DNA of 64,000 bases from Streptomyces celluloflavus (GTDB taxonomy: Bacteria; Actinomycetota; Actinomycetes; Streptomycetales; Streptomycetaceae), in the NCBI GenBank assembly GCA_000720995.1, contig JOEL01000013.1, forward strand, positions 124,001-188,000. Reading direction: 5' to 3'. Position 1 is the first letter of the stretch, and every line of letters begins with the position of its first letter. The translations under genes were made by a program, and so were the position numbers. Shown here in pieces: positions 1 to 64,000 of the stretch. Under the pieces are notes generated by a model that worked only from the letters and a program-made list of their open reading frames with translations, searched no databases and was not told where the DNA came from.

Positions 1-366
1 CAACTGATGCGCGGCTTCCTGTTCGCCATCTCCGCGCTGGTCATCGGCGCGTTCTTCACGGTGTGGACGATCCAGCGCAGCGGCGATGTCGCGGTGCTGA
101 AGGCGCTGGGCGCCTCGACCGGCTACCTGCTGCGCGACGCGCTGGGCCAGGCCGTGGTGCTGCTGGTGATCGGCACCGGCCTGGGGACCGCCGTCGCGGC
201 CGGGGTGGGCGCCGCGGTCGGCGGCACCGTGCCGTTCGTGCTGGACCCGTCCACCGTTCTGATCCCGGCCCTGATCATGATCGCGCTCGGTGCCGTCGGC
301 GCCGCGCTGTCCATCCGCCGCATCACGTCCGTAGACCCGCTGACCGCCCTGGGAAGTGCCCGATGA
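1..366 (+). CDS. ABC transporter permease, FtsX-type (C-terminal part)
   Basis: The gene enters the window from the left; only its last ~121 codons are present. The visible part has three hydrophobic segments (about residues 5-20, 45-75 and 85-105 of the visible part) separated by the short motif DVAVLKALGAS, which is typical of the cytoplasmic turn in FtsX/MacB-type permeases (VGVLKAIGAS in relatives). It would form the membrane part of an ABC exporter acting in lipid, peptide or drug export, or in cell-wall hydrolase control. Its stop overlaps the ATG of the following ATPase gene as ATGA, so the two are translationally coupled and almost certainly form one transporter. The substrate cannot be told from this fragment. 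Confidence 0.88.
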   Translation, partial: QLMRGFLFAISALVIGAFFTVWTIQRSGDVAVLKALGASTGYLLRDALGQAVVLLVIGTGLGTAVAAGVGAAVGGTVPFVLDPSTVLIPALIMIALGAVGAALSIRRITSVDPLTALGSAR

Positions 367-1079
367 GCCTGGAACTGACCGATGTCACCCTCACCTACCC
401 CGACGGCGGCGCGCGGCTGACCGCGCTGGACAACGTCTCGCTCACCGTCCCGGCCGGCAGCATGACCGCGGTGATCGGCCCGTCCGGCTCCGGCAAGTCC
501 AGTCTGCTGGCGGTGGCCGCGACGCTGATCACGCCGGACCGCGGCCGAGTGGTGATCGACGGCCGGGACACCGCGGGGCTGGGCCGCGCCGCGCTGACGG
601 CGCTGCGCCGCACCACCATCGGCACGGTCTTCCAGCAGCCGAACCTGCTGCCGTCCCTGACGGCCGCCGAGCAGCTCCAGGTGATGGCGCACCTGGACGG
701 CCGCTCGCCCCGCGCGGCCCGGCCGCGGGCGCTGGAGCTGCTGGCGGCGGTCGGCCTGGCCGAGCAGGCCGACCGCCGGCCGCACCAGCTGTCGGGCGGT
801 CAGCGGCAGCGGATCAACATCGCGCGGGCGCTGATGAACGAGCCGGCGGTCCTCCTGGTGGACGAGCCGACCAGTGCGCTGGACCAGGAGCGCGGCGCCG
901 CCGTGCTGGACCTGCTCACCGCGCTCACCCACCAGCGCGCGACCGCGACGGTGCTGGTCACCCACGACCGCTCCCATCTGGGCGCGGTGGACGAGGTCGT
1001 GGAGGTGCTGGACGGACGGCTCAGCTCGCCGCGGGACCATCCGCCGGTTCGTCGTCCGCCGCGTGCGAGAACAGCTTGA
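363..1079 (+). CDS. ABC transporter ATP-binding protein (LolD/MacB-like)
   Basis: A 238-residue nucleotide-binding subunit. Walker A is GPSGSGKS at about residues 39-46, the Q-loop is VFQQPNLLPSLTA, the signature is LSGGQRQR near 143, Walker B/D-loop is LLVDEPTSALD near 165, and the switch His is in VTHDRS. This is the family that partners FtsX-type permeases, and it starts inside the stop codon of one. The full ORF is open much further upstream in this frame, but the ATG at 363 gives the expected N-terminus MSLELTDVTLTYP. The C-terminus overlaps the 3' end of the convergent UspA-like gene by about 59 bases. Function: ATP hydrolysis to drive export by the adjacent permease; substrate unknown. 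Confidence 0.93.
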   Translation: MSLELTDVTLTYPDGGARLTALDNVSLTVPAGSMTAVIGPSGSGKSSLLAVAATLITPDRGRVVIDGRDTAGLGRAALTALRRTTIGTVFQQPNLLPSLTAAEQLQVMAHLDGRSPRAARPRALELLAAVGLAEQADRRPHQLSGGQRQRINIARALMNEPAVLLVDEPTSALDQERGAAVLDLLTALTHQRATATVLVTHDRSHLGAVDEVVEVLDGRLSSPRDHPPVRRPPRARTA

Positions 1080-1521
1080 GGACCGGCACGCCGACCTTGT
1101 GCCGGGCGCGGGAGGCCCAGTCGCGGTGGAAGAACTCCTCGACGAAGTGCGGGGTGGTCAGCACGATCACCTCGTCCGCGCCCGTCTCGTCGACGACGGA
1201 CCGCAGCAGGTCGAGCGGGTGGTCCTCGACCACCTGCCCGACGGCTTGCGCGCCCGTGTCACGCAGCTCCGCCAGGGTGTGCGCCAGCGCGACCTCGGCG
1301 GGGTGCGCCGCCTTCGCGCCCTCCGGCTCCCCGCCTTCCCGTACGGCCTCGTCGAACTCGCCGAGGGCGACGTCGTCGATCGCCCGCAGCAGGATGTCCT
1401 GCTTGCCGCGCGGCTGCATGAGGACGACGAAGGAGACCTGGTCGTCGCCGTGCAAAGTGGTCACAAACTCGACGTCGGCGGGCGTCAGAGGCTTCTCGAT
1501 CATCAATACGCTCGTGAACAC
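1021..1521 (-). CDS. UspA-like conserved actinobacterial protein
   Basis: A 166-residue soluble protein conserved in streptomycetes, where it is often mislabelled indole-3-glycerol phosphate synthase. The pattern FHRDWASRARHKVGVPVLKLF at the C-terminus and the preceding DEVIVLTTPHFVEEF look like the last strands of a universal-stress/HUP-type fold; no clear ATP-binding GxxGx9GS motif is visible. No TrpC active-site residues are seen, so the old name is not supported. The start is taken at the GTG at 1521 (MFTSVLMIEKPL); an ATG at 1503 (MIEKPL) is an alternative. It runs convergently into the ABC ATPase gene and overlaps its end. Biological role unknown. Confidence 0.8.
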   Translation of the reverse strand: MFTSVLMIEKPLTPADVEFVTTLHGDDQVSFVVLMQPRGKQDILLRAIDDVALGEFDEAVREGGEPEGAKAAHPAEVALAHTLAELRDTGAQAVGQVVEDHPLDLLRSVVDETGADEVIVLTTPHFVEEFFHRDWASRARHKVGVPVLKLFSHAADDEPADGPAAS

Positions 1522-1663
1522 GACGGGCGCCCTTCTTCTCTTCTTCTGGACGCCGCGTGGCCCGGCGTCCGACAGAAACCGTCCTGCCCCGTCGCCACAC
1601 AGGGCCTGTTGGCCTTAAGTGTGCCCAACGGAAGCTAAGCGGAACGAGTTATTCCGCTGATTG

Positions 1664-2506
1664 TCAGGACCGACGGTAGCGGGTGAACAGAAACCCGGCT
1701 TCCTCCAGTACGGATACGAGGGCGAACCGCTCCGGAACGGGGAGCGCGGGGCCGCCGGCGATCCGCTGCGCGTCCCCCGCGGCGACGAAGGGGGCCAGCG
1801 ACAGGCACAGCTCGTCCAGCGCGCCGGCCGCCGCGAACTGCCCCAGGAGCGACGGCCCGCCTTCGGTGAGCAGCCGGGTGTGGCCCCGTTCGGCCAGTAC
1901 CGCGGTCACCCGCGCCGGGTCGACGCCCGTGCCCTCGCCCGCGAACAGCACCTGCGCGCCCGCCTCCCGGGCCGCCCGCACCCGCTCCGGCGGGGCGCCC
2001 GTGCCGGTCAGTACGAGGGTCGGGGTGAGCGGCTCGGTGAACAGCGGCAGGGTGAGGTCCAGCTCCAGACCGGCGCTCACCACCGCGATGGCGGGGGCCG
2101 GGGCCTGCCCGGCGGCGGCCCGGCGGGCGGCGAACACCGCGCGGGCGCGGGCCGGCCGGTAGCCCTCCTGACGAACCGTTTCGGCACCGACCACCACGGC
2201 ATCCGCGAGCCCCCGCAGCACCCCGAAGATCCGCATGTCGGCGGCGCCGGAGAGCGGCTGCGAGCGGCCGTCGTGATGGGCCGCGCCGTCCAGCGAGGAG
2301 ACCATGTTGGCGCGCAGCCAGCCGGTGCGGCCGGCCCGCACCGGATCGTCCGCCGCCGGGTACGCGTAGGCGTCGGCCAGCTCGTCCGGTGTCCACTCGC
2401 GGTCCGCGGCCTCGGCGGCCGCCGGTCCCGGTGCGGGGTGCGCCGGGTGCTCCTCGGCGGCGCGGGCCGGTACGTGCGGGGCGGGAAGGGGGAACAGGCG
2501 TCGCAT
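1664..2506 (-). CDS. Pyrimidine reductase family protein (RibD C-terminal/DHFR-like)
   Basis: A 280-residue NADPH-dependent reductase of the RibD C-terminal family. Family landmarks are WLRANMVSSLDGAA near residue 70, FGVLRGLADAVVVGAETVR in the middle, and LLTEGGPSLLGQFAAAGALDELCLSLAPFV near the end, which form the Rossmann-like nucleotide-binding fold of bacterial 5-amino-6-(5-phosphoribosylamino)uracil reductases. There is no deaminase domain, so this is not a full RibD. The ATG at 2506 (MRRLFPLP) is preferred over an ATG nine codons upstream. It is divergent from zapE with only ~66 bases between starts, a pairing common in streptomycetes. Whether it acts on the riboflavin intermediate or on another pteridine/pyrimidine is not shown by the sequence. 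Confidence 0.88.
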   Translation of the reverse strand: MRRLFPLPAPHVPARAAEEHPAHPAPGPAAAEAADREWTPDELADAYAYPAADDPVRAGRTGWLRANMVSSLDGAAHHDGRSQPLSGAADMRIFGVLRGLADAVVVGAETVRQEGYRPARARAVFAARRAAAGQAPAPAIAVVSAGLELDLTLPLFTEPLTPTLVLTGTGAPPERVRAAREAGAQVLFAGEGTGVDPARVTAVLAERGHTRLLTEGGPSLLGQFAAAGALDELCLSLAPFVAAGDAQRIAGGPALPVPERFALVSVLEEAGFLFTRYRRS

Positions 2507-2572
2507 GGCGGCAGTGTGACATGCCTCGCTCACGGCTCGGGCGGCCGCGCACAGCGGCTAGGCTGGAGAGCT

Positions 2573-3691
2573 GTGTCACCTTCCGAACCCTCGTCACCGC
2601 AGCCCGCCCCGATATCCGGCCCGCCGGCCGACAGGAGCGGCGCGGCCCCCGCCGCGCTCACCGCGCGCGCCCCGCACGTACCGGCCGACCGTCTGGTCGC
2701 CGAGATGGTGCCGCCGCCGCGCTTCCAGGGCGCCCGCTTCGACACCTACCTCCCGGACCCGAACCAGGCCAGCCAGGCCGAGGCCGTCCAGGTCCTGAGC
2801 GCTTTCGCGGCGGGTATCGACGGCGGGGGCGGCCCGGCCAGGCGGCGCTGGTTCGCGAAGAGCCCCCGGAAGCCCGCGGCGCCCAAGGGCCCGCGCGGTG
2901 TCTATCTGGACGGCGGCTACGGCGTCGGCAAGACCCATCTGCTGGCCTCGCTCTGGCACGCCACCCCCGCCCCGCCCGAGCGCAAGGCGTTCGGCACCTT
3001 CGTCGAGCTGACGAACCTCGTCGGCGCGCTCGGCTTCCAGCAGACCATACGGACCCTCGGCGACCACCGGCTGCTGTGCATCGACGAGTTCGAGCTGGAC
3101 GACCCGGGCGACACGGTCCTGGTCTCCACCCTGCTCGGCAAGCTGGTGGACTCCGGTGTGGCACTGGCCGCGACCTCCAACACACTGCCCGGCAAGCTCG
3201 GCGAGGGCCGGTTCGCCGCCGCCGACTTCCTGCGCGAGATACAGGGCCTGAGCGCCCACTTCCGGCCGCTGCGCATCGACGGCGAGGACTACCGCCACCG
3301 CGGCCTGCCCGAGGCGCCCGCCCCGTACGACACCGAGACCGTCATCCGCACCGCGCACCACACCCCCGGCGCCTCCCTCGACGACTTCCCCGCCCTGCTG
3401 GAGCACCTGTCCAAGGTCCACCCCAGCCGGTACGGCGCCATGTGCGACGGCATCCGGGCGGTCTGCCTCACCGACGTCCAGGCGGTGCCCGACCAGTCCA
3501 CCGCACTGCGCCTGGTGGTCCTCGCCGACCGGCTCTACGACCGGGAGATACCGGTGCTGACCTCGGGCAAGGCTTTCGACGAGCTGTTCAGCGACGAGAT
3601 GCTGCGCGGCGGCTACCGCAAGAAGTACTTCCGCGCGATATCCCGGCTGACGGCCCTGGCCCGCGACGCCGCCCCGCTGGCGGCCGGCTGA
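2573..3691 (+). CDS. zapE: Cell division protein ZapE (AFG1-like AAA ATPase)
   Basis: A 372-residue P-loop ATPase of the AFG1/ZapE family. Walker A is GGYGVGKTHLLASLW near residue 121, Walker B is LLCIDEFELDDPGD, sensor 1 is ALAATSNTLPGKLGEGRF, and the C-terminal signature FDELFSDEMLRGGYRKKYFRAISRL matches the family. The N-terminal ~45 residues are Pro/Ala/Ser-rich and probably disordered. The GTG start at 2573 gives VSPSEP and avoids a very long open extension. In proteobacteria ZapE associates with the Z ring; in actinomycetes its role is less defined. Divergent from the RibD-C reductase gene, with which it shares a short promoter region. Confidence 0.92.
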   Translation: MSPSEPSSPQPAPISGPPADRSGAAPAALTARAPHVPADRLVAEMVPPPRFQGARFDTYLPDPNQASQAEAVQVLSAFAAGIDGGGGPARRRWFAKSPRKPAAPKGPRGVYLDGGYGVGKTHLLASLWHATPAPPERKAFGTFVELTNLVGALGFQQTIRTLGDHRLLCIDEFELDDPGDTVLVSTLLGKLVDSGVALAATSNTLPGKLGEGRFAAADFLREIQGLSAHFRPLRIDGEDYRHRGLPEAPAPYDTETVIRTAHHTPGASLDDFPALLEHLSKVHPSRYGAMCDGIRAVCLTDVQAVPDQSTALRLVVLADRLYDREIPVLTSGKAFDELFSDEMLRGGYRKKYFRAISRLTALARDAAPLAAG

Positions 3692-3779
3692 CCCTCGGCC
3701 CGCCACGGCCGGGGGCGCCGCGCTCCCGGACACGGGCGCGCCGCCCGGTCGTCCCGTGCGGCGCGCCGGCGTCCGGCGG

Positions 3780-6035
3780 TCACCGGCCGGGTGCGGCGGC
3801 GTCCGCCGGCGCCAGCGCCGCCAGCCCCGCCGGCAGCGCCCCCGTGTGGATCACGCCCAGCCGCTGGGTCGCCCGGGTGAGCGCGACGTACAGGTCGCTC
3901 GTCCCGAACTCCCCCGGCTCCACCACGATCACCGAGTCGAATTCCAGGCCCTTGGCCTGCCGCGGGTCGATCAGCACCACGGGGCTGGTCAGATCCGGGG
4001 AGGCGCCGGCGGAGGCGGCCGGGAGGGCGGCGGAGAGCGCCGCGTGGCGGGCGCGCGGGGCGATCACCGCGAGACGGCCCGCCTCGCGGGTCTCCCGTGC
4101 GACGGCCCCGGCGACCGCGTCGGCGACCTCGTCGGTGCGGAGCGCCCAGGGGCGGGTGCCCGTGGAGCGGATCGAGCGCGGCGGCGCGAAGGAGGGGTCC
4201 GCGGACCGGGGTACCGCCGCCGCGATCTCCATGATCTCGGTCGGCGTACGGTAGTTGACGCCGAGCCGGACGTGGTGGCGGCGGTCGCCGACGTACGGCG
4301 CGAGGATCGTCTCCCACGCACCGCAGCCGCCCGGCTCCGAGGTCTGTGCGGGGTCGCCGACCAGGGTCATCGAGCGGGTCGGGCAGCGGCGCATCAGCAG
4401 CCGCCAGGCCATCGCGGACAGCTCCTGCGCTTCGTCCACGATGATGTGGCCGAAGGCCCAGGTGCGGTCGGCCGCGGCGCGTTCGGCGGCGCTGCGGTGG
4501 TCGGCCTCCTCCTGCCGGTCCGCGAGCCGTTCCGCATCGATCAGGTCGTGCGCGGCCAGCACCTCCGAATCCTCCTCGTCGCGGTCCTCGAACTCCTGGG
4601 TGCGGGAGCCGTAGGAGAGGTCGAGCACGCCCTGCGCGTAGGCGATCCGCTCCTGGCGCTCGGCCTCCGCCGCGGCGCGGGCCGCCGAATCGTCCTCGCC
4701 GAGGAGTTCGGCGGCCTCGTCGAGGAGCGGCACGTCCGCCGGGGTCCATGCGCCGCCGGTCCGCCGGATCGCGTCCGCGTCGGCGTCCGGGAGGTGGACC
4801 GGGTCGGCGAGGAAGTCCGCGACCAGTTGCTGCGGGGTGAGGGCGGGCCACAACTCCGCGATGGCGTCGTACACTTCGGGGCTCGCCGCGATCGTCTTGC
4901 CGAGCTGGGCGATGTCGTCGGGGCCGAGGAGGTTGGGCCCGCCGTACGGGTCCGCGCCGATCCGCCCGGCCAGCTGCGCGGTGAGCGCGTCGATGACGTG
5001 GAACGCGAAGTACGGGCGGGCGAGGTTGTGCGGCAGCCTCGTCTCGCGCGCCCGGCGCCGCGCCTCGTACACCGTGTCCGCGTCCAGCCGCAGTTCGCCG
5101 TCCTCGTGGTCGATCACGGTCTCGGGGCCGGGCAGGATCTGCCGGTCCCGCACGAAGCGCGCCAGCGCGTCCGCCATCGCCGCACCGCCCTTGACCGCAG
5201 CGGCCCCTGCGGTGTCGGTCCCGGTCGGGGTCACGCCCGGGAAGAGCTCGCCGGGCGTGGCGAGCAGGACACCCGTCTCGCCGAGCGCGGGCAGCACCTC
5301 CTCGATGTAGCGGAGGAACGCCGGATTGGGCCCGACGATCAGCACGGCACGGCGGGCCAGCTGCGCACGGTGCGCGTACAGCAGATACGCGGCGCGGTGC
5401 AGCGCGACGACGGTCTTGCCGGTGCCGGGGCCGCCCTCCACGACGAGGACGCCGTCGTGCGGGGCGCGGATGATCCGGTCCTGCTCGGCCTGGATGGTCT
5501 GCACGATGTCGTGCATACGGCCGGTGCGCGCCGCGTCCAGCGAGGCGAGCAGTACGGCGTCCGCGTCGGCGCCCTCGTGCCCGGTGCGTACGGCGTCGGC
5601 GAGGTCCAGGATCTCGTCGTGCAGGGCGGTGACCCGCCGGCCCTCGGTCGTGAGGTGACGCCTGCGGCGCAGCCCCATCGGGGTGTGCCCGGTGGCCAGG
5701 TAGAACGGGCGGGCGACCTCGGCCCGCCAGTCGATGACCAGCGGAGTACGGTCCGTGTCGTCGCGCCGGATGCCGAGTCGGCCGATGTGGTGATCGCGGC
5801 CGTCACGGAATACCAGCCGGCCGAAGCAGAGCCCGTTCTCCCCGGCGTCGAAGGCGGCCAGCAGTCCGGCCTGCTCGCTCACCAGCACATCGCGCTCCAG
5901 CCGCGCCTGGGCATTGTTCCCCGCCGACGGCAGGGCCTCCCGCACCGCCGTCTCGGCCCCGGCCCGCAGTTCGGCGAGGCGCCCGTGGAGCAGATCGAGG
6001 AATTCCTGCTCGCGCCGCAATTCCCCGTCCGGCAT
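3780..6035 (-). CDS. helD: HelD-type RNA polymerase recycling ATPase (UvrD/Rep-like helicase)
   Basis: A 751-residue superfamily 1 helicase-like protein of the actinobacterial HelD class. Motif I is VVEGGPGTGKTVVALHRAAY, motif II is IIVDEAQELSAMAWRLL, motif III is LVGDPAQT, motif IV/V are NYRTPTEIMEIA and DPRQAKGLEFDSVIVV, and motif VI is LYVALTRATQRLGV. The N-terminal coiled-coil arm (about residues 1-60) that enters the RNA polymerase secondary channel in this family is present. HelD proteins remove stalled RNA polymerase from DNA; a subset (HelR) displaces rifamycins. The ATG at 6035 (MPDGELRREQEF) is chosen because the best promoter lies at 6124-6154, so an ATG at 6125 would precede transcription. 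No rifamycin-associated element is seen upstream. Confidence 0.9.
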   Translation of the reverse strand: MPDGELRREQEFLDLLHGRLAELRAGAETAVREALPSAGNNAQARLERDVLVSEQAGLLAAFDAGENGLCFGRLVFRDGRDHHIGRLGIRRDDTDRTPLVIDWRAEVARPFYLATGHTPMGLRRRRHLTTEGRRVTALHDEILDLADAVRTGHEGADADAVLLASLDAARTGRMHDIVQTIQAEQDRIIRAPHDGVLVVEGGPGTGKTVVALHRAAYLLYAHRAQLARRAVLIVGPNPAFLRYIEEVLPALGETGVLLATPGELFPGVTPTGTDTAGAAAVKGGAAMADALARFVRDRQILPGPETVIDHEDGELRLDADTVYEARRRARETRLPHNLARPYFAFHVIDALTAQLAGRIGADPYGGPNLLGPDDIAQLGKTIAASPEVYDAIAELWPALTPQQLVADFLADPVHLPDADADAIRRTGGAWTPADVPLLDEAAELLGEDDSAARAAAEAERQERIAYAQGVLDLSYGSRTQEFEDRDEEDSEVLAAHDLIDAERLADRQEEADHRSAAERAAADRTWAFGHIIVDEAQELSAMAWRLLMRRCPTRSMTLVGDPAQTSEPGGCGAWETILAPYVGDRRHHVRLGVNYRTPTEIMEIAAAVPRSADPSFAPPRSIRSTGTRPWALRTDEVADAVAGAVARETREAGRLAVIAPRARHAALSAALPAASAGASPDLTSPVVLIDPRQAKGLEFDSVIVVEPGEFGTSDLYVALTRATQRLGVIHTGALPAGLAALAPADAAAPGR

Positions 6036-6123
6036 TCTCTTGTTTGACAACTCAACCCCGCTCGGATAGAATTCGAAATGAAGCTGGATATGTGTTCCGA
6101 TTCCATCGGGCACAGAAGACTTC

Positions 6124-6154
6124 AATATACGCAGAGAAATACCCCGGCCGTCAA
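6124..6154 (-). promoter_or_regulatory. Candidate sigma70-type promoter of helD
   Basis: Read on the minus strand, TTGACG (plus positions 6149-6154) is followed after 19 bases by TATATT (6124-6129). The -35 box lies in the loop of the adjacent hairpin. The AT-rich stretch here is unusual in this window. Spacing is one to two bases longer than ideal, so this is a candidate only. Confidence 0.4.
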
Positions 6155-6176
6155 TTCGGTCCGGGGTATTTCTTTT
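6135..6176 (+). terminator. Intrinsic terminator-like hairpin upstream of helD
   Basis: A perfect 13-base stem, AGAAATACCCCGG (6135-6147) and its complement (6161-6173), encloses a 13-base loop and is followed on the plus strand by TTTCTG within a T-rich run. It is a textbook rho-independent terminator for plus-strand transcripts, although no intact plus-strand gene precedes it. On the minus strand it overlaps the helD promoter region. Confidence 0.65.
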
Positions 6177-6258
6177 TCTGCCGGGCTACGGGGCCGGGCG
6201 CCGGTGCCCGGCCCCGCGAGCTCCGGGAAGTGTCCGCGCTGCGGCCGCCGGGGCTTCC

Positions 6259-6640
6259 TCAGCCGAGCAGCTCGGCCGGCCGGTCGGCCTGCCGCTCCAC
6301 GGTCCCCGGCGGGTTCCTTGGGTGCTCGGCGTCGTCGAGGGCGAGCAGGAACAGTCAGACAAGGGCGAGGAGTCTGCGGCACTCCCCCAGCCGCGCGCGT
6401 TCGGCGGCCGTCAGATCGAACCGGTCCAGGAAGGACACGACGTCGAGGGGCCGATCCACCCAACTGGCCACGTGTTCCGTGATCTCGGCCAGTTCGAAGG
6501 CGCGGTCGCTGAGACCGGAGTCCTCGAAGTCGACGACCCGTACGCGCGAGCCGTCCCAGCGGACAAGGACCGCACCGGCGCGGGCATCGGCATCCGCATC
6601 CCCGTCCGCCGCCCAAGAGGCAAGTCCGAACAAGCACTTC
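6259..6640 (-). pseudogene. Aminoglycoside-phosphotransferase-family relic (truncated, in-frame stop)
   Basis: On the minus strand a reading frame encodes VLVRWDGSRVRVVDFEDSG, then LSDRAFELAEITEHVASW and AERARLGECRRLLALV, the C-terminal half of an APH/choline-kinase-type phosphotransferase with its metal-binding DFE segment. The frame is then broken by TGA (6355-6357) and continues in the same frame for 31 residues (ending RPAELLG) to a natural-looking stop at 6259-6261. The N-terminal kinase lobe and the catalytic HGD loop are absent or degraded: the residues preceding VLVRW are low-complexity Asp/Ala. It is therefore a dead remnant. The upstream limit given is approximate. Confidence 0.7.
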
Positions 6641-6889
6641 ACGTCGACACCCCGCATGTTCAACACTCTGCTGCGGCACGTGCGAGCCCTCGGAGACACA
6701 CCACCGCCGAACTTGAGCAGCGATGGCGCGCCCTCCAGCACGTCACGCTCAGCCCCAGCCGGATCGGCGACATCGCACGCGCCGCCCTGGTCCTCAACCG
6801 AATCTGGAAGTGATCGCTGCTGAAGGAGCACGGCAGTCCGTGGATTGATTCGGGTGCCCGTCGCGGCCAGGAGCTTATGCTTCTCGGCC
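6641..6889. other. Intergenic segment between relic and S41 peptidase
   Basis: No supported gene. A plus-strand frame ends in ALQHVTLSPSRIGDIARAALVLNRIW, which could be a gene fragment, but I do not recognise the family. The immediate upstream of the peptidase start has only a weak Shine-Dalgarno. Confidence 0.4.
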
Positions 6890-7780
6890 ATGCCTACCCA
6901 CGCAGAGATAGTCGGCCTGGCCCTGGACCGGATCACGGCCGGATACGTCTTCCCCCAGCGAGCCTTGGAGATCAACAGCGCGATCCGGAGCCGGCTCGCC
7001 GCCGGGGCGTACAACACGCTGAGCGGCCCCGCGCTCTGCGAGGCCCTGACCGCCCACCTGCAGGAGGTCTGCCCGGACAAGCATCTGAGGCTGCTCTGGC
7101 AGGATGAGCCGCAGTCCATGGATCCGGCGGACGAGGATGAAGGCCGGGCGGCCTTCCTCGCCATGCTGAGGGCCGAGAACCAGGGCGTCCGCCGCTTCGA
7201 GCACCTCAAGGGCAACGTCGGCCATCTCGACATCCGGCGGATCGCCGACGCCGGCGAGGGCGCCCGCGCGATCGGTGCGGCGATGGAACTGGTCGCCCAC
7301 ACCAGTGCGCTCATCCTCGATCTGCGTGAGTGCCGCGGTGGCTCACCCGAGGGCGCCGCCATGTGGTGCAGCTACTTCTTCCCTGACGACCAGGTGCACC
7401 TCAACGACATCTACGAGCGCTCCACCGGCTCCACCCGCCAGTACTGGACCGCCTCGCATCTGCCCGCGCCGCGCTACCTCGACCGCCCGGTGTACGTACT
7501 CACCAGTGCCATCACCTTCTCGGGCGGGGAGGACGTGGCGTACACCCTGCAGGCGCACGGGCGCGCTGTTCTCGTCGGCGAAACGACCCGCGGTGGTGCT
7601 CACCCGACCGCCCGGCACCCGGTGACGGAACACATCACCATCACCGTGCCGACCGCCCGGACGATCAGCACCGTCACCGGGACCAACTGGGAGGGCGTGG
7701 GCGTGGTGCCGGACCTGGCCGCCACCTCGGAGCAGGCGCTGGAGGCGGCACACAAGGACGCGCTGCGACGCGCAGCGTAG
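6890..7780 (+). CDS. S41-family (C-terminal processing-type) peptidase, IRBP-like
   Basis: A 296-residue protein of the interphotoreceptor retinoid-binding-protein/tail-specific protease fold. The N-terminal helical part (about residues 1-95) is followed by GNVGHLDIRRIAD, ALILDLRECRGGSPEGAAM, and the nucleophile segment VLTSAITFSGGEDVAY, in which Ser sits at the expected place; the following GETTRGGAHPTARH corresponds to the stretch that often contains the general-base Lys in classical tail-specific proteases, here without Lys. No signal peptide is obvious, so it is predicted cytoplasmic. The ATG at 6890 (MPTHAEIVGLALD) fits the family start better than an ATG 15 codons upstream. Substrate unknown; IRBP-like members may not be proteolytic. 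Confidence 0.85.
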   Translation: MPTHAEIVGLALDRITAGYVFPQRALEINSAIRSRLAAGAYNTLSGPALCEALTAHLQEVCPDKHLRLLWQDEPQSMDPADEDEGRAAFLAMLRAENQGVRRFEHLKGNVGHLDIRRIADAGEGARAIGAAMELVAHTSALILDLRECRGGSPEGAAMWCSYFFPDDQVHLNDIYERSTGSTRQYWTASHLPAPRYLDRPVYVLTSAITFSGGEDVAYTLQAHGRAVLVGETTRGGAHPTARHPVTEHITITVPTARTISTVTGTNWEGVGVVPDLAATSEQALEAAHKDALRRAA

Positions 7781-8067
7781 CTGTTCCGGCGTAACCGTCC
7801 ATCCGGGGATGACGGGGACTCAGCATTCCGTTGGGAAACCCCCATTGACCGCGTTCGAACACTGCGCCGCAGAGTCCCTGGAGGCCGGTAGCGTGCCCCG
7901 AGTGATCGTGCCCATCGTCGGGCGAGCGCCCCACGGCCGCCGGGCGAGCGGCTGCTGCACCGCCTGGCCGCCGCGGACGCCGGGATCGCGTTCGCGTCCG
8001 GTCCACGGTGACGGTCGGACCGGTCCCATGGGGTGACTTCGGCGTCAGATCGTGCTCTCGGCCGTCC
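7781..8067. other. Intergenic region, no gene seen
   Basis: Short open frames exist on both strands but none has a recognisable domain or ribosome binding site. A plus-strand stretch could encode ERLLHRLAAADAGIAFASGP before a stop, possibly a decayed gene end, but this is not enough to call. Confidence 0.4.
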
Positions 8068-10182
8068 TCAGGACGGCTCGTCCGTCCCTGCGGCTGCATC
8101 GCCGTCGACGTGGTGGGCAAGGTATTCCTGGAGCTCGCGGTGCCGGAACTGGTAGGCGATTCCCGCGACCCGGATCAGCCCGGCGCCGTAGCACCAGTGG
8201 AGGAACCGGCCCAGCCGCCAGGGGAGCGGTCGGCTGCCCCAGCGGCGCGTACACAGCAACAAGGCCATGTACCGAACGCTCGCCATCCCCCTGTTCCCGG
8301 TGGAGAGCCCCGCCCTGAGCCCGTCCATCAGCACACTCGCGAGTGTGATCACGACCGCGACGGTGACCACGGACACGACTCCGACCATGAGCCCGAATAC
8401 CAGGCTGAACACGAGCCCGAACACGAGGAACGTCGAGAGCGAGTACAAGAGCCAGGCGGCGAGATCGTTCCGTACGACGCCGTTGGGATCCATGACCCCC
8501 GGGGTCCCGTGACGGGCAAGTCCGGTCACGAGCCCCGTTGTGGCACCTACCGTGAGCCCGAACGCCAGGCCGTACACGGGCCCGATCGTGATGGCGGACA
8601 CGGCTCCGGCCGCGGTCGCGGACGCGAGCGCGAGCACGAATGCCCTGGCGAAGTGGCGCCGGCCGACAGGAGTACGCAGTCGCTCCAGATCCATGCGGAC
8701 CGGTTGCGGCCAGACGTCCCTCCAAGCCGTGTATGTCGTCAGCACGCCGCCCAGGGCGACAACGCCCACGATGAAAAACATGATCAAGGAAGTGCCGGTG
8801 GGCGGCAGCAAGAGGAAAAGCACCGCCCAGCCCACCATGGATACTGCCGCGACCAGTGCGGCGCTGACGGCTCGGGGCAGGCGGGTGCCGGCCAGCGGCC
8901 ATAACTCGTGCAGGACGATGTCGGTGCCCGACAGCAGCCGCCCGCCCACCTGTTGGCCAGTGGTCGCGTTCTGCTGCAGGTAGGCGGCAAGCATGGCGAG
9001 CCAGGCTCGGACGTCGTCGGTGGTGTAGGTGGCGCCGCGAGGAGCCGGACACTGGGCGGCAACAGTGGGGATGAACAGCCCCAGCAGGTGCTTCCCGACC
9101 GCCTCCGAGGTGTCCAGGGCCAAGCCGGGCAGGGATTGCGGATGACGCCGATAGGTACCGTCGGGCAGGCGCTCTTCGTAGACGGTCACCGCCAGCGTAA
9201 GCCGCCAAGGGGTGGACAGCCCGGCAGCCAGCGGCCCGTGCGGGTCCTGTGCCAATGCCTCCCGCACCCGGCTCCAACGCGCTGGGTCGTCGACCCGGTC
9301 ACCGATAAACCGTTGCACCGAATCCGGATCGCACGGGCGGATCTCCACCCGTGCGGCGTCGTGGGCCCACACTCCCTCCGCTGCCAGCGCCTCGTGGACC
9401 CGGCTGCGGCAGGTCAGCACCAGCCCCGCTTTGCCCGTGGACTGCTGGTAGGCGTTGAAGGCGCGCACCGCCCGGCCCGCTCGGGAGGCGTAGCCGGGAT
9501 CGGGATCGGTGTCCATCTCGTCCAAGCCGTCGAGCACCGGCAGCACCCGGCGGGCCTTCACCAACGCCTCGGCCGCCGCCACGGACAGGCGGTAGGCGTC
9601 GACCAGGTGGCGGGCGATCCACTCGTCCACCGGCTGGTCGGTGTCCCACGAGGCCAAGGACAACCGCACCGGCACCGGGTCTTCCCCGGTGCGGGTCTCC
9701 AGGAGACGGAGCATCAACTGCACGGCCAGCACTGTCTTGCCCGCCCCCGGTGCACCGGTGATCACCAGTCGGCGCGGCCGCAGGAGCCGGTAGTACTCCG
9801 CCACCTCTTTCAGCCGCCCCTCCGGACCGGCGTCATCCGCGTTGTGCGTGGGAGCAGGACGGAAGGTGAACCGGATATCAATGGTCTTGTCATGGTCACC
9901 CAGCAGTTGCCGCCCCGCCGCACGCTCGGCGTCCAGCACCTCCACGGCCAGCCGCTCCGCCACGTCCGCCGGCGCGGCTTCCTGCCAGCGCAGGGAGCGA
10001 ACAGTGAGCCACCCGGTCCACACACCGACCGCCAGCGCAGCCAGACCGACAGCCATCCCCACAGGATCGACATCGCCCACCACGGCCCCGGGAAACGTCC
10101 GCCCACTGATCGCGACCGCCGCCCCGAGCAGGAGCGCGGTGACCGCCCCGAAGCCGAACGCCCCACCTCGTTTCCCCGTCAT
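8068..10182 (-). CDS. NACHT-domain NTPase with multi-pass membrane C-terminus
   Basis: A 704-residue STAND-type NTPase. Two N-terminal hydrophobic segments (about residues 10-28 and 40-58) anchor a NACHT module with Walker A ITGAPGAGKTVLA near 141-153 and Walker B VLPVLDGLDEMD near 214-223, whose small-residue and acidic pattern is typical of NACHT rather than AP-ATPases. The motif GLSTPWRLTLA near 330 is the family's winged region. From ~440 onward there are several hydrophobic helices (including one rich in Val/Gly/Phe near 600-640), ending in a YQFRHRELQEYLAHHV segment. Such proteins are expanded in streptomycetes; related NACHT proteins act as antiphage sensors, but no effector or partner gene is visible beside this one. 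Role here is inferred only. Confidence 0.85.
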   Translation of the reverse strand: MTGKRGGAFGFGAVTALLLGAAVAISGRTFPGAVVGDVDPVGMAVGLAALAVGVWTGWLTVRSLRWQEAAPADVAERLAVEVLDAERAAGRQLLGDHDKTIDIRFTFRPAPTHNADDAGPEGRLKEVAEYYRLLRPRRLVITGAPGAGKTVLAVQLMLRLLETRTGEDPVPVRLSLASWDTDQPVDEWIARHLVDAYRLSVAAAEALVKARRVLPVLDGLDEMDTDPDPGYASRAGRAVRAFNAYQQSTGKAGLVLTCRSRVHEALAAEGVWAHDAARVEIRPCDPDSVQRFIGDRVDDPARWSRVREALAQDPHGPLAAGLSTPWRLTLAVTVYEERLPDGTYRRHPQSLPGLALDTSEAVGKHLLGLFIPTVAAQCPAPRGATYTTDDVRAWLAMLAAYLQQNATTGQQVGGRLLSGTDIVLHELWPLAGTRLPRAVSAALVAAVSMVGWAVLFLLLPPTGTSLIMFFIVGVVALGGVLTTYTAWRDVWPQPVRMDLERLRTPVGRRHFARAFVLALASATAAGAVSAITIGPVYGLAFGLTVGATTGLVTGLARHGTPGVMDPNGVVRNDLAAWLLYSLSTFLVFGLVFSLVFGLMVGVVSVVTVAVVITLASVLMDGLRAGLSTGNRGMASVRYMALLLCTRRWGSRPLPWRLGRFLHWCYGAGLIRVAGIAYQFRHRELQEYLAHHVDGDAAAGTDEPS

Positions 10183-10544
10183 GAAGAGTCATGATGGCGC
10201 GCACACCTGGGTGCAGCTACACGGGCTGATCGCCTTCCCCCCCAAAGGAAACCGCCTCGCGAGACCGCACCCTGATCCTCAGGGCCGCCGCCGAGGCGAT
10301 CCGCACCAGACGCGGCCTCGGGCGGTGCAGCACTTCGCCGTCGGCCGCCTGGGCTTGACGCGGGCCGGGCCGGACGAACCCCGCGACAGCCGCGGGGCCA
10401 GGGCGGCGGGACGGGAGCCCCGCGTGCCGTCACGGCGCACGGTGGTCACCTCCGAGGCCGGTGGCCGGTCGTACGCCGGGAACTACGGCGCGGCGGTCGG
10501 CCGGGCGCAGGCCGGCGGCGTCCGTACGCCGGCGGGGCCGCCCC
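10183..10544. other. Intergenic region with degraded coding look
   Basis: About 360 bases without a supportable gene. A plus-strand frame reads RDRTLILRAAAEAIRTRRG, which resembles the start of a regulator but soon loses coding character. A hairpin, CCCCGCG (10379-10385) with CGCGGGG (10391-10397), could terminate transcription. Confidence 0.4.
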
Positions 10545-10754
10545 TCAACCGGAGCAGGCGCCGCGCTGGGCCTCCTGCCATTCGCACACGGGGCACAGGA
10601 CGGCACCGGGCTGTGCGACGCCGTACTCGGTGGGCGCACCGCACAGGACGCAGTCCGCGAAGGGCGGCCCGGCGGCCGGGGCGCTATCGGTGGGGTGGCC
10701 GGTGGGGGCGGGCGGCGCGTAGCACTCGTCCGTACCGTCCGTGTGAGCTGGCAT
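10545..10754 (-). CDS. Small Cys-rich (zinc-ribbon-like) protein
   Basis: A 69-residue protein whose second half carries two CxxC pairs, CVLCG and CPVCEW, spaced ~17 residues apart, the layout of a small zinc ribbon, plus one further Cys near the C-terminus. The N-terminal 30 residues are Pro/Ala/Thr-rich. It lies just downstream of the ABC permease gene on the same strand (gap ~28 bases), so it may be the last gene of that operon. No function is known to me; the metal-binding prediction rests only on cysteine spacing. Confidence 0.6.
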   Translation of the reverse strand: MPAHTDGTDECYAPPAPTGHPTDSAPAAGPPFADCVLCGAPTEYGVAQPGAVLCPVCEWQEAQRGACSG

Positions 10755-10782
10755 GCCCCGACCCTACGCCCGGCGTCCGGTG

Positions 10783-11451
10783 TCAGCCGCGGCGGGAACT
10801 GAGCGCGCAGGTGGCCGCGGTGGCGGCGGCCGCGATCAGGGCGGTGGCGGCGAAGGGCAGCCAGGGGACGGTGATCGTGCCGTCCGCGGAGCCGGTGACC
10901 AGGCCCGTCACCGCGGCGTTGGCGGGCGAGGCGCCCAGGACGAGCAGCAGCAGCGCGGCGACCAGCCCGGCCGGGACGGCCGAGGCGGTGCTGCGCAGCA
11001 CCGGCCGGTTGCACAGCGCGCCGATCGCGATGCCCAGCAGCACACAGGCGAGCGCGGCGAGCAGCCCGGCGACGGTCGCGGGCAGCACCGGCACGGCGAC
11101 CCGGTGGTCGGCGGAGTGCGGATCGGACCGCAGCAGGACGTAGGCCGCGCCCCCCAGCGCGAGGAGCAGCGCGGCGCCCGCCGCGGTCAGCACGGCGGCG
11201 AGGTGGACGCGGCCGGGCCCGGCGGTGGCCGCGGCGCAGTGCCGGGCGGCCGGCGGCTCGATGGTGACGCAGATCCGGGTCAGCCACACGGCGATGGGCA
11301 GCAGTCCGGCGGCGGCCCAGCCGTACGCGTCGAGGATCGGGGCGCCGGACTGGATGCCGAGGGCCAGGAAGGCGGCGTACCCGAGGACCGGCGGCAGCCA
11401 GCGGTGCGAACCGGCGAACAGGGCCGCCTGGTAGCGGAGGAGAGCGATCAC
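10783..11451 (-). CDS. ABC transporter membrane subunit (ABC-2-like)
   Basis: A 222-residue, mostly hydrophobic protein with about six membrane segments (for example around residues 18-32, 38-55, 75-95, 110-130, 145-165 and 190-210) and no soluble domain. It starts with GTG at 11451, overlapping the stop of the ATPase gene upstream as GTGA, so the pair is translationally coupled and forms one transporter. The soluble partner has an extended C-terminus, as in small-molecule or peptide export and immunity systems of actinomycetes. The upstream open frame is not used because the ATPase gene occupies it. Confidence 0.85.
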   Translation of the reverse strand: MIALLRYQAALFAGSHRWLPPVLGYAAFLALGIQSGAPILDAYGWAAAGLLPIAVWLTRICVTIEPPAARHCAAATAGPGRVHLAAVLTAAGAALLLALGGAAYVLLRSDPHSADHRVAVPVLPATVAGLLAALACVLLGIAIGALCNRPVLRSTASAVPAGLVAALLLLVLGASPANAAVTGLVTGSADGTITVPWLPFAATALIAAAATAATCALSSRRG

Positions 11452-12410
11452 GGCAGCGGAGCCTCGTCGGGGTCGGGGTCGGGGTCGGTGCCGGGATGGA
11501 TCACCGAGCGGATGTGCCAGGGTGGGCGGGCGGTGAGCAGGGCGCGCAGCAGCGCGTCGGAGTGGACGGCCGGGACGGTGAGGCGGGCCGTACCGTCCGC
11601 GCCCACCGTGACCTCGGGGTGGCCCGGCAGCTCCGCCGCACCGGGGACCAGGCCCGTCGGCCGGGTGGCCGGTTCGTGCGCGGCGGTCCGTACGGGCGGC
11701 TCGGCGGCCGGTCCGGACCACGGCGCGCTCCCCGGTGGGCCCACCGCCTCGATGACGACCCGGGGACCGGCCGCGGCCGTCGCGTCCGCCGCCGTGCCGC
11801 CCGCCGTGGTCAGCAGCCGCCCGTCCGCGATCCGGTAGTGCGCGTCGGCGAGGCCCGCCAGGCGGCGCGGGTCGTGGTCGACGAAGACGACCGTGCCGCC
11901 GTCCGCGATCCGCTCGGCGACCGCGCGGTCGAGGACCTCGCGCGCGGCCGGGTCCAGACCGGTCCAGGCTTCGTCCAGGACGAGGAGCCGGGGCTCGGCG
12001 AGCAGCGCCTGGGCGACCGCGACCTTCTGGCTGGTGCCTTTGGACAGCTTGGCCAGCGGCGTACCGGCGTGCCCGGCCGCCCCGAAGCGGGCGAGCCACT
12101 CGGTGGCGCGGCGGGCCGCCTCGGGGCCGCGCAGACCATGGACGCGTCCGAGGTGGGTGAGGTAGCCGAGGGCGGTGAACGGCAGCGCGGCCGGGAAGCG
12201 TTCGGGTACGTACGCGGTGCGCGGGCGGCCGGTGATCCGCCCGGTGGTGGGGCTGTCGATCCCGGCGAACAGGCGCAGCAGGGTCGACTTGCCGCTGCCG
12301 TTGGAGCCCTCGACGCGCAGCAGCGCGCGGCCCGGTACGTCGAGCCGCACATCCCGCAGCACCCAGGGCCCGCGCACCCCGTAACGCCGCCCGACCCCGT
12401 CCAGCCTCAT
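11448..12410 (-). CDS. ABC transporter ATP-binding protein with C-terminal extension
   Basis: A 320-residue ATPase. Walker A is GSNGSGKSTLLRL near residue 37, the signature region is LAKLSKGTSQKVAVAQALL (LSKGT in place of the classic LSGGQ), Walker B is RLLVLDEAWTGLDPAAREVL, and the switch His is in VFVDHDPRRL. The last ~110 residues form a separate domain ending in an Asp-Pro repeat (DPDPDPDE). The non-canonical signature and DEAW instead of DEPT are typical of ABC-2/DrrA-like export ATPases. It precedes and overlaps the membrane subunit gene. Substrate unknown. Confidence 0.88.
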   Translation of the reverse strand: MRLDGVGRRYGVRGPWVLRDVRLDVPGRALLRVEGSNGSGKSTLLRLFAGIDSPTTGRITGRPRTAYVPERFPAALPFTALGYLTHLGRVHGLRGPEAARRATEWLARFGAAGHAGTPLAKLSKGTSQKVAVAQALLAEPRLLVLDEAWTGLDPAAREVLDRAVAERIADGGTVVFVDHDPRRLAGLADAHYRIADGRLLTTAGGTAADATAAAGPRVVIEAVGPPGSAPWSGPAAEPPVRTAAHEPATRPTGLVPGAAELPGHPEVTVGADGTARLTVPAVHSDALLRALLTARPPWHIRSVIHPGTDPDPDPDEAPLP

Positions 12411-12552
12411 AGGTCCCCCACCGTCCCCCACTCCCCTTGCTCCCCGGCTCCCCGGGGTTCCGCGGCGCCGCGCGGGCAGTGCCTCCCGCGCCACCGGCCA
12501 ACGTACCGGCGCGGCCGCGGCGGTGTCAGTGGCGGCTGGCAGACTTGACCGG

Positions 12553-13365
12553 GTGACCAGCACTGAGACCACCGGCCCCGTAGACCCGGGCAGTTCCCGC
12601 ACGTCCGGCACCTCCGGCGCCCCGGGTGGCCGCCCCGGTCCGACGAGCGCCGACAGCCCGTTCCACCATGAGGAGACCGACCGGGACGCGGCGCCGCAGT
12701 TCGTGCTGCCGCTGGTCGCGCGGATGGAGCGGGCCGAACCGCCGGCCCGTACGGACGCGCTGGAGACGGCGGCGCGGGCGGTGCTCGTGCTGCTGTCGGA
12801 CGAGCGGGCGCACGGCACGGGCGAATGGGCCGAGGCGGTCCGGGACTGGGAGGACGCCCGGATCCGCAAGGTGGTGCGGCGGGCTCGCGGCGCGGAGTGG
12901 CGGCGGGCCGAGGCGCTGCCGGGTATCACGGTGACCGGCCGCCACGCCGAGGTGCGGGTCTTCCCGCCGGTGCCGCTGGACGGCTGGCCCAAGGACCTGG
13001 CCCGGCTCCAGGTCTCGGGGACGGAACTGGACGATCCGGAACCGCCCGCGGCGCCCGCCGCCGACCGGCCGGTGCTGTGGCTCCACCCCGGGCTGGGCAT
13101 GTCGACCGGCAAGGAGATGGCGCAGGTCGGGCATGGCGCGCAGCTCGCGTGGTGGGAGCTGTCCGACGACGAGCGGGCGGCCTGGCGCGCGGCCGGACTC
13201 CCGCTGTCCGTACGGTCCGCGGAGCCGTCGGCCTGGGAGGCGCTGACCCGCAGCGGACTGCCCGTGGTGCGCGACGCCGGGTTCACGGAGATCGCCCCCG
13301 GGCCGACTGTCGTGGTGGAGGGGGCGCATCGAGTCGGTTCTCTCCCGCGCGTACGGCAGCCGTAG
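12553..13365 (+). CDS. Peptidyl-tRNA hydrolase-like protein (Pth2 family)
   Basis: A 270-residue protein whose C-terminal half carries the Pth2 signature LGMSTGKEMAQVGHGAQLAWW (equivalent to MSxGKxAAQxxHA), followed by the fold ending PTVVVEGAHRVGSLPRV. The N-terminal ~45 residues are Gly/Pro/Ser/Thr-rich, and a helical region (about 50-130) precedes the catalytic part, making it longer than archaeal Pth2 (about 120 residues). It would release amino acids or peptides from peptidyl-tRNA or act on a related ester; streptomycetes also have a conventional Pth elsewhere. The GTG at 12553 is preferred to an ATG ten codons upstream because the family begins just after it. Divergent from the ABC operon. 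Confidence 0.82.
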   Translation: MTSTETTGPVDPGSSRTSGTSGAPGGRPGPTSADSPFHHEETDRDAAPQFVLPLVARMERAEPPARTDALETAARAVLVLLSDERAHGTGEWAEAVRDWEDARIRKVVRRARGAEWRRAEALPGITVTGRHAEVRVFPPVPLDGWPKDLARLQVSGTELDDPEPPAAPAADRPVLWLHPGLGMSTGKEMAQVGHGAQLAWWELSDDERAAWRAAGLPLSVRSAEPSAWEALTRSGLPVVRDAGFTEIAPGPTVVVEGAHRVGSLPRVRQP

Positions 13366-13628
13366 GGGGTGTCCGACGGGGCGTAGGGCGTGGCCGGCGG
13401 GGCGGTGACGGGCCGGGCCGGTGCCACCGGCTCCGTCGCGCCCGCACTCCTGGCGCCGCCACCGCGGCCAGAGTGTCCCCGCCCCGTTCCCCATCGGCTG
13501 AGCGCGCCCCGGGGGGTAGCCCTACCCGTCACCGGGCGGGTAGCAGGATCGCCCCGAACGATCACCTACGGAAATGCTGGGTCCAGCACATACCGCTGGT
13601 TACCCAATGATTCCGTAGGAGTTGGCTC

Positions 13629-14792
13629 GTGCGTGAGCAGGCATGGCAGAGGTTCCGTTCTTCCGGGCGGCGGGGCGGCCGTCGCAGAGCCGTGCCGGCC
13701 GTGGTGGCGGTGGCCGCGGGTGTCATGACGATGGGCGCCCTGGCGCCGCCCGCGGCGTCCGCCGCCGCCCGGCCGGACTCCGTCCAGCAGGGCCTGAACG
13801 CGCTGGTGCACGCCGACGGCATGCCCGCCGCACTGGCGAGCGTCCAGGACCGCGGAGGCCGCACCCATACCTACACCGCGGGCGTCGGCGACCTGGCCAC
13901 CGGCTCGAAGGTGCCCACGGACGGGCAGGTGCGGATCGGCAGCAACACCAAGGTGTTCACCGCGGTGGTCATGCTGCAACTGGTCGGTGAACGGAAGATC
14001 CGTCTCGACGCCACCGTCGACACCTATCTGCCGGGCCTCGTCCGCGGGGACGGGATCGACGGACGCCGCATCACCGTCCGCCATCTCCTCCAGCAGACCA
14101 GCGGACTGCCCAACTACACCGAATACGACCTTCAGCTCCGGCACTACGAACCCCGCGAACTCCTCGGCATCGCGCTCCGGCACAAGGCCCACTTCGACCC
14201 CGGGAAGAAGTGGGAGTACAGCAACACGAACTACGTGCTGGCCGGTCTGATCATCCAGAAGGTCACCGGCCGGCCCGTCGCCAAGGAGATCGACCAGCGC
14301 ATCATCAAACCCGTCGGGCTGCGCCACACCTACTTCCCCGCCCCCGGTGACACGACCATCCGGGAACCCCATCCCAAGGGCTACGACAGGGATTCGGCGG
14401 ACGCGCCGCCGCGCGACATCACGGAGATGGACCCCTCCTGGGCCTGGGCGGCAGGTCAGATGATCTCCACCAACTCCGACCTCAACCGGTTCTTCACCGC
14501 GCTCCTCGGCGGCCGCCTCCTTCCGCCGGCCCAGCTCGCCCAGATGCGTACCACCGTGCCCGCCGACTACTTCGGCGACGGCGCCCGCTACGGGCTGGGG
14601 CTGGTGAGCAAGCCGCTGTCGTGCGGCGGTGTCTACTGGGGCCACGGCGGCAGCTTCCCGGGATACGAGACCCGGGGCGGAGTCACCGCCAAGGGCCGCG
14701 CCGCCAACATCGCGGTGACCATCCAGCCGGCCGACAAGACGGCCATGGAGCGTGTCGAGAAGGTCGTGGACACGGCCCTGTGCGCCCGCTGA
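13629..14792 (+). CDS. Secreted serine hydrolase, class C beta-lactamase/D-Ala-D-Ala carboxypeptidase family
   Basis: A 387-residue secreted enzyme. It starts with an Arg-rich n-region and a hydrophobic core (about residues 22-38) with a cleavage site after ASA, a Sec or Tat-like signal. The penicillin-recognising enzyme motifs are in order: SxxK as SNTK at 105-108, YxN as YSNTNY near 198, and HGG as WGHGGSFPG near 337. Family members are D-Ala-D-Ala carboxypeptidases, esterases or beta-lactamases; the substrate cannot be told from sequence. The GTG at 13629 follows GGAGTTGG at a good distance. No neighbour in the same direction suggests a pathway. Confidence 0.9.
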   Translation: MREQAWQRFRSSGRRGGRRRAVPAVVAVAAGVMTMGALAPPAASAAARPDSVQQGLNALVHADGMPAALASVQDRGGRTHTYTAGVGDLATGSKVPTDGQVRIGSNTKVFTAVVMLQLVGERKIRLDATVDTYLPGLVRGDGIDGRRITVRHLLQQTSGLPNYTEYDLQLRHYEPRELLGIALRHKAHFDPGKKWEYSNTNYVLAGLIIQKVTGRPVAKEIDQRIIKPVGLRHTYFPAPGDTTIREPHPKGYDRDSADAPPRDITEMDPSWAWAAGQMISTNSDLNRFFTALLGGRLLPPAQLAQMRTTVPADYFGDGARYGLGLVSKPLSCGGVYWGHGGSFPGYETRGGVTAKGRAANIAVTIQPADKTAMERVEKVVDTALCAR

Positions 14793-15112
14793 ACCACGCC
14801 GGTTAGGGACCTGCCGACGCGGCAGGGCGGAGCCGGAGACCTACGGCGCGGGGCATGGTGTGCCGGGTCACAGCCGGTGGGTCTGCCGCCGATGCCGCCA
14901 CGGCGTCGGCGGTGCGCCTGCCGGTCACGGCGTTCGGGAACGGCGCGCTCGAACTGCCGGCGCCGCGGGCGACGGCGGTGGCGGTGGCGGTGGCGGGAGG
15001 AGTACTCCGGGCCGGCACCGAGGAGATCGCCGACCACCGCCAACACCCCGCCACCATCCGGGCGTTCGCCAAACACCACCCGCGGCCTCCGACGGTCACG
15101 GAGGATGCCCGT
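14793..15112. other. Intergenic region, no gene seen
   Basis: About 320 bases. The frame of the downstream oxidoreductase is open back to 14855, but the extra 86 codons are Ala/Val-rich, lack family similarity and the true start has a GGAGGA-like site. Contains an alternating GCGGTG run near 14975-14995. Confidence 0.5.
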
Positions 15113-16057
15113 ATGCGCCCCTTCCGTTTCCTCGCGACCGTCAACGACAACCGCCGCTTCGACGGACTGACCTCTCTGGCCCGCAAGGCCGAGGCCGTCG
15201 GCTGCGCCGCGTTCGTCCTGCCCGACCACCTCACCGCGTACGCCCCGATACCGCCGCTGGCCATGGTCGCGGCGGCCACCGAGCGGCTGCGGGTGGGCAC
15301 CTTCGTCCTCAACATCGGCCTGCGCCATCCGGCCGTGCTGGCCCAGGATCTCGCCACGCTCGACGCGCTGTCCGGCGGCCGGCTGGAGATCGGCCTCGGC
15401 GCCGGCTGGAACAAACCCGAGCACGACGCCATCGGCATCCCCTTCGAGCCGGTCGGCGTCCGGATCAAGCGCCTGACCGAAGGGATCGCGATCCTCAAGG
15501 GCTGCTTCGCCGAAGGGCCCTTCTCCTTCTCCGGCGAGCACTACACCGTCACCGACCACGTCGGCGCGCCCGCACCGGCACAGCGCCCGCATCCGCCGTT
15601 CTTCCTGGGCGGCGGCGGCAAGCGCCTGTTGACCCTGGCCGCACGCGAAGCCCAGATCGTCGGTCTGGCGCCGCGGCTGGTGCAGGGCGACCGGCCCGGT
15701 CTCGAAGCCAGGAGCATGACGGCCGCGGCGACCGAGGAGAAGATCGGCTGGATCCGCGAGGCGGCCGGTGACCGCTTCGACGGTCTGGAGCTCAACACCT
15801 ACTCCTCCGGCGGGCCGACGGTCGTCACCGGCGATCCGCGCGCCGCGGCGCGGCGCCGCGCCGACCACCTCCGCGAGCAGACGGGCGTCGAGCTGACCGT
15901 CGAGGAGATCCTGGATTCGCCGCATATGTTCATCGGCAGCGTCAAGGACCTGACGCGGAAGTTCGTGGAGTTGCGCGAGCGCTTCGGCATCAGCTCGTTC
16001 CTCATCGACGACCTGGACGCGCTCGCGCCGGTGGTGGAGGAACTCGCCGGACGGTGA
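15113..16057 (+). CDS. LLM-class F420-dependent oxidoreductase
   Basis: A 314-residue luciferase-like (beta/alpha)8-barrel protein. Conserved patches are the N-terminal strand MRPFRFLATV, GCAAFVLPDHL, LRVGTFVLNIGLRHPAVLAQDLATLDALSGGRLEIGLGAGW (spanning about residues 60-102) and a C-terminal RFGISSFLIDDLDALAPVVEEL. This subgroup uses coenzyme F420 in actinomycetes and is usually annotated as TIGR03621-type. Substrate unknown. The ATG at 15113 is preceded by GGAGG and gives the family-length protein. Single gene, no obvious operon partner. Confidence 0.88.
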   Translation: MRPFRFLATVNDNRRFDGLTSLARKAEAVGCAAFVLPDHLTAYAPIPPLAMVAAATERLRVGTFVLNIGLRHPAVLAQDLATLDALSGGRLEIGLGAGWNKPEHDAIGIPFEPVGVRIKRLTEGIAILKGCFAEGPFSFSGEHYTVTDHVGAPAPAQRPHPPFFLGGGGKRLLTLAAREAQIVGLAPRLVQGDRPGLEARSMTAAATEEKIGWIREAAGDRFDGLELNTYSSGGPTVVTGDPRAAARRRADHLREQTGVELTVEEILDSPHMFIGSVKDLTRKFVELRERFGISSFLIDDLDALAPVVEELAGR

Positions 16058-16475
16058 AGACGCCGCAGGACGCGCGGGCCGGTCGAAGACCTGGGTGCGC
16101 GGCGGCTGCGGGAGACGGGCGGGCCAGGGGAACCGTCCGGCTTCGAAGTCCGTGACGGCGGTGGTGAAGCGGTACACCCGATGCCTGGACGTCGCCGTCT
16201 GCCGGGCCGAGCGTGGGGGCGTCCGGGTACGTGTGCCGAGCGGGTCCGGAACCGGGCGGCGAGCGAAGCGGAAGCCGAGGGACACCACCGTGCCGGGTCT
16301 CCGCCGCGCCCACCACGGAGGTGACCCGCTGCTCCGCCGGCCCGGGACGCCTTCCGGCCCTGGCGCGGGCGCGGCTGCTCACCGGTGACCTGCGCCATCG
16401 AATCCCCGGTGTGACTTGTGTGACGGCTGGGGCGACGACATAGGCTGCGTCGATCAGCGTGGAAGGGAGACGTTC
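16058..16475. other. Intergenic region, no gene seen
   Basis: About 420 bases with no supportable gene on either strand. A minus-strand frame shows a decayed-looking hydrophilic stretch only. The segment next to the arginase-like gene contains GGAAGGGAG (16461-16469), its ribosome binding site. Confidence 0.45.
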
Positions 16476-17321
16476 GTGTCCGGTCCGATCGTATTCGAGG
16501 TGGCGCAGTGGCAGGGGTCGGGTGCCGCCACCGCCCGTAGGTTGCACAGCGGGGCCGCCTGGCTCGCCGAGCTGGTTCCCGCGAGCCGGCGGCGTACGGT
16601 CGCGCTCGACAGCGGCGTCGGCGGCGCGCGCGGCGGCGTACGGAACGCCGAGGTGCTGGAGCGGCATCTGCGGGCGGTGCGCGAGGCGCTGGCCGAGGTT
16701 CCGCCGGGCGAGCCGACGGTGACCATCGGCGGCGACTGCGGGGTCGACCTCGCCCCGGTCGAGACCGCGCTCGCCGCGTTCGGGGACCGGCTGGCGGTGG
16801 TGTGGTTCGACGCGCACGCGGACCTCAACACCCCGGAGTCGTCACCGTCCGGCGCCTTCCACGGCATGGTGCTGCGCGCGCTCCTCGGCGACGGGCCGGA
16901 GGGCCTGCGGCCCGTGCGGAACGTGTCGGCCGACCGCGTCGTGCTGGCGGGCGCGCGGTCACTGGACGCGGGGGAACAGGCCCTTGTCGAGAGCAGCGGC
17001 ATCCGGCACCTGGGCGTCGGGCAGCTGGCGGAACCGGGGCCGCTCCTGGCCGCGGTGCGCGCCACCGGTGCCGAGGCGGTGTACATCCACATCGACCTCG
17101 ACGTCCTCGACCCGCGGGTCTTCCCGGCCGTCGGCACCCCCGAGCCGGGCGGACTCGGCGTGGCGGAGCTGGTCGCGGCGGTGCGGGCGCTGACGGACGA
17201 GTTCACCCTCGCCGGCCTCGCGCTCACCGAGTACGAGCGGACCGAGGCCGCCGACCAGGAGGAGGCGGTACTGCGGCGGATCGTCGACGGCCTGTTCGGG
17301 CCCGACCGGCACGAGCACTGA
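16476..17321 (+). CDS. Arginase/agmatinase-family protein
   Basis: A 281-residue ureohydrolase-fold protein. Metal-site motifs are GGDCGVDLAPVE, WFDAHADLNTPES followed by GAFHGM, and IHIDLDVLDPRVFP; the DAHAD and DxDxxD aspartates are present. In classical arginases the first motif is GGDHS, where His binds Mn; here Cys replaces it, so the metal site is altered. The final NE/E substrate motif is weak. The protein may hydrolyse a guanidino compound or may have lost that activity. The GTG at 16476 follows GGAAGGGAG at 7 bases spacing. No pathway neighbour. Confidence 0.85.
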   Translation: MSGPIVFEVAQWQGSGAATARRLHSGAAWLAELVPASRRRTVALDSGVGGARGGVRNAEVLERHLRAVREALAEVPPGEPTVTIGGDCGVDLAPVETALAAFGDRLAVVWFDAHADLNTPESSPSGAFHGMVLRALLGDGPEGLRPVRNVSADRVVLAGARSLDAGEQALVESSGIRHLGVGQLAEPGPLLAAVRATGAEAVYIHIDLDVLDPRVFPAVGTPEPGGLGVAELVAAVRALTDEFTLAGLALTEYERTEAADQEEAVLRRIVDGLFGPDRHEH

Positions 17322-17637
17322 GCGGCGCCATCGCACCGGCGCTCGCCGTCAGGGCCGACACCCTCGGGTCCGGCCGACACCCTCGGATCCGGGCCGTCAG
17401 CCCCGCAATGCGCACCGCCGCGTCCGGCACCCTCGGGTCCGGCCGACACCCGCCTGTCCGGCCGTCGCCGGCCGTCCGCCCCCGCGATGCGCGATAGGCG
17501 ATAGGCGATGCGCACCGCCGCGTCCGGCACCGTCCGCCGCGCGCGGGCCGTGCCCGCGGGGGCGCCCGACTCCCCCGCCGTGGGCGGCCCGGGGCCCCCT
17601 GCGACCGTCCGGAGTCCTGGACGTACGGTGGTGTCCC
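17322..17637. repeat. Intergenic region with short direct repeats
   Basis: The 24-base unit at 17408-17431 recurs exactly at 17508-17531, 100 bases later. A 19-base unit beginning CTCGGGTCC occurs at 17363-17381 and 17432-17450, and GCGATAG is tandemly repeated near 17491-17506. No gene is seen; the repeats look like slippage or duplication products. Confidence 0.6.
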
Positions 17638-18309
17638 GTGCTGACCTCTCTCCTCGGCTTCACTGCGGTGGCCGCGCTGCTGACCGTCTCCCCCGGCCCC
17701 GATTTCGCGGTGGTCCTGCGGACCGCTCTCGGTTCGGGGCGGCGGGCCGCCCTGTGCAGTGCGCTCGGCATAGCGGCCGGGTGCTTCGTCTGGGGGCTGG
17801 CCGGTGCCGTCGGGCTGACGGCGATGCTCTCCGCGTCGCAGGTGGCGTACGACGCGCTGCGGGTGGCCGGTGCGCTGTATCTGATGTGGCTCGGGGTGCA
17901 GGCGCTGCGCGCTGCCCGGCGCCTGCGGACCGCTCCGGCGGCGGACGGGGCGGTAGCGGCGGATGGGGCGGAGCCGACGGCGGCGGACGCCGGCGGCGTA
18001 CGGCAGACGCCACTGCGGGCGTTCCGGACCGGCGCGCTGACCAATGTGCTCAACCCCAAGGTCGGGGTGGTCTATATGTCGCTGCTGCCGCAGTTCATCC
18101 CACATGGCGCGCCGGTCATCGCGACGACGCTGCTGCTGGTGGCCGTCCATGCCGCGCTGGGTGTGCTGTGGCTGGGCACCATCGCCGTGGCGGTCCACCG
18201 GGCGCGGGCCGTCTTCCAGCGTCCGCGCGTACGGCGGCGACTGGATCAGGCCACGGGCGGGGTGCTGCTCGCGCTGGGCGCGGCGGTGGGATTCGAGGCC
18301 GCGCGCTGA
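17638..18309 (+). CDS. LysE/RhtB-family amino acid exporter
   Basis: A 223-residue membrane protein with about six hydrophobic segments. The N-terminal LysE signature TVSPGPDFAVVLRTALGSGRRAAL near residues 15-35 and the second half TNVLNPKVGVVYMSLLPQFIP near 140 are diagnostic. A 30-residue Ala/Asp-rich cytoplasmic loop (about 95-125) separates the halves. It would export an amino acid or related small molecule. GTG start at 17638. Two imperfect copies of a GATCCGGCGxxGG...GCCGTACGG unit follow the stop. Confidence 0.9.
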   Translation: MLTSLLGFTAVAALLTVSPGPDFAVVLRTALGSGRRAALCSALGIAAGCFVWGLAGAVGLTAMLSASQVAYDALRVAGALYLMWLGVQALRAARRLRTAPAADGAVAADGAEPTAADAGGVRQTPLRAFRTGALTNVLNPKVGVVYMSLLPQFIPHGAPVIATTLLLVAVHAALGVLWLGTIAVAVHRARAVFQRPRVRRRLDQATGGVLLALGAAVGFEAAR

Positions 18310-18366
18310 TCCGGCGCGGGGCCGTACGGAGATCCGGCGGCGGAGCCGTACGGGGCGGCGGGAAGC

Positions 18367-18416
18367 TCAGAGCAAGCTCTGAACCCTGACGGCGCAGGAT
18401 TCGGCCCGTCTTGACA
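18367..18416 (+). promoter_or_regulatory. Inverted repeat and -35-like box upstream of MNIO operon
   Basis: TCAGAGC (18367-18373), AA, GCTCTGA (18376-18382) is a perfect 7-base inverted repeat, a likely regulator-binding site. A consensus TTGACA lies at 18411-18416, 43 bases before the ATG of the MNIO gene; no convincing -10 box is at the right distance. Confidence 0.4.
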
Positions 18417-18458
18417 GGGTCATGAGTACGTCACAGCACGGAGTGAACGGGGGGAACG

Positions 18459-19304
18459 ATGCAACGTCTCGGTACGGGTATCGGCTGGCGGCCGGAGATC
18501 GCCGCGGAGATCGCCGGACTGTCCGGTGTGGACTGGGTCGAGGTGGTGGCCGAGAACATCTGCCCCGGCCATCTCCCGCCCGCCTTGCGGGAGTTGCGCG
18601 AGCGGGGCACCACCGTCGTCCCGCACGGTGTCTCGCTCGGCCTCGGCGGCGCCGAACGGCCCGCCGAGGGCCGGCTGACCGCGCTCGCCGAACGCGCCGT
18701 GGCGCTGGACGCGCCGCTGGTCACCGAGCACATCGCGTTCGTCCGCGCCGGCGGGCCGGGCACCGGGTCGCCGCTGCTGGAGGCCGGGCATCTGCTGCCG
18801 GTGCCGCGTACCCTCGACGCGCTGGACGTGCTGTGCGAGAACGTCCGGATCGCCCAGGACGCGCTGCCGGTGCCGCTGGCCCTGGAGAACATCGCCGCCC
18901 TCCTCTCCTGGCCCGGTGAGGAGCTGACCGAGGGGCAGTTCCTGTCCGAACTCGTCGAGCGGACGGGCGTACGGCTGCTGATCGATGTCGCCAACCTCCA
19001 TACGAACCACGTCAACCAGGGTGAGGACCCGGCCGTCGCACTGGCCGAGCTGCCGGTCGAGGCCATCGCCTATGTCCATGTCGCGGGCGGGGTGGAGCGG
19101 GACGGGGTGTGGCACGACAGCCACGCCCACCCCGTGACCCGGCCGGTGCTGGACGTGCTCGCCGAGTTGTGCGCCCGGACCACCCCGCCCGGTGTGCTGC
19201 TGGAGCGCGACGAGGACTTCCCCGAGGGCGCGGAGCTGGCCGGTGAACTCGACGCGATACGTACCGTGGTGGAGGAGGCGCGCCATGGCCGACGAGCGGC
19301 CTGA
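18459..19304 (+). CDS. DUF692/UPF0276 multinuclear non-heme iron oxidative enzyme (MNIO)
   Basis: A 281-residue TIM-barrel protein of the DUF692 family, whose characterised members (MbnB, TglH and relatives) bind two or three irons and oxidise cysteines or other residues in ribosomal peptides. Candidate metal ligands are spread as in the family: [66 protein letters not shown] and LLERDEDFP. The ATG at 18459 follows GGGGGGAACG. The 3' end overlaps the next gene by 20 bases, and the third gene of the operon encodes a Cys-rich tail, so the enzyme very probably modifies that protein. The exact chemistry is unknown. Confidence 0.92.
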
Positions 19305-19839
19305 GGCGGTCACGGGGGCCGGTGGCGGTCCGGGGGGCGGGGACACGGCCGCGGCCGGTCCCGGCGTGCCCGCCCGCACGGTCCCCCCGTACCCCGTCGG
19401 TACCGATACCGATACCAGTACCGACGCGGCGCGGCAGCGGCTGGCGCTCGCGCAGACCGCGCTGCTGTCCGCGCTCGTCGCCGGGACGCCGGCCCCCGAG
19501 GGGTTCGACCGTCGCCGGCTGCGCGTCCAGAGCCGGGCGCTGGCCGCCAAGCGGGCCGCCGTCGTGGGCAGGATCGCCCCGGAGCTGCCCGCTATCCTCG
19601 GCGAGGAGTACCGGCCCGCCTTCCTCGACTACGCCCGCCACCGGCCCCTCCACGGCGGCCACCGGCAGGACGCGCTGGACTTCGCGGCGCATCTGCTGGC
19701 CCAGGAGCGTCCCGCGGATCCGGCCGCGCGGCGGCAGTTGACACGGTGGTGGCGGGACCGGGCGGGGCCGAAGCCGCCGCCCGCCCGCCCCGCCGCCCGA
19801 CTCGTGCGAGCCGTGCGGCTCGCCCTGCACCGAAGGTGA
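19285..19839 (+). CDS. MNIO-operon partner protein (SCO6045-like)
   Basis: A 184-residue soluble protein. Residues 1-50 are Gly/Thr/Asp-rich and probably disordered, followed by a helical domain (about 50-165) with [29 protein letters not shown] and [32 protein letters not shown], then a basic, Arg/Pro-rich end. It lies between and overlaps or nearly abuts its neighbours (20-base overlap upstream, 4-base gap downstream), so it is co-translated with the DUF692 enzyme. In other DUF692 systems a second small protein recognises the precursor or helps the enzyme; this protein occupies that position. Family assignment is from memory and position, not from a search. Confidence 0.75.
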
Positions 19840-19843
19840 CACC

Positions 19844-20872
19844 GTGTCCCTGGCACAATCGATGTATCTGGCAGTCATCCTCTCCTCGCTGGTGCTCGTC
19901 ATCGGTACGGTCCGCTCCCGCCGGGCACCGCGCATCCGGCTGGTGGACGCCCCCACCCACGATGTGTGGGAGATAGCGTTCCTGGCCGGCGGGCCGGGGC
20001 GGGTGACGGACGCCGCCATCGCCGGTATGCAGGAGGACGGCCGGCTGGCCGTCGGCGGCCCCGGCGCGGTGACCGTACGCCGGGCCGTCGCGCACCACCC
20101 CGTCGAGCAGGCCGTACTGGACGCGCTCGCCCGGACCCCCGGCGGGGCGCTGAGCAGGCTGCGCGGCATGGTGATGCGGAGCCCGGCGGTGCAGGAGATC
20201 GGCGACCGGCTGGCGGACCGCGGTCTGATGCGGCGCCCGCGGCGGGGCCGGGGCTGGCGCCGGATGGCCCACGTCCAGGTGGCGGCCTCCGCGGTGCTGC
20301 TCCTCGGCGGTCTGCTGATGACGATCACGGGGACCGCCGGGGACGACGCGTTCACGGTGCCGTTCGTGGTGCGGATCGCGCCCGCGGCCATCCTGGGCAT
20401 CGTCGTCGGCTCCCTCTGCAAGCTGGCCCACCGCAGCCGCCTCACCCCCGCGGGCACCCTCGCGCTCCGGGCCGCGCACGCGACCAACAGCCCCGGTGTC
20501 GTCGGCGGCGCCGTCCGGCCCGCCGCGATCGTGGTGGCGCTCGGCGGTGCGGCGCTGGTGGCCGACGCGGTGCTGCGACAGCAGCTGCTCGACGCGCAGT
20601 CCGCCATGGCGACCGCCGCCGGCGTGTCCGCCGCGTCGGGCGACACCGGCGCCTCGTCCACCACCACGTCCTCGGGCGACTCCGGCTGGGACTTCTCGGA
20701 CGGTGGATCGGACGTCTCCTGGTGCGGCTCCGCCGACGGCGGGTCCGGCTGCGGCAGCTCCGGGTGCGGCGGCAGCTCGGGATGCGGTGGCGGGTCCAGT
20801 TGCAGCAGTGGGTCGAGTTGCAGCGGCGGGTCCAGCTGCGGCTCGTCGTGCGGCAGTAGCAGCAGCGACTGA
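19844..20872 (+). CDS. TIGR04222-type membrane protein with Gly/Ser/Cys-rich C-terminal tail
   Basis: A 342-residue membrane protein. There is an N-terminal helix (about residues 6-22), a soluble domain (about 25-140), three more hydrophobic segments (about 148-166, 178-196 and 225-242), then a linker rich in Ser/Thr/Asp and a tail made almost only of Gly, Ser and Cys. The tail has eight cysteines at 294, 303, 308, 314, 320, 326, 332 and 336, many in SSC or SGC units; the rest of the protein has just one Cys. The GTG start is 4 bases after the preceding stop. As the only Cys-rich product beside the MNIO enzyme, its tail is the obvious modification substrate, delivered as a membrane-tethered domain rather than a free peptide. 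Confidence 0.85.
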   Translation: MSLAQSMYLAVILSSLVLVIGTVRSRRAPRIRLVDAPTHDVWEIAFLAGGPGRVTDAAIAGMQEDGRLAVGGPGAVTVRRAVAHHPVEQAVLDALARTPGGALSRLRGMVMRSPAVQEIGDRLADRGLMRRPRRGRGWRRMAHVQVAASAVLLLGGLLMTITGTAGDDAFTVPFVVRIAPAAILGIVVGSLCKLAHRSRLTPAGTLALRAAHATNSPGVVGGAVRPAAIVVALGGAALVADAVLRQQLLDAQSAMATAAGVSAASGDTGASSTTTSSGDSGWDFSDGGSDVSWCGSADGGSGCGSSGCGGSSGCGGGSSCSSGSSCSGGSSCGSSCGSSSSD

Positions 20873-21111
20873 CGTCACACACCGGTCGCCCGAAGGCACG
20901 CCGTCCGAACGGCGTTGCGTAGCCCGTGGCCTGACATGACGTCCGGGGTTTCGGGCGCGCTCCACTCTTCCGGGGCATAGCGTCCGACACCGGCGGCCGG
21001 TGCTTTACATCGGCAATCACCGCCCCAACTATCCCTTTTGTATGTACACCGTGCGGCCAGGCGCCCCGGGCCACTCGCGGTGCGCCAACGCACCATACGA
21101 AGGGACGGCTC

Positions 21112-22833
21112 GTGAGAGCACTCGCGTTGTACGGCACCATCGGGTCGCTGATCCTGACCGTCCTCACCACCGCACCGGCGGGCGGTGCCACCGCACCGTC
21201 CGCCGCGCCGCCCGCCCCCGTCCGCCCCATCGTCTTCGGCCGGTGCGCGGCGGTGGAACACCTGTCGTCCTCCGTCGAGTGCGGCAAGCTCACCGTGCCG
21301 CTCGACTACGACCGCCCCGACGGCAAGAAGATCAGCCTGACCGTCAGCCGCTCCCGCGCCACCTCCCCCGAGGAGCGGCAGGGCGCCCTGGTCTTCAACC
21401 CCGGCGGCCCCGGCGCGAGCAGCATGGAATTCCCGCTCTACGGCGCGCTCGCCAAGTGGCGCAAGACAGCCCGCTCCTATGACTTCGTCGGCTACGCGCC
21501 GCGCGGCGTCGGCCGTTCGGCGCCGCTCTCCTGCCAGGACCCGAAGAAGTTCGCCAAGAGCCCCACCGACAGTCCGCGGTACCCCGGCGAGGAGTACAAG
21601 CGCGAGAAGCTGGCGGAGGCCGAGGAGTACGCGCGCGGCTGCGCCCGCAACGCCGGCGCCGACCTGCCCTTCTACAACTCGGTCAACAACGCCCGCGACC
21701 TGGACATGCTGCGGGCCGCGCTGGGCGAGGAGAAGCTGACGTTCATGGGCGCGTCGTACGGCACGTACTTCGGTGCCCTCTACGCGACGCTCTTCCCCGG
21801 CCACGTCCGCCGGATGATCTTCGACAGTGTGGTCAACCCCGACCCCGACCACGTCTGGTACCGCAACAACCTCGACCAGAGCATCGCCTTCGAGCGGCGC
21901 TGGAACGACTGGGCCCGGTGGGTCGCCGCACACCATGCCGTCTACCGTCTCGGCACGACCGTGGCACAGGTGCGGCGCGCGTACGACACGGTCGCCGAGA
22001 AGCTCAGGCGGGCGCCCCTGAACGGCAAGATCGGCCCCGGCCAGCTTCAGGGGGCGTTCCTCAAGACCGGCTACAACGACGCCTACTGGCCGAGCCGCGC
22101 CGCGGCGCTCTCGGCGTATCTGCACGGTGACCCGCAGCCCCTGATCACCCAGGCGTCGCCGCATCCCGAGAACGCCAAGGCCGCGGAGAACGGCAACGCC
22201 GTCTACACCGCCGTCGAGTGCAATGACGCGGCCTGGCCGCGGGACTGGCGGACCTGGGACCGGGACAACACCGAGGCCGCGCGGCTGGCGCCGTTCGAGA
22301 CCTGGGACAACGTCTGGATGAACCTGCCGTGCGCCTTCTGGCCCGACCGGTCGGAGTCGGCCGCCGCCGGCATCGGCGCCGTGGCCGGCGAGGCGGCGGA
22401 CCGCGCCGCCGCGCGCGACGGGCGAGACGGGCACGACGCAGCCGCGGACGACGCCACCGGGGAGAAGCTGGCCGCGGCCGCCGGCCATGCCACCGCGACC
22501 GGTATCGACAGTGCGCTGAACCCGCGCCGCCCGCTCGACGTCCGTACCGCGCCCGGCGCGCTGCCCCCGGTGCTGCTGCTGGCCGCCGAGCGGGACGCGG
22601 CGACGCCGTACCCGGGTGCACTGGAGCTCCAGCGGCGGCTGCCCGGCGCCTCCCTGGTCACCGAGAACGGCGCGGGCACGCACGGCATCGCGTTCGGCGA
22701 CAACGACTGCGTGAACAGGTACGTCGAGGCGTATCTGCTGGACGGCAAGGTCCCCGGGGAGCGCGTGTACTGCGCGGCCCGCCCGGAGCCGGTGGCGGAC
22801 GCGCACGCGCAGCACAAGCCGAAGAAGCAGTAG
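21112..22833 (+). CDS. Secreted alpha/beta hydrolase, tripeptidyl-aminopeptidase family (S33)
   Basis: A 573-residue secreted hydrolase. A signal peptide (hydrophobic core about residues 5-24, cleavage near AGGA) is followed by the family core: LVFNPGGPGASS (oxyanion region), FVGYAPRGVGRSAPLSC, and the nucleophile elbow FMGASYGTYFGALYA with Ser near 223. The C-terminal TAP-like part carries PPVLLLAAERDAATPYPGAL (Asp) and ENGAGTHGIAFGDNDC (His). An Ala/Asp-rich insertion (about 405-460) is longer than in most relatives. These enzymes trim N-terminal tripeptides from extracellular proteins or hydrolyse esters. GTG start at 21112 with AAGGGA upstream. Confidence 0.88.
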   Translation: MRALALYGTIGSLILTVLTTAPAGGATAPSAAPPAPVRPIVFGRCAAVEHLSSSVECGKLTVPLDYDRPDGKKISLTVSRSRATSPEERQGALVFNPGGPGASSMEFPLYGALAKWRKTARSYDFVGYAPRGVGRSAPLSCQDPKKFAKSPTDSPRYPGEEYKREKLAEAEEYARGCARNAGADLPFYNSVNNARDLDMLRAALGEEKLTFMGASYGTYFGALYATLFPGHVRRMIFDSVVNPDPDHVWYRNNLDQSIAFERRWNDWARWVAAHHAVYRLGTTVAQVRRAYDTVAEKLRRAPLNGKIGPGQLQGAFLKTGYNDAYWPSRAAALSAYLHGDPQPLITQASPHPENAKAAENGNAVYTAVECNDAAWPRDWRTWDRDNTEAARLAPFETWDNVWMNLPCAFWPDRSESAAAGIGAVAGEAADRAAARDGRDGHDAAADDATGEKLAAAAGHATATGIDSALNPRRPLDVRTAPGALPPVLLLAAERDAATPYPGALELQRRLPGASLVTENGAGTHGIAFGDNDCVNRYVEAYLLDGKVPGERVYCAARPEPVADAHAQHKPKKQ

Positions 22834-22852
22834 CGCGGCCGCGGACAGGGGA

Positions 22853-22900
22853 AGGGGCCGTCCCCGGGGGACACCGGTGGTGTTCCCGGGGACGGCCCCT
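22853..22900. terminator. Bidirectional hairpin terminator
   Basis: AGGGGCCGTCCCCGGG (22853-22868) pairs with its complement at 22885-22900. It sits between the convergent hydrolase and hemQ genes and can end both transcripts; as usual in streptomycetes there is no T-tract. Confidence 0.7.
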
Positions 22901-22912
22901 GCCGCGTCCGCG

Positions 22913-23641
22913 TCAGGCCAGACCGGCGACCAGCTCGGCGACCGGCTTGCGGCGGCCGGTGTAGAAGGGGATCTCCTCGCGGACGTGCAGGCGCGCCTCG
23001 GAGGCGCGCAGATGACGCATCAGGTCGACGATGCGGTGCAGCTCATCGGCCTCGAACGCGAGGATCCACTCGTAGTCGCCGAGCGAGAACGCCGGCACGG
23101 TGTTGGCGCGCACGTCCGGGAAGCCGCGGGCCATCTTGCCGTGGTCGGCGAGCATCCGGCGACGGTCCTCGTCGGGCAGCAGGTACCAGTCGTAGGAGCG
23201 CACGAAGGGGTAGACGCTCACATAGGCGCGGGGGTTCTCGTCGGCCAGGAAGGCCGGGATGTGCGACTTGTTGAACTCGGCGGGGCGGTGCAGCGCCATG
23301 TTCGACCACACCGGCGCGAGGGCGCGGCCCAGGCGGGTGCGGCGGAAGAGGTTGTACGCCTCCTGAAGGGCGTCCGCGGTCTCCGCGTGCCACCAGATCA
23401 TCAGGTCGGCGTCGGCGCGCAGGCCGGACACGTCGTAGGTGCCGCGCACCACGACGTCCTTGGCGGCGAGCTGGTCGAACAGCTCCTCCACCTCGTCGGC
23501 GTAGCCGCTGCGGTCCTCCGGGAGGACGTCGCGCAGCCTGAACACGGACCAGAGGGTGTAGCGGATGACGTCGTTGAGGTCCTTCGCCTTCTTGCCGGCG
23601 TTCGGGATCTTCTCGGGTGCGGGGGCGGAAGCGTCTGTCAT
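22913..23641 (-). CDS. hemQ: HemQ, coproheme decarboxylase
   Basis: A 242-residue chlorite-dismutase-fold protein that converts coproheme III to heme b in the coproporphyrin-dependent pathway of Gram-positive bacteria. Conserved stretches are [53 protein letters not shown] (with the catalytic Tyr region), [19 protein letters not shown] (with the proximal His) and [21 protein letters not shown]. The ATG at 23641 gives MTDASAPA; an ATG three codons upstream is possible. It lies 11 bases after the hemG stop and forms an operon with it. Confidence 0.95.
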
Positions 23642-23652
23642 GTCATCCATTC

Positions 23653-25107
23653 TCACTCGCCGGGGGCGGTGGCCTGCGGCAGGGTGCCGAGGACCTCGTC
23701 GGCGGCCCGCTGTGCCGAGCCGATGCAGGCCGGGATGCCGACGCCGTCGTAGACCGCGCCGCACACCCGCAGGGCACCCGGCAGCTGCGCCACCGCGGTA
23801 CGGATCCGGGCGACCCGGTCCAGATGGCCGACGGTGTACTGCGGCAGACCGCCGTCCCAGCGGGTGACCGTGCTCGCCACCGGGCGCGCGGCCAGGCCCA
23901 CCGCCGCCCCGAGGTCGGCGAGCGAGAGGCCGACCAGCTCGGCGTCGTCGCGCCCGAGGTCGGCGGTGTCGCCGTAGCGCCCGAGGGAGGTGCGCAGGAC
24001 GAAGAGGTCCGGGCCGGCGTCGGCGAGCCAGCCCCATTTGTGGCTGGCGAACGTCGAAGCCTTGATCCGGTGCCCGTCGACGGGCGGTACGAGGAAGCCG
24101 CTGCCGCCGGGCACCCGGTCCAGGTCGGCGCGCCGGAAGGCCATCGTGACCAGCGCCATCGAGGCGTACTCGATGCCCGCCAGCTCGGCGGCGGCGGCCG
24201 GGGCGCCGTCGTGCAGCAGCCGGGCCGCGGCGCCCGCGGGGGCGGCCAGCACGACCGCGTCCGCCGTGAGAACGCGGTGGGCGCCCCGCTCCGTCACGCG
24301 CACCGCCCAGTGGTCGTCGCGCCAGGTCAGCTCGTCCACGGCGGTGCGGAGCAGGATCTCGCCGCCGGCGCCGCGCACGGTGTCGGCGACGGCGACCGGC
24401 AGCGTTCCGATGCCGCCGTCGAGGCCCGTGAAGACCGGTCCGCCGGGCGGCGTCGTGGCGGCGGTGCGCGCCTGGAGGGCCCGTACGCCCTGGAGCAGCG
24501 AGCGCTCGGTGCGGGCGGCGTCGAAGAGCTGGGGGACGGCGGCGCGCATCGAGATGCGGTAGGCGTCGCCTGCGTAGACGCCGCCGAGCAGCGGTTCCAC
24601 CAGCCGGTCGACGACCTCGCGGCCGAGCCGGGCCGCGACGTACTCGCCGACGGCGACGTCCTCGCCGGCCTCGGTCCGCGCCAGCGTCTCGTCCTCGGCG
24701 ATCCGGGCCAGACCGGCCGGGGAGAGCACACCGGAATCGGCGAGCGGGCCGAGATCGCCGGGGACGCCCATCACATGGCCCTTGGGCATGGGGCGCAGCG
24801 CGCCGCGGGTCCACAGGGCGGCGGTGGCCGTGGCGGGCGGCTGGAGCCGGTCGGCGAGCCCGACGGCGCGGGCGAGCCCCACCGCCTCCGGCCGCCTGGC
24901 CAGCATCGATTCGGCGCCAAGATCGACCGGTACGCCCGCGATATCGCCCGCGCGCAGTTTGCCGCCGATCCGGCCGGACGCCTCCAGCACGGTCACCCGG
25001 GCCCCGCCGTCGAGGAGGCGGTGGGCGGCCGCCAGCCCCGAGATGCCCCCACCGATGACGACGACATGACCGGGCGCCCGGCCCGTACTGGTGTGCGCTG
25101 CGCTCAT
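23653..25107 (-). CDS. hemG: HemG/CgoX, coproporphyrinogen III (protoporphyrinogen) oxidase
   Basis: A 484-residue FAD enzyme. The dinucleotide-binding motif [17 protein letters not shown] is at about residues 15-31, followed by [15 protein letters not shown]; the C-terminal FAD motif is [26 protein letters not shown]. It oxidises coproporphyrinogen III to coproporphyrin III in the pathway that ends with HemQ, whose gene follows directly. ATG at 25107. Divergent from the thiolase gene. hemE of the same pathway lies ~17 kb away, separated here by an accessory-looking block. Confidence 0.94.
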
Positions 25108-25278
25108 GCCCCCACTCTCTCAGAGTCGGCCCGCGGCCCCGCCGGTGGCCACGGGCGGAGCCGCACCCGTACGTTGCCCGTTGACAGCGTGCGGCGGCGG
25201 GCAAAGACTCGGGGCGGGCGGCGGTGATCTTCGGACCGGCCGCCGACCGTCGAGCCGGGACAGCGAGGACACCGCCAG

Positions 25279-26475
25279 ATGACCGACCACCGCGTACGGG
25301 ATGTCTACATCGTCGATGCCGTGCGGACCCCCGTCGGCAAGTACGGCGGCGCCCTGGCCGGTATCCGGCCCGACGACCTGGCCGCCCATGTGGTCAAGGC
25401 CCTGGTCGACCGCACCCCCGAGCTGGATCCGGCCCGTATCGACGATGTCTGCTTCGGCGATGCGAACGGCGCGGGCGAGGACAACCGGAATGTCGCGCGG
25501 ATGGCCGTGCTGCTGGCCGGGCTGCCCGTCACGGTGCCCGGCGTGACCGTCAACCGGCTCTGCGGATCCGGGCTGGAGGCGGTCATCCAGGCCGCCCGCG
25601 CCATCGCCCACGGCGATGCGCACATCGCGGTGGCGGGCGGTGTGGAGTCGATGAGCCGCGCGCCCTACGTCCTGCCCAAGCCCGACCGGGCCTTCCCCGC
25701 CGGCCATCAGGAGCTCTACTCCTCCACCCTGGGCTGGCGGATGGTCAACCCGCGGATGCGCCCGGAGTGGACGGTGGCGCTGGGCGAGGGCGCCGAGCAG
25801 ATCGCCGACCGGTACGGCATCACCCGCGAACAGCAGGACGTGTTCGCGCTGGCCAGCCACCAGAAGGCGGTACGGGCCTGGCGGGAGGGCGCCTACGCCG
25901 CGGAGGTCGTCCCGCTGCCGGGCGTGGAACTGGAGCGGGACGAGACCATCCGCGAGACCTCCTCACTGGCGTCGCTGGCCAAGCTCCGGCCGGTCTTCCG
26001 TACGGCCGACGGCACCGTCACCGCCGGGAACTCCTCACCGCTCAACGACGGTGCGGCGGCCCTGCTGCTGGTGGACGAGGAGGGCCTGCGGGCCACCGGG
26101 CGCGAACCGCTGGCCCGTATCCGGGCGAGCGCGGTCACCGGCGTCGAACCGCAGTTGTTCGGGCTGGGGCCGGTGGCCGCGGTACGGCGCGCGCTGGAGC
26201 GGTCCGGGCGGGGCTTCGCCGACCTGGCGACGTTCGAGCTCAACGAGGCGTTCGCGGCCCAGGCGCTGGGCTGCCTCGGCCAGTGGCCCGAACTCGACCC
26301 GTCCGTCGTGAACCCGCACGGCGGCGCCATCGCCATCGGCCACCCCCTGGGCGCGTCCGGCGCCCGCCTCGCGGGCTCGGTGGCCCACCAGCTCGCCGCC
26401 CGCGGCTCGGGAACGGGCCTCGCGGCGCTCTGCATCGGCGTCGGCCAGGGGCTCGCTCTCGTGCTGGAGCGGTAG
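25279..26475 (+). CDS. Acetyl-CoA C-acyltransferase (thiolase), beta-ketoadipyl-CoA thiolase-like
   Basis: A 398-residue thiolase. The active-site Cys is in [12 protein letters not shown] near residue 94, the His in [19 protein letters not shown] near 355, and the second Cys in [12 protein letters not shown] near 386. The N-terminal [19 protein letters not shown] and the overall length match degradative thiolases such as PcaF. It would cleave a 3-oxoacyl-CoA to a shorter acyl-CoA and acetyl-CoA. The aldehyde dehydrogenase gene follows ~280 bases downstream in the same direction, suggesting a catabolic unit for an aromatic or short acid. ATG at 25279; no strong Shine-Dalgarno. Confidence 0.92.
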
Positions 26476-26755
26476 TTCCGGGACGCGGGGCTTGAGCGAC
26501 GCGGGCCAAGGGGCGGCGCTGCCATGGCCCCGCCGGCCGCGTCCGTAACCGTGCCCGCACCCACCCCCGCACCCCGGCCCGTACCGGGCGCCCACGGGGC
26601 GCGCCTCGCCGTGGGGCGCACCTCACCCTGGGGCCCGCCCCGCCGCGAAGTGCCCCCCGCCGCGGCACGACCGCTGCCCGCACGGCAGGATGCGACCGCA
26701 CCCGTCACTCACCGCTCATCCCTCAACTGATGTCCCTCGACCGGAGGTTGGCGCG

Positions 26756-28237
26756 ATGGCCCTGCTCGATCCGGAGAACTGGCGCACCCTGCGCGGCGGC
26801 GAGGCCGAGGCGGTCGAGCCCGCGACGGGTGAGGTGCTGGGCGTCCTCACGCTCGCCGGCCCGTCCGATGTCGAGCGGGCCACGAACCGGGCCGCCCGCG
26901 CCCAGCGGGACTGGGCCGGTACGCCGTACCCGGAGCGGGCCGCGGTGCTGCGCCGGGCCGGCGATCTGATCCACCGGCACGCGCCGGAGATCTCCGAGTG
27001 GATCGTCCGCGAGGCCGGCAGCGTCCCGGGCAAGGCCGAGTTCGAGATCCGCACCGCGGCCGAGGAGTGCTACGAGGCGGCCGCGCTCGCCCACCGCCCG
27101 CTGGGCCAGGTCCTGCCGTCCGCCGCGCCCCGCCTCTCGTACACGAGCCGGGTGCCGGCCGGCGTCGTCGGCGTCATCGCGCCGTTCAACGTCCCGCTGG
27201 TGCTCGCCGTCCGGTCCGTCGCGCCCGCCCTCGCCCTGGGCAACGCCGTCGTCCTCAAGCCCGACCCGCGCACCGCGGTCTGCGGCGGCCACGTCCTGGC
27301 CGCCGTCTTCGCCGCGGCCGGGCTGCCGGAGGGACTGCTGCACGTCCTGCCGGGCGGCGCCGGTACGGGCCGGGCGCTGGTCGGGGACCCACGGGTGCGG
27401 GTCATCTCCTTCACCGGCTCGACCGCGGCGGGCCGCCGCGTCGGCGCCCGGGCCGCGCGCCATCTCAAGCGCGCCCACCTGGAGTTGGGCGGCAACAGCG
27501 CGCTGCTCGTGCTGGCGGACGCCGATCTGGACGCCGCGATGTCCACCGCCGCCTGGGCGTCGTTCTTCCACCAGGGGCAGGTCTGCATGACCGCGGGCCG
27601 CCACCTCGTCCACGCCTCGCTGCACGACGAGTACGTGGCCCGGCTGGCGGCCAGGGCCGACGCGCTCACCGTCGGGGATCCCTACCGCGAACAGGTCCAC
27701 CTCGGGCCGGTCATCGACCGCGGCCAGCTCGACCGGATCGACACACTGGTGCGCGCCGCCGCCGCGGACGGCGTGCGGATCGCCGCCGGCGGCACCCACC
27801 GCGATCTCTTCTACCGCCCGACCGTACTCGCCGACGGTGGCACCGGGCCGGGCTCGGTGGGCGCCTCGGCCGCCTACGGCCAGGAGGTCTTCGGCCCCGT
27901 GGCGCCGGTCCGCGCCTTCCACACCCTCGACGAGGCCGTCGCCCTGGCGACCGACTCGGCGTACGGCCTCGCCCTGGGCATCGTCACCCGGGACGCGGCC
28001 CGCGCCCTGGACCTGGCCGCCCGTATCCCCACCGGCCTGCTGCACATCAACGACCAGACGGTCAACGACGAGCCGGTGGCGGCCTTCGGCGGCCTCGCCG
28101 ACTCCGGCACCGGCGCCCGCTTCGGCGGCGACGCCAACCTCGACGCCTTCACCGAGACCCGCTGGACGACGGTCCGCGCGACACCGGCGGCGTATCCGTT
28201 CCAGCCCCGGGCTCGCACGAAGGGCGCTGCCCGGTAG
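26756..28237 (+). CDS. Aldehyde dehydrogenase, benzaldehyde dehydrogenase-like
   Basis: A 493-residue NAD(P)-dependent aldehyde dehydrogenase. Landmarks are VIAPFNVPLVLAVRSVAPALALGNAVVLKPDPRT (cofactor site, about residues 142-175), ISFTGSTAAGRRVG, catalytic Glu in HLELGGNSALLVL near 245, catalytic Cys in FHQGQVCMTAGRHLVH near 281 and the C-terminal EVFGPVAPVRAF. The FNVPL and HQGQVCM variants are typical of benzaldehyde/vanillin dehydrogenases. It would oxidise an aromatic aldehyde to the acid. The ATG at 26756 follows GGAGG. Probable functional partner of the thiolase upstream. Confidence 0.88.
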   Translation: MALLDPENWRTLRGGEAEAVEPATGEVLGVLTLAGPSDVERATNRAARAQRDWAGTPYPERAAVLRRAGDLIHRHAPEISEWIVREAGSVPGKAEFEIRTAAEECYEAAALAHRPLGQVLPSAAPRLSYTSRVPAGVVGVIAPFNVPLVLAVRSVAPALALGNAVVLKPDPRTAVCGGHVLAAVFAAAGLPEGLLHVLPGGAGTGRALVGDPRVRVISFTGSTAAGRRVGARAARHLKRAHLELGGNSALLVLADADLDAAMSTAAWASFFHQGQVCMTAGRHLVHASLHDEYVARLAARADALTVGDPYREQVHLGPVIDRGQLDRIDTLVRAAAADGVRIAAGGTHRDLFYRPTVLADGGTGPGSVGASAAYGQEVFGPVAPVRAFHTLDEAVALATDSAYGLALGIVTRDAARALDLAARIPTGLLHINDQTVNDEPVAAFGGLADSGTGARFGGDANLDAFTETRWTTVRATPAAYPFQPRARTKGAAR

Positions 28238-28280
28238 CTGATCGAGAACGGATACCCGCCGTGTCCGCGTCGCGGGCGGC

Positions 28281-28330
28281 GGCCGTGGGGTGGCCGTGGG
28301 GTGGCCGTGGGGTGGCCGTGGGGTGGCCGT
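28281..28330 (+). repeat. 11-bp tandem repeat (GGCCGTGGGGT, 4.5 copies)
   Basis: GGCCGTGGGGT is repeated four times in perfect tandem with a further six bases. It lies between the aldehyde dehydrogenase stop and the rph stop. Too short and spacer-free to be CRISPR; probably a slippage-prone minisatellite. Confidence 0.9.
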
Positions 28331-28386
28331 CAACCGCTCGGCGTTGTTCAGCCGGAAGCCACCGAGGGAGCTTCTCGGCGTGCCGG

Positions 28387-30999
28387 TCAGGACAGGATCT
28401 CGACGTACCCGTCGGTTCCGTGCACGCGGATCCGCTGCCCGTCCCGGATCAGCCGGGTGGCCTGCTCCACGCCCACGACGGCCGGCAGGCCGTACTCCCG
28501 GGCGATCACCGCGCCATGGGTCATCTGGCCGCCCACCTCCGTCACCAGGCCCGCGATTCCAACGAAGAGCGGCGACCAGCTGGGGTCCGTGAAGGCCGTG
28601 ACCAGGATGTCGCCCGCGGTGAGAGCGGCCTCCGACATGTCCAGGATGACGCGGGCCCGTCCCTCGACGGTCCCGGCGGAGACCGGCAGGCCGATCAGGG
28701 CACCGGGCGGCATGTCGTCGCGCCGGTACGCCCCGGTGACGGCCTCGCCCTCCGAGGTGAGCACCCGGGGCGGGGTGAGCGCGTGGTACGAGCGGAACGC
28801 GTCCTTGCGCCGCTGGATGAGCCCGCCGTCCACCTGGTTCGAGCGCGAGACGCCGTGGAGCTCCTGGAACGTGAGGTAGAAGATGTCCTCCTTCTCGGGG
28901 AGCACACCGGCCTGCACGAGGCGTTCGGCCTCCGCCAGCAATGCCTGCTTGTAGACGAAGTAGCGGCTGATGATGCCGTACTTCGGGTACTCCCGGTACC
29001 CGATGAAGGTGCGGACCCGGTCGATCATCCGCTTGGCCTCGTCGGCCTTCCGGTCCCCGTCCGGCAGGGCCCGCAAGCGTGACAGCACGTCCTGTTCCTT
29101 CTGCCGCGCCTTCTGCCGGCCCTGCTCGAAGCGCCGCTCGGCGGCACCCGGCTCGAAGTTCCGGACATTGTCGAGGATCACCGGCACGAGCGTGGTGGGA
29201 CGCTCGCACCACCGCGGCCTCGTGATGTCGATCTCGCCGACACAGCGCATGCCGTACCGGTCGAGGTAGTCCGCTATGGCGTCGCGCGCTTCGGTCCCGC
29301 CCGCGAGCGTCGCCAGCTCGTCCAGGAAGCCCTCGTCCTCGACGCCCTGGAGGAACGCCACCACCTCGGGCCGCGGGCGGATCACGTCCGCGACGTCCAG
29401 CAGCTCAAGTCCCATCTGGGACGTGACGTTGCCGGGGGCGGACAGCGTCAGCGTGTCAGCCGCGTTCTTCTCGCCCAGCCACTCCTGCAACTTGTCGTTG
29501 AGCCACCAGGTGGCCTCCATCCCCGCCATGATCGCCTGAAGGCTCAGCGGATCACCGAGCACTCGCTTGTGCTCCTCGAAGGCCGCCAGCAGGAAGTCGA
29601 AGAGCGCCGGTCCGGTCTTCGTCCCGATGTCGCGCCGCAGGGCGGCGATGGACGCCTGGCTGCGCTCGATCAGCTCGGTGACGATGGCCGGATCGGTCTC
29701 GATCGGGTCGGACGCGCCGCGGGCCGGCGGCCCGCCGGACTGCGGCCCGCCGGGCGGGGCGTCCGGGAGCGACGGGACGAAATCCGCGCGGTCGAGGACG
29801 GTCTCCAGCGCGTCCCTGATCAGCGGATCGCCCCTCCCCATGACGTCCAGGAGGCCGGCGCGGCTCGCGGGCGAGACCAGGCGCCGGGTGACGTCGACGA
29901 ACAGCCTCCCGCCGGCCTCGTGCATCGGCACCATGGCCGTGAGCTGCCACATGGAGAACCCCAGGGGCTTCATGGGGTCGGTCATCATCTGCCCATGGCC
30001 GACGGAGACGTAGACGTGATTCTCCTGGTCGCCGCTCTCGGGGAGGGGGAACAGCGTCGTGATCGGCCGGCTCTGCACGATCTGGAAACCGTCGTCGGCC
30101 AGGCACCATTCGATGTCCTGCGGGCGGCCGAAGTGCGCTTCGATCCGCCGCCCGAGCGCCACGAGCCGCACGGCCTGCGCATCCGTCAGCGCCGGCTGCT
30201 CCTGCCGCCGCGGGCCGACCGCCACCTCCCGCGTACCGCCGGCCGGCAGGGCGTGCACGGCACGCTGTTTGGCGGCGATCGTCTTGGCGACGACTTCGCC
30301 GTCTCGCACCTTGAAGACGTCCGGGTTCACCAGGCCGGAGACCAGCGCCTCGCCGAGACCGAAGCCGGCGTCCACGGTGGCGACCTTCCGGTTGCCAGTG
30401 ACGGGGTCGGCCGTGAACAGGATGCCGGCCGCCTGCGGGAAGACCATCCGCTGCACGACCACGGCCATCTGGACCGTACGGTCGTCGATGCCGTTCCGCC
30501 GGCGGTAGGTCACGGCCCGCTCGGTGAACAGGGAGGCCCAGCACCGGCTGATGTGCTGGAGGACCGCCGCCGGCCCCATGACGTTCAGGTACGTGTCCTG
30601 CTGACCGGCGAAGGAGGCCGTCGGCAGGTCCTCCGCCGTCGCGCTGGACCGGACGGCGCAGGCGGCCTGCTCGCCGAGCCGGGCGAGCGCGCCGGTGATC
30701 GCCGCCGCGAGATCGTCCGGGATGGCGATCCCTTCGATGGTCCGGCGAATCTCCGCGCTGAGCGCGCCGATCGCCTCCCGGTCGTCCGGGTTCAGGCGCG
30801 ACAGCCGATCGAGCCGATCACCGAGCGAGGGCGCCTGCGCCACGATCCGCCGGAAGGCGTCCGTCGTCACGCAGAAGCCATCCGGCACGCGGATGCCTTC
30901 GATCCGCGACAGCCCGCCCAGGTGCGCGCCCTTACCGCCGACGGCCGCGACCTGCGTCTCGTCGACCTCTTGGAGATCCCGCACATACCGCTCGGTCAT
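28387..30999 (-). CDS. rph: Rifamycin-inactivating phosphotransferase
   Basis: An 870-residue dikinase-like enzyme that transfers the beta-phosphate of ATP to the C21 hydroxyl of rifamycins, abolishing RNA polymerase inhibition. The ATP-grasp domain (about 1-315) contains VGGKGAHLGGLSRI, ACAVRSSATAEDLPTASFAGQQDTYLNV and TVDAGFGLGEALVSGLVNPD; the rifamycin-binding helical domain follows (about 320-755); the C-terminal swivelling domain has the phospho-carrier His in GGQMTHGAVIAREYGLPAVVGV at about 828, close to the position of His825 in the Listeria enzyme as I remember it. Length matches the RPH family rather than PEP synthase. The ATG at 30999 follows GGAGGT. A rifamycin-associated element lies 160 bases upstream. 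Single-gene unit. Confidence 0.93.
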   Translation of the reverse strand: MTERYVRDLQEVDETQVAAVGGKGAHLGGLSRIEGIRVPDGFCVTTDAFRRIVAQAPSLGDRLDRLSRLNPDDREAIGALSAEIRRTIEGIAIPDDLAAAITGALARLGEQAACAVRSSATAEDLPTASFAGQQDTYLNVMGPAAVLQHISRCWASLFTERAVTYRRRNGIDDRTVQMAVVVQRMVFPQAAGILFTADPVTGNRKVATVDAGFGLGEALVSGLVNPDVFKVRDGEVVAKTIAAKQRAVHALPAGGTREVAVGPRRQEQPALTDAQAVRLVALGRRIEAHFGRPQDIEWCLADDGFQIVQSRPITTLFPLPESGDQENHVYVSVGHGQMMTDPMKPLGFSMWQLTAMVPMHEAGGRLFVDVTRRLVSPASRAGLLDVMGRGDPLIRDALETVLDRADFVPSLPDAPPGGPQSGGPPARGASDPIETDPAIVTELIERSQASIAALRRDIGTKTGPALFDFLLAAFEEHKRVLGDPLSLQAIMAGMEATWWLNDKLQEWLGEKNAADTLTLSAPGNVTSQMGLELLDVADVIRPRPEVVAFLQGVEDEGFLDELATLAGGTEARDAIADYLDRYGMRCVGEIDITRPRWCERPTTLVPVILDNVRNFEPGAAERRFEQGRQKARQKEQDVLSRLRALPDGDRKADEAKRMIDRVRTFIGYREYPKYGIISRYFVYKQALLAEAERLVQAGVLPEKEDIFYLTFQELHGVSRSNQVDGGLIQRRKDAFRSYHALTPPRVLTSEGEAVTGAYRRDDMPPGALIGLPVSAGTVEGRARVILDMSEAALTAGDILVTAFTDPSWSPLFVGIAGLVTEVGGQMTHGAVIAREYGLPAVVGVEQATRLIRDGQRIRVHGTDGYVEILS

Positions 31000-31159
31000 C
31001 GCGATACCTCCGGGGCAGCCGTGCACCCTGGCACCGACCGCACTGCCGGTCCCCCCACTGATTCGACGTCACCGCGTCCCCCATACGTCGACAACACACG
31101 CACGTCGTGCCCCTTTTCCGCAGGTTGTGGCCTCGGCCGACGATTTTGCGCTACCACCG

Positions 31160-31178
31160 GGGCCTTGCCGCAAGCCCC
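31160..31178 (-). promoter_or_regulatory. Rifamycin-associated element (RAE) upstream of rph
   Basis: On the minus strand the sequence is GGGGCTTGCGGCAAGGCCC, a 19-base imperfect inverted repeat identical to the RAE consensus as I recall it from work on rifamycin resistance genes in actinomycetes. It lies 160 bases before the rph start, in the same orientation, where it mediates rifamycin-inducible expression of rph, rox, arr and helR genes. A TTGCGG inside it could serve as a -35 box. Confidence 0.85.
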
Positions 31179-31829
31179 CCGGTGCGCTATACGTTGAAAA
31201 TGGAAGGGAGAGAAATCTCCCGCCTTTGCCGTTGGGCGTCCACCGGAACTCACCGCCTTCTCGCGAAGCGGTGGCGCGCCGCGTACGGGGATGCGGTGCC
31301 GGCCCGGGTGGATGTCCCGTCGGCCTGCGGATGCCGCCGCCGAACCAGCCGTTCTTTCCCTTGCCGGCAAGGCCCGAACGCCATCGAGCGCGCCGCCGCC
31401 CCTCGGATCGCCGTGGCGGCCTCGGTCCGCGTACAACGCACCGCCTTACCGCCGCACGGGGACCGGCCACAAAGATCAGGAACCGGCGCAGGCAACGATG
31501 TCATCCGCGACACGGGCGGCAGCTCGGAAGCCCCGTCACTCCAGCCCGGCAGAGGTCACCAATCTCCGGGCGCCGGGGGACTGTTGCGGATACCGATGGA
31601 TGTCAGGATTCCGCTGGTGATGGCGAGACTTCAACGGATAGAGTGCGGCGCGCGCTGCTCGTGATGGCGGCGGGTGAGGTCGGCGGTGGGGGGCGAGAGC
31701 ACCGTGATGGAGCTGCAAAAACACGCAACCCAGGGCTTTCCCGCCCGAGACTCTGCACGCACGTTCGCTTTTCCTTGCCTGCGACGTTTACCACTCGACC
31801 GCAATGTCCTCAGGCGATCACCACGAAGT

Positions 31830-31866
31830 GGCCCACACAGCAACAGTGGGCCCCTTTTGTTTTTTC
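31830..31866 (+). terminator. Strong intrinsic terminator without visible gene
   Basis: GGCCCAC (31830-31836) pairs with GTGGGCC (31846-31852) across a 9-base loop and is followed by CCTTTTGTTTTTTC. This classic rho-independent form is rare in this GC-rich window. It is oriented on the plus strand and lies ~100 bases before the SdrD-like gene. Confidence 0.75.
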
Positions 31867-31968
31867 GTGGCCGTTCGCGGCCGGGTCCTCGTCCGGGGCC
31901 GTGAAGTGGATGCGCAGCGAGAAGCGCGGTTTCGTTTTCATGACGAGAGAGGTGTGGAGAGTGATGCC

Positions 31969-34491
31969 ATGAACCGAGTCGGCAGAGACTCGCGCCAGTC
32001 GGCCCGGAGGCTTGTGAAGCCGCTGACGCGCATGGGGTTATCCGTTCTTTTACTGGCAGGCGGCGCCATGGGGGCGGCGGTTGGACCGGCCGCCGCGTCA
32101 ACCGCCGATGGCACGCTGACCGTTGAGGTGCTGCGCGACTTCTTCGGCGAAGGCGTGATCAACACGACGATGGACGTGCCGCAGCGGGGCATGAAGGTGG
32201 AGATCTCCGACCCCGCCGGTCACCATGTCACCGGCGTCACGGACGCCACCGGAAAGGTCGTGGTGCCGCCGTCCACCGCGTTGAGCGGCGGCCGGTACCG
32301 CGTCGACGTCAGCGTCCCGGCACCGTACAGCGGCTATCTGCGCGCGGCGCCCGCGTCGACGGCGGAGAACCACTTCGACAGCTTCACGTCGTTCGTGGAC
32401 GTGTCGGGCGGCAAGAGCGCCTCGGTGGTGACGGGGGTGTGGGATCCGGCTGACTACACGCTGCCGGACTCGCGCTATTTCGTGCCGGTCCAGAATGGCG
32501 CCGCCGGAGCCGACACCCGGGCACTGGTGGCGTTCGGGACGAAGACCCGAGGCACCTGTCCCACCGATGTGTCGTGCCCGGTCACGCTGGACACGCAGGA
32601 CCAGGTGGGCACGACGTTCGGGCTGGCTTACGACAAGTACCGGAGCCGGCTGTTCCAGAGCGCGTTCGCCCGGCGGTACGCCCCGTACGGGCCGGAGGGC
32701 GGTGGCGCGATCTACACCGTACCGGTCAGCGGCGGGGGTGCACCGAAGCTGTTCGCGCGGGTGCCGGGCGCCACGGCGACGCAGCACGACACGGCACAGA
32801 TGATCAAGGATCCCGGATTCACCGACGCACCGGGCAAGGAGAGCATCGGCGGTCTGGCCCTGTCGGAGGACGGTGCCACGCTGTACGCGGTGAACCTCCT
32901 GACCCGGAGCCTGGTGAGCTTCCCCGCGACCGGGGACACCGCGTCGGCGCCCGAGGCGACGGTGCGGATCCCGGACCCGGACTGCGCGGCGTCGGGTGAC
33001 TGGCGGCCGTTCGGTCTCGCCACGCACGACAACAAACTCTACGTCGGTGGCGTGTGCGGCGCGGAGAGCACACAGAAGCGCGACGACCTGAAGGCCGTCG
33101 TCTACGCCTACGACGGCAAGCAGTTCACCACGGTGCTGACGCATCCGCTCACGGGCAAGCGCGGCTACGTCTTCGTCGGTGCCGCCCAGAAGGCATCCGC
33201 CCAGAACAGCCAGTGGAACCCGTGGAACACCGACCTGGCCACCTGGGACAAGAACAATCTCGGCGGTGCCTTCATCGATCCGCAGCCGGAGCTGGCCAGT
33301 CTCGCCTTCGCCCGCGACGGTTCGATGATCATCGGTTTCCGCGACCGGTTCATGGACGTGCTCAGTGCCAAGGGACTGGACCCCCGGCCGCAGAACAACA
33401 CACCGGAAACGGGCATGTCCGGCGGTGACATCACCATGGCCTGCGCCAATCCGGCCGGCGGATACGCGTGGGAAGGCACCGGGAATTGCCCCAACCACGC
33501 CACCCCCGCCAACGACGGCGGCGAGGACAACGGAGTCGTCGAATACTTCCCGGGCGACTTCTTCTCCGGCGGACACCAGGAAACCGCGCTGGGGGCGGTG
33601 GCCTATATCCCCCGGCAGCAGTGGGTCGTCAGCACGGAGTTCGACCCGACCGTCAACGTCGAAACCGCCGGGACCGGCTACTACGACATCGCGACCGGTC
33701 AGGGGCCGGGCAACAACCCGGCCGCCAACGCGTACCAGTTCGTCGGTTCGGAACAGAACGGGTTCGGCAAGGCCGGCGGGCTCGGCGACATCGCGTACGA
33801 GGCGGCGAACGCGCCGATCCAGATCGGTAACCGCGTGTGGTTCGACGGCGACCACAACGGTATCCAGGACCCGGCGGAAGTACCGCTGCCGGGGGCGACG
33901 ATCAACTTGCTGGACGCGGGCGGCAAACAGGTCGCCACGACCAGGACCGACGCCGCCGGCGAGTACTACTTCGGTGGTGTCGGCGCCGCCTACCAGCTCA
34001 CGCCGGGTGCGAAATACACGGTGCAGTTCGACGTGTGCACCGCGGACACCGGCAAGGTGCCGAGCCAGCCCCCGGCGAGCGAACTGCGGTTCACGCTCCC
34101 GAGAGCCGGTGCCGACCGGGCGCATGACTCCAATGTGACCCCGCCGACCACCGGGCGGTTGTGCAACGGCTACGCGCCTGTCACGGCGCCGGACAAACCG
34201 GGAGGGGTCGACCACACGATCGACGCCGGGGTGTACATCCCGAAGGCCACCCCGACGCCGTCCCCGACTCCGACGCCGACACCGAGCTCGCCACCGGCCG
34301 CCACGCCGCCGTCGTCCGTGCTGCCTGCCAACCACCCGGCCCCGGCCGGTGGGAGCACGGGCTCGCTGGCGCACACCGGTATGGCCAGGCTGCCGGAGAT
34401 GATCACGCTCGTCGGTCTACTGATGGGTGCGGGCCTGGCCATCGTGTTCCTGAGCCGGAGGCGTCGCGCCCAGAAACACCGCACGAACTGA
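31969..34491 (+). CDS. Sortase-anchored surface protein with SdrD B-like domain
   Basis: An 840-residue cell-wall protein. Residues 1-44 form a signal peptide (basic start, hydrophobic core, AAAS cleavage). The next ~600 residues are a large extracellular region with beta-rich, Gly/Asn/Asp segments, followed by an SdrD B-like domain (about 620-690) beginning GNRVWFDGDHNGIQDPAEVPLPG, a calcium-binding Ig-like fold found in adhesins. A Thr/Pro spacer precedes the class E sortase signal LAHTG near 802, a membrane helix and a basic tail. The ATG at 31969 is used; an in-frame GTG five codons upstream is possible. Likely role: surface display or adhesion. No sortase gene is nearby. Confidence 0.88.
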   Translation: MNRVGRDSRQSARRLVKPLTRMGLSVLLLAGGAMGAAVGPAAASTADGTLTVEVLRDFFGEGVINTTMDVPQRGMKVEISDPAGHHVTGVTDATGKVVVPPSTALSGGRYRVDVSVPAPYSGYLRAAPASTAENHFDSFTSFVDVSGGKSASVVTGVWDPADYTLPDSRYFVPVQNGAAGADTRALVAFGTKTRGTCPTDVSCPVTLDTQDQVGTTFGLAYDKYRSRLFQSAFARRYAPYGPEGGGAIYTVPVSGGGAPKLFARVPGATATQHDTAQMIKDPGFTDAPGKESIGGLALSEDGATLYAVNLLTRSLVSFPATGDTASAPEATVRIPDPDCAASGDWRPFGLATHDNKLYVGGVCGAESTQKRDDLKAVVYAYDGKQFTTVLTHPLTGKRGYVFVGAAQKASAQNSQWNPWNTDLATWDKNNLGGAFIDPQPELASLAFARDGSMIIGFRDRFMDVLSAKGLDPRPQNNTPETGMSGGDITMACANPAGGYAWEGTGNCPNHATPANDGGEDNGVVEYFPGDFFSGGHQETALGAVAYIPRQQWVVSTEFDPTVNVETAGTGYYDIATGQGPGNNPAANAYQFVGSEQNGFGKAGGLGDIAYEAANAPIQIGNRVWFDGDHNGIQDPAEVPLPGATINLLDAGGKQVATTRTDAAGEYYFGGVGAAYQLTPGAKYTVQFDVCTADTGKVPSQPPASELRFTLPRAGADRAHDSNVTPPTTGRLCNGYAPVTAPDKPGGVDHTIDAGVYIPKATPTPSPTPTPTPSSPPAATPPSSVLPANHPAPAGGSTGSLAHTGMARLPEMITLVGLLMGAGLAIVFLSRRRRAQKHRTN

Positions 34492-34658
34492 ACAACGGTG
34501 AACGGCCCGCCCGCGCCGCGGATGGCGCGGTCGGGCACATCACGTCCCGGCCGGTCCGCGAGGGCCGGCCTCGGCGTCGTCCGTCACCGGACTGTCGAGT
34601 GCCGCCGCGACCGTACGGCGGCCGGGCAGGGTGGTGATCGAGAGGGTGAATCGGAAGA

Positions 34659-35465
34659 GTGTCAGCGTCGAGCCGCGTGCGGAGCGCGGGAATCCAGCGA
34701 GCTCTACCGGGCCGTGCGGCTGACCGGCGCCGATGGCTGCGGCCACGCTGGGCGGCAGCCGTCATCGTCATGGTGGCCGCCGCGGTGGCCGCGTTCCTGA
34801 TCCCCGGCAGCGGCTCCGGCCCCAGCGGTCCGCGCGCGCTGACCTCGGACGAGGCGAGCCGACTGGCGATCACGCGGTTCCGCAACTACGAGGCGCGCGG
34901 GCGCTCGGTGACGATCACGGTGCCGGGCGCCGCCGGCGGGCTGACCGTCACCGCTTCCCTCGACTACCGGGGCAAGCTCGGTTACGGCGTGGTGCACGGC
35001 ACCGGACGCGACGCGTCCAGCGACGGGCTGATCGAGTGGACGGCCACCGCGGTGTACGTCCACCCGATGACGGACGCCCCGGAGCACGCACCCGCGTCAC
35101 CGCCCCGGACGGGCTGGTACAGCCGTCCGCTGCGGTCGTCCGGCAGCGCGCTGGACAGTTCGCTGACCATCGCGCTCAGCCTCGGCAGCGACCGGCCGGA
35201 CAACGCCCAGCTGCTGTCGCAGAACGGCGCCGCCTGGTGGGGACGGGACCAGGTGAACGGGCACCAGGTGGACATCATGACCGGGCCGTCCTCCCCCGAC
35301 CGCGCCGGTACGGCGGGCAATGTGCGCTACTGGATCGGCTCGGACGGCACCATGTACCGGACCCGGGTCGGCGTGGCTTCCCAGGCGCAGCCGGTGGTCA
35401 TCGACTTCGACACCCGGAAGTACGTTCCGGTCACCCCGGTACCCGGAGTCACCCCGGCGCGGTAG
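34659..35465 (+). CDS. Membrane-anchored extracellular protein of unknown function
   Basis: A 268-residue protein with an Arg-rich N-terminus and one membrane helix (about residues 30-48), the remainder being a predicted extracytoplasmic beta-rich domain resembling LppX/LolA-like lipoprotein folds (segments LTVTASLDYRGKLGYGVVHGTG, RYWIGSDGTMYRTRVGV). No catalytic motif is seen. The GTG at 34659 is ~170 bases after the SdrD-like gene in the same direction, so they may be co-transcribed. Convergent with the beta-helix lipoprotein gene, with 16 bases between stops. Confidence 0.75.
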   Translation: MSASSRVRSAGIQRALPGRAADRRRWLRPRWAAAVIVMVAAAVAAFLIPGSGSGPSGPRALTSDEASRLAITRFRNYEARGRSVTITVPGAAGGLTVTASLDYRGKLGYGVVHGTGRDASSDGLIEWTATAVYVHPMTDAPEHAPASPPRTGWYSRPLRSSGSALDSSLTIALSLGSDRPDNAQLLSQNGAAWWGRDQVNGHQVDIMTGPSSPDRAGTAGNVRYWIGSDGTMYRTRVGVASQAQPVVIDFDTRKYVPVTPVPGVTPAR

Positions 35466-35481
35466 CCGCCGCTCAGGGCGC

Positions 35482-36825
35482 TCAGGACGTCTGCACCCGC
35501 GCGCCGGCGGCGAGCAGGGACGCCGACGGCAGCGGGATGCCTGCCGTGTCCGGCAGGGCCGGAACAGCCGGGACAGCGGTGGCGCCCGTGGTGCGGGCGT
35601 TGGGGAACTGCGGCTGCGGACCGGGCGCCGCGACCTCGGTGAACGGGATGCCACCGGGTGCCGTCGGCATCGTCCAGCTGCCGGCCGGCGAGGGCGATCC
35701 GGCCGGGAGCGGGCAGGGCGCGGTGGCCGGGAGCCGGGCGGGCACCGTGGTGCGCAGATCATTGCCGCGCAGGCAGTTGCCCCGTCCCCGGGTGGCGGTG
35801 CGGAACGTCCAGCCGACGTCCACTCCGTTGGCGGCGAAGGTGTTCTCCACGATCTGATTGCCGTCCGGAGGGATGTCTGCGGTCGCGGTGATCACCAGCC
35901 CGGCATTGCTGTTGCCGGCGATGCGATTGCGGAGGAACCGGTTGTCGCTGCCGCCGTCGATGCCGATGCCGATACCCCACCCGCCGTCGGCCTGTTGGGG
36001 GGTCGCCCGCTGCTGGTTGGCCGCGATCAGGTTGCCCGCGATGACGGCGCCCCGCTGTGGGAGCAGCTTCTCCTGGTGGTCGGAGTTGGTGGTGAGTCCG
36101 ACCCGGTTGCCGACCAGGCGGTTGCCGACCACGTACATGTCGCCACTGGCGTTGGTGCCTTCGTAGCCGACCGCGTTGAGTTCGGCGACGTTGTCCCGCA
36201 CCACGACACGGCAGGGCTTGCACTGTCCGACGTAGATCCCCGAGTCCGCCCCGCCCGAGGCGTACGAATGCTCGATGACACCGTCCTGCGCGGAGAACGC
36301 GTAGATGCCGTACAGACCGTTGCGGGTCGCGGTCACATGGGAAACCAGGAACGACTTCAGGAAGGTGACCGGCTCATCGCCGGTGTCGTAGCCCCCGGAA
36401 CGCCCCGGCATCCCGGCGACGGCCTTCGCCGAACCGGTGACCAGGACCCCGTTCTGCGTGTTGTCCCGCACGGTCAGGTTCTCCACGGCCACCCCGGGCG
36501 CGGTGACAACGACCCCGTTCGGCTGCTGCAACCGCCCGTCGATGACGACCTTGTCCCGGGACTCGCCACGGAGAGTGACCTGCGGCGTGGAGATCTTCAC
36601 CGACTCGCGGTAGACGCCCGGAGCGACCAATACCAGGTCACCGGAGTGAGCGAGAGACACCGCAGCCGAGATCGTCGGGGCGTCGGCCGGCACTCTGATC
36701 GTCACCCGCGCACCGGACGGCCGCCGGCCCTGGCTCGACCCGTCATCGCCGGACCCGCAGCCCGCCAGTACGCAGGTGAGTGTGCTCAGTAACGCGACCA
36801 TCACGCGGAGACGCAGACGAGGCAT
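35482..36825 (-). CDS. Lipoprotein with right-handed parallel beta-helix repeats
   Basis: A 447-residue secreted lipoprotein. The N-terminus MPRLRLRVMVALLSTLTCVLAGCGSG has a lipobox LAGC (Cys near 22). The body (about 40-340) is made of beta-helix repeats with NosD/pectate-lyase-like patterns (VTIRVPADAPTISAAV, VTLRGESRDKVVIDG, NGVLVTG, DSGIYVG, RIAGNSNAGLVI). A Pro/Ala-rich end follows. Such proteins bind or cleave polysaccharides or serve as scaffolds; no catalytic residues are recognised. The start at 36825 is chosen for the lipoprotein signal. Divergent from a Tat-secreted DyP peroxidase with ~82 bases between starts. Confidence 0.82.
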   Translation of the reverse strand: MPRLRLRVMVALLSTLTCVLAGCGSGDDGSSQGRRPSGARVTIRVPADAPTISAAVSLAHSGDLVLVAPGVYRESVKISTPQVTLRGESRDKVVIDGRLQQPNGVVVTAPGVAVENLTVRDNTQNGVLVTGSAKAVAGMPGRSGGYDTGDEPVTFLKSFLVSHVTATRNGLYGIYAFSAQDGVIEHSYASGGADSGIYVGQCKPCRVVVRDNVAELNAVGYEGTNASGDMYVVGNRLVGNRVGLTTNSDHQEKLLPQRGAVIAGNLIAANQQRATPQQADGGWGIGIGIDGGSDNRFLRNRIAGNSNAGLVITATADIPPDGNQIVENTFAANGVDVGWTFRTATRGRGNCLRGNDLRTTVPARLPATAPCPLPAGSPSPAGSWTMPTAPGGIPFTEVAAPGPQPQFPNARTTGATAVPAVPALPDTAGIPLPSASLLAAGARVQTS

Positions 36826-36907
36826 GGCCTCATCCTGGCATGAAGTCATACCGGAGGAAGGCCGATCAACTCACCTCTCCCATAGGGGATATGGCATTCT
36901 TCCCACC

Positions 36908-38077
36908 GTGAGCCGAGCCGAGTCCCATCCGTCACGTCGCGCCTTCATCGGGGCCACCGGGGCCGTGGCGGTCACCGGGCTCGCCGCCGGGTGCGAATCG
37001 CCCGCAGCTCAGCCGAGCCCGGCCCCTTCCTCCGCCTCTTCCCATTCCTCCGCGTCCATGACACGGGTGTCGCCGGTCGGCCGCCATCAGGCGGGTATCA
37101 CACTCCCGCAACCGGCCCAGCCGAACCTCCTGGCATTGGTGGCCGACCTCGGCGACGCCGTGGCCGCCGGCCCGCTGCTGGCCGAACTCGGCCAGGCCAT
37201 TCGCGCACTCACCGCGGGGGCCGATCCACGGCTGCTGGGCCTGCCGCCGGGCGATCTCACCGTGACGATCGGGGTGGGCCCACGGCTGGTGCGCAGGGCC
37301 GGTCCCTCGCTGCCCGGCGCGGCGGACCTCCCCTGGTTCTCCCGCGAGCAGATCGCCCCCCAGGCACGCGGCGGGGACCTGTTGATACAGATCTGCGCCA
37401 GCGACGCCTTGCTGCTGCCGCTCACCGCCGCCGCGCTTCTGGACCGGGCCGGCGACCGGTTACGCGAACGCTGGCGGCAGTCCGGACGCCGCGGTCCGAA
37501 CATCCCCGTGGACAAGGGCGTTTCCGCGCCACAGAACCTGCTCGGTTTCATCGACGGCATCGTGGGCCCGCACACGACGGCCGAACACCAGCGCCACCTG
37601 TGGCTGGCCGGGCCGGCTCCGGTCGCCGGCGGCACCCTTGCCGTACTACGGCGCATGGAACTCGACCTGCCGCGATTCGCCGCGCTCTCCGTCGCCGACC
37701 AGGAGGCGGTCTTCGGCCGGCGCCGGGCCACCGGTGCGCCTCTCTCCGGCGGCACCATAGCCTCGGCCCCGAACCTCGGCGCCAAAACACCCGACGGGCG
37801 CTACCTCGTACCGGCCGACGCCCACATCCGCCGGGCCAACCCCAACGTGGTCGGCGCCGGCCTCATGCTCCGCCGCTCCTACAGCACCGACGAGCCCACC
37901 CCGGGCCTGCTCTTCATCAGCTTCCAGAACGACCTGCGCACCTTCACCAGCACTCTTGCGCATATGGATGATTCCGACGCACTGCTGCGATTCACCACCA
38001 CCACCGCCAGCGCAACCTTCCTCATCCTCCCCGGCTTCGACCAGCGGCGCCCGCTCGGGTCCCAGATGTTCCGCTGA
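36908..38077 (+). CDS. Tat-exported DyP-type peroxidase
   Basis: A 389-residue dye-decolorising peroxidase. Residues 1-30 form a Tat signal (SRRAFIGATGAVAVTGLAAGC), with a possible lipobox LAAGC at its end. The DyP motif GxxDG is GFIDGI near 217; the proximal heme His is in DAHIRRANP near 303, and a conserved Arg is in LMLRRSYS near 322. C-terminal LLFISFQNDLRTFTSTLAHM matches the family. It uses H2O2 to oxidise bulky substrates or, in EfeB-like members, to extract iron from heme. The GTG at 36908 is preferred over an upstream ATG that would hide the Tat signal. Shares a promoter region with the divergent beta-helix lipoprotein. Confidence 0.9.
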   Translation: MSRAESHPSRRAFIGATGAVAVTGLAAGCESPAAQPSPAPSSASSHSSASMTRVSPVGRHQAGITLPQPAQPNLLALVADLGDAVAAGPLLAELGQAIRALTAGADPRLLGLPPGDLTVTIGVGPRLVRRAGPSLPGAADLPWFSREQIAPQARGGDLLIQICASDALLLPLTAAALLDRAGDRLRERWRQSGRRGPNIPVDKGVSAPQNLLGFIDGIVGPHTTAEHQRHLWLAGPAPVAGGTLAVLRRMELDLPRFAALSVADQEAVFGRRRATGAPLSGGTIASAPNLGAKTPDGRYLVPADAHIRRANPNVVGAGLMLRRSYSTDEPTPGLLFISFQNDLRTFTSTLAHMDDSDALLRFTTTTASATFLILPGFDQRRPLGSQMFR

Positions 38078-38493
38078 ACAGGCCGACGACGAATTCCCGA
38101 GGAACGGCACCTGCCGGCGAGTTGTCCACCCTCAAATGACCGAGGCCGGCCGCGTATCCGTTCAGCGCCGCAACTGCTCATCTGCGACAATTCCGTAATT
38201 CTTGCCGTCGCGCACCGGGCCCTCTCCTCTCGCCGGCGGAGTACGAACGGCAGCACCACCGGACCACTGAATTCCCCTTCGCCGCTTGACCCCCTGCACT
38301 CACACCCTTACGGGCACCGCGAGAGCCATCTTCACCTTTTCGAGGAGTTCCGCATCCACGTCACACACGGCAAGATGGGTGAAAATCCGATTTTCCCCTG
38401 GTGGGCCACGTTCCGCGATCTGCCCAACTGTGCGGATACTCCAGGTCGGCCCTCCCCACAGCTGCCAGTGACAGAGAATCCGGGAGAAGAAAC
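38078..38493. other. Intergenic region upstream of methyltransferase
   Basis: About 415 bases without a gene. GAAAATCCGATTTTC (38381-38395), a 7+1+7 palindrome, lies 99 bases before the methyltransferase start and may be an operator. The AT-rich run here contrasts with the surroundings and suggests a promoter. Confidence 0.5.
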
Positions 38494-39252
38494 ATGCCTG
38501 ACGACAGCCCGAATATGACCCATATCCAATTCGATTCCAGCTACGGCGGTGATGCGCTGTACGCCCCCGATTCCCCGCTGCGGGAGATCTGCGGTGACAT
38601 CATCCCCTGGGATATCGGAGGTCCGCAGCCGGTGCTCATGGAGATCGAGGAAGCCGGTGGATTCCGGGGAGAGGTACTCGATCTCGGTTGTGGCCTGGGT
38701 GAGAATTCCCGTTTCCTCGCCGGGCGCGGGCATCGGGTCACCGCGGTCGATGCCTCGTCCAACGCGATCAGGCTCGCCGCCGAACGGGCGGCGGCGCTCG
38801 GTCTCGACATGCGGTTCGTCGTCTCCGACGCCATCACCCTGGAGGGGCTCGACCCGGACGCCCGCTTCGACACCGTGATCGACAGCGCCCTCTACCACGG
38901 CTTGGAACCGGAGCAGCGAAAGCGGTATCTCGCCACGCTGCACCGCGTCAGCACGCCAGGGGCGACGCTGCACGTGATCTGCTTCTCCGACCTGGTGCCC
39001 AAGGAAATCGCGGCGCCCAACCGCTGTTCCGAGGAAGAGCTGCGCGCCACCTTCACCGGTGCGGGCTGGTCGATCACCGGCCTGGAGCCCGCCACCTACA
39101 CCGTGTCCGTCGAATTCAGCCGGGACATCCTGCACCAAATCGTGGACGTGCTGAACGTCCCGGGCGGGCGGGAGTTCGTCAACGGACTGTCCGCCGACGA
39201 GCAGAACCGGCTGCTCCTGCCGGTATGGGCCGTCACCGCCGACCGGGCCTGA
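38494..39252 (+). CDS. Class I SAM-dependent methyltransferase
   Basis: A 252-residue methyltransferase. Motif I is EVLDLGCGLGENSRFLAGRGHRV (about residues 61-83) with the following acidic VDAS, motif II is FDTVIDSALYHGLE near 130, and motif III is LLHRVSTPGATLHVICFSD-like near 155. The N-terminus FDSSYGGDALYAPDSPLREICG resembles small-molecule methyltransferases. No neighbouring biosynthetic gene indicates the substrate. The ATG at 38494 follows GGGAGAAG. Codon use and GC look like the rest of the block, with a slightly AT-richer 5' region. Confidence 0.85.
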   Translation: MPDDSPNMTHIQFDSSYGGDALYAPDSPLREICGDIIPWDIGGPQPVLMEIEEAGGFRGEVLDLGCGLGENSRFLAGRGHRVTAVDASSNAIRLAAERAAALGLDMRFVVSDAITLEGLDPDARFDTVIDSALYHGLEPEQRKRYLATLHRVSTPGATLHVICFSDLVPKEIAAPNRCSEEELRATFTGAGWSITGLEPATYTVSVEFSRDILHQIVDVLNVPGGREFVNGLSADEQNRLLLPVWAVTADRA

Positions 39253-39490
39253 GGTGCGTCCGGGCCTCGGCGGCCAGGGCCGCGGACGCCGACGCCCGGA
39301 GCGCGGACCGAACCCGCCGACCGGCTGCCAGGACTCGATGAACTCCCCCTGGTTGTCGGCACGTTGAGTGCGCATCGCGAGCGGCGCCGCCGTCCTGCCG
39401 GTTCCCTTCCTCCGTACCGGGCGGCACCCGACGAGGGATCACCACATCGCCTGGCTCTAGCCTCGTACCCGTTCCAGGAGAGGGAGAGCC

Positions 39491-40123
39491 ATGGTGCCGA
39501 CAACGACAGCGCCCGACGGGCGGACCGGTGAGAAGACGGGCCCAAAGGAGGCTCCGGCGCCGCCGCGCGGGCTGATCATTTTCCTGAACGGTACGTCGAG
39601 TTCGGGGAAGTCGAGCATCGCCGAGGCGCTGCTGCGGACGCTGGACGAGCCGTGCTTCCATCTGCCGGTGGACGCCTTCCACGCCATGCGCTCGCGGCGG
39701 GACATCGCGCCGGACGATCTGCCGGGTGTCCTCGAACGCACCTGGCGGGGCTTCCACCGCGCGGTCGCCGGGATGGCGGCGGGCGGCAACACCGTGGTGG
39801 TGGACCATGTGCTGAGCCAGCCGTGGCGGCTGCTGGACTGCCTCGGCCTGTTCGCGGCCGAGGATGTCGTCCTGGTCGGCGTGCACTGCCCGCTCCCGGA
39901 ACTGGAACGCCGCGAGCGGGCCCGCGGGGACCGTCCGGTGGGGCTGGCCGCCGGTCAGCTGGCGAACGTCCACGCCCATGGCGTCTACGACATCGAGTGC
40001 GACACCGCCGCCGCCGACCCGCTGGAGTGCGCTCGGCGGATCAAGGAGTTCCTGCCGCGGCGGCCGACGCCCACCGCCTTCCAGCAGCTCCGGCGGAGCC
40101 TGGGGGTCAGCGGCCCGGCGTGA
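39491..40123 (+). CDS. Chloramphenicol phosphotransferase-like kinase
   Basis: A 210-residue P-loop kinase of the CPT family. Walker A is LNGTSSSGKSSIAEALL near residues 33-49; PVDAFHAMRSRRD near 60 contains the Asp that in the S. venezuelae enzyme lies near the acceptor hydroxyl; VVVDHVLSQPWRLLDCL and LVGVHCPLPELERRERARGDRPVGLA follow as in the family. The N-terminal ~26 residues are an extra Pro/Thr-rich extension. It would phosphorylate chloramphenicol or another primary-alcohol substrate; many actinomycete homologues have not been shown to confer resistance. ATG at 39491 with GGAGAGGGAG upstream. Confidence 0.82.
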   Translation: MVPTTTAPDGRTGEKTGPKEAPAPPRGLIIFLNGTSSSGKSSIAEALLRTLDEPCFHLPVDAFHAMRSRRDIAPDDLPGVLERTWRGFHRAVAGMAAGGNTVVVDHVLSQPWRLLDCLGLFAAEDVVLVGVHCPLPELERRERARGDRPVGLAAGQLANVHAHGVYDIECDTAAADPLECARRIKEFLPRRPTPTAFQQLRRSLGVSGPA

Positions 40124-40222
40124 TCCGCGGCGGCCGTCCGGCCCGGTCCGCCCGGCCGGCGCCCGCCCCGCCGGGCGCCGCCCCGTAGCCTTCGCCGTGA
40201 CACGACGAAAGGGGCGCACAGG

Positions 40223-41602
40223 ATGGCGGAGCGACTGGTGGTCGTCGGGGGTGACGCGGCGGGGATGTCCGCCGCGTCCCAGGCGCGGCGGCAGCGGAAG
40301 CCCGACGAGCTGGAGATCGTCGCGTTCGAGCGGAGCCATTTCACCTCCTACTCGGCCTGCGGTATCCCGTACTGGGTCGGCGGCACGGTCGACGGCCCGG
40401 AGGCGCTGATCGCCCGCAGTCCCGAGGAGCACCGCGCCCGCGGTATCGACCTGCGGATGCGTACCGAGGTCACCGAACTCGACCTGGACCGCGGCCGGGT
40501 GCGCGCCCGCGACCTGGACGAGGACGGCCGGGAATCGTGGACCGGCTTCGACAAACTGGTGCTGGCGACCGGTGCCCGCCCGCGGCGCCCCGCGCTGCCC
40601 GGTATCGACGCCCCCGGTGTGCACGGTGTGCAGACCCTCGACGACGGGCAGGCGCTGCTGGACACCCTCGCCACCACCGGGGGCCGGCGGGCCGTGGTGG
40701 TCGGCGCGGGCTATATCGGCGTCGAGATGGCCGAGGCGCTGATCGACCGGGGTTACGCGGTGACCGTCCTGGACCGCCGCGAGCAGCCGATGTCCACCCT
40801 CGACCCGGACATGGGCGCGCTGGTCCACACGGCGATGTGCGGGCTGGGCATCGAGACGGTGCGCGGGGCGGTCGTCACCGCCGTGCTGACCGATGGTGCC
40901 GGGCGGGCCCGCGCGGTCGCCACCGAGGACACCGAGTACCCGGCGGATGTGGTCGTCCTGGGCATGGGCGTACGTCCCGAGACGGCTCTCGCCGCCGCGG
41001 CCGGTCTGCCGCTGGGCGAGTCCGGCGGGCTGCTCACCGACCTGGGGATGCGGGTGCGCGGCCAGGACGCCGTCTGGGCGGGCGGCGACTGCGTCGAGGT
41101 CCTCGACCTGGTCTCCGGGCACACCCGGCACATCGCGCTGGGCACCCATGCCAACAAGCACGGCCAGGTCATCGGCGCCAATGTGGGCGGCGGCTACGCG
41201 ACGTTCCCCGGTGTCGTCGGCACCGCCGTCAGCAAGGTCTGCGATCTGGAGATCGCCCGCACCGGGCTGCTGGAACGCCATGCGCTCGCCGCCGGTCTGC
41301 AGTTCGTCACCGCGACCATCGAGTCGACCAACCACGCGGGCTACTACCCCGGCGCCCGCCCGATGCACGTCAAGATGCTCGCCGAGCGCCGTACGGGCCG
41401 GCTGCTCGGCACGCAGATCGTGGGGCGCGAGGGCGCGGCCAAGCGGGTGGACATCGCGGCGGTGGCCCTCACCGCCGGGATGACGGTGGAGCAGATGACC
41501 GCCCTGGACCTCGGCTACGCGCCGCCGTTCTCGCCGGTCTGGGACCCGGTGCTGGTGGCGGCCCGCAAGGCGACGGCGGCGGTACGGGCCGCCGGGGCCT
41601 GA
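40223..41602 (+). CDS. FAD-dependent oxidoreductase (CoA-disulfide reductase/NADH oxidase-like)
   Basis: A 459-residue flavoprotein. The FAD motif is VVVGGDAAGMSAASQARR at about residues 6-23, the redox Cys is in SYSACGIPYWVGG near 46, the NAD(P) motif is AVVVGAGYIGVEMAEAL near 156, and AVWAGGDCVEV near 290 completes the FAD site. The single Cys at this position is typical of CoA-disulfide reductases and NADH oxidases/peroxidases. It probably maintains thiol redox or consumes oxygen or peroxide with NAD(P)H. The ATG at 40223 follows AAAGGGG. Convergent with hemE. Confidence 0.9.
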   Translation: MAERLVVVGGDAAGMSAASQARRQRKPDELEIVAFERSHFTSYSACGIPYWVGGTVDGPEALIARSPEEHRARGIDLRMRTEVTELDLDRGRVRARDLDEDGRESWTGFDKLVLATGARPRRPALPGIDAPGVHGVQTLDDGQALLDTLATTGGRRAVVVGAGYIGVEMAEALIDRGYAVTVLDRREQPMSTLDPDMGALVHTAMCGLGIETVRGAVVTAVLTDGAGRARAVATEDTEYPADVVVLGMGVRPETALAAAAGLPLGESGGLLTDLGMRVRGQDAVWAGGDCVEVLDLVSGHTRHIALGTHANKHGQVIGANVGGGYATFPGVVGTAVSKVCDLEIARTGLLERHALAAGLQFVTATIESTNHAGYYPGARPMHVKMLAERRTGRLLGTQIVGREGAAKRVDIAAVALTAGMTVEQMTALDLGYAPPFSPVWDPVLVAARKATAAVRAAGA

Positions 41603-41628
41603 GCCGGCCGCGCCCCGGCGGCCGGCTC
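41601..41628. terminator. Bidirectional terminator
   Basis: GAGCCGGCCGC (41601-41611) and GCGGCCGGCTC (41618-41628) form a perfect 11-base stem with a 6-base loop. It overlaps the oxidoreductase stop and lies 9 bases beyond the hemE stop, serving both convergent genes. Confidence 0.7.
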
Positions 41629-41636
41629 GGTGGTGC

Positions 41637-42743
41637 TCAGCGGGCGGTCTGCTCGTGGACGTACTCGACGAGCCGGGTCAGCGCCTGGGGGTCGGTGGTC
41701 GGCAGGACGCCGTGGCCGAGGTTGAAGATGTGGCCCTCCAGACCGGCGGCCGCGTCCAGCACCTCGCGGGCCTTGGTCTCGACGGCCGCGCGGGGGGCGA
41801 ACAGGACGGCGGGGTCGATGTTGCCCTGGAGCGCCTTGCCGGGGCCGACGCGGCGGGCCGCCTCGTCCAGCGGGACCCGCCAGTCGACGCCGACGACGTC
41901 CGCGCCCGCCTCGCCCATGAGGCCGAGGAGTTCGCCGGTGCCGACGCCGAAGTGGATGCGCGGCACGCCGTACCCGGCGACCGCGTCGAAGACCTTGGCG
42001 GAGGCGGGCATGACGGCGCGCCGGTAGTCGGCGGGCGAGAGCGCGCCGACCCAGGAGTCGAAGAGCTGGACGGCGCTCGCGCCCGCCTCGATCTGCACCT
42101 TGAGGAAGGCGGCGGTGATATCGGCGAGGCGGTCCAGCAGGTCGGCCCAGAGCTGCGGGTCGCCGTACATGAGCGCCTTGGTGTGCTCGTGGTTGCGGGA
42201 CGGGCCGCCCTCGACGAGGTAGCTGGCGAGCGTGAACGGCGCGCCGGCGAAGCCGATGAGGGGCGTGGCGCCCAGTTCACCGACGAGCATGCCGATGGCC
42301 TCGGTGACATACGTCACGTCGGCGGGCTCCAGGGCGCGCAGCCGCGCCAGGTCGGCGCGGGTGCGAATCGGCTTCTCGACGACCGGGCCGATACCGGGCT
42401 TGATGTCGAGGTCGATGCCGATGGCCTTGAGCGGGACGACGATGTCGCTGAAGTAGATGGCGGCGTCGACGCCGTGCCGGCGGACCGGCTGCAGGGTGAT
42501 CTCGGTGACGAGTTCGGGGTGCATACAGGATTCGAGCATCGCGGTGCCCTCGCGGACCTTGCGGTACTCGGGCAGTGAGCGCCCGGCCTGGCGCATGAAC
42601 CACACCGGTGTGTGCGGCACCGGCTCGCGGCGGCAGGCCCGGAGGAATGCCGAGTCGTGCGTGGCGGTCTGCGGCTGGCCCATCACGGGGGCCTCCCCTG
42701 CTCGACCGGAGCGGAGAGTTTCGGGAAGGTTGTTGGCGCTCAC
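41637..42743 (-). CDS. hemE: Uroporphyrinogen decarboxylase HemE
   Basis: A 368-residue (beta/alpha)8 enzyme that decarboxylates uroporphyrinogen III to coproporphyrinogen III, upstream of HemG and HemQ in heme synthesis. Signatures are [20 protein letters not shown] (about residues 47-66), the catalytic Asp in [16 protein letters not shown] near 106, [34 protein letters not shown] and FNLGHGVLP. The GTG at 42743 gives [10 protein letters not shown]; an ATG at 42683 (MGQPQ) would give 348 residues. Divergent from the DUF3000 gene. Confidence 0.95.
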
Positions 42744-42845
42744 GCCCCGAATCTTCGCACGCGCGCGAGGGCGCCTCCGAATGGGCGACGCGCGCACCGG
42801 GTGTCCTCCCCGTATGAGGGCCTTCTTCGGCCTAATCTTCCGGGC

Positions 42846-43502
42846 ATGGCTGCGGCTCACGAACACCTCGCGGACAGCGCGGACGAGACCCCGATCCCCT
42901 TCCGTCAGGCGGTCGAGGCGCTCCGCGCGGCACGGCTGAGGCCGGAGATCGAGATCGACCCGACACCCGCCCCGAAACGGCTGGCGCCGTTCGCGTACGC
43001 GCTGGAGGCCGCGGTCGTCGAACGGGGCGCGGGGCCCGGCGGGGAGGACGAGGATCTGGCGGACGGGCGGCTGGTGCTGCTCCACAACCCGGCCCGGCAG
43101 GAAGCCTGGCAGGGCACCTTCCGCGTGGTGACGCTGACCCGGGCCGAACTGGAGCCGGAGATGGGCACCGATCCGCTGCTGCCCGAGGTGTCGTGGTCCT
43201 GGCTCACCGGTGCGCTGGACGCGCGCGGGGTGCGCTACGGCGAGCCGAGCGGCACGGTCACCCGGGCCGGGTCGTACTACTTCGGCGGGTTGTCCGACCG
43301 CGAGCCGAAGACCCAGATCGAGATCCGGGCGTCCTGGACGCCGGCCGAGGGGCCGGGCGGGGTGCCGGACCTGGCGGCGCATCTGGCGGCGTGGGGCGAT
43401 CTGCTGTGCCAGGTCGCGGGCCTGCCGCCGGCCTGCCCCGAGGCGGCGCAGCGCGGCGGTGTCGTACCGCTGCCGCAGCGCCGCGGTCCGCAGCCCCGCT
43501 GA
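42846..43502 (+). CDS. DUF3000 family protein
   Basis: A 218-residue soluble protein of the actinobacteria-specific DUF3000 family. Recognisable stretches are [75 protein letters not shown] and IRASWTP. No catalytic motif is known. It regularly neighbours hemE and the LuxR-type regulator/RNase D genes in streptomycetes, as here, but no function has been assigned. The ATG at 42846 is supported by conserved N-terminal spacing. Confidence 0.88.
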
Positions 43503-43813
43503 TCCAGGATCCGCCCGGCCGGGCGGCGCCGGCCTCCCCGGCCGGGCGCCGCCGGGCCCGCTGATCATCTCCGGGCGGTGCCGTGCCGGGTCCGGACGGC
43601 ATCGCGTACGCCTCTGATCATCTCGGTGCACACTCGGTGCCCACCTCTGATCGATCACGCATCCGATTTGCCCGAATTGCCCCCAACTAAATCGTGATCA
43701 AAGTCTAAAGTCCCGCCGGATTGCTGCCGAAGAGTCCAGTGACCCTTCCAGCACGGATCATTCCGGCTCTCCCCAGCCGGCTTCCGTCCCCGCCACTCCT
43801 CCCAGGAGGCCCG
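43503..43813. other. Intergenic region with repeated TGATCA motifs
   Basis: About 310 bases upstream of the response regulator. CTGATCATCTC occurs near 43561 and 43614, CTGATCGATCACG near 43648 and CGTGATCAAAG near 43694. These spaced TGATC motifs, together with a short AT-rich run (TAAATCGTGATCAAAGTCTAAAG) in parts, look like a regulatory region, possibly for autoregulation. Confidence 0.45.
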
Positions 43814-44476
43814 GTGTCTGTTCTCCTCGAGCAACCTTCGAGCCTGGTCGCCTACCGCCCGAACAAGCCGACGGCCATGGTCGTCGTGGCCGACCCTCGC
43901 GTCCGCTCCACCGTCACCCGCCACCTGTGGGCCCTCGGAGTGCGTGACGTGATCGAGGCGTCGTCCATCGCGGAGGCCCGTCCCCGCGTCGCCAACCCGC
44001 GCGACATCTGCGTTGCCGACGTCCACCTGCCCGACGGCTCCGGCCTCACGCTCCTGTCCGAGACCCGGGCGGCCGGCTGGCCCAACGGCCTCGCACTGTC
44101 CGCCGCCGACGACATCGGCGCCGTACGCAACGCCCTCGCCGGCGGTGTCAAGGGCTATGTCGTCACCGGCACCCGCACCAACCTGGGCATCCCCGGCCGG
44201 CCCGGCGCCGCGCCCATCGGTGCCAACGCGGCCCGTATGCAGCGCCGCCCGCCCGGGGCCCCCGGGCACCCCGGCGGCTACCGCGAGCTGTCGGGCCGTG
44301 AGGTCGAGGTCCTGCGGCTGGTGGCGGAGGGCCAGTCCAACAAGGCCATCGGCGTCTCGATGGGGCTGTCGGCGCTGACCGTCAAAAGCCATCTCGCCCG
44401 CATCGCACGCAAGCTCGGCACCGGCGACCGGGCCGGGATGGTGGCGGTCGCCCTGCGCACCGGCATCATCCACTGA
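43814..44476 (+). CDS. NarL/LuxR-type response regulator
   Basis: A 220-residue regulator. The receiver-like domain (about residues 18-125) has VVVADPRVRS, phospho-acceptor-like Asp in CVADVHLPDGSGL near 68, LALSAADD and KGYVVTG; one acidic residue of the usual N-terminal pair is replaced. A Pro/Gly/Arg linker (about 128-158) leads to a LuxR helix-turn-helix, LSGREVEVLRLVAEGQSNKAIGVSMGL and LTVKSHLARIARKLG. No sensor kinase is adjacent, so it is an orphan. GTG at 43814 after AGGAGG. Conserved next to RNase D in streptomycetes. Confidence 0.9.
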   Translation: MSVLLEQPSSLVAYRPNKPTAMVVVADPRVRSTVTRHLWALGVRDVIEASSIAEARPRVANPRDICVADVHLPDGSGLTLLSETRAAGWPNGLALSAADDIGAVRNALAGGVKGYVVTGTRTNLGIPGRPGAAPIGANAARMQRRPPGAPGHPGGYRELSGREVEVLRLVAEGQSNKAIGVSMGLSALTVKSHLARIARKLGTGDRAGMVAVALRTGIIH

Positions 44477-44494
44477 CGCCGTCAGCACACCGTC

Positions 44495-44528
44495 TCGCCC
44501 GTCGAGGGAACGTTCCCTCGACGGGCGA
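44495..44528. terminator. Perfect 34-bp palindrome (terminator or operator)
   Basis: TCGCCCGTCGAGGGAAC (44495-44511) is followed at once by its exact complement (44512-44528), a perfect palindrome with 17-base arms and no spacer. It lies between the regulator stop (44476) and the RNase D start (44555). As RNA it folds into a strong hairpin, probably a terminator for the regulator gene; as DNA it could be a dimer-binding site. Confidence 0.75.
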
Positions 44529-44554
44529 CGCGCATACACAGATACCCTTGACCG

Positions 44555-45832
44555 GTGACCGACGCCCAAAACACCGCAGCAGAGACGACACTGCGAGCAG
44601 CCGGAGACTCGCCTCCGGATACCGATCCGGCGCCGGTACCGCTCCTGGAACCCCGCGAAGGCATCCCCCCGGTGACCGCGACCGACGAGGCGCTCGCCGA
44701 GGTCGTGGCCGCCTTCGCGGCCGGCACCGGCCCCGTCGCCGTGGACGCCGAACGCGCCTCCGGCTACCGCTACGGCCAGCGCGCCTACCTCGTCCAGCTG
44801 CGCCGCGCGGGCGCCGGCAGCGTACTGATCGACCCGGTCGGCTGCCCCGACCTGTCGGCCCTCGGTGCCGCGATCGCCGACGCGGAGTGGGTGCTGCACG
44901 CCGCCACCCAGGACCTGCCGTGCCTGCGGGACATAGGGATGATCCCCACCCGGATCTTCGACACCGAGCTGGCCGGGCGGCTGGCCGGCTTCGCCCGGGT
45001 CGGCCTGGGCGCGATGGTCGAGAACGTCCTCGGCTTCGCGCTGGAGAAGGGCCACTCCGCCGTCGACTGGTCCACCCGCCCGCTGCCCGAGCCGTGGCTG
45101 CGCTACGCCGCACTCGACGTCGAGCTGCTGGTGGATCTGCGCGACGCGCTGGAGGAGGAGCTGGCGCGGCAGGGGAAGCTGGAGTGGGCCCGGCAGGAGT
45201 TCGCGGCCATCGCGGCCGCTCCCCCGGCGCCGCCGCGCAAGGACCCCTGGCGCCGCACCTCCGGTATGCACAAGGTGCGCAGGCGCCGCCAGATGGCGGT
45301 CGTACGGGAGCTGTGGACGGCCCGGGACCAGGTGGCGCAGCGGCGCGACGTCTCGCCCGGCAAGGTGCTCGGCGACGGCGCGATCGTGGAGGCGGCGCTG
45401 AATCTGCCGCCGAACACCCACGCACTGGCCGCGCTGCCCGGCTTCGGCCACCGCATGGGCCGCCGTCAGCTGGAGCAGTGGCAGGACGCCGTCGACCGCG
45501 CCAGGGCGCTGCCGGACAGTGAGCTGCCGCAGCCCGGCCAGCCGCTCAACGGGCCACCGCCGCCCCGCTCCTGGGCCGACAAGGACCCGGTCGCCGCGGC
45601 CCGGCTGACCGCCGCGCGCGCCGCGGTGACCACGCTGGCCGAGCGCCTGGGCCTCCCGCAGGAGAACCTCATCACGCCGGACACCGTGCGGCGGCTGTGC
45701 TGGGAGCCGCCGGCCGAGCCGACGCGGGAGAAGGTCGCCGAGGTGCTCGCCGGGTACGGCGCCCGTGACTGGCAGATCGAGCAGGTCGCCCCCGTCCTCG
45801 CCGAGGCGCTGGTGCCGCCGGCCGACGACTGA
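44555..45832 (+). CDS. rnd: Ribonuclease D-like 3'-5' exonuclease with HRDC domain
   Basis: A 425-residue DEDD exonuclease. The catalytic residues are in VAVDAERASGYRYGQRAYLVQL (DxE, near residues 58-60), LHAATQDLPCL near 115, and LRYAALDVELLVDL (YxxxD) near 190. An HRDC domain (about 240-320) with ARDQVAQRRDVSPGKVLGD and a C-terminal HRDC-like segment follow. It trims structured RNA 3' ends. GTG at 44555, starting 27 bases after the palindrome. Confidence 0.92.
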   Translation: MTDAQNTAAETTLRAAGDSPPDTDPAPVPLLEPREGIPPVTATDEALAEVVAAFAAGTGPVAVDAERASGYRYGQRAYLVQLRRAGAGSVLIDPVGCPDLSALGAAIADAEWVLHAATQDLPCLRDIGMIPTRIFDTELAGRLAGFARVGLGAMVENVLGFALEKGHSAVDWSTRPLPEPWLRYAALDVELLVDLRDALEEELARQGKLEWARQEFAAIAAAPPAPPRKDPWRRTSGMHKVRRRRQMAVVRELWTARDQVAQRRDVSPGKVLGDGAIVEAALNLPPNTHALAALPGFGHRMGRRQLEQWQDAVDRARALPDSELPQPGQPLNGPPPPRSWADKDPVAAARLTAARAAVTTLAERLGLPQENLITPDTVRRLCWEPPAEPTREKVAEVLAGYGARDWQIEQVAPVLAEALVPPADD

Positions 45833-45857
45833 GCGTCGCCACCCCGCCCGACCGTGT

Positions 45858-45912
45858 CCTCGGTCGTCCCGCGCGCCGGATCGGCCGGCCCGCGGGACGG
45901 CCGAGGATTTTC
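45858..45912 (+). terminator. Terminator after RNase D gene
   Basis: CCTCGG and TCGTCCCGCG (from 45858) pair with CGCGGGACGGCCGAGG (ending 45906), giving a long interrupted stem, followed by ATTTTCTG on the plus strand. Confidence 0.7.
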
Positions 45913-46059
45913 TGTGCCGTCGGCCGGGCGGGTGTGACGTTCACCGCTCCGGCCGAGGGGGCTGGGCAGCTTGGTTACCCACAAGTAGCATGAGGGGTGT
46001 GACGCGCGCCCCGGGCGCGCTCCGCAGCAGTGCCATCCCGCACCTGGAGGAGAGCCAAC

Positions 46060-47304
46060 GTGCCTCGTACCGCTAGGGACGTCGTCTTCGTCGACGGCGT
46101 CCGCACCCCGTTCGGCAAGGCGGGCCCGAAGGGCATTTACCACGAGACCCGCGCCGACGACCTGGTCGTCAAGTGCATCCGGGAGCTGCTGCGCCGCAAC
46201 CCGGACCTCGATCCGGCCAGGATCGACGAGGTCGCGCTCGCGGCGACCACCCAGATCGGCGACCAGGGCCTGACCCTGGGCCGGACCGCCGGCATCCTGG
46301 CGGGCCTGCCCCAGTCGGTGCCCGGCTTCTCCATCGACCGGATGTGCGCCGGTGCGATGACCGCCGTGACCAGCGTCGCCGGCGGTGTCGCCTTCGGCGC
46401 GTACGACCTCGCGGTGGCCGGCGGTGTCGAGCACATGGGCCGCCACCCCATGGGTGAGGGCGTGGACCCGCACCCGCGCTTCGTGTCGGAGAAGCTGGTC
46501 GACGAGTCCGCCCTGTTCATGGGCATGACGGCGGAGAACCTGCACGACCGGCTGCCGCACCTGACCAAGGAGCGCGCCGACGCCTACGCGGTGCGCAGCC
46601 AGGAGAAGGCCGCGAAGGCGTACGCCAACGGCCAGATCCAGGCCGACCTGGTGCCGATCTCGGTGCGCCGCACCAACCCGGAGGCCGGCGAGACCGGCTG
46701 GGGCCTGGCGACCGCCGACGAGCCGATGCGCCCGGGGACGACGCTGGCGAACCTCGCGGCCCTGAAGACCCCGTTCCGGCCGCACGGCCGGGTGACCGCG
46801 GGCAACGCCGCCGGTCTCAACGACGGCGCCACCGCCTCGCTGATCGCCGCCGAGGACGTCGCGCGCGAGCTGGGCCTGCCCGTCAAGATGCGCCTGGTGG
46901 CGTACTCCTTCGCCGGTGTCGAGCCCGAGGTGATGGGCATCGGACCGGTCCCGGCGACCGAGAAGGCGCTGGCGCAGGCCGGTCTGACGATCGATGACAT
47001 CGGCCTGTTCGAGATCAACGAAGCCTTCGCGGTGCAGGTGCTCTCGCTCCTGGACCACTACGGCATCGCGGACGACGACCCGCGCGTCAACCAGTACGGC
47101 GGCGCCATCGCCTTCGGCCACCCGCTGGCCTCCTCCGGTGTCCGCCTGATGACGCAGCTGGCCCGGCAGTTCGAGGAGCAGCCGCAGGTCCGCTACGGCA
47201 TCACCACCATGTGTGTCGGCTTCGGCATGGGCGGCACGGTCATCTGGGAGAACCCGCACTGGAGCGGGGCAGCCAACGGACACCGCGAGGGAGCAGGCAA
47301 GTGA
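46060..47304 (+). CDS. fadA: Acetyl-CoA C-acyltransferase (FadA-type thiolase)
   Basis: A 414-residue thiolase. Active-site Cys is in IDRMCAGAMTAV near residue 95, His in NQYGGAIAFGHPLASSGVR near 359, and the second Cys in TTMCVGFGMGGTVIWE near 392. The N-terminal DVVFVDGVRTPFGKAG is typical. It forms a GTGA overlap with fadB downstream, so the two encode the thiolase and trifunctional parts of a beta-oxidation complex. The GTG at 46060 follows GGAGGAGA. Constitutively conserved locus in streptomycetes. Confidence 0.93.
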   Translation: MPRTARDVVFVDGVRTPFGKAGPKGIYHETRADDLVVKCIRELLRRNPDLDPARIDEVALAATTQIGDQGLTLGRTAGILAGLPQSVPGFSIDRMCAGAMTAVTSVAGGVAFGAYDLAVAGGVEHMGRHPMGEGVDPHPRFVSEKLVDESALFMGMTAENLHDRLPHLTKERADAYAVRSQEKAAKAYANGQIQADLVPISVRRTNPEAGETGWGLATADEPMRPGTTLANLAALKTPFRPHGRVTAGNAAGLNDGATASLIAAEDVARELGLPVKMRLVAYSFAGVEPEVMGIGPVPATEKALAQAGLTIDDIGLFEINEAFAVQVLSLLDHYGIADDDPRVNQYGGAIAFGHPLASSGVRLMTQLARQFEEQPQVRYGITTMCVGFGMGGTVIWENPHWSGAANGHREGAGK

Positions 47305-49430
47305 GTACCACCGCTGAGCTGTTGAAGGGCGCGGCCGAGCTGTTCCCCGACGAGGTCGTCACGCAGGCGCACGTACGCCATCTCGAACTGCCCCGGGGTG
47401 CGGGCAGGTTCGCGCTCATCACGCTGGACAACGGCCTGGACCACACCAAGCCGACCACCTTCGGCCCCCAGTCGCTGGCGAACGTCAACGCCGCCATCGA
47501 CCAGGTGGAGAAGGAGGCCGCGGACGGCTCCGTCGTCGGCATCGGCATCACCGGCAAACCGTTCATCTTCGCGGTCGGCGCCGACCTCAAGGGCGTCGAG
47601 CTGCTCAAGCGGCACCAGGACGCGCTGGCCATCGGCACGGGCGGGCACGACGTCTTCAAGCGGCTGTCGGGCCTGGCCGTACCGACCTTCGCGTACTACA
47701 ACGGCGCGGCGATGGGCGGCGGCGTCGAGATCGGGCTGCACTGCACCTACCGCACCGTCTCCAAGGCGCTGCCCGCGTTCTCGCTGCCCGAGGTCTTCCT
47801 CGGTCTGGTGCCGGGCTGGGGCGGCTGCGTGCTGCTGCCGAACCTGATCGGCGCGGACCGCGCGGTGCGCGTCATCATCGAGAACTCGCTCAACCAGAAC
47901 CGCCAGCTCAAGGGCGCGCAGGTCTTCGAACTCGGCATCGCGGACGCGCTCTTCGAGGGCGCGGACTTCCTGGAGCAGTCGCTGGGCTGGACCGCGTCGG
48001 TGCTCACGGGCGATGTCGAGGTCGTCCGCGACGAGATCGACCGCGGTGCGGCCTGGGACGCGGCGGTGGCGCGCGGCCGGGCCGTCGCCGACGGCAAGGT
48101 GCACGGCGCTGCCCCGGCCGCCTACCGCGCGCTGGACATCATCGACGCCGCCAGGAACGGCGACCGCCAGCAGGGCTTCGACGCCGAGGACCAGGCCCTC
48201 GCGGACTTGATCATGGGCGGCGAACTGCGCAGCGGCATCTACGCGTTCAACCTGGTGCAGAAGCGCGCCAAGCGCCCCGCCGGCGCCCCGGACAAGAAGC
48301 TGGCCCGTCCGGTCACCAAGGTGGGCGTGGTCGGCGCGGGGCTGATGGCCTCGCAGCTGGCGCTGCTGTTCGCGCGCCGCCTTCAGGTGCCGGTCGTCCT
48401 CACGGACATCGACCAGGCCCGGATCGACAAGGGCGTGGCGTACGTCCACGACGAGATCGACAAGCTGCTGCTCAAGGGCCGGGTGAACCAGGACAAGGCC
48501 AACCGCCTCAAGGGCCTGGTCACCGGTCACCTCGACAAGGCGGCCGCCTTCGGGGACGCGGACTTCGTCATCGAGGCCGTCTTCGAGGAGATGGGCGTCA
48601 AGCAGCAGGTGTTCGCCGAGGTCGAGGCGGTGGTGCCGGAGCACGCCGTGCTGGCCACCAACACCTCCTCGCTGTCGGTCACCGAGATGGCGTCGAAGCT
48701 GAGGCACCCCGAGCGGGTGGTGGGCTTCCACTTCTTCAACCCGGTCGCGATCCTGCCGCTGCTGGAGATCGTGCGCGCGGAGCGGACCGACGACGCGTCG
48801 CTGGCCACCGCGTTCGCCGTCGCCAAGTCCCTGAAGAAGACCGCGGTGCTGGTGAAGGACGCGCCGGCGTTCGTCGTCAACCGCATCCTGACCCGCTTCA
48901 TGGGCGAGATCCAGAACGTCATCGACGAGGGCACCCCGGTCGAGGTCGCCGAGCGGGCCGTCGAGCCGCTCGGACTGCCGATGTCGCCGCTGGTGCTGCT
49001 GGAGCTGGTCGGCCCGGCGATCGGGCTGCACGTCTCCGAGACGCTGCACGGCGCGTTCCCCGACCGCTTCACCGTCTCGCCGAACCTGGCGGCCGTGGTC
49101 AAGGCCGGCAAGCGCGGCTTCTACGTCTACGACTCCGGCAAGCCGGAGCTGGACCCGGAGGTCGCGGCCCTGCTCCGGCAGGGCACGGCGGTGCTCACCG
49201 AGGAGCAGGTCCGCGACCGGGTCCTGGACGCCGTCGCGCAGGAGATCGGCCTGATGCTGGACGAGGGCGTCGTCGCCGAGGCGCAGGACATCGACCTGTG
49301 CCTGATCACCGGCGCCGGCTGGCCCTTCCACCTGGGCGGCATCACGCCGTACCTGGACCGCGAGGGCGTCTCCGAGCGGGTGACCGGCAAGAAGTTCCTG
49401 GCCCCGGGCGTCGCGAGCGTGCCCGCATAG
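47301..49430 (+). CDS. fadB: Multifunctional fatty-acid oxidation protein FadB (enoyl-CoA hydratase/3-hydroxyacyl-CoA dehydrogenase)
   Basis: A 709-residue fusion. The N-terminal crotonase domain (about residues 20-250) has FIFAVGADLKGVELL, AYYNGAAMGGGVEIGLHCTYR (oxyanion hole) and FSLPEVFLGLVPGWGGCVLLP (catalytic Glu). The dehydrogenase part starts with NAD motif VGVVGAGLMASQLALLFARR near 330, then NTSSLSVTEMASKLRHPERVVGFHFFNPV with the catalytic His near 476, and ends with FYVYDSGKPELDP. It hydrates enoyl-CoA and oxidises 3-hydroxyacyl-CoA, feeding the thiolase encoded upstream. Starts within the thiolase stop codon. Confidence 0.94.
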   Translation: MSTTAELLKGAAELFPDEVVTQAHVRHLELPRGAGRFALITLDNGLDHTKPTTFGPQSLANVNAAIDQVEKEAADGSVVGIGITGKPFIFAVGADLKGVELLKRHQDALAIGTGGHDVFKRLSGLAVPTFAYYNGAAMGGGVEIGLHCTYRTVSKALPAFSLPEVFLGLVPGWGGCVLLPNLIGADRAVRVIIENSLNQNRQLKGAQVFELGIADALFEGADFLEQSLGWTASVLTGDVEVVRDEIDRGAAWDAAVARGRAVADGKVHGAAPAAYRALDIIDAARNGDRQQGFDAEDQALADLIMGGELRSGIYAFNLVQKRAKRPAGAPDKKLARPVTKVGVVGAGLMASQLALLFARRLQVPVVLTDIDQARIDKGVAYVHDEIDKLLLKGRVNQDKANRLKGLVTGHLDKAAAFGDADFVIEAVFEEMGVKQQVFAEVEAVVPEHAVLATNTSSLSVTEMASKLRHPERVVGFHFFNPVAILPLLEIVRAERTDDASLATAFAVAKSLKKTAVLVKDAPAFVVNRILTRFMGEIQNVIDEGTPVEVAERAVEPLGLPMSPLVLLELVGPAIGLHVSETLHGAFPDRFTVSPNLAAVVKAGKRGFYVYDSGKPELDPEVAALLRQGTAVLTEEQVRDRVLDAVAQEIGLMLDEGVVAEAQDIDLCLITGAGWPFHLGGITPYLDREGVSERVTGKKFLAPGVASVPA

Positions 49431-49449
49431 CCGCGGTGACCTGAGCGCG

Positions 49450-49491
49450 CGACGGCGCGGGCCTGCCGGATGCGGCGGGCCCGCGCCGTCG
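49450..49491 (+). terminator. Terminator of fadA-fadB operon
   Basis: CGACGGCGCGGGCC (49450-49463) pairs perfectly with its complement at 49478-49491 across a 14-base loop, 20 bases after the fadB stop. Confidence 0.8.
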
Positions 49492-49678
49492 TGTGTGCGG
49501 GGATGTTTCGCTTGGGGCGCAGCCGCCGCCGAAGTGCCCTGCCCGCACGCCGAGTTACCCCGGCCGGTGCGCGGCGTCGGCGGCCGGATCCGGCGGGTGG
49601 TGCGGGCGCCGGCCGGCCGCGTGAGGCGCCGGCGGTGGCCGCGGGGCGGGGCGCGGTCCGCCGTGGGAAGGTTGCGGT

Positions 49679-50068
49679 ATGGATTCCTTGGTCATCGTCG
49701 ACGCCGCGAACGTCGTGGGCTCGGTGCCCGACGGCTGGTGGCGCGACCGGCACGGTGCGGCGGAGCGGCTGCGCGACGCGCTGGGCGGGTACACCGCCGC
49801 CGGGCTGCCGGGGCTGGCCGGTCCGCCGCTGGAGATCGTCCTCGTCGTGGAGGGCGCGGCGCGCGCGGTGGCGTCGGCCGAGGGCGTACGGGTGGAGTCG
49901 GCGCGCGGCAGCGGCGACGACCGGATCGTGCAGCTGGTGGCGGACGAGGGCGGCGGGCGGGACTGCCTGGTGGTCACCGCCGACCGCGAGCTGCGGCGGC
50001 GCGTCGAGGCGCTGGGCGCCCGGGTCACCGGGCCGCGCGCCGTCCGGGGCGGGCGGGACGGCGCGTAG
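49679..50068 (+). CDS. NYN/PIN-like domain protein
   Basis: A 129-residue protein. The N-terminal LVIVDAANVVGSVPDGWWRDRHGAAERL (Asp near 8, Asn near 11), GDDRIVQLVADEGGG and VVTADRELRRRVEALGARVTGP show the acidic-residue layout of a NYN/PIN nuclease fold. Homologues are sometimes called NTP pyrophosphohydrolase without good grounds. Its role is unknown; RNA cleavage is plausible. ATG at 49679 follows GGAAGG. Stands alone between the fad operon and the convergent permease. Confidence 0.82.
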   Translation: MDSLVIVDAANVVGSVPDGWWRDRHGAAERLRDALGGYTAAGLPGLAGPPLEIVLVVEGAARAVASAEGVRVESARGSGDDRIVQLVADEGGGRDCLVVTADRELRRRVEALGARVTGPRAVRGGRDGA

Positions 50069-50107
50069 CGCGGCGGTGTGTAGCGCGGCGGTGCGCCGGG
50101 CCGCGGG

Positions 50108-51640
50108 TCAGCGGATCCGGCCCGTGCCCCGCAGCCGGCTGCCCAGGCGGCTGTGCGCACGCCCGTACACGAAGTAGATGCCGAAGCCCAGCACCATCCA
50201 GACCGCGAACCGCAGCCAGGTCTCGGCGGGCAGGTTGAGCATCAGCCAGAGCGAGGCGAGCACGGACGCGACCGGGATCAGCGGCACCAGCGGGGTGCGG
50301 AAGGCGCGCGGCAGGTCGGGGCGGGAGCGGCGCAGCAGCACCACGCCGACGGCGACCACCACGAACGCGAACAGCGTGCCGATGTTGACCAGTTCGGCGA
50401 GTTCGTTGATCGAGGTGAAACCGGCGACGACGGCGACGACGAGGCCCAGCGCGACGGTCGAGCGGTAGGGGGTGCCGAAGCGCGGGTGGACCCGGGAGAA
50501 GAACTGCGGCAGCAGCCCGTCGCGGCTCATCGCGAAGAAGACCCGGCTCTGGCCGAGCAGCAGGATCATGCAGACCGAGGTCAGGCCGACGGCGGCGCCG
50601 AAGCTGATCACCCCGGCGTAGAAGGGGTGCCCGACGGCCTTGAACGCGTCGGCGAGCGGGGCGTCGGTGGTCAGCTCGGTGTACTTGACCATGCCGGTGA
50701 CGACGATGGAGACGGCGACGTACAGGAGCGTGCAGATGGCGAGCGACCCCAGGATCCCGCGGGGCACATCGCGCTGCGGGTTGCGGGTCTCCTCCGCGGC
50801 GGTGGCCACGATGTCGAAGCCGATGAAGGCGAAGAAGACCACGGCCGCCGCCGCGAAGATGCCCATCACGCCGAAGTGCGACGGGGTGAAGCCGAACATC
50901 AGCTGGGACAGCGGCGCGGTCAGTCCGCCGCCGTGCGCGGTGGGCAGGGCCGGCGGGATGAACGGCCGGTAGTTGGCGGCGGTGATGAACAGGGAGCCGG
51001 CGACGATGACCAGCAGGACGACGGTGACCTTGATGCCGACGATCACCGCCGTCACCCGGGAGGAGAGCTTCATCCCGAGGACCAGGACGGCGGTCACGGC
51101 CACCACCAGCAGGCAGGCCAGCAGATCGAAGCCGAACCGCCCGTCGTGGGTGCCGGCCAGCTCCTCGGGCAGATGCAGCCCCGCGGTGTCCAGCAGCGAG
51201 CGCAGATAGCCGGACCAGCCGACGGCGACCACCGCACAGCCCAGCGCCAGCTCCAGGATCAGGTCCCAGCCGATGATCCAGGCCGGCAGTTCGCCGAGCG
51301 AGGCGTACGCGAACGTATAGGCCGATCCGGCGACCGGCACCGTGGAGGCGAACTCGGCGTAGCAGAGCGCGGCCAGTGCGCAGACCGCGCCCGCGACGAC
51401 GAAGGCGACGGCGACGGAGGGGCCCGCCTGCTGTTTGGCGATCTTTCCGGTGAGGACGAAGATGCCGGTGCCGATGACGACACCGACCCCGAAGACGGTC
51501 AGGTCGAGTGCCGAGAGGGACTTCTTGAGCTCGTGCTCCGGCTCCTCGGTGTCCCGGATCGACTGCTCGACGGTCTTCGTCCGGAACATGCCACGGTCGC
51601 GGCGTGTGCCATGGGATGTGCTGCCGTGCTCTGTGCTCAT
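50108..51640 (-). CDS. APC-superfamily amino acid permease (cationic amino acid transporter type)
   Basis: A 510-residue permease with about 12-13 membrane helices. Family features are LSALDLTVFGVGVVIGTGIFVLTG near residues 43-66 (the unwound helix 1 with GxGIF), VFFAFIGFDIVATAAEETRNPQRDVPRGI near 255-280, and LLGQSRVFFAMSRDGLLP near 360. The N-terminus (EQSIRDTEEPEHELKKSL) resembles YfnA/CAT transporters. It would import amino acids by proton symport or exchange. ATG at 51640. Confidence 0.92.
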   Translation of the reverse strand: MSTEHGSTSHGTRRDRGMFRTKTVEQSIRDTEEPEHELKKSLSALDLTVFGVGVVIGTGIFVLTGKIAKQQAGPSVAVAFVVAGAVCALAALCYAEFASTVPVAGSAYTFAYASLGELPAWIIGWDLILELALGCAVVAVGWSGYLRSLLDTAGLHLPEELAGTHDGRFGFDLLACLLVVAVTAVLVLGMKLSSRVTAVIVGIKVTVVLLVIVAGSLFITAANYRPFIPPALPTAHGGGLTAPLSQLMFGFTPSHFGVMGIFAAAAVVFFAFIGFDIVATAAEETRNPQRDVPRGILGSLAICTLLYVAVSIVVTGMVKYTELTTDAPLADAFKAVGHPFYAGVISFGAAVGLTSVCMILLLGQSRVFFAMSRDGLLPQFFSRVHPRFGTPYRSTVALGLVVAVVAGFTSINELAELVNIGTLFAFVVVAVGVVLLRRSRPDLPRAFRTPLVPLIPVASVLASLWLMLNLPAETWLRFAVWMVLGFGIYFVYGRAHSRLGSRLRGTGRIR

Positions 51641-51775
51641 GGGCGTACCTCCGCCTGGACGACCTCGCGACTCCTGAACTGACCGAGTCTCCGCAATCGC
51701 GGGAACCGGTCCGGGGACGTCGGGGCTCCACCGGGCGGGGATTCACCCGATGAGGCGCGGCGGCGGACATGGCAA

Positions 51776-51817
51776 TGGGCCGGCCGGTGCACCCGCGGGG
51801 GGTGACCGGCCGGCCCA
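51776..51817 (-). terminator. Hairpin terminator downstream of the dxs remnant
   Basis: TGGGCCGGCCGGT (51776-51788) pairs with ACCGGCCGGCCCA (51805-51817) across a 16-base loop, 19 bases after the dxs stop and upstream of the permease gene. Confidence 0.75.
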
Positions 51818-51835
51818 TCGGCACGGGTGGTGCGC

Positions 51836-53417
51836 TCAGTCGCGGGCGGCCTCGGCGGGCTGGGCCTCCCCGCCCACGGCCGCGGCGCCGGCCGGGTCCG
51901 CGGTGTCCTCGAAGCGGCCGTCGATCCGGGCGACGAGGCCCGTCACCTGGCGGGCGATGTCCGGTGCGGTCAGTCCGATCTCCGCCATGACCTCCTTGCG
52001 GGAGGCGTGGTCGAGGAACCGCTCGGGGATGCCGAAGTCGCGCAGCGGGAGGTCCACCCCGGCGTCCCGCAGCGCCTGCGCGACCGCCGAGCCGACCCCG
52101 CCGGTGCGGATGTTGTCCTCGACGGTGACGACCACCCGGTGCCGGGCCGCCAGAGCCGGCAGCGCCGCGTCCACCGGCTTGACCCAGCGCGGGTCGACGA
52201 CCGTGGTGGAGATGCCCTGCTTGTCGAGGAGCGCGGCGATCTCCAGGCACATCGGGGCCAGCGCGCCGACCGAGACGAGCAGGACGTCGGGCGAGGGGAC
52301 GGTGGCGTCGGGCGCGCGCAGCACGTCCATCCCGCCGACCTTGCCGACCGCCTCGACGGCCGGGCCGACCGCGCCCTTGGAGTAGCGGACGACCGTGGGG
52401 GCGTCATCGACCTCGACGGCCTCGCGCAGCTGGGCGCGGACCTGGTCGGCGTCGCGCGGTGCGGCGATCCGCAGACCGGGCACGATCTGGAGCAGCGACA
52501 TGTCCCACATGCCGTTGTGCGAGGCGCCGTCGGTGCCGGTGACACCGGAGCGGTCCAGCACGAAGGTGACCCCGCACTTGTGCAGCGCGACGTCCATCAG
52601 GACCTGGTCGAAGGCGCGGTTGAGGAAGGTGGCGTAGAGCGCGAAGACGGGGTGCAGACCGCCGGTCGCCAGCCCCGCGGCCGAGACGGCGCCGTGCTGT
52701 TCGGCGATGCCCACGTCGTAGACCCGGTCGGGGAACGCCTTGGCGAACTTCTGGAGGCCGACGGGCTGGAGCATCGCGGCGGTGATCGCGACGATGTCCC
52801 CGCGCTCGCGGCCGAGCTTGACCATCTCCTCGCCGAAGACGGAGGTCCAGTCGGCACCGGACGCGGCGACCGGCAGGCCGGTGTCCGGGTGGATGACGCC
52901 GATGCCGTGGAAGCGGTCCGCCTCGTCCTGTTCGGCCGGCTTGTAGCCGCGGCCCTTCTCGGTGAGGCAGTGCACGATGACCGGGCCGCCGAACCGCTTG
53001 GCGCGCTGCAGCGCGGACTCCAGGGCCTCCAGGTCGTGGCCGTCGATCGGACCGACGTACTTCAGGCCGAGGTCCTCGAACATGCCCTGCGGGGCGATGA
53101 AGTCCTTGAGGCCCTTCTTGGCGCCGTGCAGCGTCTCGTAGAGCGGCTTGCCGACGACCGGCGTGCGCTCCAGGAGGTCCTTGCCGCGGGCCAGGAACCG
53201 CTCGTAGCCGTCGGTGGTGCGCAGGGTGGCGAGGTGGTCGGCGAGGCCGCCGATGGTGGGCGCGTAGGAGCGCTCGTTGTCGTTGACGACGATGACCAGC
53301 GGGCGGGAGGAACGTACGGATCTCCCCGGCGAGCTGCTCAAGCTGTTCCGGACCCAGCCGGTCGAGGTCCCGCGGCCCCTTGATGCGGGTCAGCACCTCC
53401 CCACCGTCGCCCGCCAT
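51836..53417 (-). pseudogene. dxs: dxs, 1-deoxy-D-xylulose-5-phosphate synthase, internal deletion and frameshift
   Basis: The intact enzyme makes the first MEP-pathway intermediate from pyruvate and glyceraldehyde 3-phosphate with thiamine diphosphate. Here the 5' part (53417 to ~53307) encodes the normal N-terminus [27 protein letters not shown], then the frame jumps at 53303-53309 and continues one base out of phase with [20 protein letters not shown] to the normal C-terminus at 51836. About 130 residues known in the family to contain the TGGHLGPNLG segment and the GDGxLTGG thiamine-diphosphate/Mg site are missing. Retained parts include VGIAEQH with the catalytic Glu and the transketolase C-domain. 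Neither remaining frame can give an active enzyme. Natural deletion or assembly collapse are both possible. Confidence 0.85.
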
Positions 53418-53616
53418 CGCCCCGGCCTGGCGCGCTTCGCGCGGCACCTTCTGCACTGTGCCTCCTTGCTGTCGAGCTTCGACTTCGAGCTGGTCGAGCT
53501 TGCCGATCAGCCGAGTCTAGTGTTCCGGCCGCGGCGTCGGCGGCCGGGCCTTGCGATGTATGTCACTCGGGTGCGGCGGCCAAACGGGCCCCGTCGGCGG
53601 CGGGCTCCGCACGCTG

Positions 53617-53653
53617 ACCGGCCCCCACCGGATCGTGCCTGGTGGGGGCCGGT
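53617..53653 (-). terminator. Terminator of xylFGH operon
   Basis: ACCGGCCCCCACC (53617-53629) and GGTGGGGGCCGGT (53641-53653) form a perfect 13-base stem with an 11-base loop just beyond the xylH stop. Confidence 0.8.
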
Positions 53654-53681
53654 GTCGCCGGGTGCGGCGGGCGGTCGGCGG

Positions 53682-54992
53682 TCAGGTGCGTCCGGCCGTC
53701 TTCTGGGTGCGGCGGGAGATGGAGTCGATCACCACGGCGGCGAGCAGGACCGCGCCGGTGATCATGTTCTGGATCTCGCTGGCCATGCCGAGCAGGTTCA
53801 GGCCCTGCTGGATGGACTGGATGACCAGCATGCCCAGCAGCGCCGACCAGACCTTGCCGCGGCCGCCGAAGAGGCTGGTGCCGCCGATGACGGCCGCCGC
53901 GATGACGTTCATCAGGGTGTTGCCGGCGCCCAGGTTCTTGGTGGCGCCGCCGGAGAGGCTGGCGATGAACAGACCGCCGAACGCGGCGAGCATGCCGGAG
54001 ACGGCGAAGACGCTGATCCGGATCCGGGTCACGTTGATACCGGCGCGGCGGGCCGCCTCGGCGTTGCCGCCGACCGCGAAGATCTGCCGCCCGTAGGTGG
54101 TGCGGCGCACCACGTAGTCGGCGATGACCAGGACCGCCAGGAAGAGCACCAGGGCCAGTGGCAGGCCCCGGGCGCCCGCGGGCTCGTTGAGCACGTACGC
54201 GACGGCGAAGGCGAGGACGGCGACGACGCCGGTGCGCAGCAGGATCTCGCCGAGCGGCCGGCTGGGCAGGGCCGCGGCGCGCCGGCGCCGGGCGCTCAGC
54301 AGCAGCGAGCCGGCGTAGGCGAGGACCGCGACCAGGGCGAGGCCGTAGGCGGCGGCCTTGTCCTCGAAGTAGTAGCCGGTGAGCTTCTCCACCACGCTGC
54401 CGCCCGGCGTGTTGATGGAGCCCTCCTTGCCCATCAGCCAGATCTGCAGGCCGCTCCAGCCGAGGAAACCGGCCAGTGTGACGACGAAGGCCGGTACGCC
54501 GACCTTGGCGAAGAAGAAGCCGTGCAGGGCGCCGATGCCGATGCCGACGACGACGGCGATCAGCACCGCGAGCCCGTCGCCGACGCCGTGGGTGGTGCTG
54601 AGCACGGCCCAGACGGCGGCGCCGACACCGGCCACCGAGCCGACGGACAGGTCGATCTCGCCGAGCAGCAGCACGAAGACGATGCCGACCGCCATGATGC
54701 CGAGGCCCGAGGTGTAGACGCCGATGTTCGCGAGGCTGTCGGCGGACAGGAAGTTGCTGTTCTTGAACTGGAAGACGACGGCGATGACGATCAGGCCGAT
54801 GATGACCGGCAGCGAGCCCAGCTCACCGCCGCGCACCCGGCGTGCGAAGTCGTCGACGTATCCGGCGAGGCCCTTCTCGCGGACGAGCAGGCGGGGGTCG
54901 ACGGCGGCCGGCTGGGGACCGGGCGCGGCGGCCGGAGCGGCCGGGTCCGCCGTGGTGTCCTCGCCGCCGGAGCGTTCGGTGAGGTCGCTCAT
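53682..54992 (-). CDS. xylH: Xylose-type sugar ABC transporter permease XylH
   Basis: A 436-residue permease of the ribose/xylose (CUT2) family with about 10-12 helices. Typical stretches are GIVFVLLLGEIDLSVGSVAGVGAAVWA near residue 120, GIGIGALHGFFFAKVGVPAFVVTLAGFLGWSGLQIWL near 160, RRTTYGRQIFAVGGNAEAARRAGINV near 300 and AAVIGGTSLFGGRGKVWSALLG near 370. The N-terminal ~40 residues are a Pro/Ala-rich cytoplasmic tail. Its ATG overlaps the xylG stop (ATGA), so both are coupled. Imports a pentose, most likely xylose. Confidence 0.92.
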   Translation of the reverse strand: MSDLTERSGGEDTTADPAAPAAAPGPQPAAVDPRLLVREKGLAGYVDDFARRVRGGELGSLPVIIGLIVIAVVFQFKNSNFLSADSLANIGVYTSGLGIMAVGIVFVLLLGEIDLSVGSVAGVGAAVWAVLSTTHGVGDGLAVLIAVVVGIGIGALHGFFFAKVGVPAFVVTLAGFLGWSGLQIWLMGKEGSINTPGGSVVEKLTGYYFEDKAAAYGLALVAVLAYAGSLLLSARRRRAAALPSRPLGEILLRTGVVAVLAFAVAYVLNEPAGARGLPLALVLFLAVLVIADYVVRRTTYGRQIFAVGGNAEAARRAGINVTRIRISVFAVSGMLAAFGGLFIASLSGGATKNLGAGNTLMNVIAAAVIGGTSLFGGRGKVWSALLGMLVIQSIQQGLNLLGMASEIQNMITGAVLLAAVVIDSISRRTQKTAGRT

Positions 54993-55780
54993 CGCGCGTC
55001 CTCCTTCCTGACCTGGTCCGTACGCGCCTTGCGGCGGGTGACGGCGTTGTCCGAGGCGCCGGTGATGGCGGCGATGATCTCTTCGTGCGAGGTGTCCGCG
55101 ACGTCGAAGACACCGTTGTTGCGGCCCAGCCGCAGCACCGCGACCCGGTCCGCGACGGCCTGCACATCGGCCATGTTGTGGCTGATGAGGATGGTGGCGA
55201 GGTTCCGCTCGCGCAGCCGCTCCACGAGGTCGAGGACCTGGGCGGTCTGCTCGACGCCGAGGGCGGCGGTCGGCTCGTCGAGGATGACGACCTTCGGGTC
55301 GCCGATCAGCGCGCGGGCGATGGCGACGACCTGCCGCTGGCCGCCGGAGAGCGAGGCGACGGGGATGCGGACGCTGGGGATGCGGATGGACAGGGTGTCC
55401 AGCAGTTCCTTGGCGCGCTTCTCCATCGCGATCTCGTCCAGGATCCCGGCGGTGCGCAGTTCGTTGCCGAGGTAGAGGTTGGCGACGACGTCGAGGTTGT
55501 CGCAGAGCGCCAGATCCTGGTAGACGGTGGCGACGCCGAGGTCCTGGGCGTCGTGCGGCCGGGTGATGCGGACCGGCCGGCCCTCCCATTCGATGGCGCC
55601 GTCGTCGACCGGGTGGACGCCCGAGATGGTCTTGACGAGGGTGGACTTACCGGCGCCGTTGTCGCCGACGAGGGCGACCACCTCACCGGGGTGGATCTCC
55701 AGGGTGACGTCCGTGAGCGCCTGGACGGCGCCGAAGCGCTTGGAGATTCCGCGCAACGCCAGCACAGGCGGAGCGGACAC
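54989..55780 (-). CDS. xylG: Sugar ABC transporter ATP-binding protein XylG (single domain)
   Basis: A 263-residue ATPase. Walker A is GDNGAGKSTLVKTISG near residue 37, the Q-loop VYQDLALCDNLDV, the signature LSGGQRQVVAIARAL near 140, Walker B VVILDEPTAALGVEQ and switch ISHNMADV. It has one ATPase domain, whereas the E. coli XylG/RbsA proteins have two in tandem, a normal feature of actinomycete CUT2 systems. The GTG at 55780 is preferred because GGAG lies 9 bases upstream; an ATG three codons earlier (55789) would leave no space for it. Powers uptake by XylF/XylH. Confidence 0.9.
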   Translation of the reverse strand: MSAPPVLALRGISKRFGAVQALTDVTLEIHPGEVVALVGDNGAGKSTLVKTISGVHPVDDGAIEWEGRPVRITRPHDAQDLGVATVYQDLALCDNLDVVANLYLGNELRTAGILDEIAMEKRAKELLDTLSIRIPSVRIPVASLSGGQRQVVAIARALIGDPKVVILDEPTAALGVEQTAQVLDLVERLRERNLATILISHNMADVQAVADRVAVLRLGRNNGVFDVADTSHEEIIAAITGASDNAVTRRKARTDQVRKEDAR

Positions 55781-55949
55781 GTGAATCATCTCCTTCGCCG
55801 CCGTCGCAACGGCGGGGACGGTGGTGCGTGGGGCAGGGGTGTGCGCGGTGCGCTCCGGAGCCCGCTCCCGGAGTGGGGCGGTTACGGGACCGGGCACCGG
55901 TCCGGGCGGCGGGGCCACGGGAGTACCGCGCGGCCCCGGCCGGCGGGTG

Positions 55950-57059
55950 TCACTTGATACCGGCTGCCTCGCACGCCGCCTTGACGTCCGGCGTGCAGAT
56001 GTCGCTCACCTTGTAGACCTTGTCCTTGACGAGCGTGTCCTCGATGTTGTCCTTGGTCACGATCTGCGCGTCGTACAGCTTGGCGGGGATGCCCTTGACC
56101 TCGCCGCTGAGGCTGTCCACCTTGGTGGGTGTCAGGGAGTCGGTCTTCTCGCCCTTGAGGAGCTTGACCGCGATCTCGGCGGTGATGTCGGCCTGCGGCT
56201 TGATCTGCTTGTAGATCGTGAACGCCTGGTCGCCCTTGAGGATCCGCTGGAGGCCGGCGAGTTCGGAGTCCTGGCCGCCGACCGGGACCTTGACGCCCTG
56301 GTTCTTGAGGGCGGTGATGATGCCGCCCGCCATACCGTCGTTGGCGGAGTAGACGCCCTGGATGGCGCTCTTGCCGAGCGAGTCGATGGCCGCGCTCATC
56401 TTCTTGTTGGCCTCGTCCGACGACCAGTCGGGGATGTCCTGCTCGTAGCTGATCTTCTTGACCTGCTTGTCGAGGACGCTGTGGGCGCCCTTCTTGAAGA
56501 ACGGGGCGTTCGGGTCGGTCGGCGAGCCGTTGATCATGACGACATCGCTCTCCTTGGCCTTGTCGCCGAGCGCCTTGACCAGCGCCTCGCCCTGGAGGCG
56601 GCCGATCTTCTCGTTGTCGTAGGAGACGTAGGCGGAGATCTGCCCCTCGGCCAGCCGGTCGTACGCGACGACCTTGACGCCCTTCTTGGCGGCCTGGTTC
56701 ACCCAGGACTTGGTGGCCTTGTAGTCGACGGGGTCCAGAATGATCACCTTGACGCCCTGGGTGATCAGCGCGTCGAACTGCTTCTTCTGGTTCTCGGTGT
56801 CCTGCGCCGCGTTGTTGTACATGACCTTGCAGTCGCCGCAGAGTTCCCTGATCTTCGCCGTCATCAGCGGGCGGTCGAAGGTCTCGTAGCGGGTGGTCTT
56901 GTTCTCCGGCAGCAGCAGTCCGATGGTTTTGCTGTCGCCACCGCCGCCGCCACCGTCGGCGGCCTTCCCGCCGTCGCCGGCCTTCCCGCAGGCGGCGACG
57001 GAGAGCGCCATCGAGACGGCTGCGGTGCCTATGACGACGCGACGCGTCCAAAGGTTCAT
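55950..57059 (-). CDS. xylF: Sugar-binding lipoprotein XylF
   Basis: A 369-residue periplasmic-binding-protein-like lipoprotein. The signal MNLWTRRVVIGTAAVSMALSVAACG ends in lipobox VAAC (Cys near 24), followed by a Gly-rich spacer. The body matches xylose/ribose-binding proteins: IGLLLPENKTTRYETFDRPLM near 46, QFDALITQGVKVIILDPVDY, GVYSANDGMAGGIITALKNQG and VPVGGQDSELAGLQRILKGDQAFTIYK. It captures the sugar for XylGH. Lies 170 bases upstream of xylG and just downstream of the ROK regulator; carries a candidate operator at its promoter. Confidence 0.93.
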   Translation of the reverse strand: MNLWTRRVVIGTAAVSMALSVAACGKAGDGGKAADGGGGGGDSKTIGLLLPENKTTRYETFDRPLMTAKIRELCGDCKVMYNNAAQDTENQKKQFDALITQGVKVIILDPVDYKATKSWVNQAAKKGVKVVAYDRLAEGQISAYVSYDNEKIGRLQGEALVKALGDKAKESDVVMINGSPTDPNAPFFKKGAHSVLDKQVKKISYEQDIPDWSSDEANKKMSAAIDSLGKSAIQGVYSANDGMAGGIITALKNQGVKVPVGGQDSELAGLQRILKGDQAFTIYKQIKPQADITAEIAVKLLKGEKTDSLTPTKVDSLSGEVKGIPAKLYDAQIVTKDNIEDTLVKDKVYKVSDICTPDVKAACEAAGIK

Positions 57060-57134
57060 TGGGGTTGCCTCCCTGACGTGGCCGCGTCGTTGCGGCCGAG
57101 GTGGCTGGAAGTCAACTCGGCCGCCAGCCCACCG

Positions 57135-57153
57135 TCAAGGAGTAAATCCTTAA
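57135..57153 (-). promoter_or_regulatory. Candidate operator upstream of xylF
   Basis: TCAAGGA (57135-57141), GTAAA, TCCTTAA (57147-57153) is a near-perfect inverted repeat in a short AT-rich patch 76 bases before the xylF start. Its place between xylF and the rok7B7-like regulator gene makes it a candidate Rok7B7 site. Confidence 0.45.
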
Positions 57154-57199
57154 CGAGATGACAACGGTGCCATGCGTTAGCTGTCTGAACTCAGGGCGT

Positions 57200-58399
57200 C
57201 TACGCGGTAACGGGAGCGCCCGCGGTCCGCACCCCGCCCAGCAGCGTCGAGTCGCCCATCTCGCTCAGCACCAGCGCGAGCGCGCCCAGGACCTCCGCGC
57301 GGCCGCCGAGGGTACCCGGCACGATCCCCAACTGCCGTGCCGCGCTGGGGATCGCGTACCGCGACACCGATTCGCGGATCGGCCCCAGCACCAGCTCACC
57401 GGCCTCCGCGAGATCCCCGCCGAGCACCACCCGGCTCGGGTTGAGCAGATTGCAGAGATTGGCCACCCCGCTGCCGATATGGCGGCCCACGTCCCCGATC
57501 ACCCGCCGGCAGCCCGGGTCGCCCTCGCGGGCCAGCCGCACCACCCGCGCCATGGTCAGCTCGGCGCCGTGGCTCGGCCGCAGCAGGGGGAGCACGTACG
57601 GGGCGGCGGTGAAGGTCTCCAGGCAGCCGCGGTTGCCGCAGCGGCACACCGGCCCGGCCTCGTCCAGCGTGATGTGCCCGATCTCGCCCGCCGTGCCGCC
57701 GGGGCCGCGGTAGATCTGCCCGCTGATCACCAGCCCCGCGCCGACACCGCTGGCGACCTTGATGTACGCCAGGTCGGTGGCGCCCCGGCCGCTGCCCCAC
57801 ACCAGCTCGCCCAGCGCGCCGAGGTTGGCGTCGTTGTCGACGTACACGGGCACGCCGAGGCGTTCGGAGAGCGCCCGGCTCGGGTTCGTGCCCGACCAGC
57901 CCGGCAGGATCGCCGTCGACCCGAGGGTGCCGGATTCGACGTCGATGGGGCCGGGCACGCCCAGACCCACCCCGATCACCTTGCCCGGTGCGATCCCGGT
58001 CGCCTCGATCAACCTGTTGACCAGCCGTTCCGCCCGGTCGAACCCCTCGGCGGCGGAGGCGTCCACATCGATCGGCTCGGCCTCTTCCGCGAGCACCTGG
58101 TGGGCCAGGTTCCCGACCGCCACCCGCAGATGGGAGTGGCCGAAATCGACCCCCACCACGATGCCCGCGTCACCGGAGAGCGAGACGCTGCGCGCCCGCC
58201 GTCCGCCCGCGGAGGTGGGGGTCACCTCGACGGTCCCGCCGTCCTTCAACTCACGAACGATATTGGAGACCGTGGCCGCGGACAGCCCGGTGCTCCGGGC
58301 GATCTCCGCCTGCGTCAGCGAGCCCGCCATGCGCACCGCGCGTACGACCCGCTCCAGATTGGCCCGGTGCAGCGAGGACTGCGACCCCGGAGTCTCCAT
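57200..58399 (-). CDS. rok7B7: ROK-family transcriptional regulator (Rok7B7-like)
   Basis: A 399-residue regulator. A winged helix-turn-helix (about residues 18-70, LTQAEIARSTGLSAATVSNIVREL) precedes a ROK sugar-kinase-like domain with GIVVGVDFGHSHLRVAVGN near 85, GVGLGVPGPIDVESG, VDNDANLGALGE, GVGAGLVISG and the zinc motif CRCGNRGCLE near 262. The gene is between xylFGH and ngcEFG, the arrangement of rok7B7 (SCO6008) in S. coelicolor, which affects xylose use, carbon catabolite repression and antibiotic production. The ATG at 58399 (METPGSQSSLHRANLER) is used rather than upstream ATGs. Confidence 0.88.
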   Translation of the reverse strand: METPGSQSSLHRANLERVVRAVRMAGSLTQAEIARSTGLSAATVSNIVRELKDGGTVEVTPTSAGGRRARSVSLSGDAGIVVGVDFGHSHLRVAVGNLAHQVLAEEAEPIDVDASAAEGFDRAERLVNRLIEATGIAPGKVIGVGLGVPGPIDVESGTLGSTAILPGWSGTNPSRALSERLGVPVYVDNDANLGALGELVWGSGRGATDLAYIKVASGVGAGLVISGQIYRGPGGTAGEIGHITLDEAGPVCRCGNRGCLETFTAAPYVLPLLRPSHGAELTMARVVRLAREGDPGCRRVIGDVGRHIGSGVANLCNLLNPSRVVLGGDLAEAGELVLGPIRESVSRYAIPSAARQLGIVPGTLGGRAEVLGALALVLSEMGDSTLLGGVRTAGAPVTA

Positions 58400-58685
58400 C
58401 GGCTCATCCACTCCCGCCTGGGGCGGACGGCACGACGACCGTCCGCCTGGCCGCACCCACGTCCTCGGGGGGCGGCTTACGATTTCAACATGTGAACCCT
58501 AAGCAGAACTCCGGCCGGGAAGTCCCGTCAAGGCGTTGAGCGGAGCATGATCGGGAAGTGGCGCGGCCGCCGGCCGTGGTCCGCGCCGCCGGTACGGGAC
58601 GTACGGAACCGTATCCGGACAGACCGCAGGGCGGATCCGCCGTGGCGGAGCCGCCCTGGAGGGCACGGGGCAACGGCCCCGGGTG
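58400..58685. other. Regulator upstream region
   Basis: About 285 bases between the ngcG stop and the regulator start. TTCAACATGTGAA (58484-58496), a short imperfect palindrome, lies 85 bases before the regulator start and may belong to its promoter. No gene seen. Confidence 0.4.
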
Positions 58686-59615
58686 CTACTTGATCGCGCC
58701 GGCCGTCAGACCGGCCTGCACCTGCCGCTGGAAGATGAAGTACACGATGAGCACCGGCAGCATCGCAATCATCATGCCGGCCATCAGACCGCCCCAGTCG
58801 CCCTCGTAACCCTGCTGCAGGGCGATGTTGGCCAGACCCTGGGTGAGGACGTACTTGTCCTCGTTCTGGTTGAGGACCATCGGCAGCAGGTACTGGTTCC
58901 ACTGGCCCAGGAAGTTGAAGATCCCGATGCTGATCAGGCCCGGTTTGGCCATCGGCAGCATCACCTGGAAGAACGTCCGCAGATGCGAGGCGCCGTCGAT
59001 CATCGCCGCCTCCGCCACCGAGGTCGGCAGCGTACGGAAGAACGACGTCATGAAGAAGACGGTGAAGGGCAGCGAATAGGCGATATAGACCATGATCAGG
59101 CCCTGGTACGTCGCCAGCAGCGGTATCCCGGGGAAGTCCCGCATCACGAAGAACAGCGGGATGACCAGCATGAAGACCGGGAAGGACATACCGGCCACGA
59201 ACAGGTAGTAGATGAATCTGTTCCCGGGGAACGTGAACCGCGCCAGGACATAGCCCGCCATGGAGCCGAGCACCATCGTCCCGATGACCGAACCGCCCAC
59301 CACGATAATGGTGTTGAGGAAGAACTTGCCGATGTTGGCCTTGTTCCAGGCGTTCGCCCAGTTCTCGAAATGCAGACTGTCCGGCAGCGACCACGGCGTG
59401 GTGAGAATGTCCCCGCTGCTCTTGAAGGAGCTCCACAGCACCCACAGCAGGGGCAGCCCCACCATCAGCGCCCACACGATCAGCATGCCGTGCGAGAAGA
59501 CGTTCAGTACGCCGCCCTCGGCGCCCTTGCGGGATTTCCTCCCGCGGGCCGCGCCGCCGGTGCTCGGGCCGGATACCGCCGGCCGCCGGTCCACCGCGTT
59601 GGTTTCCGTCGTCAT
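58686..59615 (-). CDS. ngcG: N-acetylglucosamine/chitobiose ABC transporter permease NgcG
   Basis: A 309-residue permease of the CUT1 (MalG) family with six helices. The family EAA motif is AEAAMIDGASHLRTFFQVMLPMAKPGL near residue 190-215, and the C-terminus is FIFQRQVQAGLTAGAIK. The third gene of the ngcEFG operon; its ATG is 12 bases after the ngcF stop. No ATPase gene is in the operon, as expected if the shared MsiK ATPase drives it. Confidence 0.9.
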   Translation of the reverse strand: MTTETNAVDRRPAVSGPSTGGAARGRKSRKGAEGGVLNVFSHGMLIVWALMVGLPLLWVLWSSFKSSGDILTTPWSLPDSLHFENWANAWNKANIGKFFLNTIIVVGGSVIGTMVLGSMAGYVLARFTFPGNRFIYYLFVAGMSFPVFMLVIPLFFVMRDFPGIPLLATYQGLIMVYIAYSLPFTVFFMTSFFRTLPTSVAEAAMIDGASHLRTFFQVMLPMAKPGLISIGIFNFLGQWNQYLLPMVLNQNEDKYVLTQGLANIALQQGYEGDWGGLMAGMMIAMLPVLIVYFIFQRQVQAGLTAGAIK

Positions 59616-59627
59616 GCGCCCGTACCC

Positions 59628-60551
59628 CTAGAACTCGATCCGCTCACGCCGCGCGAAGCGCATCGTGAGAACGGCGAACAACAGCGTCACGACGAGCATG
59701 GCGACGCCCATGGCCGCGGCGTAGCCGAACTGGCTGTCGCGGAAGGCGGTCTGGTAGAGCCGCAGCGGTACGACATCCGTCGCGCCGTCCGGGCCGCCCA
59801 TGTTGACCGACATGATCTGCACCAGCGCGAAGGCGTCCATCGCGATGATGCCCATGTAGACCCACCCCGTCTGCACGGTGTCCCAGAGCAGCGGAAGCGT
59901 GATCCGGAAGAAGGTGTGCAGGCGGTTGGCGCCGTCCAGCAGCGAGGCTTCGTAGATGTCCCGCGGAATGGAGGCCATGGCCGCCGAGAACAGCACGACA
60001 TAGAAGCCGACATTCGCCCAGACCATCACGACCATGATGCAGGCGAGCGCGATGTCCTTCTCGCCCAGCCAGGAACTCTGGAGGGAATCCAGGCCCACCG
60101 CACCGAGCAGCGAGTTGAGCATGCCGTCGTGCGGATCCGGATTGTAGATGTTGAACCAGATCACCGAGATGATGGTGATCGAGATGACCTGCGGGAAGAA
60201 GTAGACGAACTTGTAGAACCCCGCACCGCGCACGCCGGTGATGACGGCGCCCCGACGGGACCGGCCGCCGACATTGAGCATGAAGGCGAAGAACAGCCCC
60301 AGCGCCAGTGTCGCGATCGGTACCAGTACGAGCATGATGACGTTGTGTTTGAGCGCGTTCCAGAATTCGTCGCTGTGCAGCAGCTTGTCGTAGTTGTCCA
60401 GACCGATGCTCTTGGCGGCGCCGCGGAGTCCGCTCCACTCCGTGGTCGATATCTGGAATGCCTGGACGAATGGTGAGATCACGAAGACCGCGTAAATCAC
60501 CAGAGGCAGGGCCAGGAACCCCGCGATGAATCGGTACTTGCCGTGTTGCAT
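59628..60551 (-). CDS. ngcF: N-acetylglucosamine/chitobiose ABC transporter permease NgcF
   Basis: A 307-residue CUT1 (MalF-type) permease with about six helices. Helix 1 is FIAGFLALPLVIYAVFVISPFVQAF near residues 8-32; the EAA motif is IYEASLLDGANRLHTFFRITLPLLWDTV near 200. Begins 40 bases after the ngcE stop. Works with NgcG to move the sugar across the membrane. Confidence 0.9.
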   Translation of the reverse strand: MQHGKYRFIAGFLALPLVIYAVFVISPFVQAFQISTTEWSGLRGAAKSIGLDNYDKLLHSDEFWNALKHNVIMLVLVPIATLALGLFFAFMLNVGGRSRRGAVITGVRGAGFYKFVYFFPQVISITIISVIWFNIYNPDPHDGMLNSLLGAVGLDSLQSSWLGEKDIALACIMVVMVWANVGFYVVLFSAAMASIPRDIYEASLLDGANRLHTFFRITLPLLWDTVQTGWVYMGIIAMDAFALVQIMSVNMGGPDGATDVVPLRLYQTAFRDSQFGYAAAMGVAMLVVTLLFAVLTMRFARRERIEF

Positions 60552-60590
60552 TGCGCTCCCCGGCCCTCCCTCGTCAGCGGTGGTACCCGG

Positions 60591-62027
60591 TCAGGAACCG
60601 CGGTGGAACTTGGTGACGGAATCGTCCTTGGCGAACTCATCGGAGAACTGCTGCGCCTTCTTGATCCATTCGGCGGCCTTCATATCGCCGGTCAGCAGCT
60701 GGCTGGTGAGCCCGCCCATCTTCTCGTCCGTCAGCTTCGGATACCACTCCTGGAGCTGGATCATCAGCAGGTTCTTACCACCCGCCTTGACCACCTCGGC
60801 GGCGGAGGAGAGCCCCGGCGACAGCTGCATTCCGTCGGTCGCGCCCTGGACGGCGGTGAGCGACTTGACCTTTGTCGCGAAGTTCTGCGCATGCTTCTTG
60901 GAGAGCATGATCCGCAGCAGTTCCATACCGCCGGTCGGGTTCTTGCCGCCCTTGGCCACGATGAACGGCTCACTGGGCTCGGCGCGTACGGTGCCGTGCG
61001 GCATCTTGTCGCCGCTGCCGCCGTCGAACAGCACACCGACGGCCATACCGAAATCCTTCGGAGTGGTCGGCGCGGCCTCGTTCTCCACCCAGGAACCGTT
61101 GGGGATGAAGGCGGCCTTGCCGCGGGTCCAGGCGGTCTGCGACTGGATATGGGTCAGGCCCTGGCTGCCCTCCAGGAAGTAGCCCTTGGCGGCCAGCTCC
61201 TCATAGTGCTCGACCACCTGCTTGACCGCGTCGTTCGACGTCCACGCCTTCGGCTCCAGATTGTCGATCGCGATCCACTTGTCCAGCCCGCCGATCTTGG
61301 CGATCTGCGAGAAGAGATTGAAGTGGACGTAGTACGGATACTTGCCCGGGTACGTCCAGGGCGCCATGCCCGACTTCTTGATCTCGGCGCAGAGCTTGAT
61401 CATGTCGTCGAATGTGGCGGGGTACTCCCAGCCCTTGTCCTTCAGCAGCTTGCTGGAATACCAGGTGCCGTAGACGGTGAAAGCATAGTAGAGGACATCA
61501 AAGGCGTCCTTGTGCTTGCCCTTTTCCAGGGTGCTGGGGTAGACGAGGTCCCGGACCTTCTTGTTCGGGTCGTCCAGCGAGGCGGCATCCAGCAGCGCCG
61601 TGAGATCCTGCAACTGGCCCTGTGAGGAAAGGGTGTTCATGTCCAGATGGTCGGAGCCGGAATTGTCGATGAGATCCGGCGGATTGCCGCCGGCGAAGCG
61701 CGGCTGGAGCTTCGGGCCGACCTGCTGCGTACCGGTGTGCTTGACGGTGACGCCGTATGTCTTGTTGTAGTCGGCCTCGGCGTCCTTGGCGTACTGGTCG
61801 CCCAGACCGCCCTTGAAGATGAAGGCTTCGACCGGTGCGCCGTTCTTCACGCCCAGCGGATTCTTCGCCGAGGTCGTGCCCTTGCTCTTCGCGCCGTTGT
61901 CACTCTCACCACCACCGCCTCCGGTGGCACACGCGGAGAGCACGCCCATCGCCGGCACGGCGACGATTCCCAGGGCGGCGGCCCTTTTTACCAGATCACG
62001 CCGGTTGAATTCTGAGGTGGATCCCAT
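60591..62027 (-). CDS. ngcE: Sugar-binding lipoprotein NgcE
   Basis: A 478-residue CUT1 solute-binding lipoprotein. The signal NRRDLVKRAAALGIVAVPAMG carries a twin Arg and ends in lipobox LSAC (Cys near 32), so it may be Tat-exported; a Gly-rich spacer follows. The body has the extracellular solute-binding fold (FAGGNPPDLIDNSGSDHLDM, KLLKDKGWEYPATFDDMIKLCAEIKKSG, GKAAFIPNGSWVENEA). In streptomycetes NgcE binds N-acetylglucosamine and chitobiose. ATG at 62027. First gene of ngcEFG. Confidence 0.9.
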   Translation of the reverse strand: MGSTSEFNRRDLVKRAAALGIVAVPAMGVLSACATGGGGGESDNGAKSKGTTSAKNPLGVKNGAPVEAFIFKGGLGDQYAKDAEADYNKTYGVTVKHTGTQQVGPKLQPRFAGGNPPDLIDNSGSDHLDMNTLSSQGQLQDLTALLDAASLDDPNKKVRDLVYPSTLEKGKHKDAFDVLYYAFTVYGTWYSSKLLKDKGWEYPATFDDMIKLCAEIKKSGMAPWTYPGKYPYYVHFNLFSQIAKIGGLDKWIAIDNLEPKAWTSNDAVKQVVEHYEELAAKGYFLEGSQGLTHIQSQTAWTRGKAAFIPNGSWVENEAAPTTPKDFGMAVGVLFDGGSGDKMPHGTVRAEPSEPFIVAKGGKNPTGGMELLRIMLSKKHAQNFATKVKSLTAVQGATDGMQLSPGLSSAAEVVKAGGKNLLMIQLQEWYPKLTDEKMGGLTSQLLTGDMKAAEWIKKAQQFSDEFAKDDSVTKFHRGS

Positions 62028-62212
62028 GCGCAAGTCCTCGCCTTCTTCAGGACTCAGGCGGTGTACCGGAGCCACCCCGGCACCGCGGGTCAGATGAAGC
62101 TGAGTTGTACGGGATGTGCACCGGGCGTGCTAGAGATATGCGGGGAAATCTTCGGCTTCCCCACAGATCCCCCCGGATCCACGGCCGCGTTTCACCGGCC
62201 GTTCGGACGCCG

Positions 62213-62228
62213 ACAGGTATAGTCCACT
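62213..62228 (-). promoter_or_regulatory. Possible DasR-responsive element (weak)
   Basis: The minus strand reads AGTGGACTATACCTGT, agreeing with the remembered dre consensus AGTGGTCTAGACCACT at 12 of 16 positions. It lies ~186 bases upstream of ngcE. A match of this quality can occur by chance. Confidence 0.3.
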
Positions 62229-62455
62229 TCCGGCCGACTGGGCAAGATCGAATGCAGGGTTCCACAGCAGTCTTTCCCTAGTTGAGACCTCCCCGACATG
62301 CGGCGGTCCGGCCGCGCCGGAGCCGCCGGACCGTGCCGAGCGCCACCCGGTCCGCAGAAGGCGGAATCCCTGCCCCCGCGCACGTCACGGATCCCACCGG
62401 AACCCTTGACACCAAAGCCCGCACCCCCTCTTACTTATGTCTGCATTTACACAAC

Positions 62456-62469
62456 TGACAACGATGTCA
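62456..62469 (+). promoter_or_regulatory. Candidate LacI-family operator upstream of GH92 gene
   Basis: TGACAACGATGTCA has arms TGACA and TGTCA around ACGA, the form recognised by many LacI-family sugar regulators in streptomycetes. It lies 20 bases before the GH92 start, between the promoter region and the ribosome binding site, a repressing position. Confidence 0.5.
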
Positions 62470-62489
62470 ATACCGTTGAGAGGGCTCGC

Positions 62490-64000
62490 GTGCGGCTCAG
62501 ACACCGGCACACCCGACACCGGATCCGTCCCCTGCGGGGGATCGCCCGCCCCGCCGCCCTCGCGGCGGCCACCCTGCTCGTCCTCACCGCGCACGTCCCG
62601 GCCCAGGCCGCGCCGTCCGCACCCTCCAAGGGGTCACCGCGGTTCAGCTCCTCCTTCGAGGCCGGCGATCCGCGGCCCGACTGGACCGACACCGTCGAGC
62701 GCGGCCCCGACGGAAAACCGCGGGCCGCCGGCGTCACCCCGCAGACCGGGCCCGCGGCGCCCTCCATGACCACCAGGACCGACACCGGCCCCGCCGACTC
62801 CCCCACCGCCAAGGCGCACGCGGGCTTCAGCGGCACCCATGCGCTGCGCTACGCCGGCACCCACACCGCGGCGGGCCACGGCTACGCGTACAACAAGATC
62901 TTCGAGGTCAACACCCCGGTCACCGCGGCCACTTCACTGTCGTACAAGATTTTCCCCGAGATGGCCACGGCGGACGCCGCCTACCCGGCGACCCATGTGG
63001 CACTCGACCTGGCCTTCACCGACGGCACCTACCTCAGCCAGCTGCGCGCCGTCGACCAGCACGGCGCCCCGCTGACGCCGCAGGGCCAGGCCGCCTCCAA
63101 GACGCTCTACGCCAACCAGTGGAACAACAAGGAGTCGCGGATCGGCGCGGTCGCGGCCGGCAAGACCATCGCCCGCGTCCTGGTCGGCTACGACGCGCCC
63201 GCGGCGCCGAAGACCGCGCCGGCCTTCCGCGGCTGGATCGACGACGTCACCATCGGCCCCAAGGCGCCGGACAAGCCGCTCGCGCACCTCTCCGACTACG
63301 CCGTCACCAACCGCGGCACGCTCTCCAGCGGCAGCTTCTCGCGCGGCAACACCTTCCCCGCCACCGCCGTCCCCCATGGCTTCAACTTCTGGACGCCGGT
63401 GACCAACGCGGGCTCCGACTGGCTCTACGCGTACGCCAAGGACAACAACGCCGACAACCTGCCCACCCTCCAGGCGTTCAGCGCGAGCCATGAGCCGAGC
63501 CCCTGGATGGGCGACCGGCAGACGTTCCAGGTGATGCCGTCCGCCGCGGCCGGCACCCCCGACGCCTCGCGCACCGCCCGCGCGCTGCCCTTCCACCACG
63601 CCAACGAGACCGCACGCCCGCACTACTACGGCGTGACGTTCGACAACGGCCTCCGGACGGAGATCACCCCGACCGACCACGCCGCGATGATGCGCTTCAC
63701 CTTCCCCGGCGCCGACGCGAACCTGATCTTCGACAATGTCAACAACAAGGGCGGGCTGACCCTCGACACCGAGCGCGGGATCGTCACCGGCTTCTCGGAC
63801 GTCAAGAGCGGCCTGTCGGCCGGCGCCTCCCGGCTGTTCGTCTACGGCGTCTTCGACGCGCCGGTCACCAAGGGCGGCCGGCTCGACGGCGGCGGGGGCA
63901 AGGACGTCACCGGCTATCTGCGCTTCGCGCCGGGCGCCGGCCACACCGTGACGATGCGCATCGCCACCTCGCTGATCGGCGTGGACCAGGCGAAGGCCAA
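62490..64000 (+). CDS. Secreted GH92-family glycosidase (alpha-mannosidase), N-terminal part
   Basis: The first ~503 codons of a large secreted enzyme continue beyond the window. The GTG at 62490 gives an Arg/His-rich n-region, a hydrophobic core (about residues 22-34) and an AQAA cleavage site. A carbohydrate-binding-like beta domain (about 50-260) with FSSSFEAGDPRPDW, HALRYAGTH and GWIDDVTIGP comes first, then the GH92 domain opens with NTFPATAVPHGFNFWTPVTN and LQAFSASHEPSPWMGDRQTFQVMP near 330. GH92 enzymes are exo-alpha-mannosidases acting on N-glycans or mannans. The placement beside ngcEFG fits glycan scavenging. Confidence 0.88.
   Translation, partial: MRLRHRHTRHRIRPLRGIARPAALAAATLLVLTAHVPAQAAPSAPSKGSPRFSSSFEAGDPRPDWTDTVERGPDGKPRAAGVTPQTGPAAPSMTTRTDTGPADSPTAKAHAGFSGTHALRYAGTHTAAGHGYAYNKIFEVNTPVTAATSLSYKIFPEMATADAAYPATHVALDLAFTDGTYLSQLRAVDQHGAPLTPQGQAASKTLYANQWNNKESRIGAVAAGKTIARVLVGYDAPAAPKTAPAFRGWIDDVTIGPKAPDKPLAHLSDYAVTNRGTLSSGSFSRGNTFPATAVPHGFNFWTPVTNAGSDWLYAYAKDNNADNLPTLQAFSASHEPSPWMGDRQTFQVMPSAAAGTPDASRTARALPFHHANETARPHYYGVTFDNGLRTEITPTDHAAMMRFTFPGADANLIFDNVNNKGGLTLDTERGIVTGFSDVKSGLSAGASRLFVYGVFDAPVTKGGRLDGGGGKDVTGYLRFAPGAGHTVTMRIATSLIGVDQAKA

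Follow-up and report, generated by a model that had tools for sequence, protein, structure and literature searches.

The operon described here, found within a stretch of 64,000 nucleotides from Streptomyces celluloflavus (contig JOEL01000013.1; the whole stretch is termed 'the window'), encodes an MNIO enzyme and a small partner protein that probably oxidise cysteines in the C-terminal tail of a TIGR04222 membrane protein before that tail is exported, leaving a tethered and perhaps metal-binding tail. In the mechanism envisaged, the MNIO would act in the cytosol, with the partner presenting the substrate, and would oxidise several of the tail cysteines, probably to a Cys-derived group known from the enzyme family; the tail would then cross the membrane and stay anchored on the outer side, modified at several sites and perhaps able to bind metal. 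Because we infer the MNIO to be cytosolic, the modification would have to precede export of the tail. The role of the tail as substrate is supported by two observations, developed below: Cys-bearing tails co-occur with MNIO enzymes, and they recur on another anchor beside the enzyme. To our knowledge, most of the established MNIO chemistry concerns small precursors (the substrates of methanobactin MbnB/MbnC and of TglH/TglI are small free precursor peptides), and we know of no function for the MNIOs of Streptomyces genomes. If the tail is modified at multiple sites on an integral membrane protein, MNIOs would be writers of cell-surface chemistry in widespread soil bacteria.

All three genes lie on the forward strand. 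The MNIO gene (DUF692, MbnB_TglH_ChrH; 18459..19304, 281 aa) matches PF05114 at 259.2 bits (E 4.9e-77), above the Pfam gathering cut-off of 25, and is followed by the gene for the partner protein (19285..19839, 184 aa, ATG start at 19285) and by that for the TIGR04222 membrane protein (19844..20872, 342 aa, GTG start), which scores 123.5 bits against TIGR04222.1, above the NCBIfam cut-off of 43. An earlier note on this DNA had placed the three genes as overlapping or 4 bases apart, and the open reading frame coordinates agree: the 3' end of the MNIO gene and the partner gene overlap by 20 nt, and 4 bases lie between the partner stop and the GTG start of the third gene. The start given in that note (18367) falls within an upstream leader element (18366-18383), outside the genes of the unit. 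In the genome containing the window (8.68 Mb), the single MNIO match and the single TIGR04222 match are both located in this operon, which, like the tight spacing of the genes, speaks for the reading proposed here. The interval that follows it (20873-21111) holds no tail-less TIGR04222 paralogue, unlike the corresponding position in close relatives, and an alpha/beta hydrolase gene (21112-22833) comes directly after.

In the MNIO, residues H56, H91, E143, D176, N179, H207, D220, H222 and E249 are among those invariant across 153 aligned rows, and 22 polar positions (picked from the window row itself) are more than 97% conserved in the same rows; the conserved His, Asp, Glu and Asn positions are putative iron ligands. 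The best NCBIfam match of the enzyme is BufB, at 174.3 bits and thus under the BufB cut-off of 310, with far lower scores against the ChrH model (35.7 bits, cut-off 600) and the MbnB model (30.7 bits, cut-off 325). Of 101 sampled genomes of the genus, 96 contain an MNIO match; in S. coelicolor the MNIO is presumably SCO6045. The partner is likely, judged from its sequence, to be of PME-type 2, a type marked by a fold like that of NGO1945 and by the lack of the DUF2063 Pfam signature. It scores 14.2 bits against DUF2063, below the cut-off of 27.2; seven of 36 partner rows match that family weakly (best E 8e-4); and hhalign comparisons with five DUF2063 partners of other MNIOs gave E values of 0.024 and 0.015 over the same stretch, at a probability of only 2-3%. 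Among PDB sequences the partner did not match NGO1945 at E values up to 10, and a profile search of the PDB returned no meaningful relative (best E 0.09). The same type of search with the TIGR04222 protein returned low-complexity matches only (best E 0.0017) and no meaningful relative, and neither protein found a match in PHROGs.

The TIGR04222 protein has four predicted transmembrane segments (hydrophobic stretches at about residues 1-25, 141-166, 169-196 and 219-246), followed by a hydrophilic Gly/Ser tail (residues 255-342; 20606..20869, forward strand) that comprises 31 Ser, 24 Gly and 8 Cys, with zero Lys or Arg. Of its positively charged residues, 22 occur in the loop at 23-144 and four in the loop at 194-226, with none in the loop at 164-173 or in the tail. 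Since these charges fall in the former two loops, the tail is predicted to lie outside, in a topology that is based on hydropathy and positive charges only. The protein contains nine cysteines, at residue 192 and, within the tail, at residues 294, 303, 308, 314, 320, 326, 332 and 336 (successive spacings of 9, 5, 6, 6, 6, 6 and 4); thus, the eight cysteines previously counted at residues 294-336, with one elsewhere, are indeed there, C192 being the lone exception. At an assumed Cys frequency of 0.8%, at least 8 Cys per 50 residues would occur with P ~7e-9, for a stretch that was picked after inspection.

The system had initially been considered 'undescribed', a description that has to be withdrawn: the operon belongs to a kind of gene set already described in 2025 (Antoine et al., PMC12452194). 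Passages of that paper report more than 3,500 TIGR04222 proteins, with unstructured C-terminal Ser/Gly regions that contain Cys and are predicted to be periplasmic, and propose that in subsets of them the Ser/Gly/Cys tail is the substrate of an MNIO assisted by a PME-type 2 partner; according to the same passages, more than 1/4 of TIGR04222 proteins are without C-proximal Cys, and 1/3 of TIGR04222 genomes are without an MNIO. Like the TIGR04222-MNIO clusters in those passages, the window combines an MNIO, a partner that is probably PME-type 2-like and a TIGR04222 protein with an extracytoplasmic Ser/Gly/Cys tail; the MNIO adjoins, the cysteines lie in a Ser/Gly tail predicted to be outside, and the gene order, with TIGR04222 after MNIO, is one reported there for more than 10% of cases. 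The passages drawn on here mention neither MNIO-partner fusions nor single-helix tails so named, and neither a common upstream element nor a Streptomyces clade without the tail.

Other MNIO systems resemble the window in part. The bufferins (BufB MNIO and DUF2063 partner) share with the window the MNIO family, the best NCBIfam match and a Cys-bearing product outside the cytosol; however, the window's MNIO and partner fall under the BufB and DUF2063 cut-offs, respectively, and the substrate proposed here is a protein of the membrane, not a signal-peptide precursor. A preprint (PMC12636315) describes, in the part considered, an MNIO subfamily (that of ChrH) which modifies a C-terminal motif of proteins of more than 30 kDa, a precedent for the reading proposed here. 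The resemblance lies in an enzyme that acts at the C-terminus of proteins that otherwise differ, some of them above 30 kDa or lipid-anchored to the membrane, whereas the subfamily is another one and the motif there is CPxCxMG, in contrast to the Gly/Ser/Cys repeat seen here. MbnB/MbnC (methanobactin) and TglH/TglI likewise constitute enzyme-partner pairs that act on peptide Cys, according to a portion of PMC10214503. In the parts of two further sources, a TIGR04222 peptide is mentioned in a Pseudonocardia cluster (PMC5183585) and S. coelicolor SCO6045 is among the genes tabulated in an RNA-seq study concerned with a redox sensor (PMC4991794); TIGR04222 is not mentioned in PMC12668002.

The association between tail and enzyme was followed through a class-wide sample of 345 genomes, in which TIGR04222 matches at or above cut-off occurred in 91 and PF05114 matches in 81 (the TIGR04222 search was limited to the top 8 candidates of each genome and to a shortened list of weak matches, so that it may have missed weak members). 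Regions were taken around 115 over-cut-off TIGR04222 places in 90 genomes, among the matches listed and with the window's own excluded; adjacency was based on 77 full or near-full MNIO matches, to the exclusion of weaker ones; and a Cys tail was defined as three or more Cys among the 60 C-terminal residues together with an end rich in Gly, Ser, Cys, Asp and His. Outside the genus, 39 of 77 TIGR04222 genes had an MNIO no more than 3 kb away, and all but two of the 39 (37) encoded a Cys tail. Among the other 38 genes, seven had a Cys tail, nine a Gly-rich tail with fewer Cys, and 22 neither. Counted by genome (n = 64, outside the genus), 38 had both an MNIO and a Cys tail, 21 had neither, three had an MNIO only and two a tail only (Fisher p 1e-11 for co-occurrence, with the relatedness of the genomes ignored).

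Several of the discordant cases have features of their own. Five of the seven Cys-tail genes distant from an MNIO occur in genomes with an MNIO elsewhere; the others are in G079, where a 38-bit partial MNIO lies in the same region, and in G183, where the scored 'tail' is not a true Gly/Ser/Cys tail. The MNIO of G232 comes from another, high-scoring group, five sampled partners of which (that of G232 itself not being one of the five) match DUF2063, and in G181 the MNIO adjoins a Gly tail without Cys. In G038 (locus L084) the reading frame of the Cys tail extends through sequence that resembles the partner, a pattern that the loss of an intervening MNIO would give; by eye, this looks like a decayed operon. 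The five Cys-tail genes that lie apart from the MNIO of their genome count against the tail as substrate. So do genomes outside the genus that have an MNIO and no TIGR04222 match above cut-off. There are ten of these among 51, and inspection covered six of the ten (all except G020, G078, G251 and G305): tails on short stubs were seen in G122, G276 and G292 and a Cys-rich frame end in G284, G237 shows no tail, and G291 belongs to another MNIO group.

A second anchor for such tails was found at six MNIO loci, all from a single other family, that have no adjoining TIGR04222 match (L114, L116, L117, L119, L120 and L121). These loci encode peptides of 60-127 aa (from the longest start) in which a single hydrophobic helix is joined to a Gly/His/Cys tail with 2-9 Cys, and which are placed between the MNIO and the partner; one per locus starts before the MNIO stop, and L117 has a second. 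In three of the six genomes (G111, G198 and G324) there is, in addition, a TIGR04222 gene with a Cys tail at an unlinked site. By separating tail from scaffold, these peptides favour the tail as the substrate, with the enzyme being tracked by the tail and not by its anchor. They may overlap the small 'adjamnio-V' proteins that appear in passages of Antoine et al. (PMC12452194).

Within the genus the association is looser: of 28 TIGR04222 genes beside an MNIO in the class sample (window excluded), 11 encode a Cys tail and the other 17 lack one. The reason emerges from these genes taken together with 80 named loci, the top 80 among 560 relatives and hence biased to close kin. Close relatives such as S. 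natalensis, S. lydicus and S. noursei have an MNIO, a separate partner, a Cys-tail TIGR04222 protein and then a tail-less TIGR04222 paralogue. In a tree of 154 rows (built by a quick method, with at least two genomes represented twice), 62 MNIO rows form a Streptomyces clade (SH-aLRT 95) that shows no Cys tail at the locus, and a Cys-tail gene is present at none of the 57 clade loci that have at least 1.5 kb of downstream sequence. S. himalayensis (L189), the sister of this clade, retains the tail, which suggests a single loss. In 60 of the 62 clade rows the MNIO and partner form one reading frame, the other two ending at a contig edge; such fusions are also found outside the genus, together with Cys tails (for example at L012, L031 and L062), so that fusion alone does not imply tail loss. 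In the downstream sequence of these 57 loci, a tail-less TIGR04222 paralogue occurs 47 times and a DUF4142-type gene 36 times (72 bits for a single representative), and five loci have neither. At L026, the gene for a DUF4142 protein with a Pro-rich end (L026:4926-5708) separates the fused MNIO-partner gene from that of the tail-less paralogue.

The enzyme is maintained in this clade. The 22 conserved polar positions are retained in 68 of 68 fused rows without a Cys tail, 60 of them in the clade (one of the eight non-clade rows, the non-Streptomyces locus L018, does carry a tail), and dN/dS has a median of 0.145 in 25 fused loci without a Cys tail, sampled from the named loci, versus 0.188 in 25 Cys-tail loci. 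With active-site positions intact and dN/dS low where the tail is absent, the MNIO of this clade is kept for a purpose other than a linked Cys tail, and the tail cannot be the sole substrate of this enzyme group. Loss of the tail cysteines with retention of the enzyme, which the earlier note had named as evidence against its proposal, is therefore the situation in this clade and not in the window. That proposal, with the tail as MNIO substrate, gains from the co-occurrence and the stub-anchored tails and is restricted by the tail-less clade; beside the enzyme, a Cys tail occurs in 37 of 39 TIGR04222 proteins outside the genus and in 11 of 28 within it.

Two possible replacements for the missing tail were considered and discarded. 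A Cys-rich one-helix peptide at the locus had a sole match in the 68 fused no-Cys rows, at L018, which had been mislabelled by the threshold. Supply of a tail from an unlinked TIGR04222 gene fails as a full answer: candidates are found at 14 of 24 sites of the element described next, and they encode 0-7 Cys.

A conserved leader element precedes the MNIO gene in most of the genus. It consists of CTCAAATN4CTCTGAA, 5' of the MNIO start, followed at about fixed spacing by GGNTTC and GGGGCCAT. Exact copies of CTCAAATN4CTCTGAA occur at 106 sites in 82 of 101 genus genomes (a reversed control gave zero), 82 of them 78-264 nt upstream of the MNIO domain and 24 elsewhere, as a second, unlinked site in 24 genomes. 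Directly downstream of 14 of these second sites (including G101 and, by coordinates, G377) is an unlinked TIGR04222-like gene, with a Cys count of 0-7 in the 13 reading frames viewed; no such gene was found at the other ten (E 1e-3), most of which keep the same leader, by eye. The exact element is missing before the MNIO in ten of 92 MNIO-listed genus genomes, and the window is a further case: it has a diverged copy (18366..18383, forward strand; 2 mismatches to CTCAAATNNNNCTCTGAA), after which GGATTCGG and GGGTCATGA resemble the conserved downstream blocks. Because two other element sites and three control matches occur in the window genome at the same tolerance of 2 mismatches, this assignment rests on the position of the copy. 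A search of Rfam with five leader loci gave one sub-threshold match, away from the leader, and the element, in three spellings, was not found in the literature searched.

The tail-less clade constitutes a natural test of what the MNIO acts upon, and a tentative account can be given of it, one that we hold to be possible and somewhat doubtful: the Gly/Ser/Cys tail would be a portable MNIO substrate, carried on TIGR04222 or on a one-helix anchor, and in one large Streptomyces lineage the MNIO, now fused to its partner, would have been redirected to a substrate without the tail, with the ancestral promoter element retained. On this account a single genus would allow the steps of fusion, loss of the tail and retargeting to be traced. 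It is rather unlikely, by comparison, that the tail is left unmodified, as plain thiols, disulphides or a metal-thiolate brush on the outside, while the MNIO modifies an unlinked substrate and the same stress response keeps both. Retention of the enzyme in a clade with no linked tail would fit, as would the joining of the MNIO operon and an unlinked TIGR04222-like gene by the leader element in 14 genomes, which suggests co-regulation in the absence of physical linkage; however, Cys tails go with MNIO presence outside the genus, and they recur on another anchor beside the enzyme.

A further alternative, improbable in our estimation, is that the ancestral Streptomyces substrate was the CxxxC of the tail-less TIGR04222 paralogue (or the adjoining DUF4142 protein), with the Cys tail as a second substrate or none. 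This motif, at the end of the first helix, occurs in 65 of 74 tail-less paralogues scored (for example L026:5814-6608) and in none of 36 Cys-tailed proteins, and the two genes are frequent at tail-less loci, as described above. Against it stand the window genome, which has no such paralogue, the five tail-less loci with neither gene, and the lack of Cys in 33 of the 36 downstream DUF4142-type proteins of the tail-less clade.

Compared with these possibilities, the modification of the tail by the adjoining MNIO remains the preferred reading. The DNA of the tail contains just three short imperfect arrays (period 15-18 bp, 77-86% matches), and Ser and Gly codons are mixed along it, so that recent slippage alone is a poor explanation. 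That the tail is a low-complexity spacer whose cysteines are functionless by-products of repeat drift is highly improbable, for although those repeats are present and the family includes Gly-rich tails with fewer than 3 Cys (the nine genes distant from an MNIO), the listed Cys-tail Streptomyces loci mostly have 6-11 tail Cys (with exceptions such as L069, with 5), the codons are mixed, and a Trp-Cys pair containing the first tail Cys is unchanged throughout the 23 aligned rows (the window and 22 relatives selected for having a Cys tail).

Near the operon, on the minus strand (22916-25107), lie a chlorite-dismutase-family gene and an amine-oxidase-family gene, which may correspond to HemQ and HemY.
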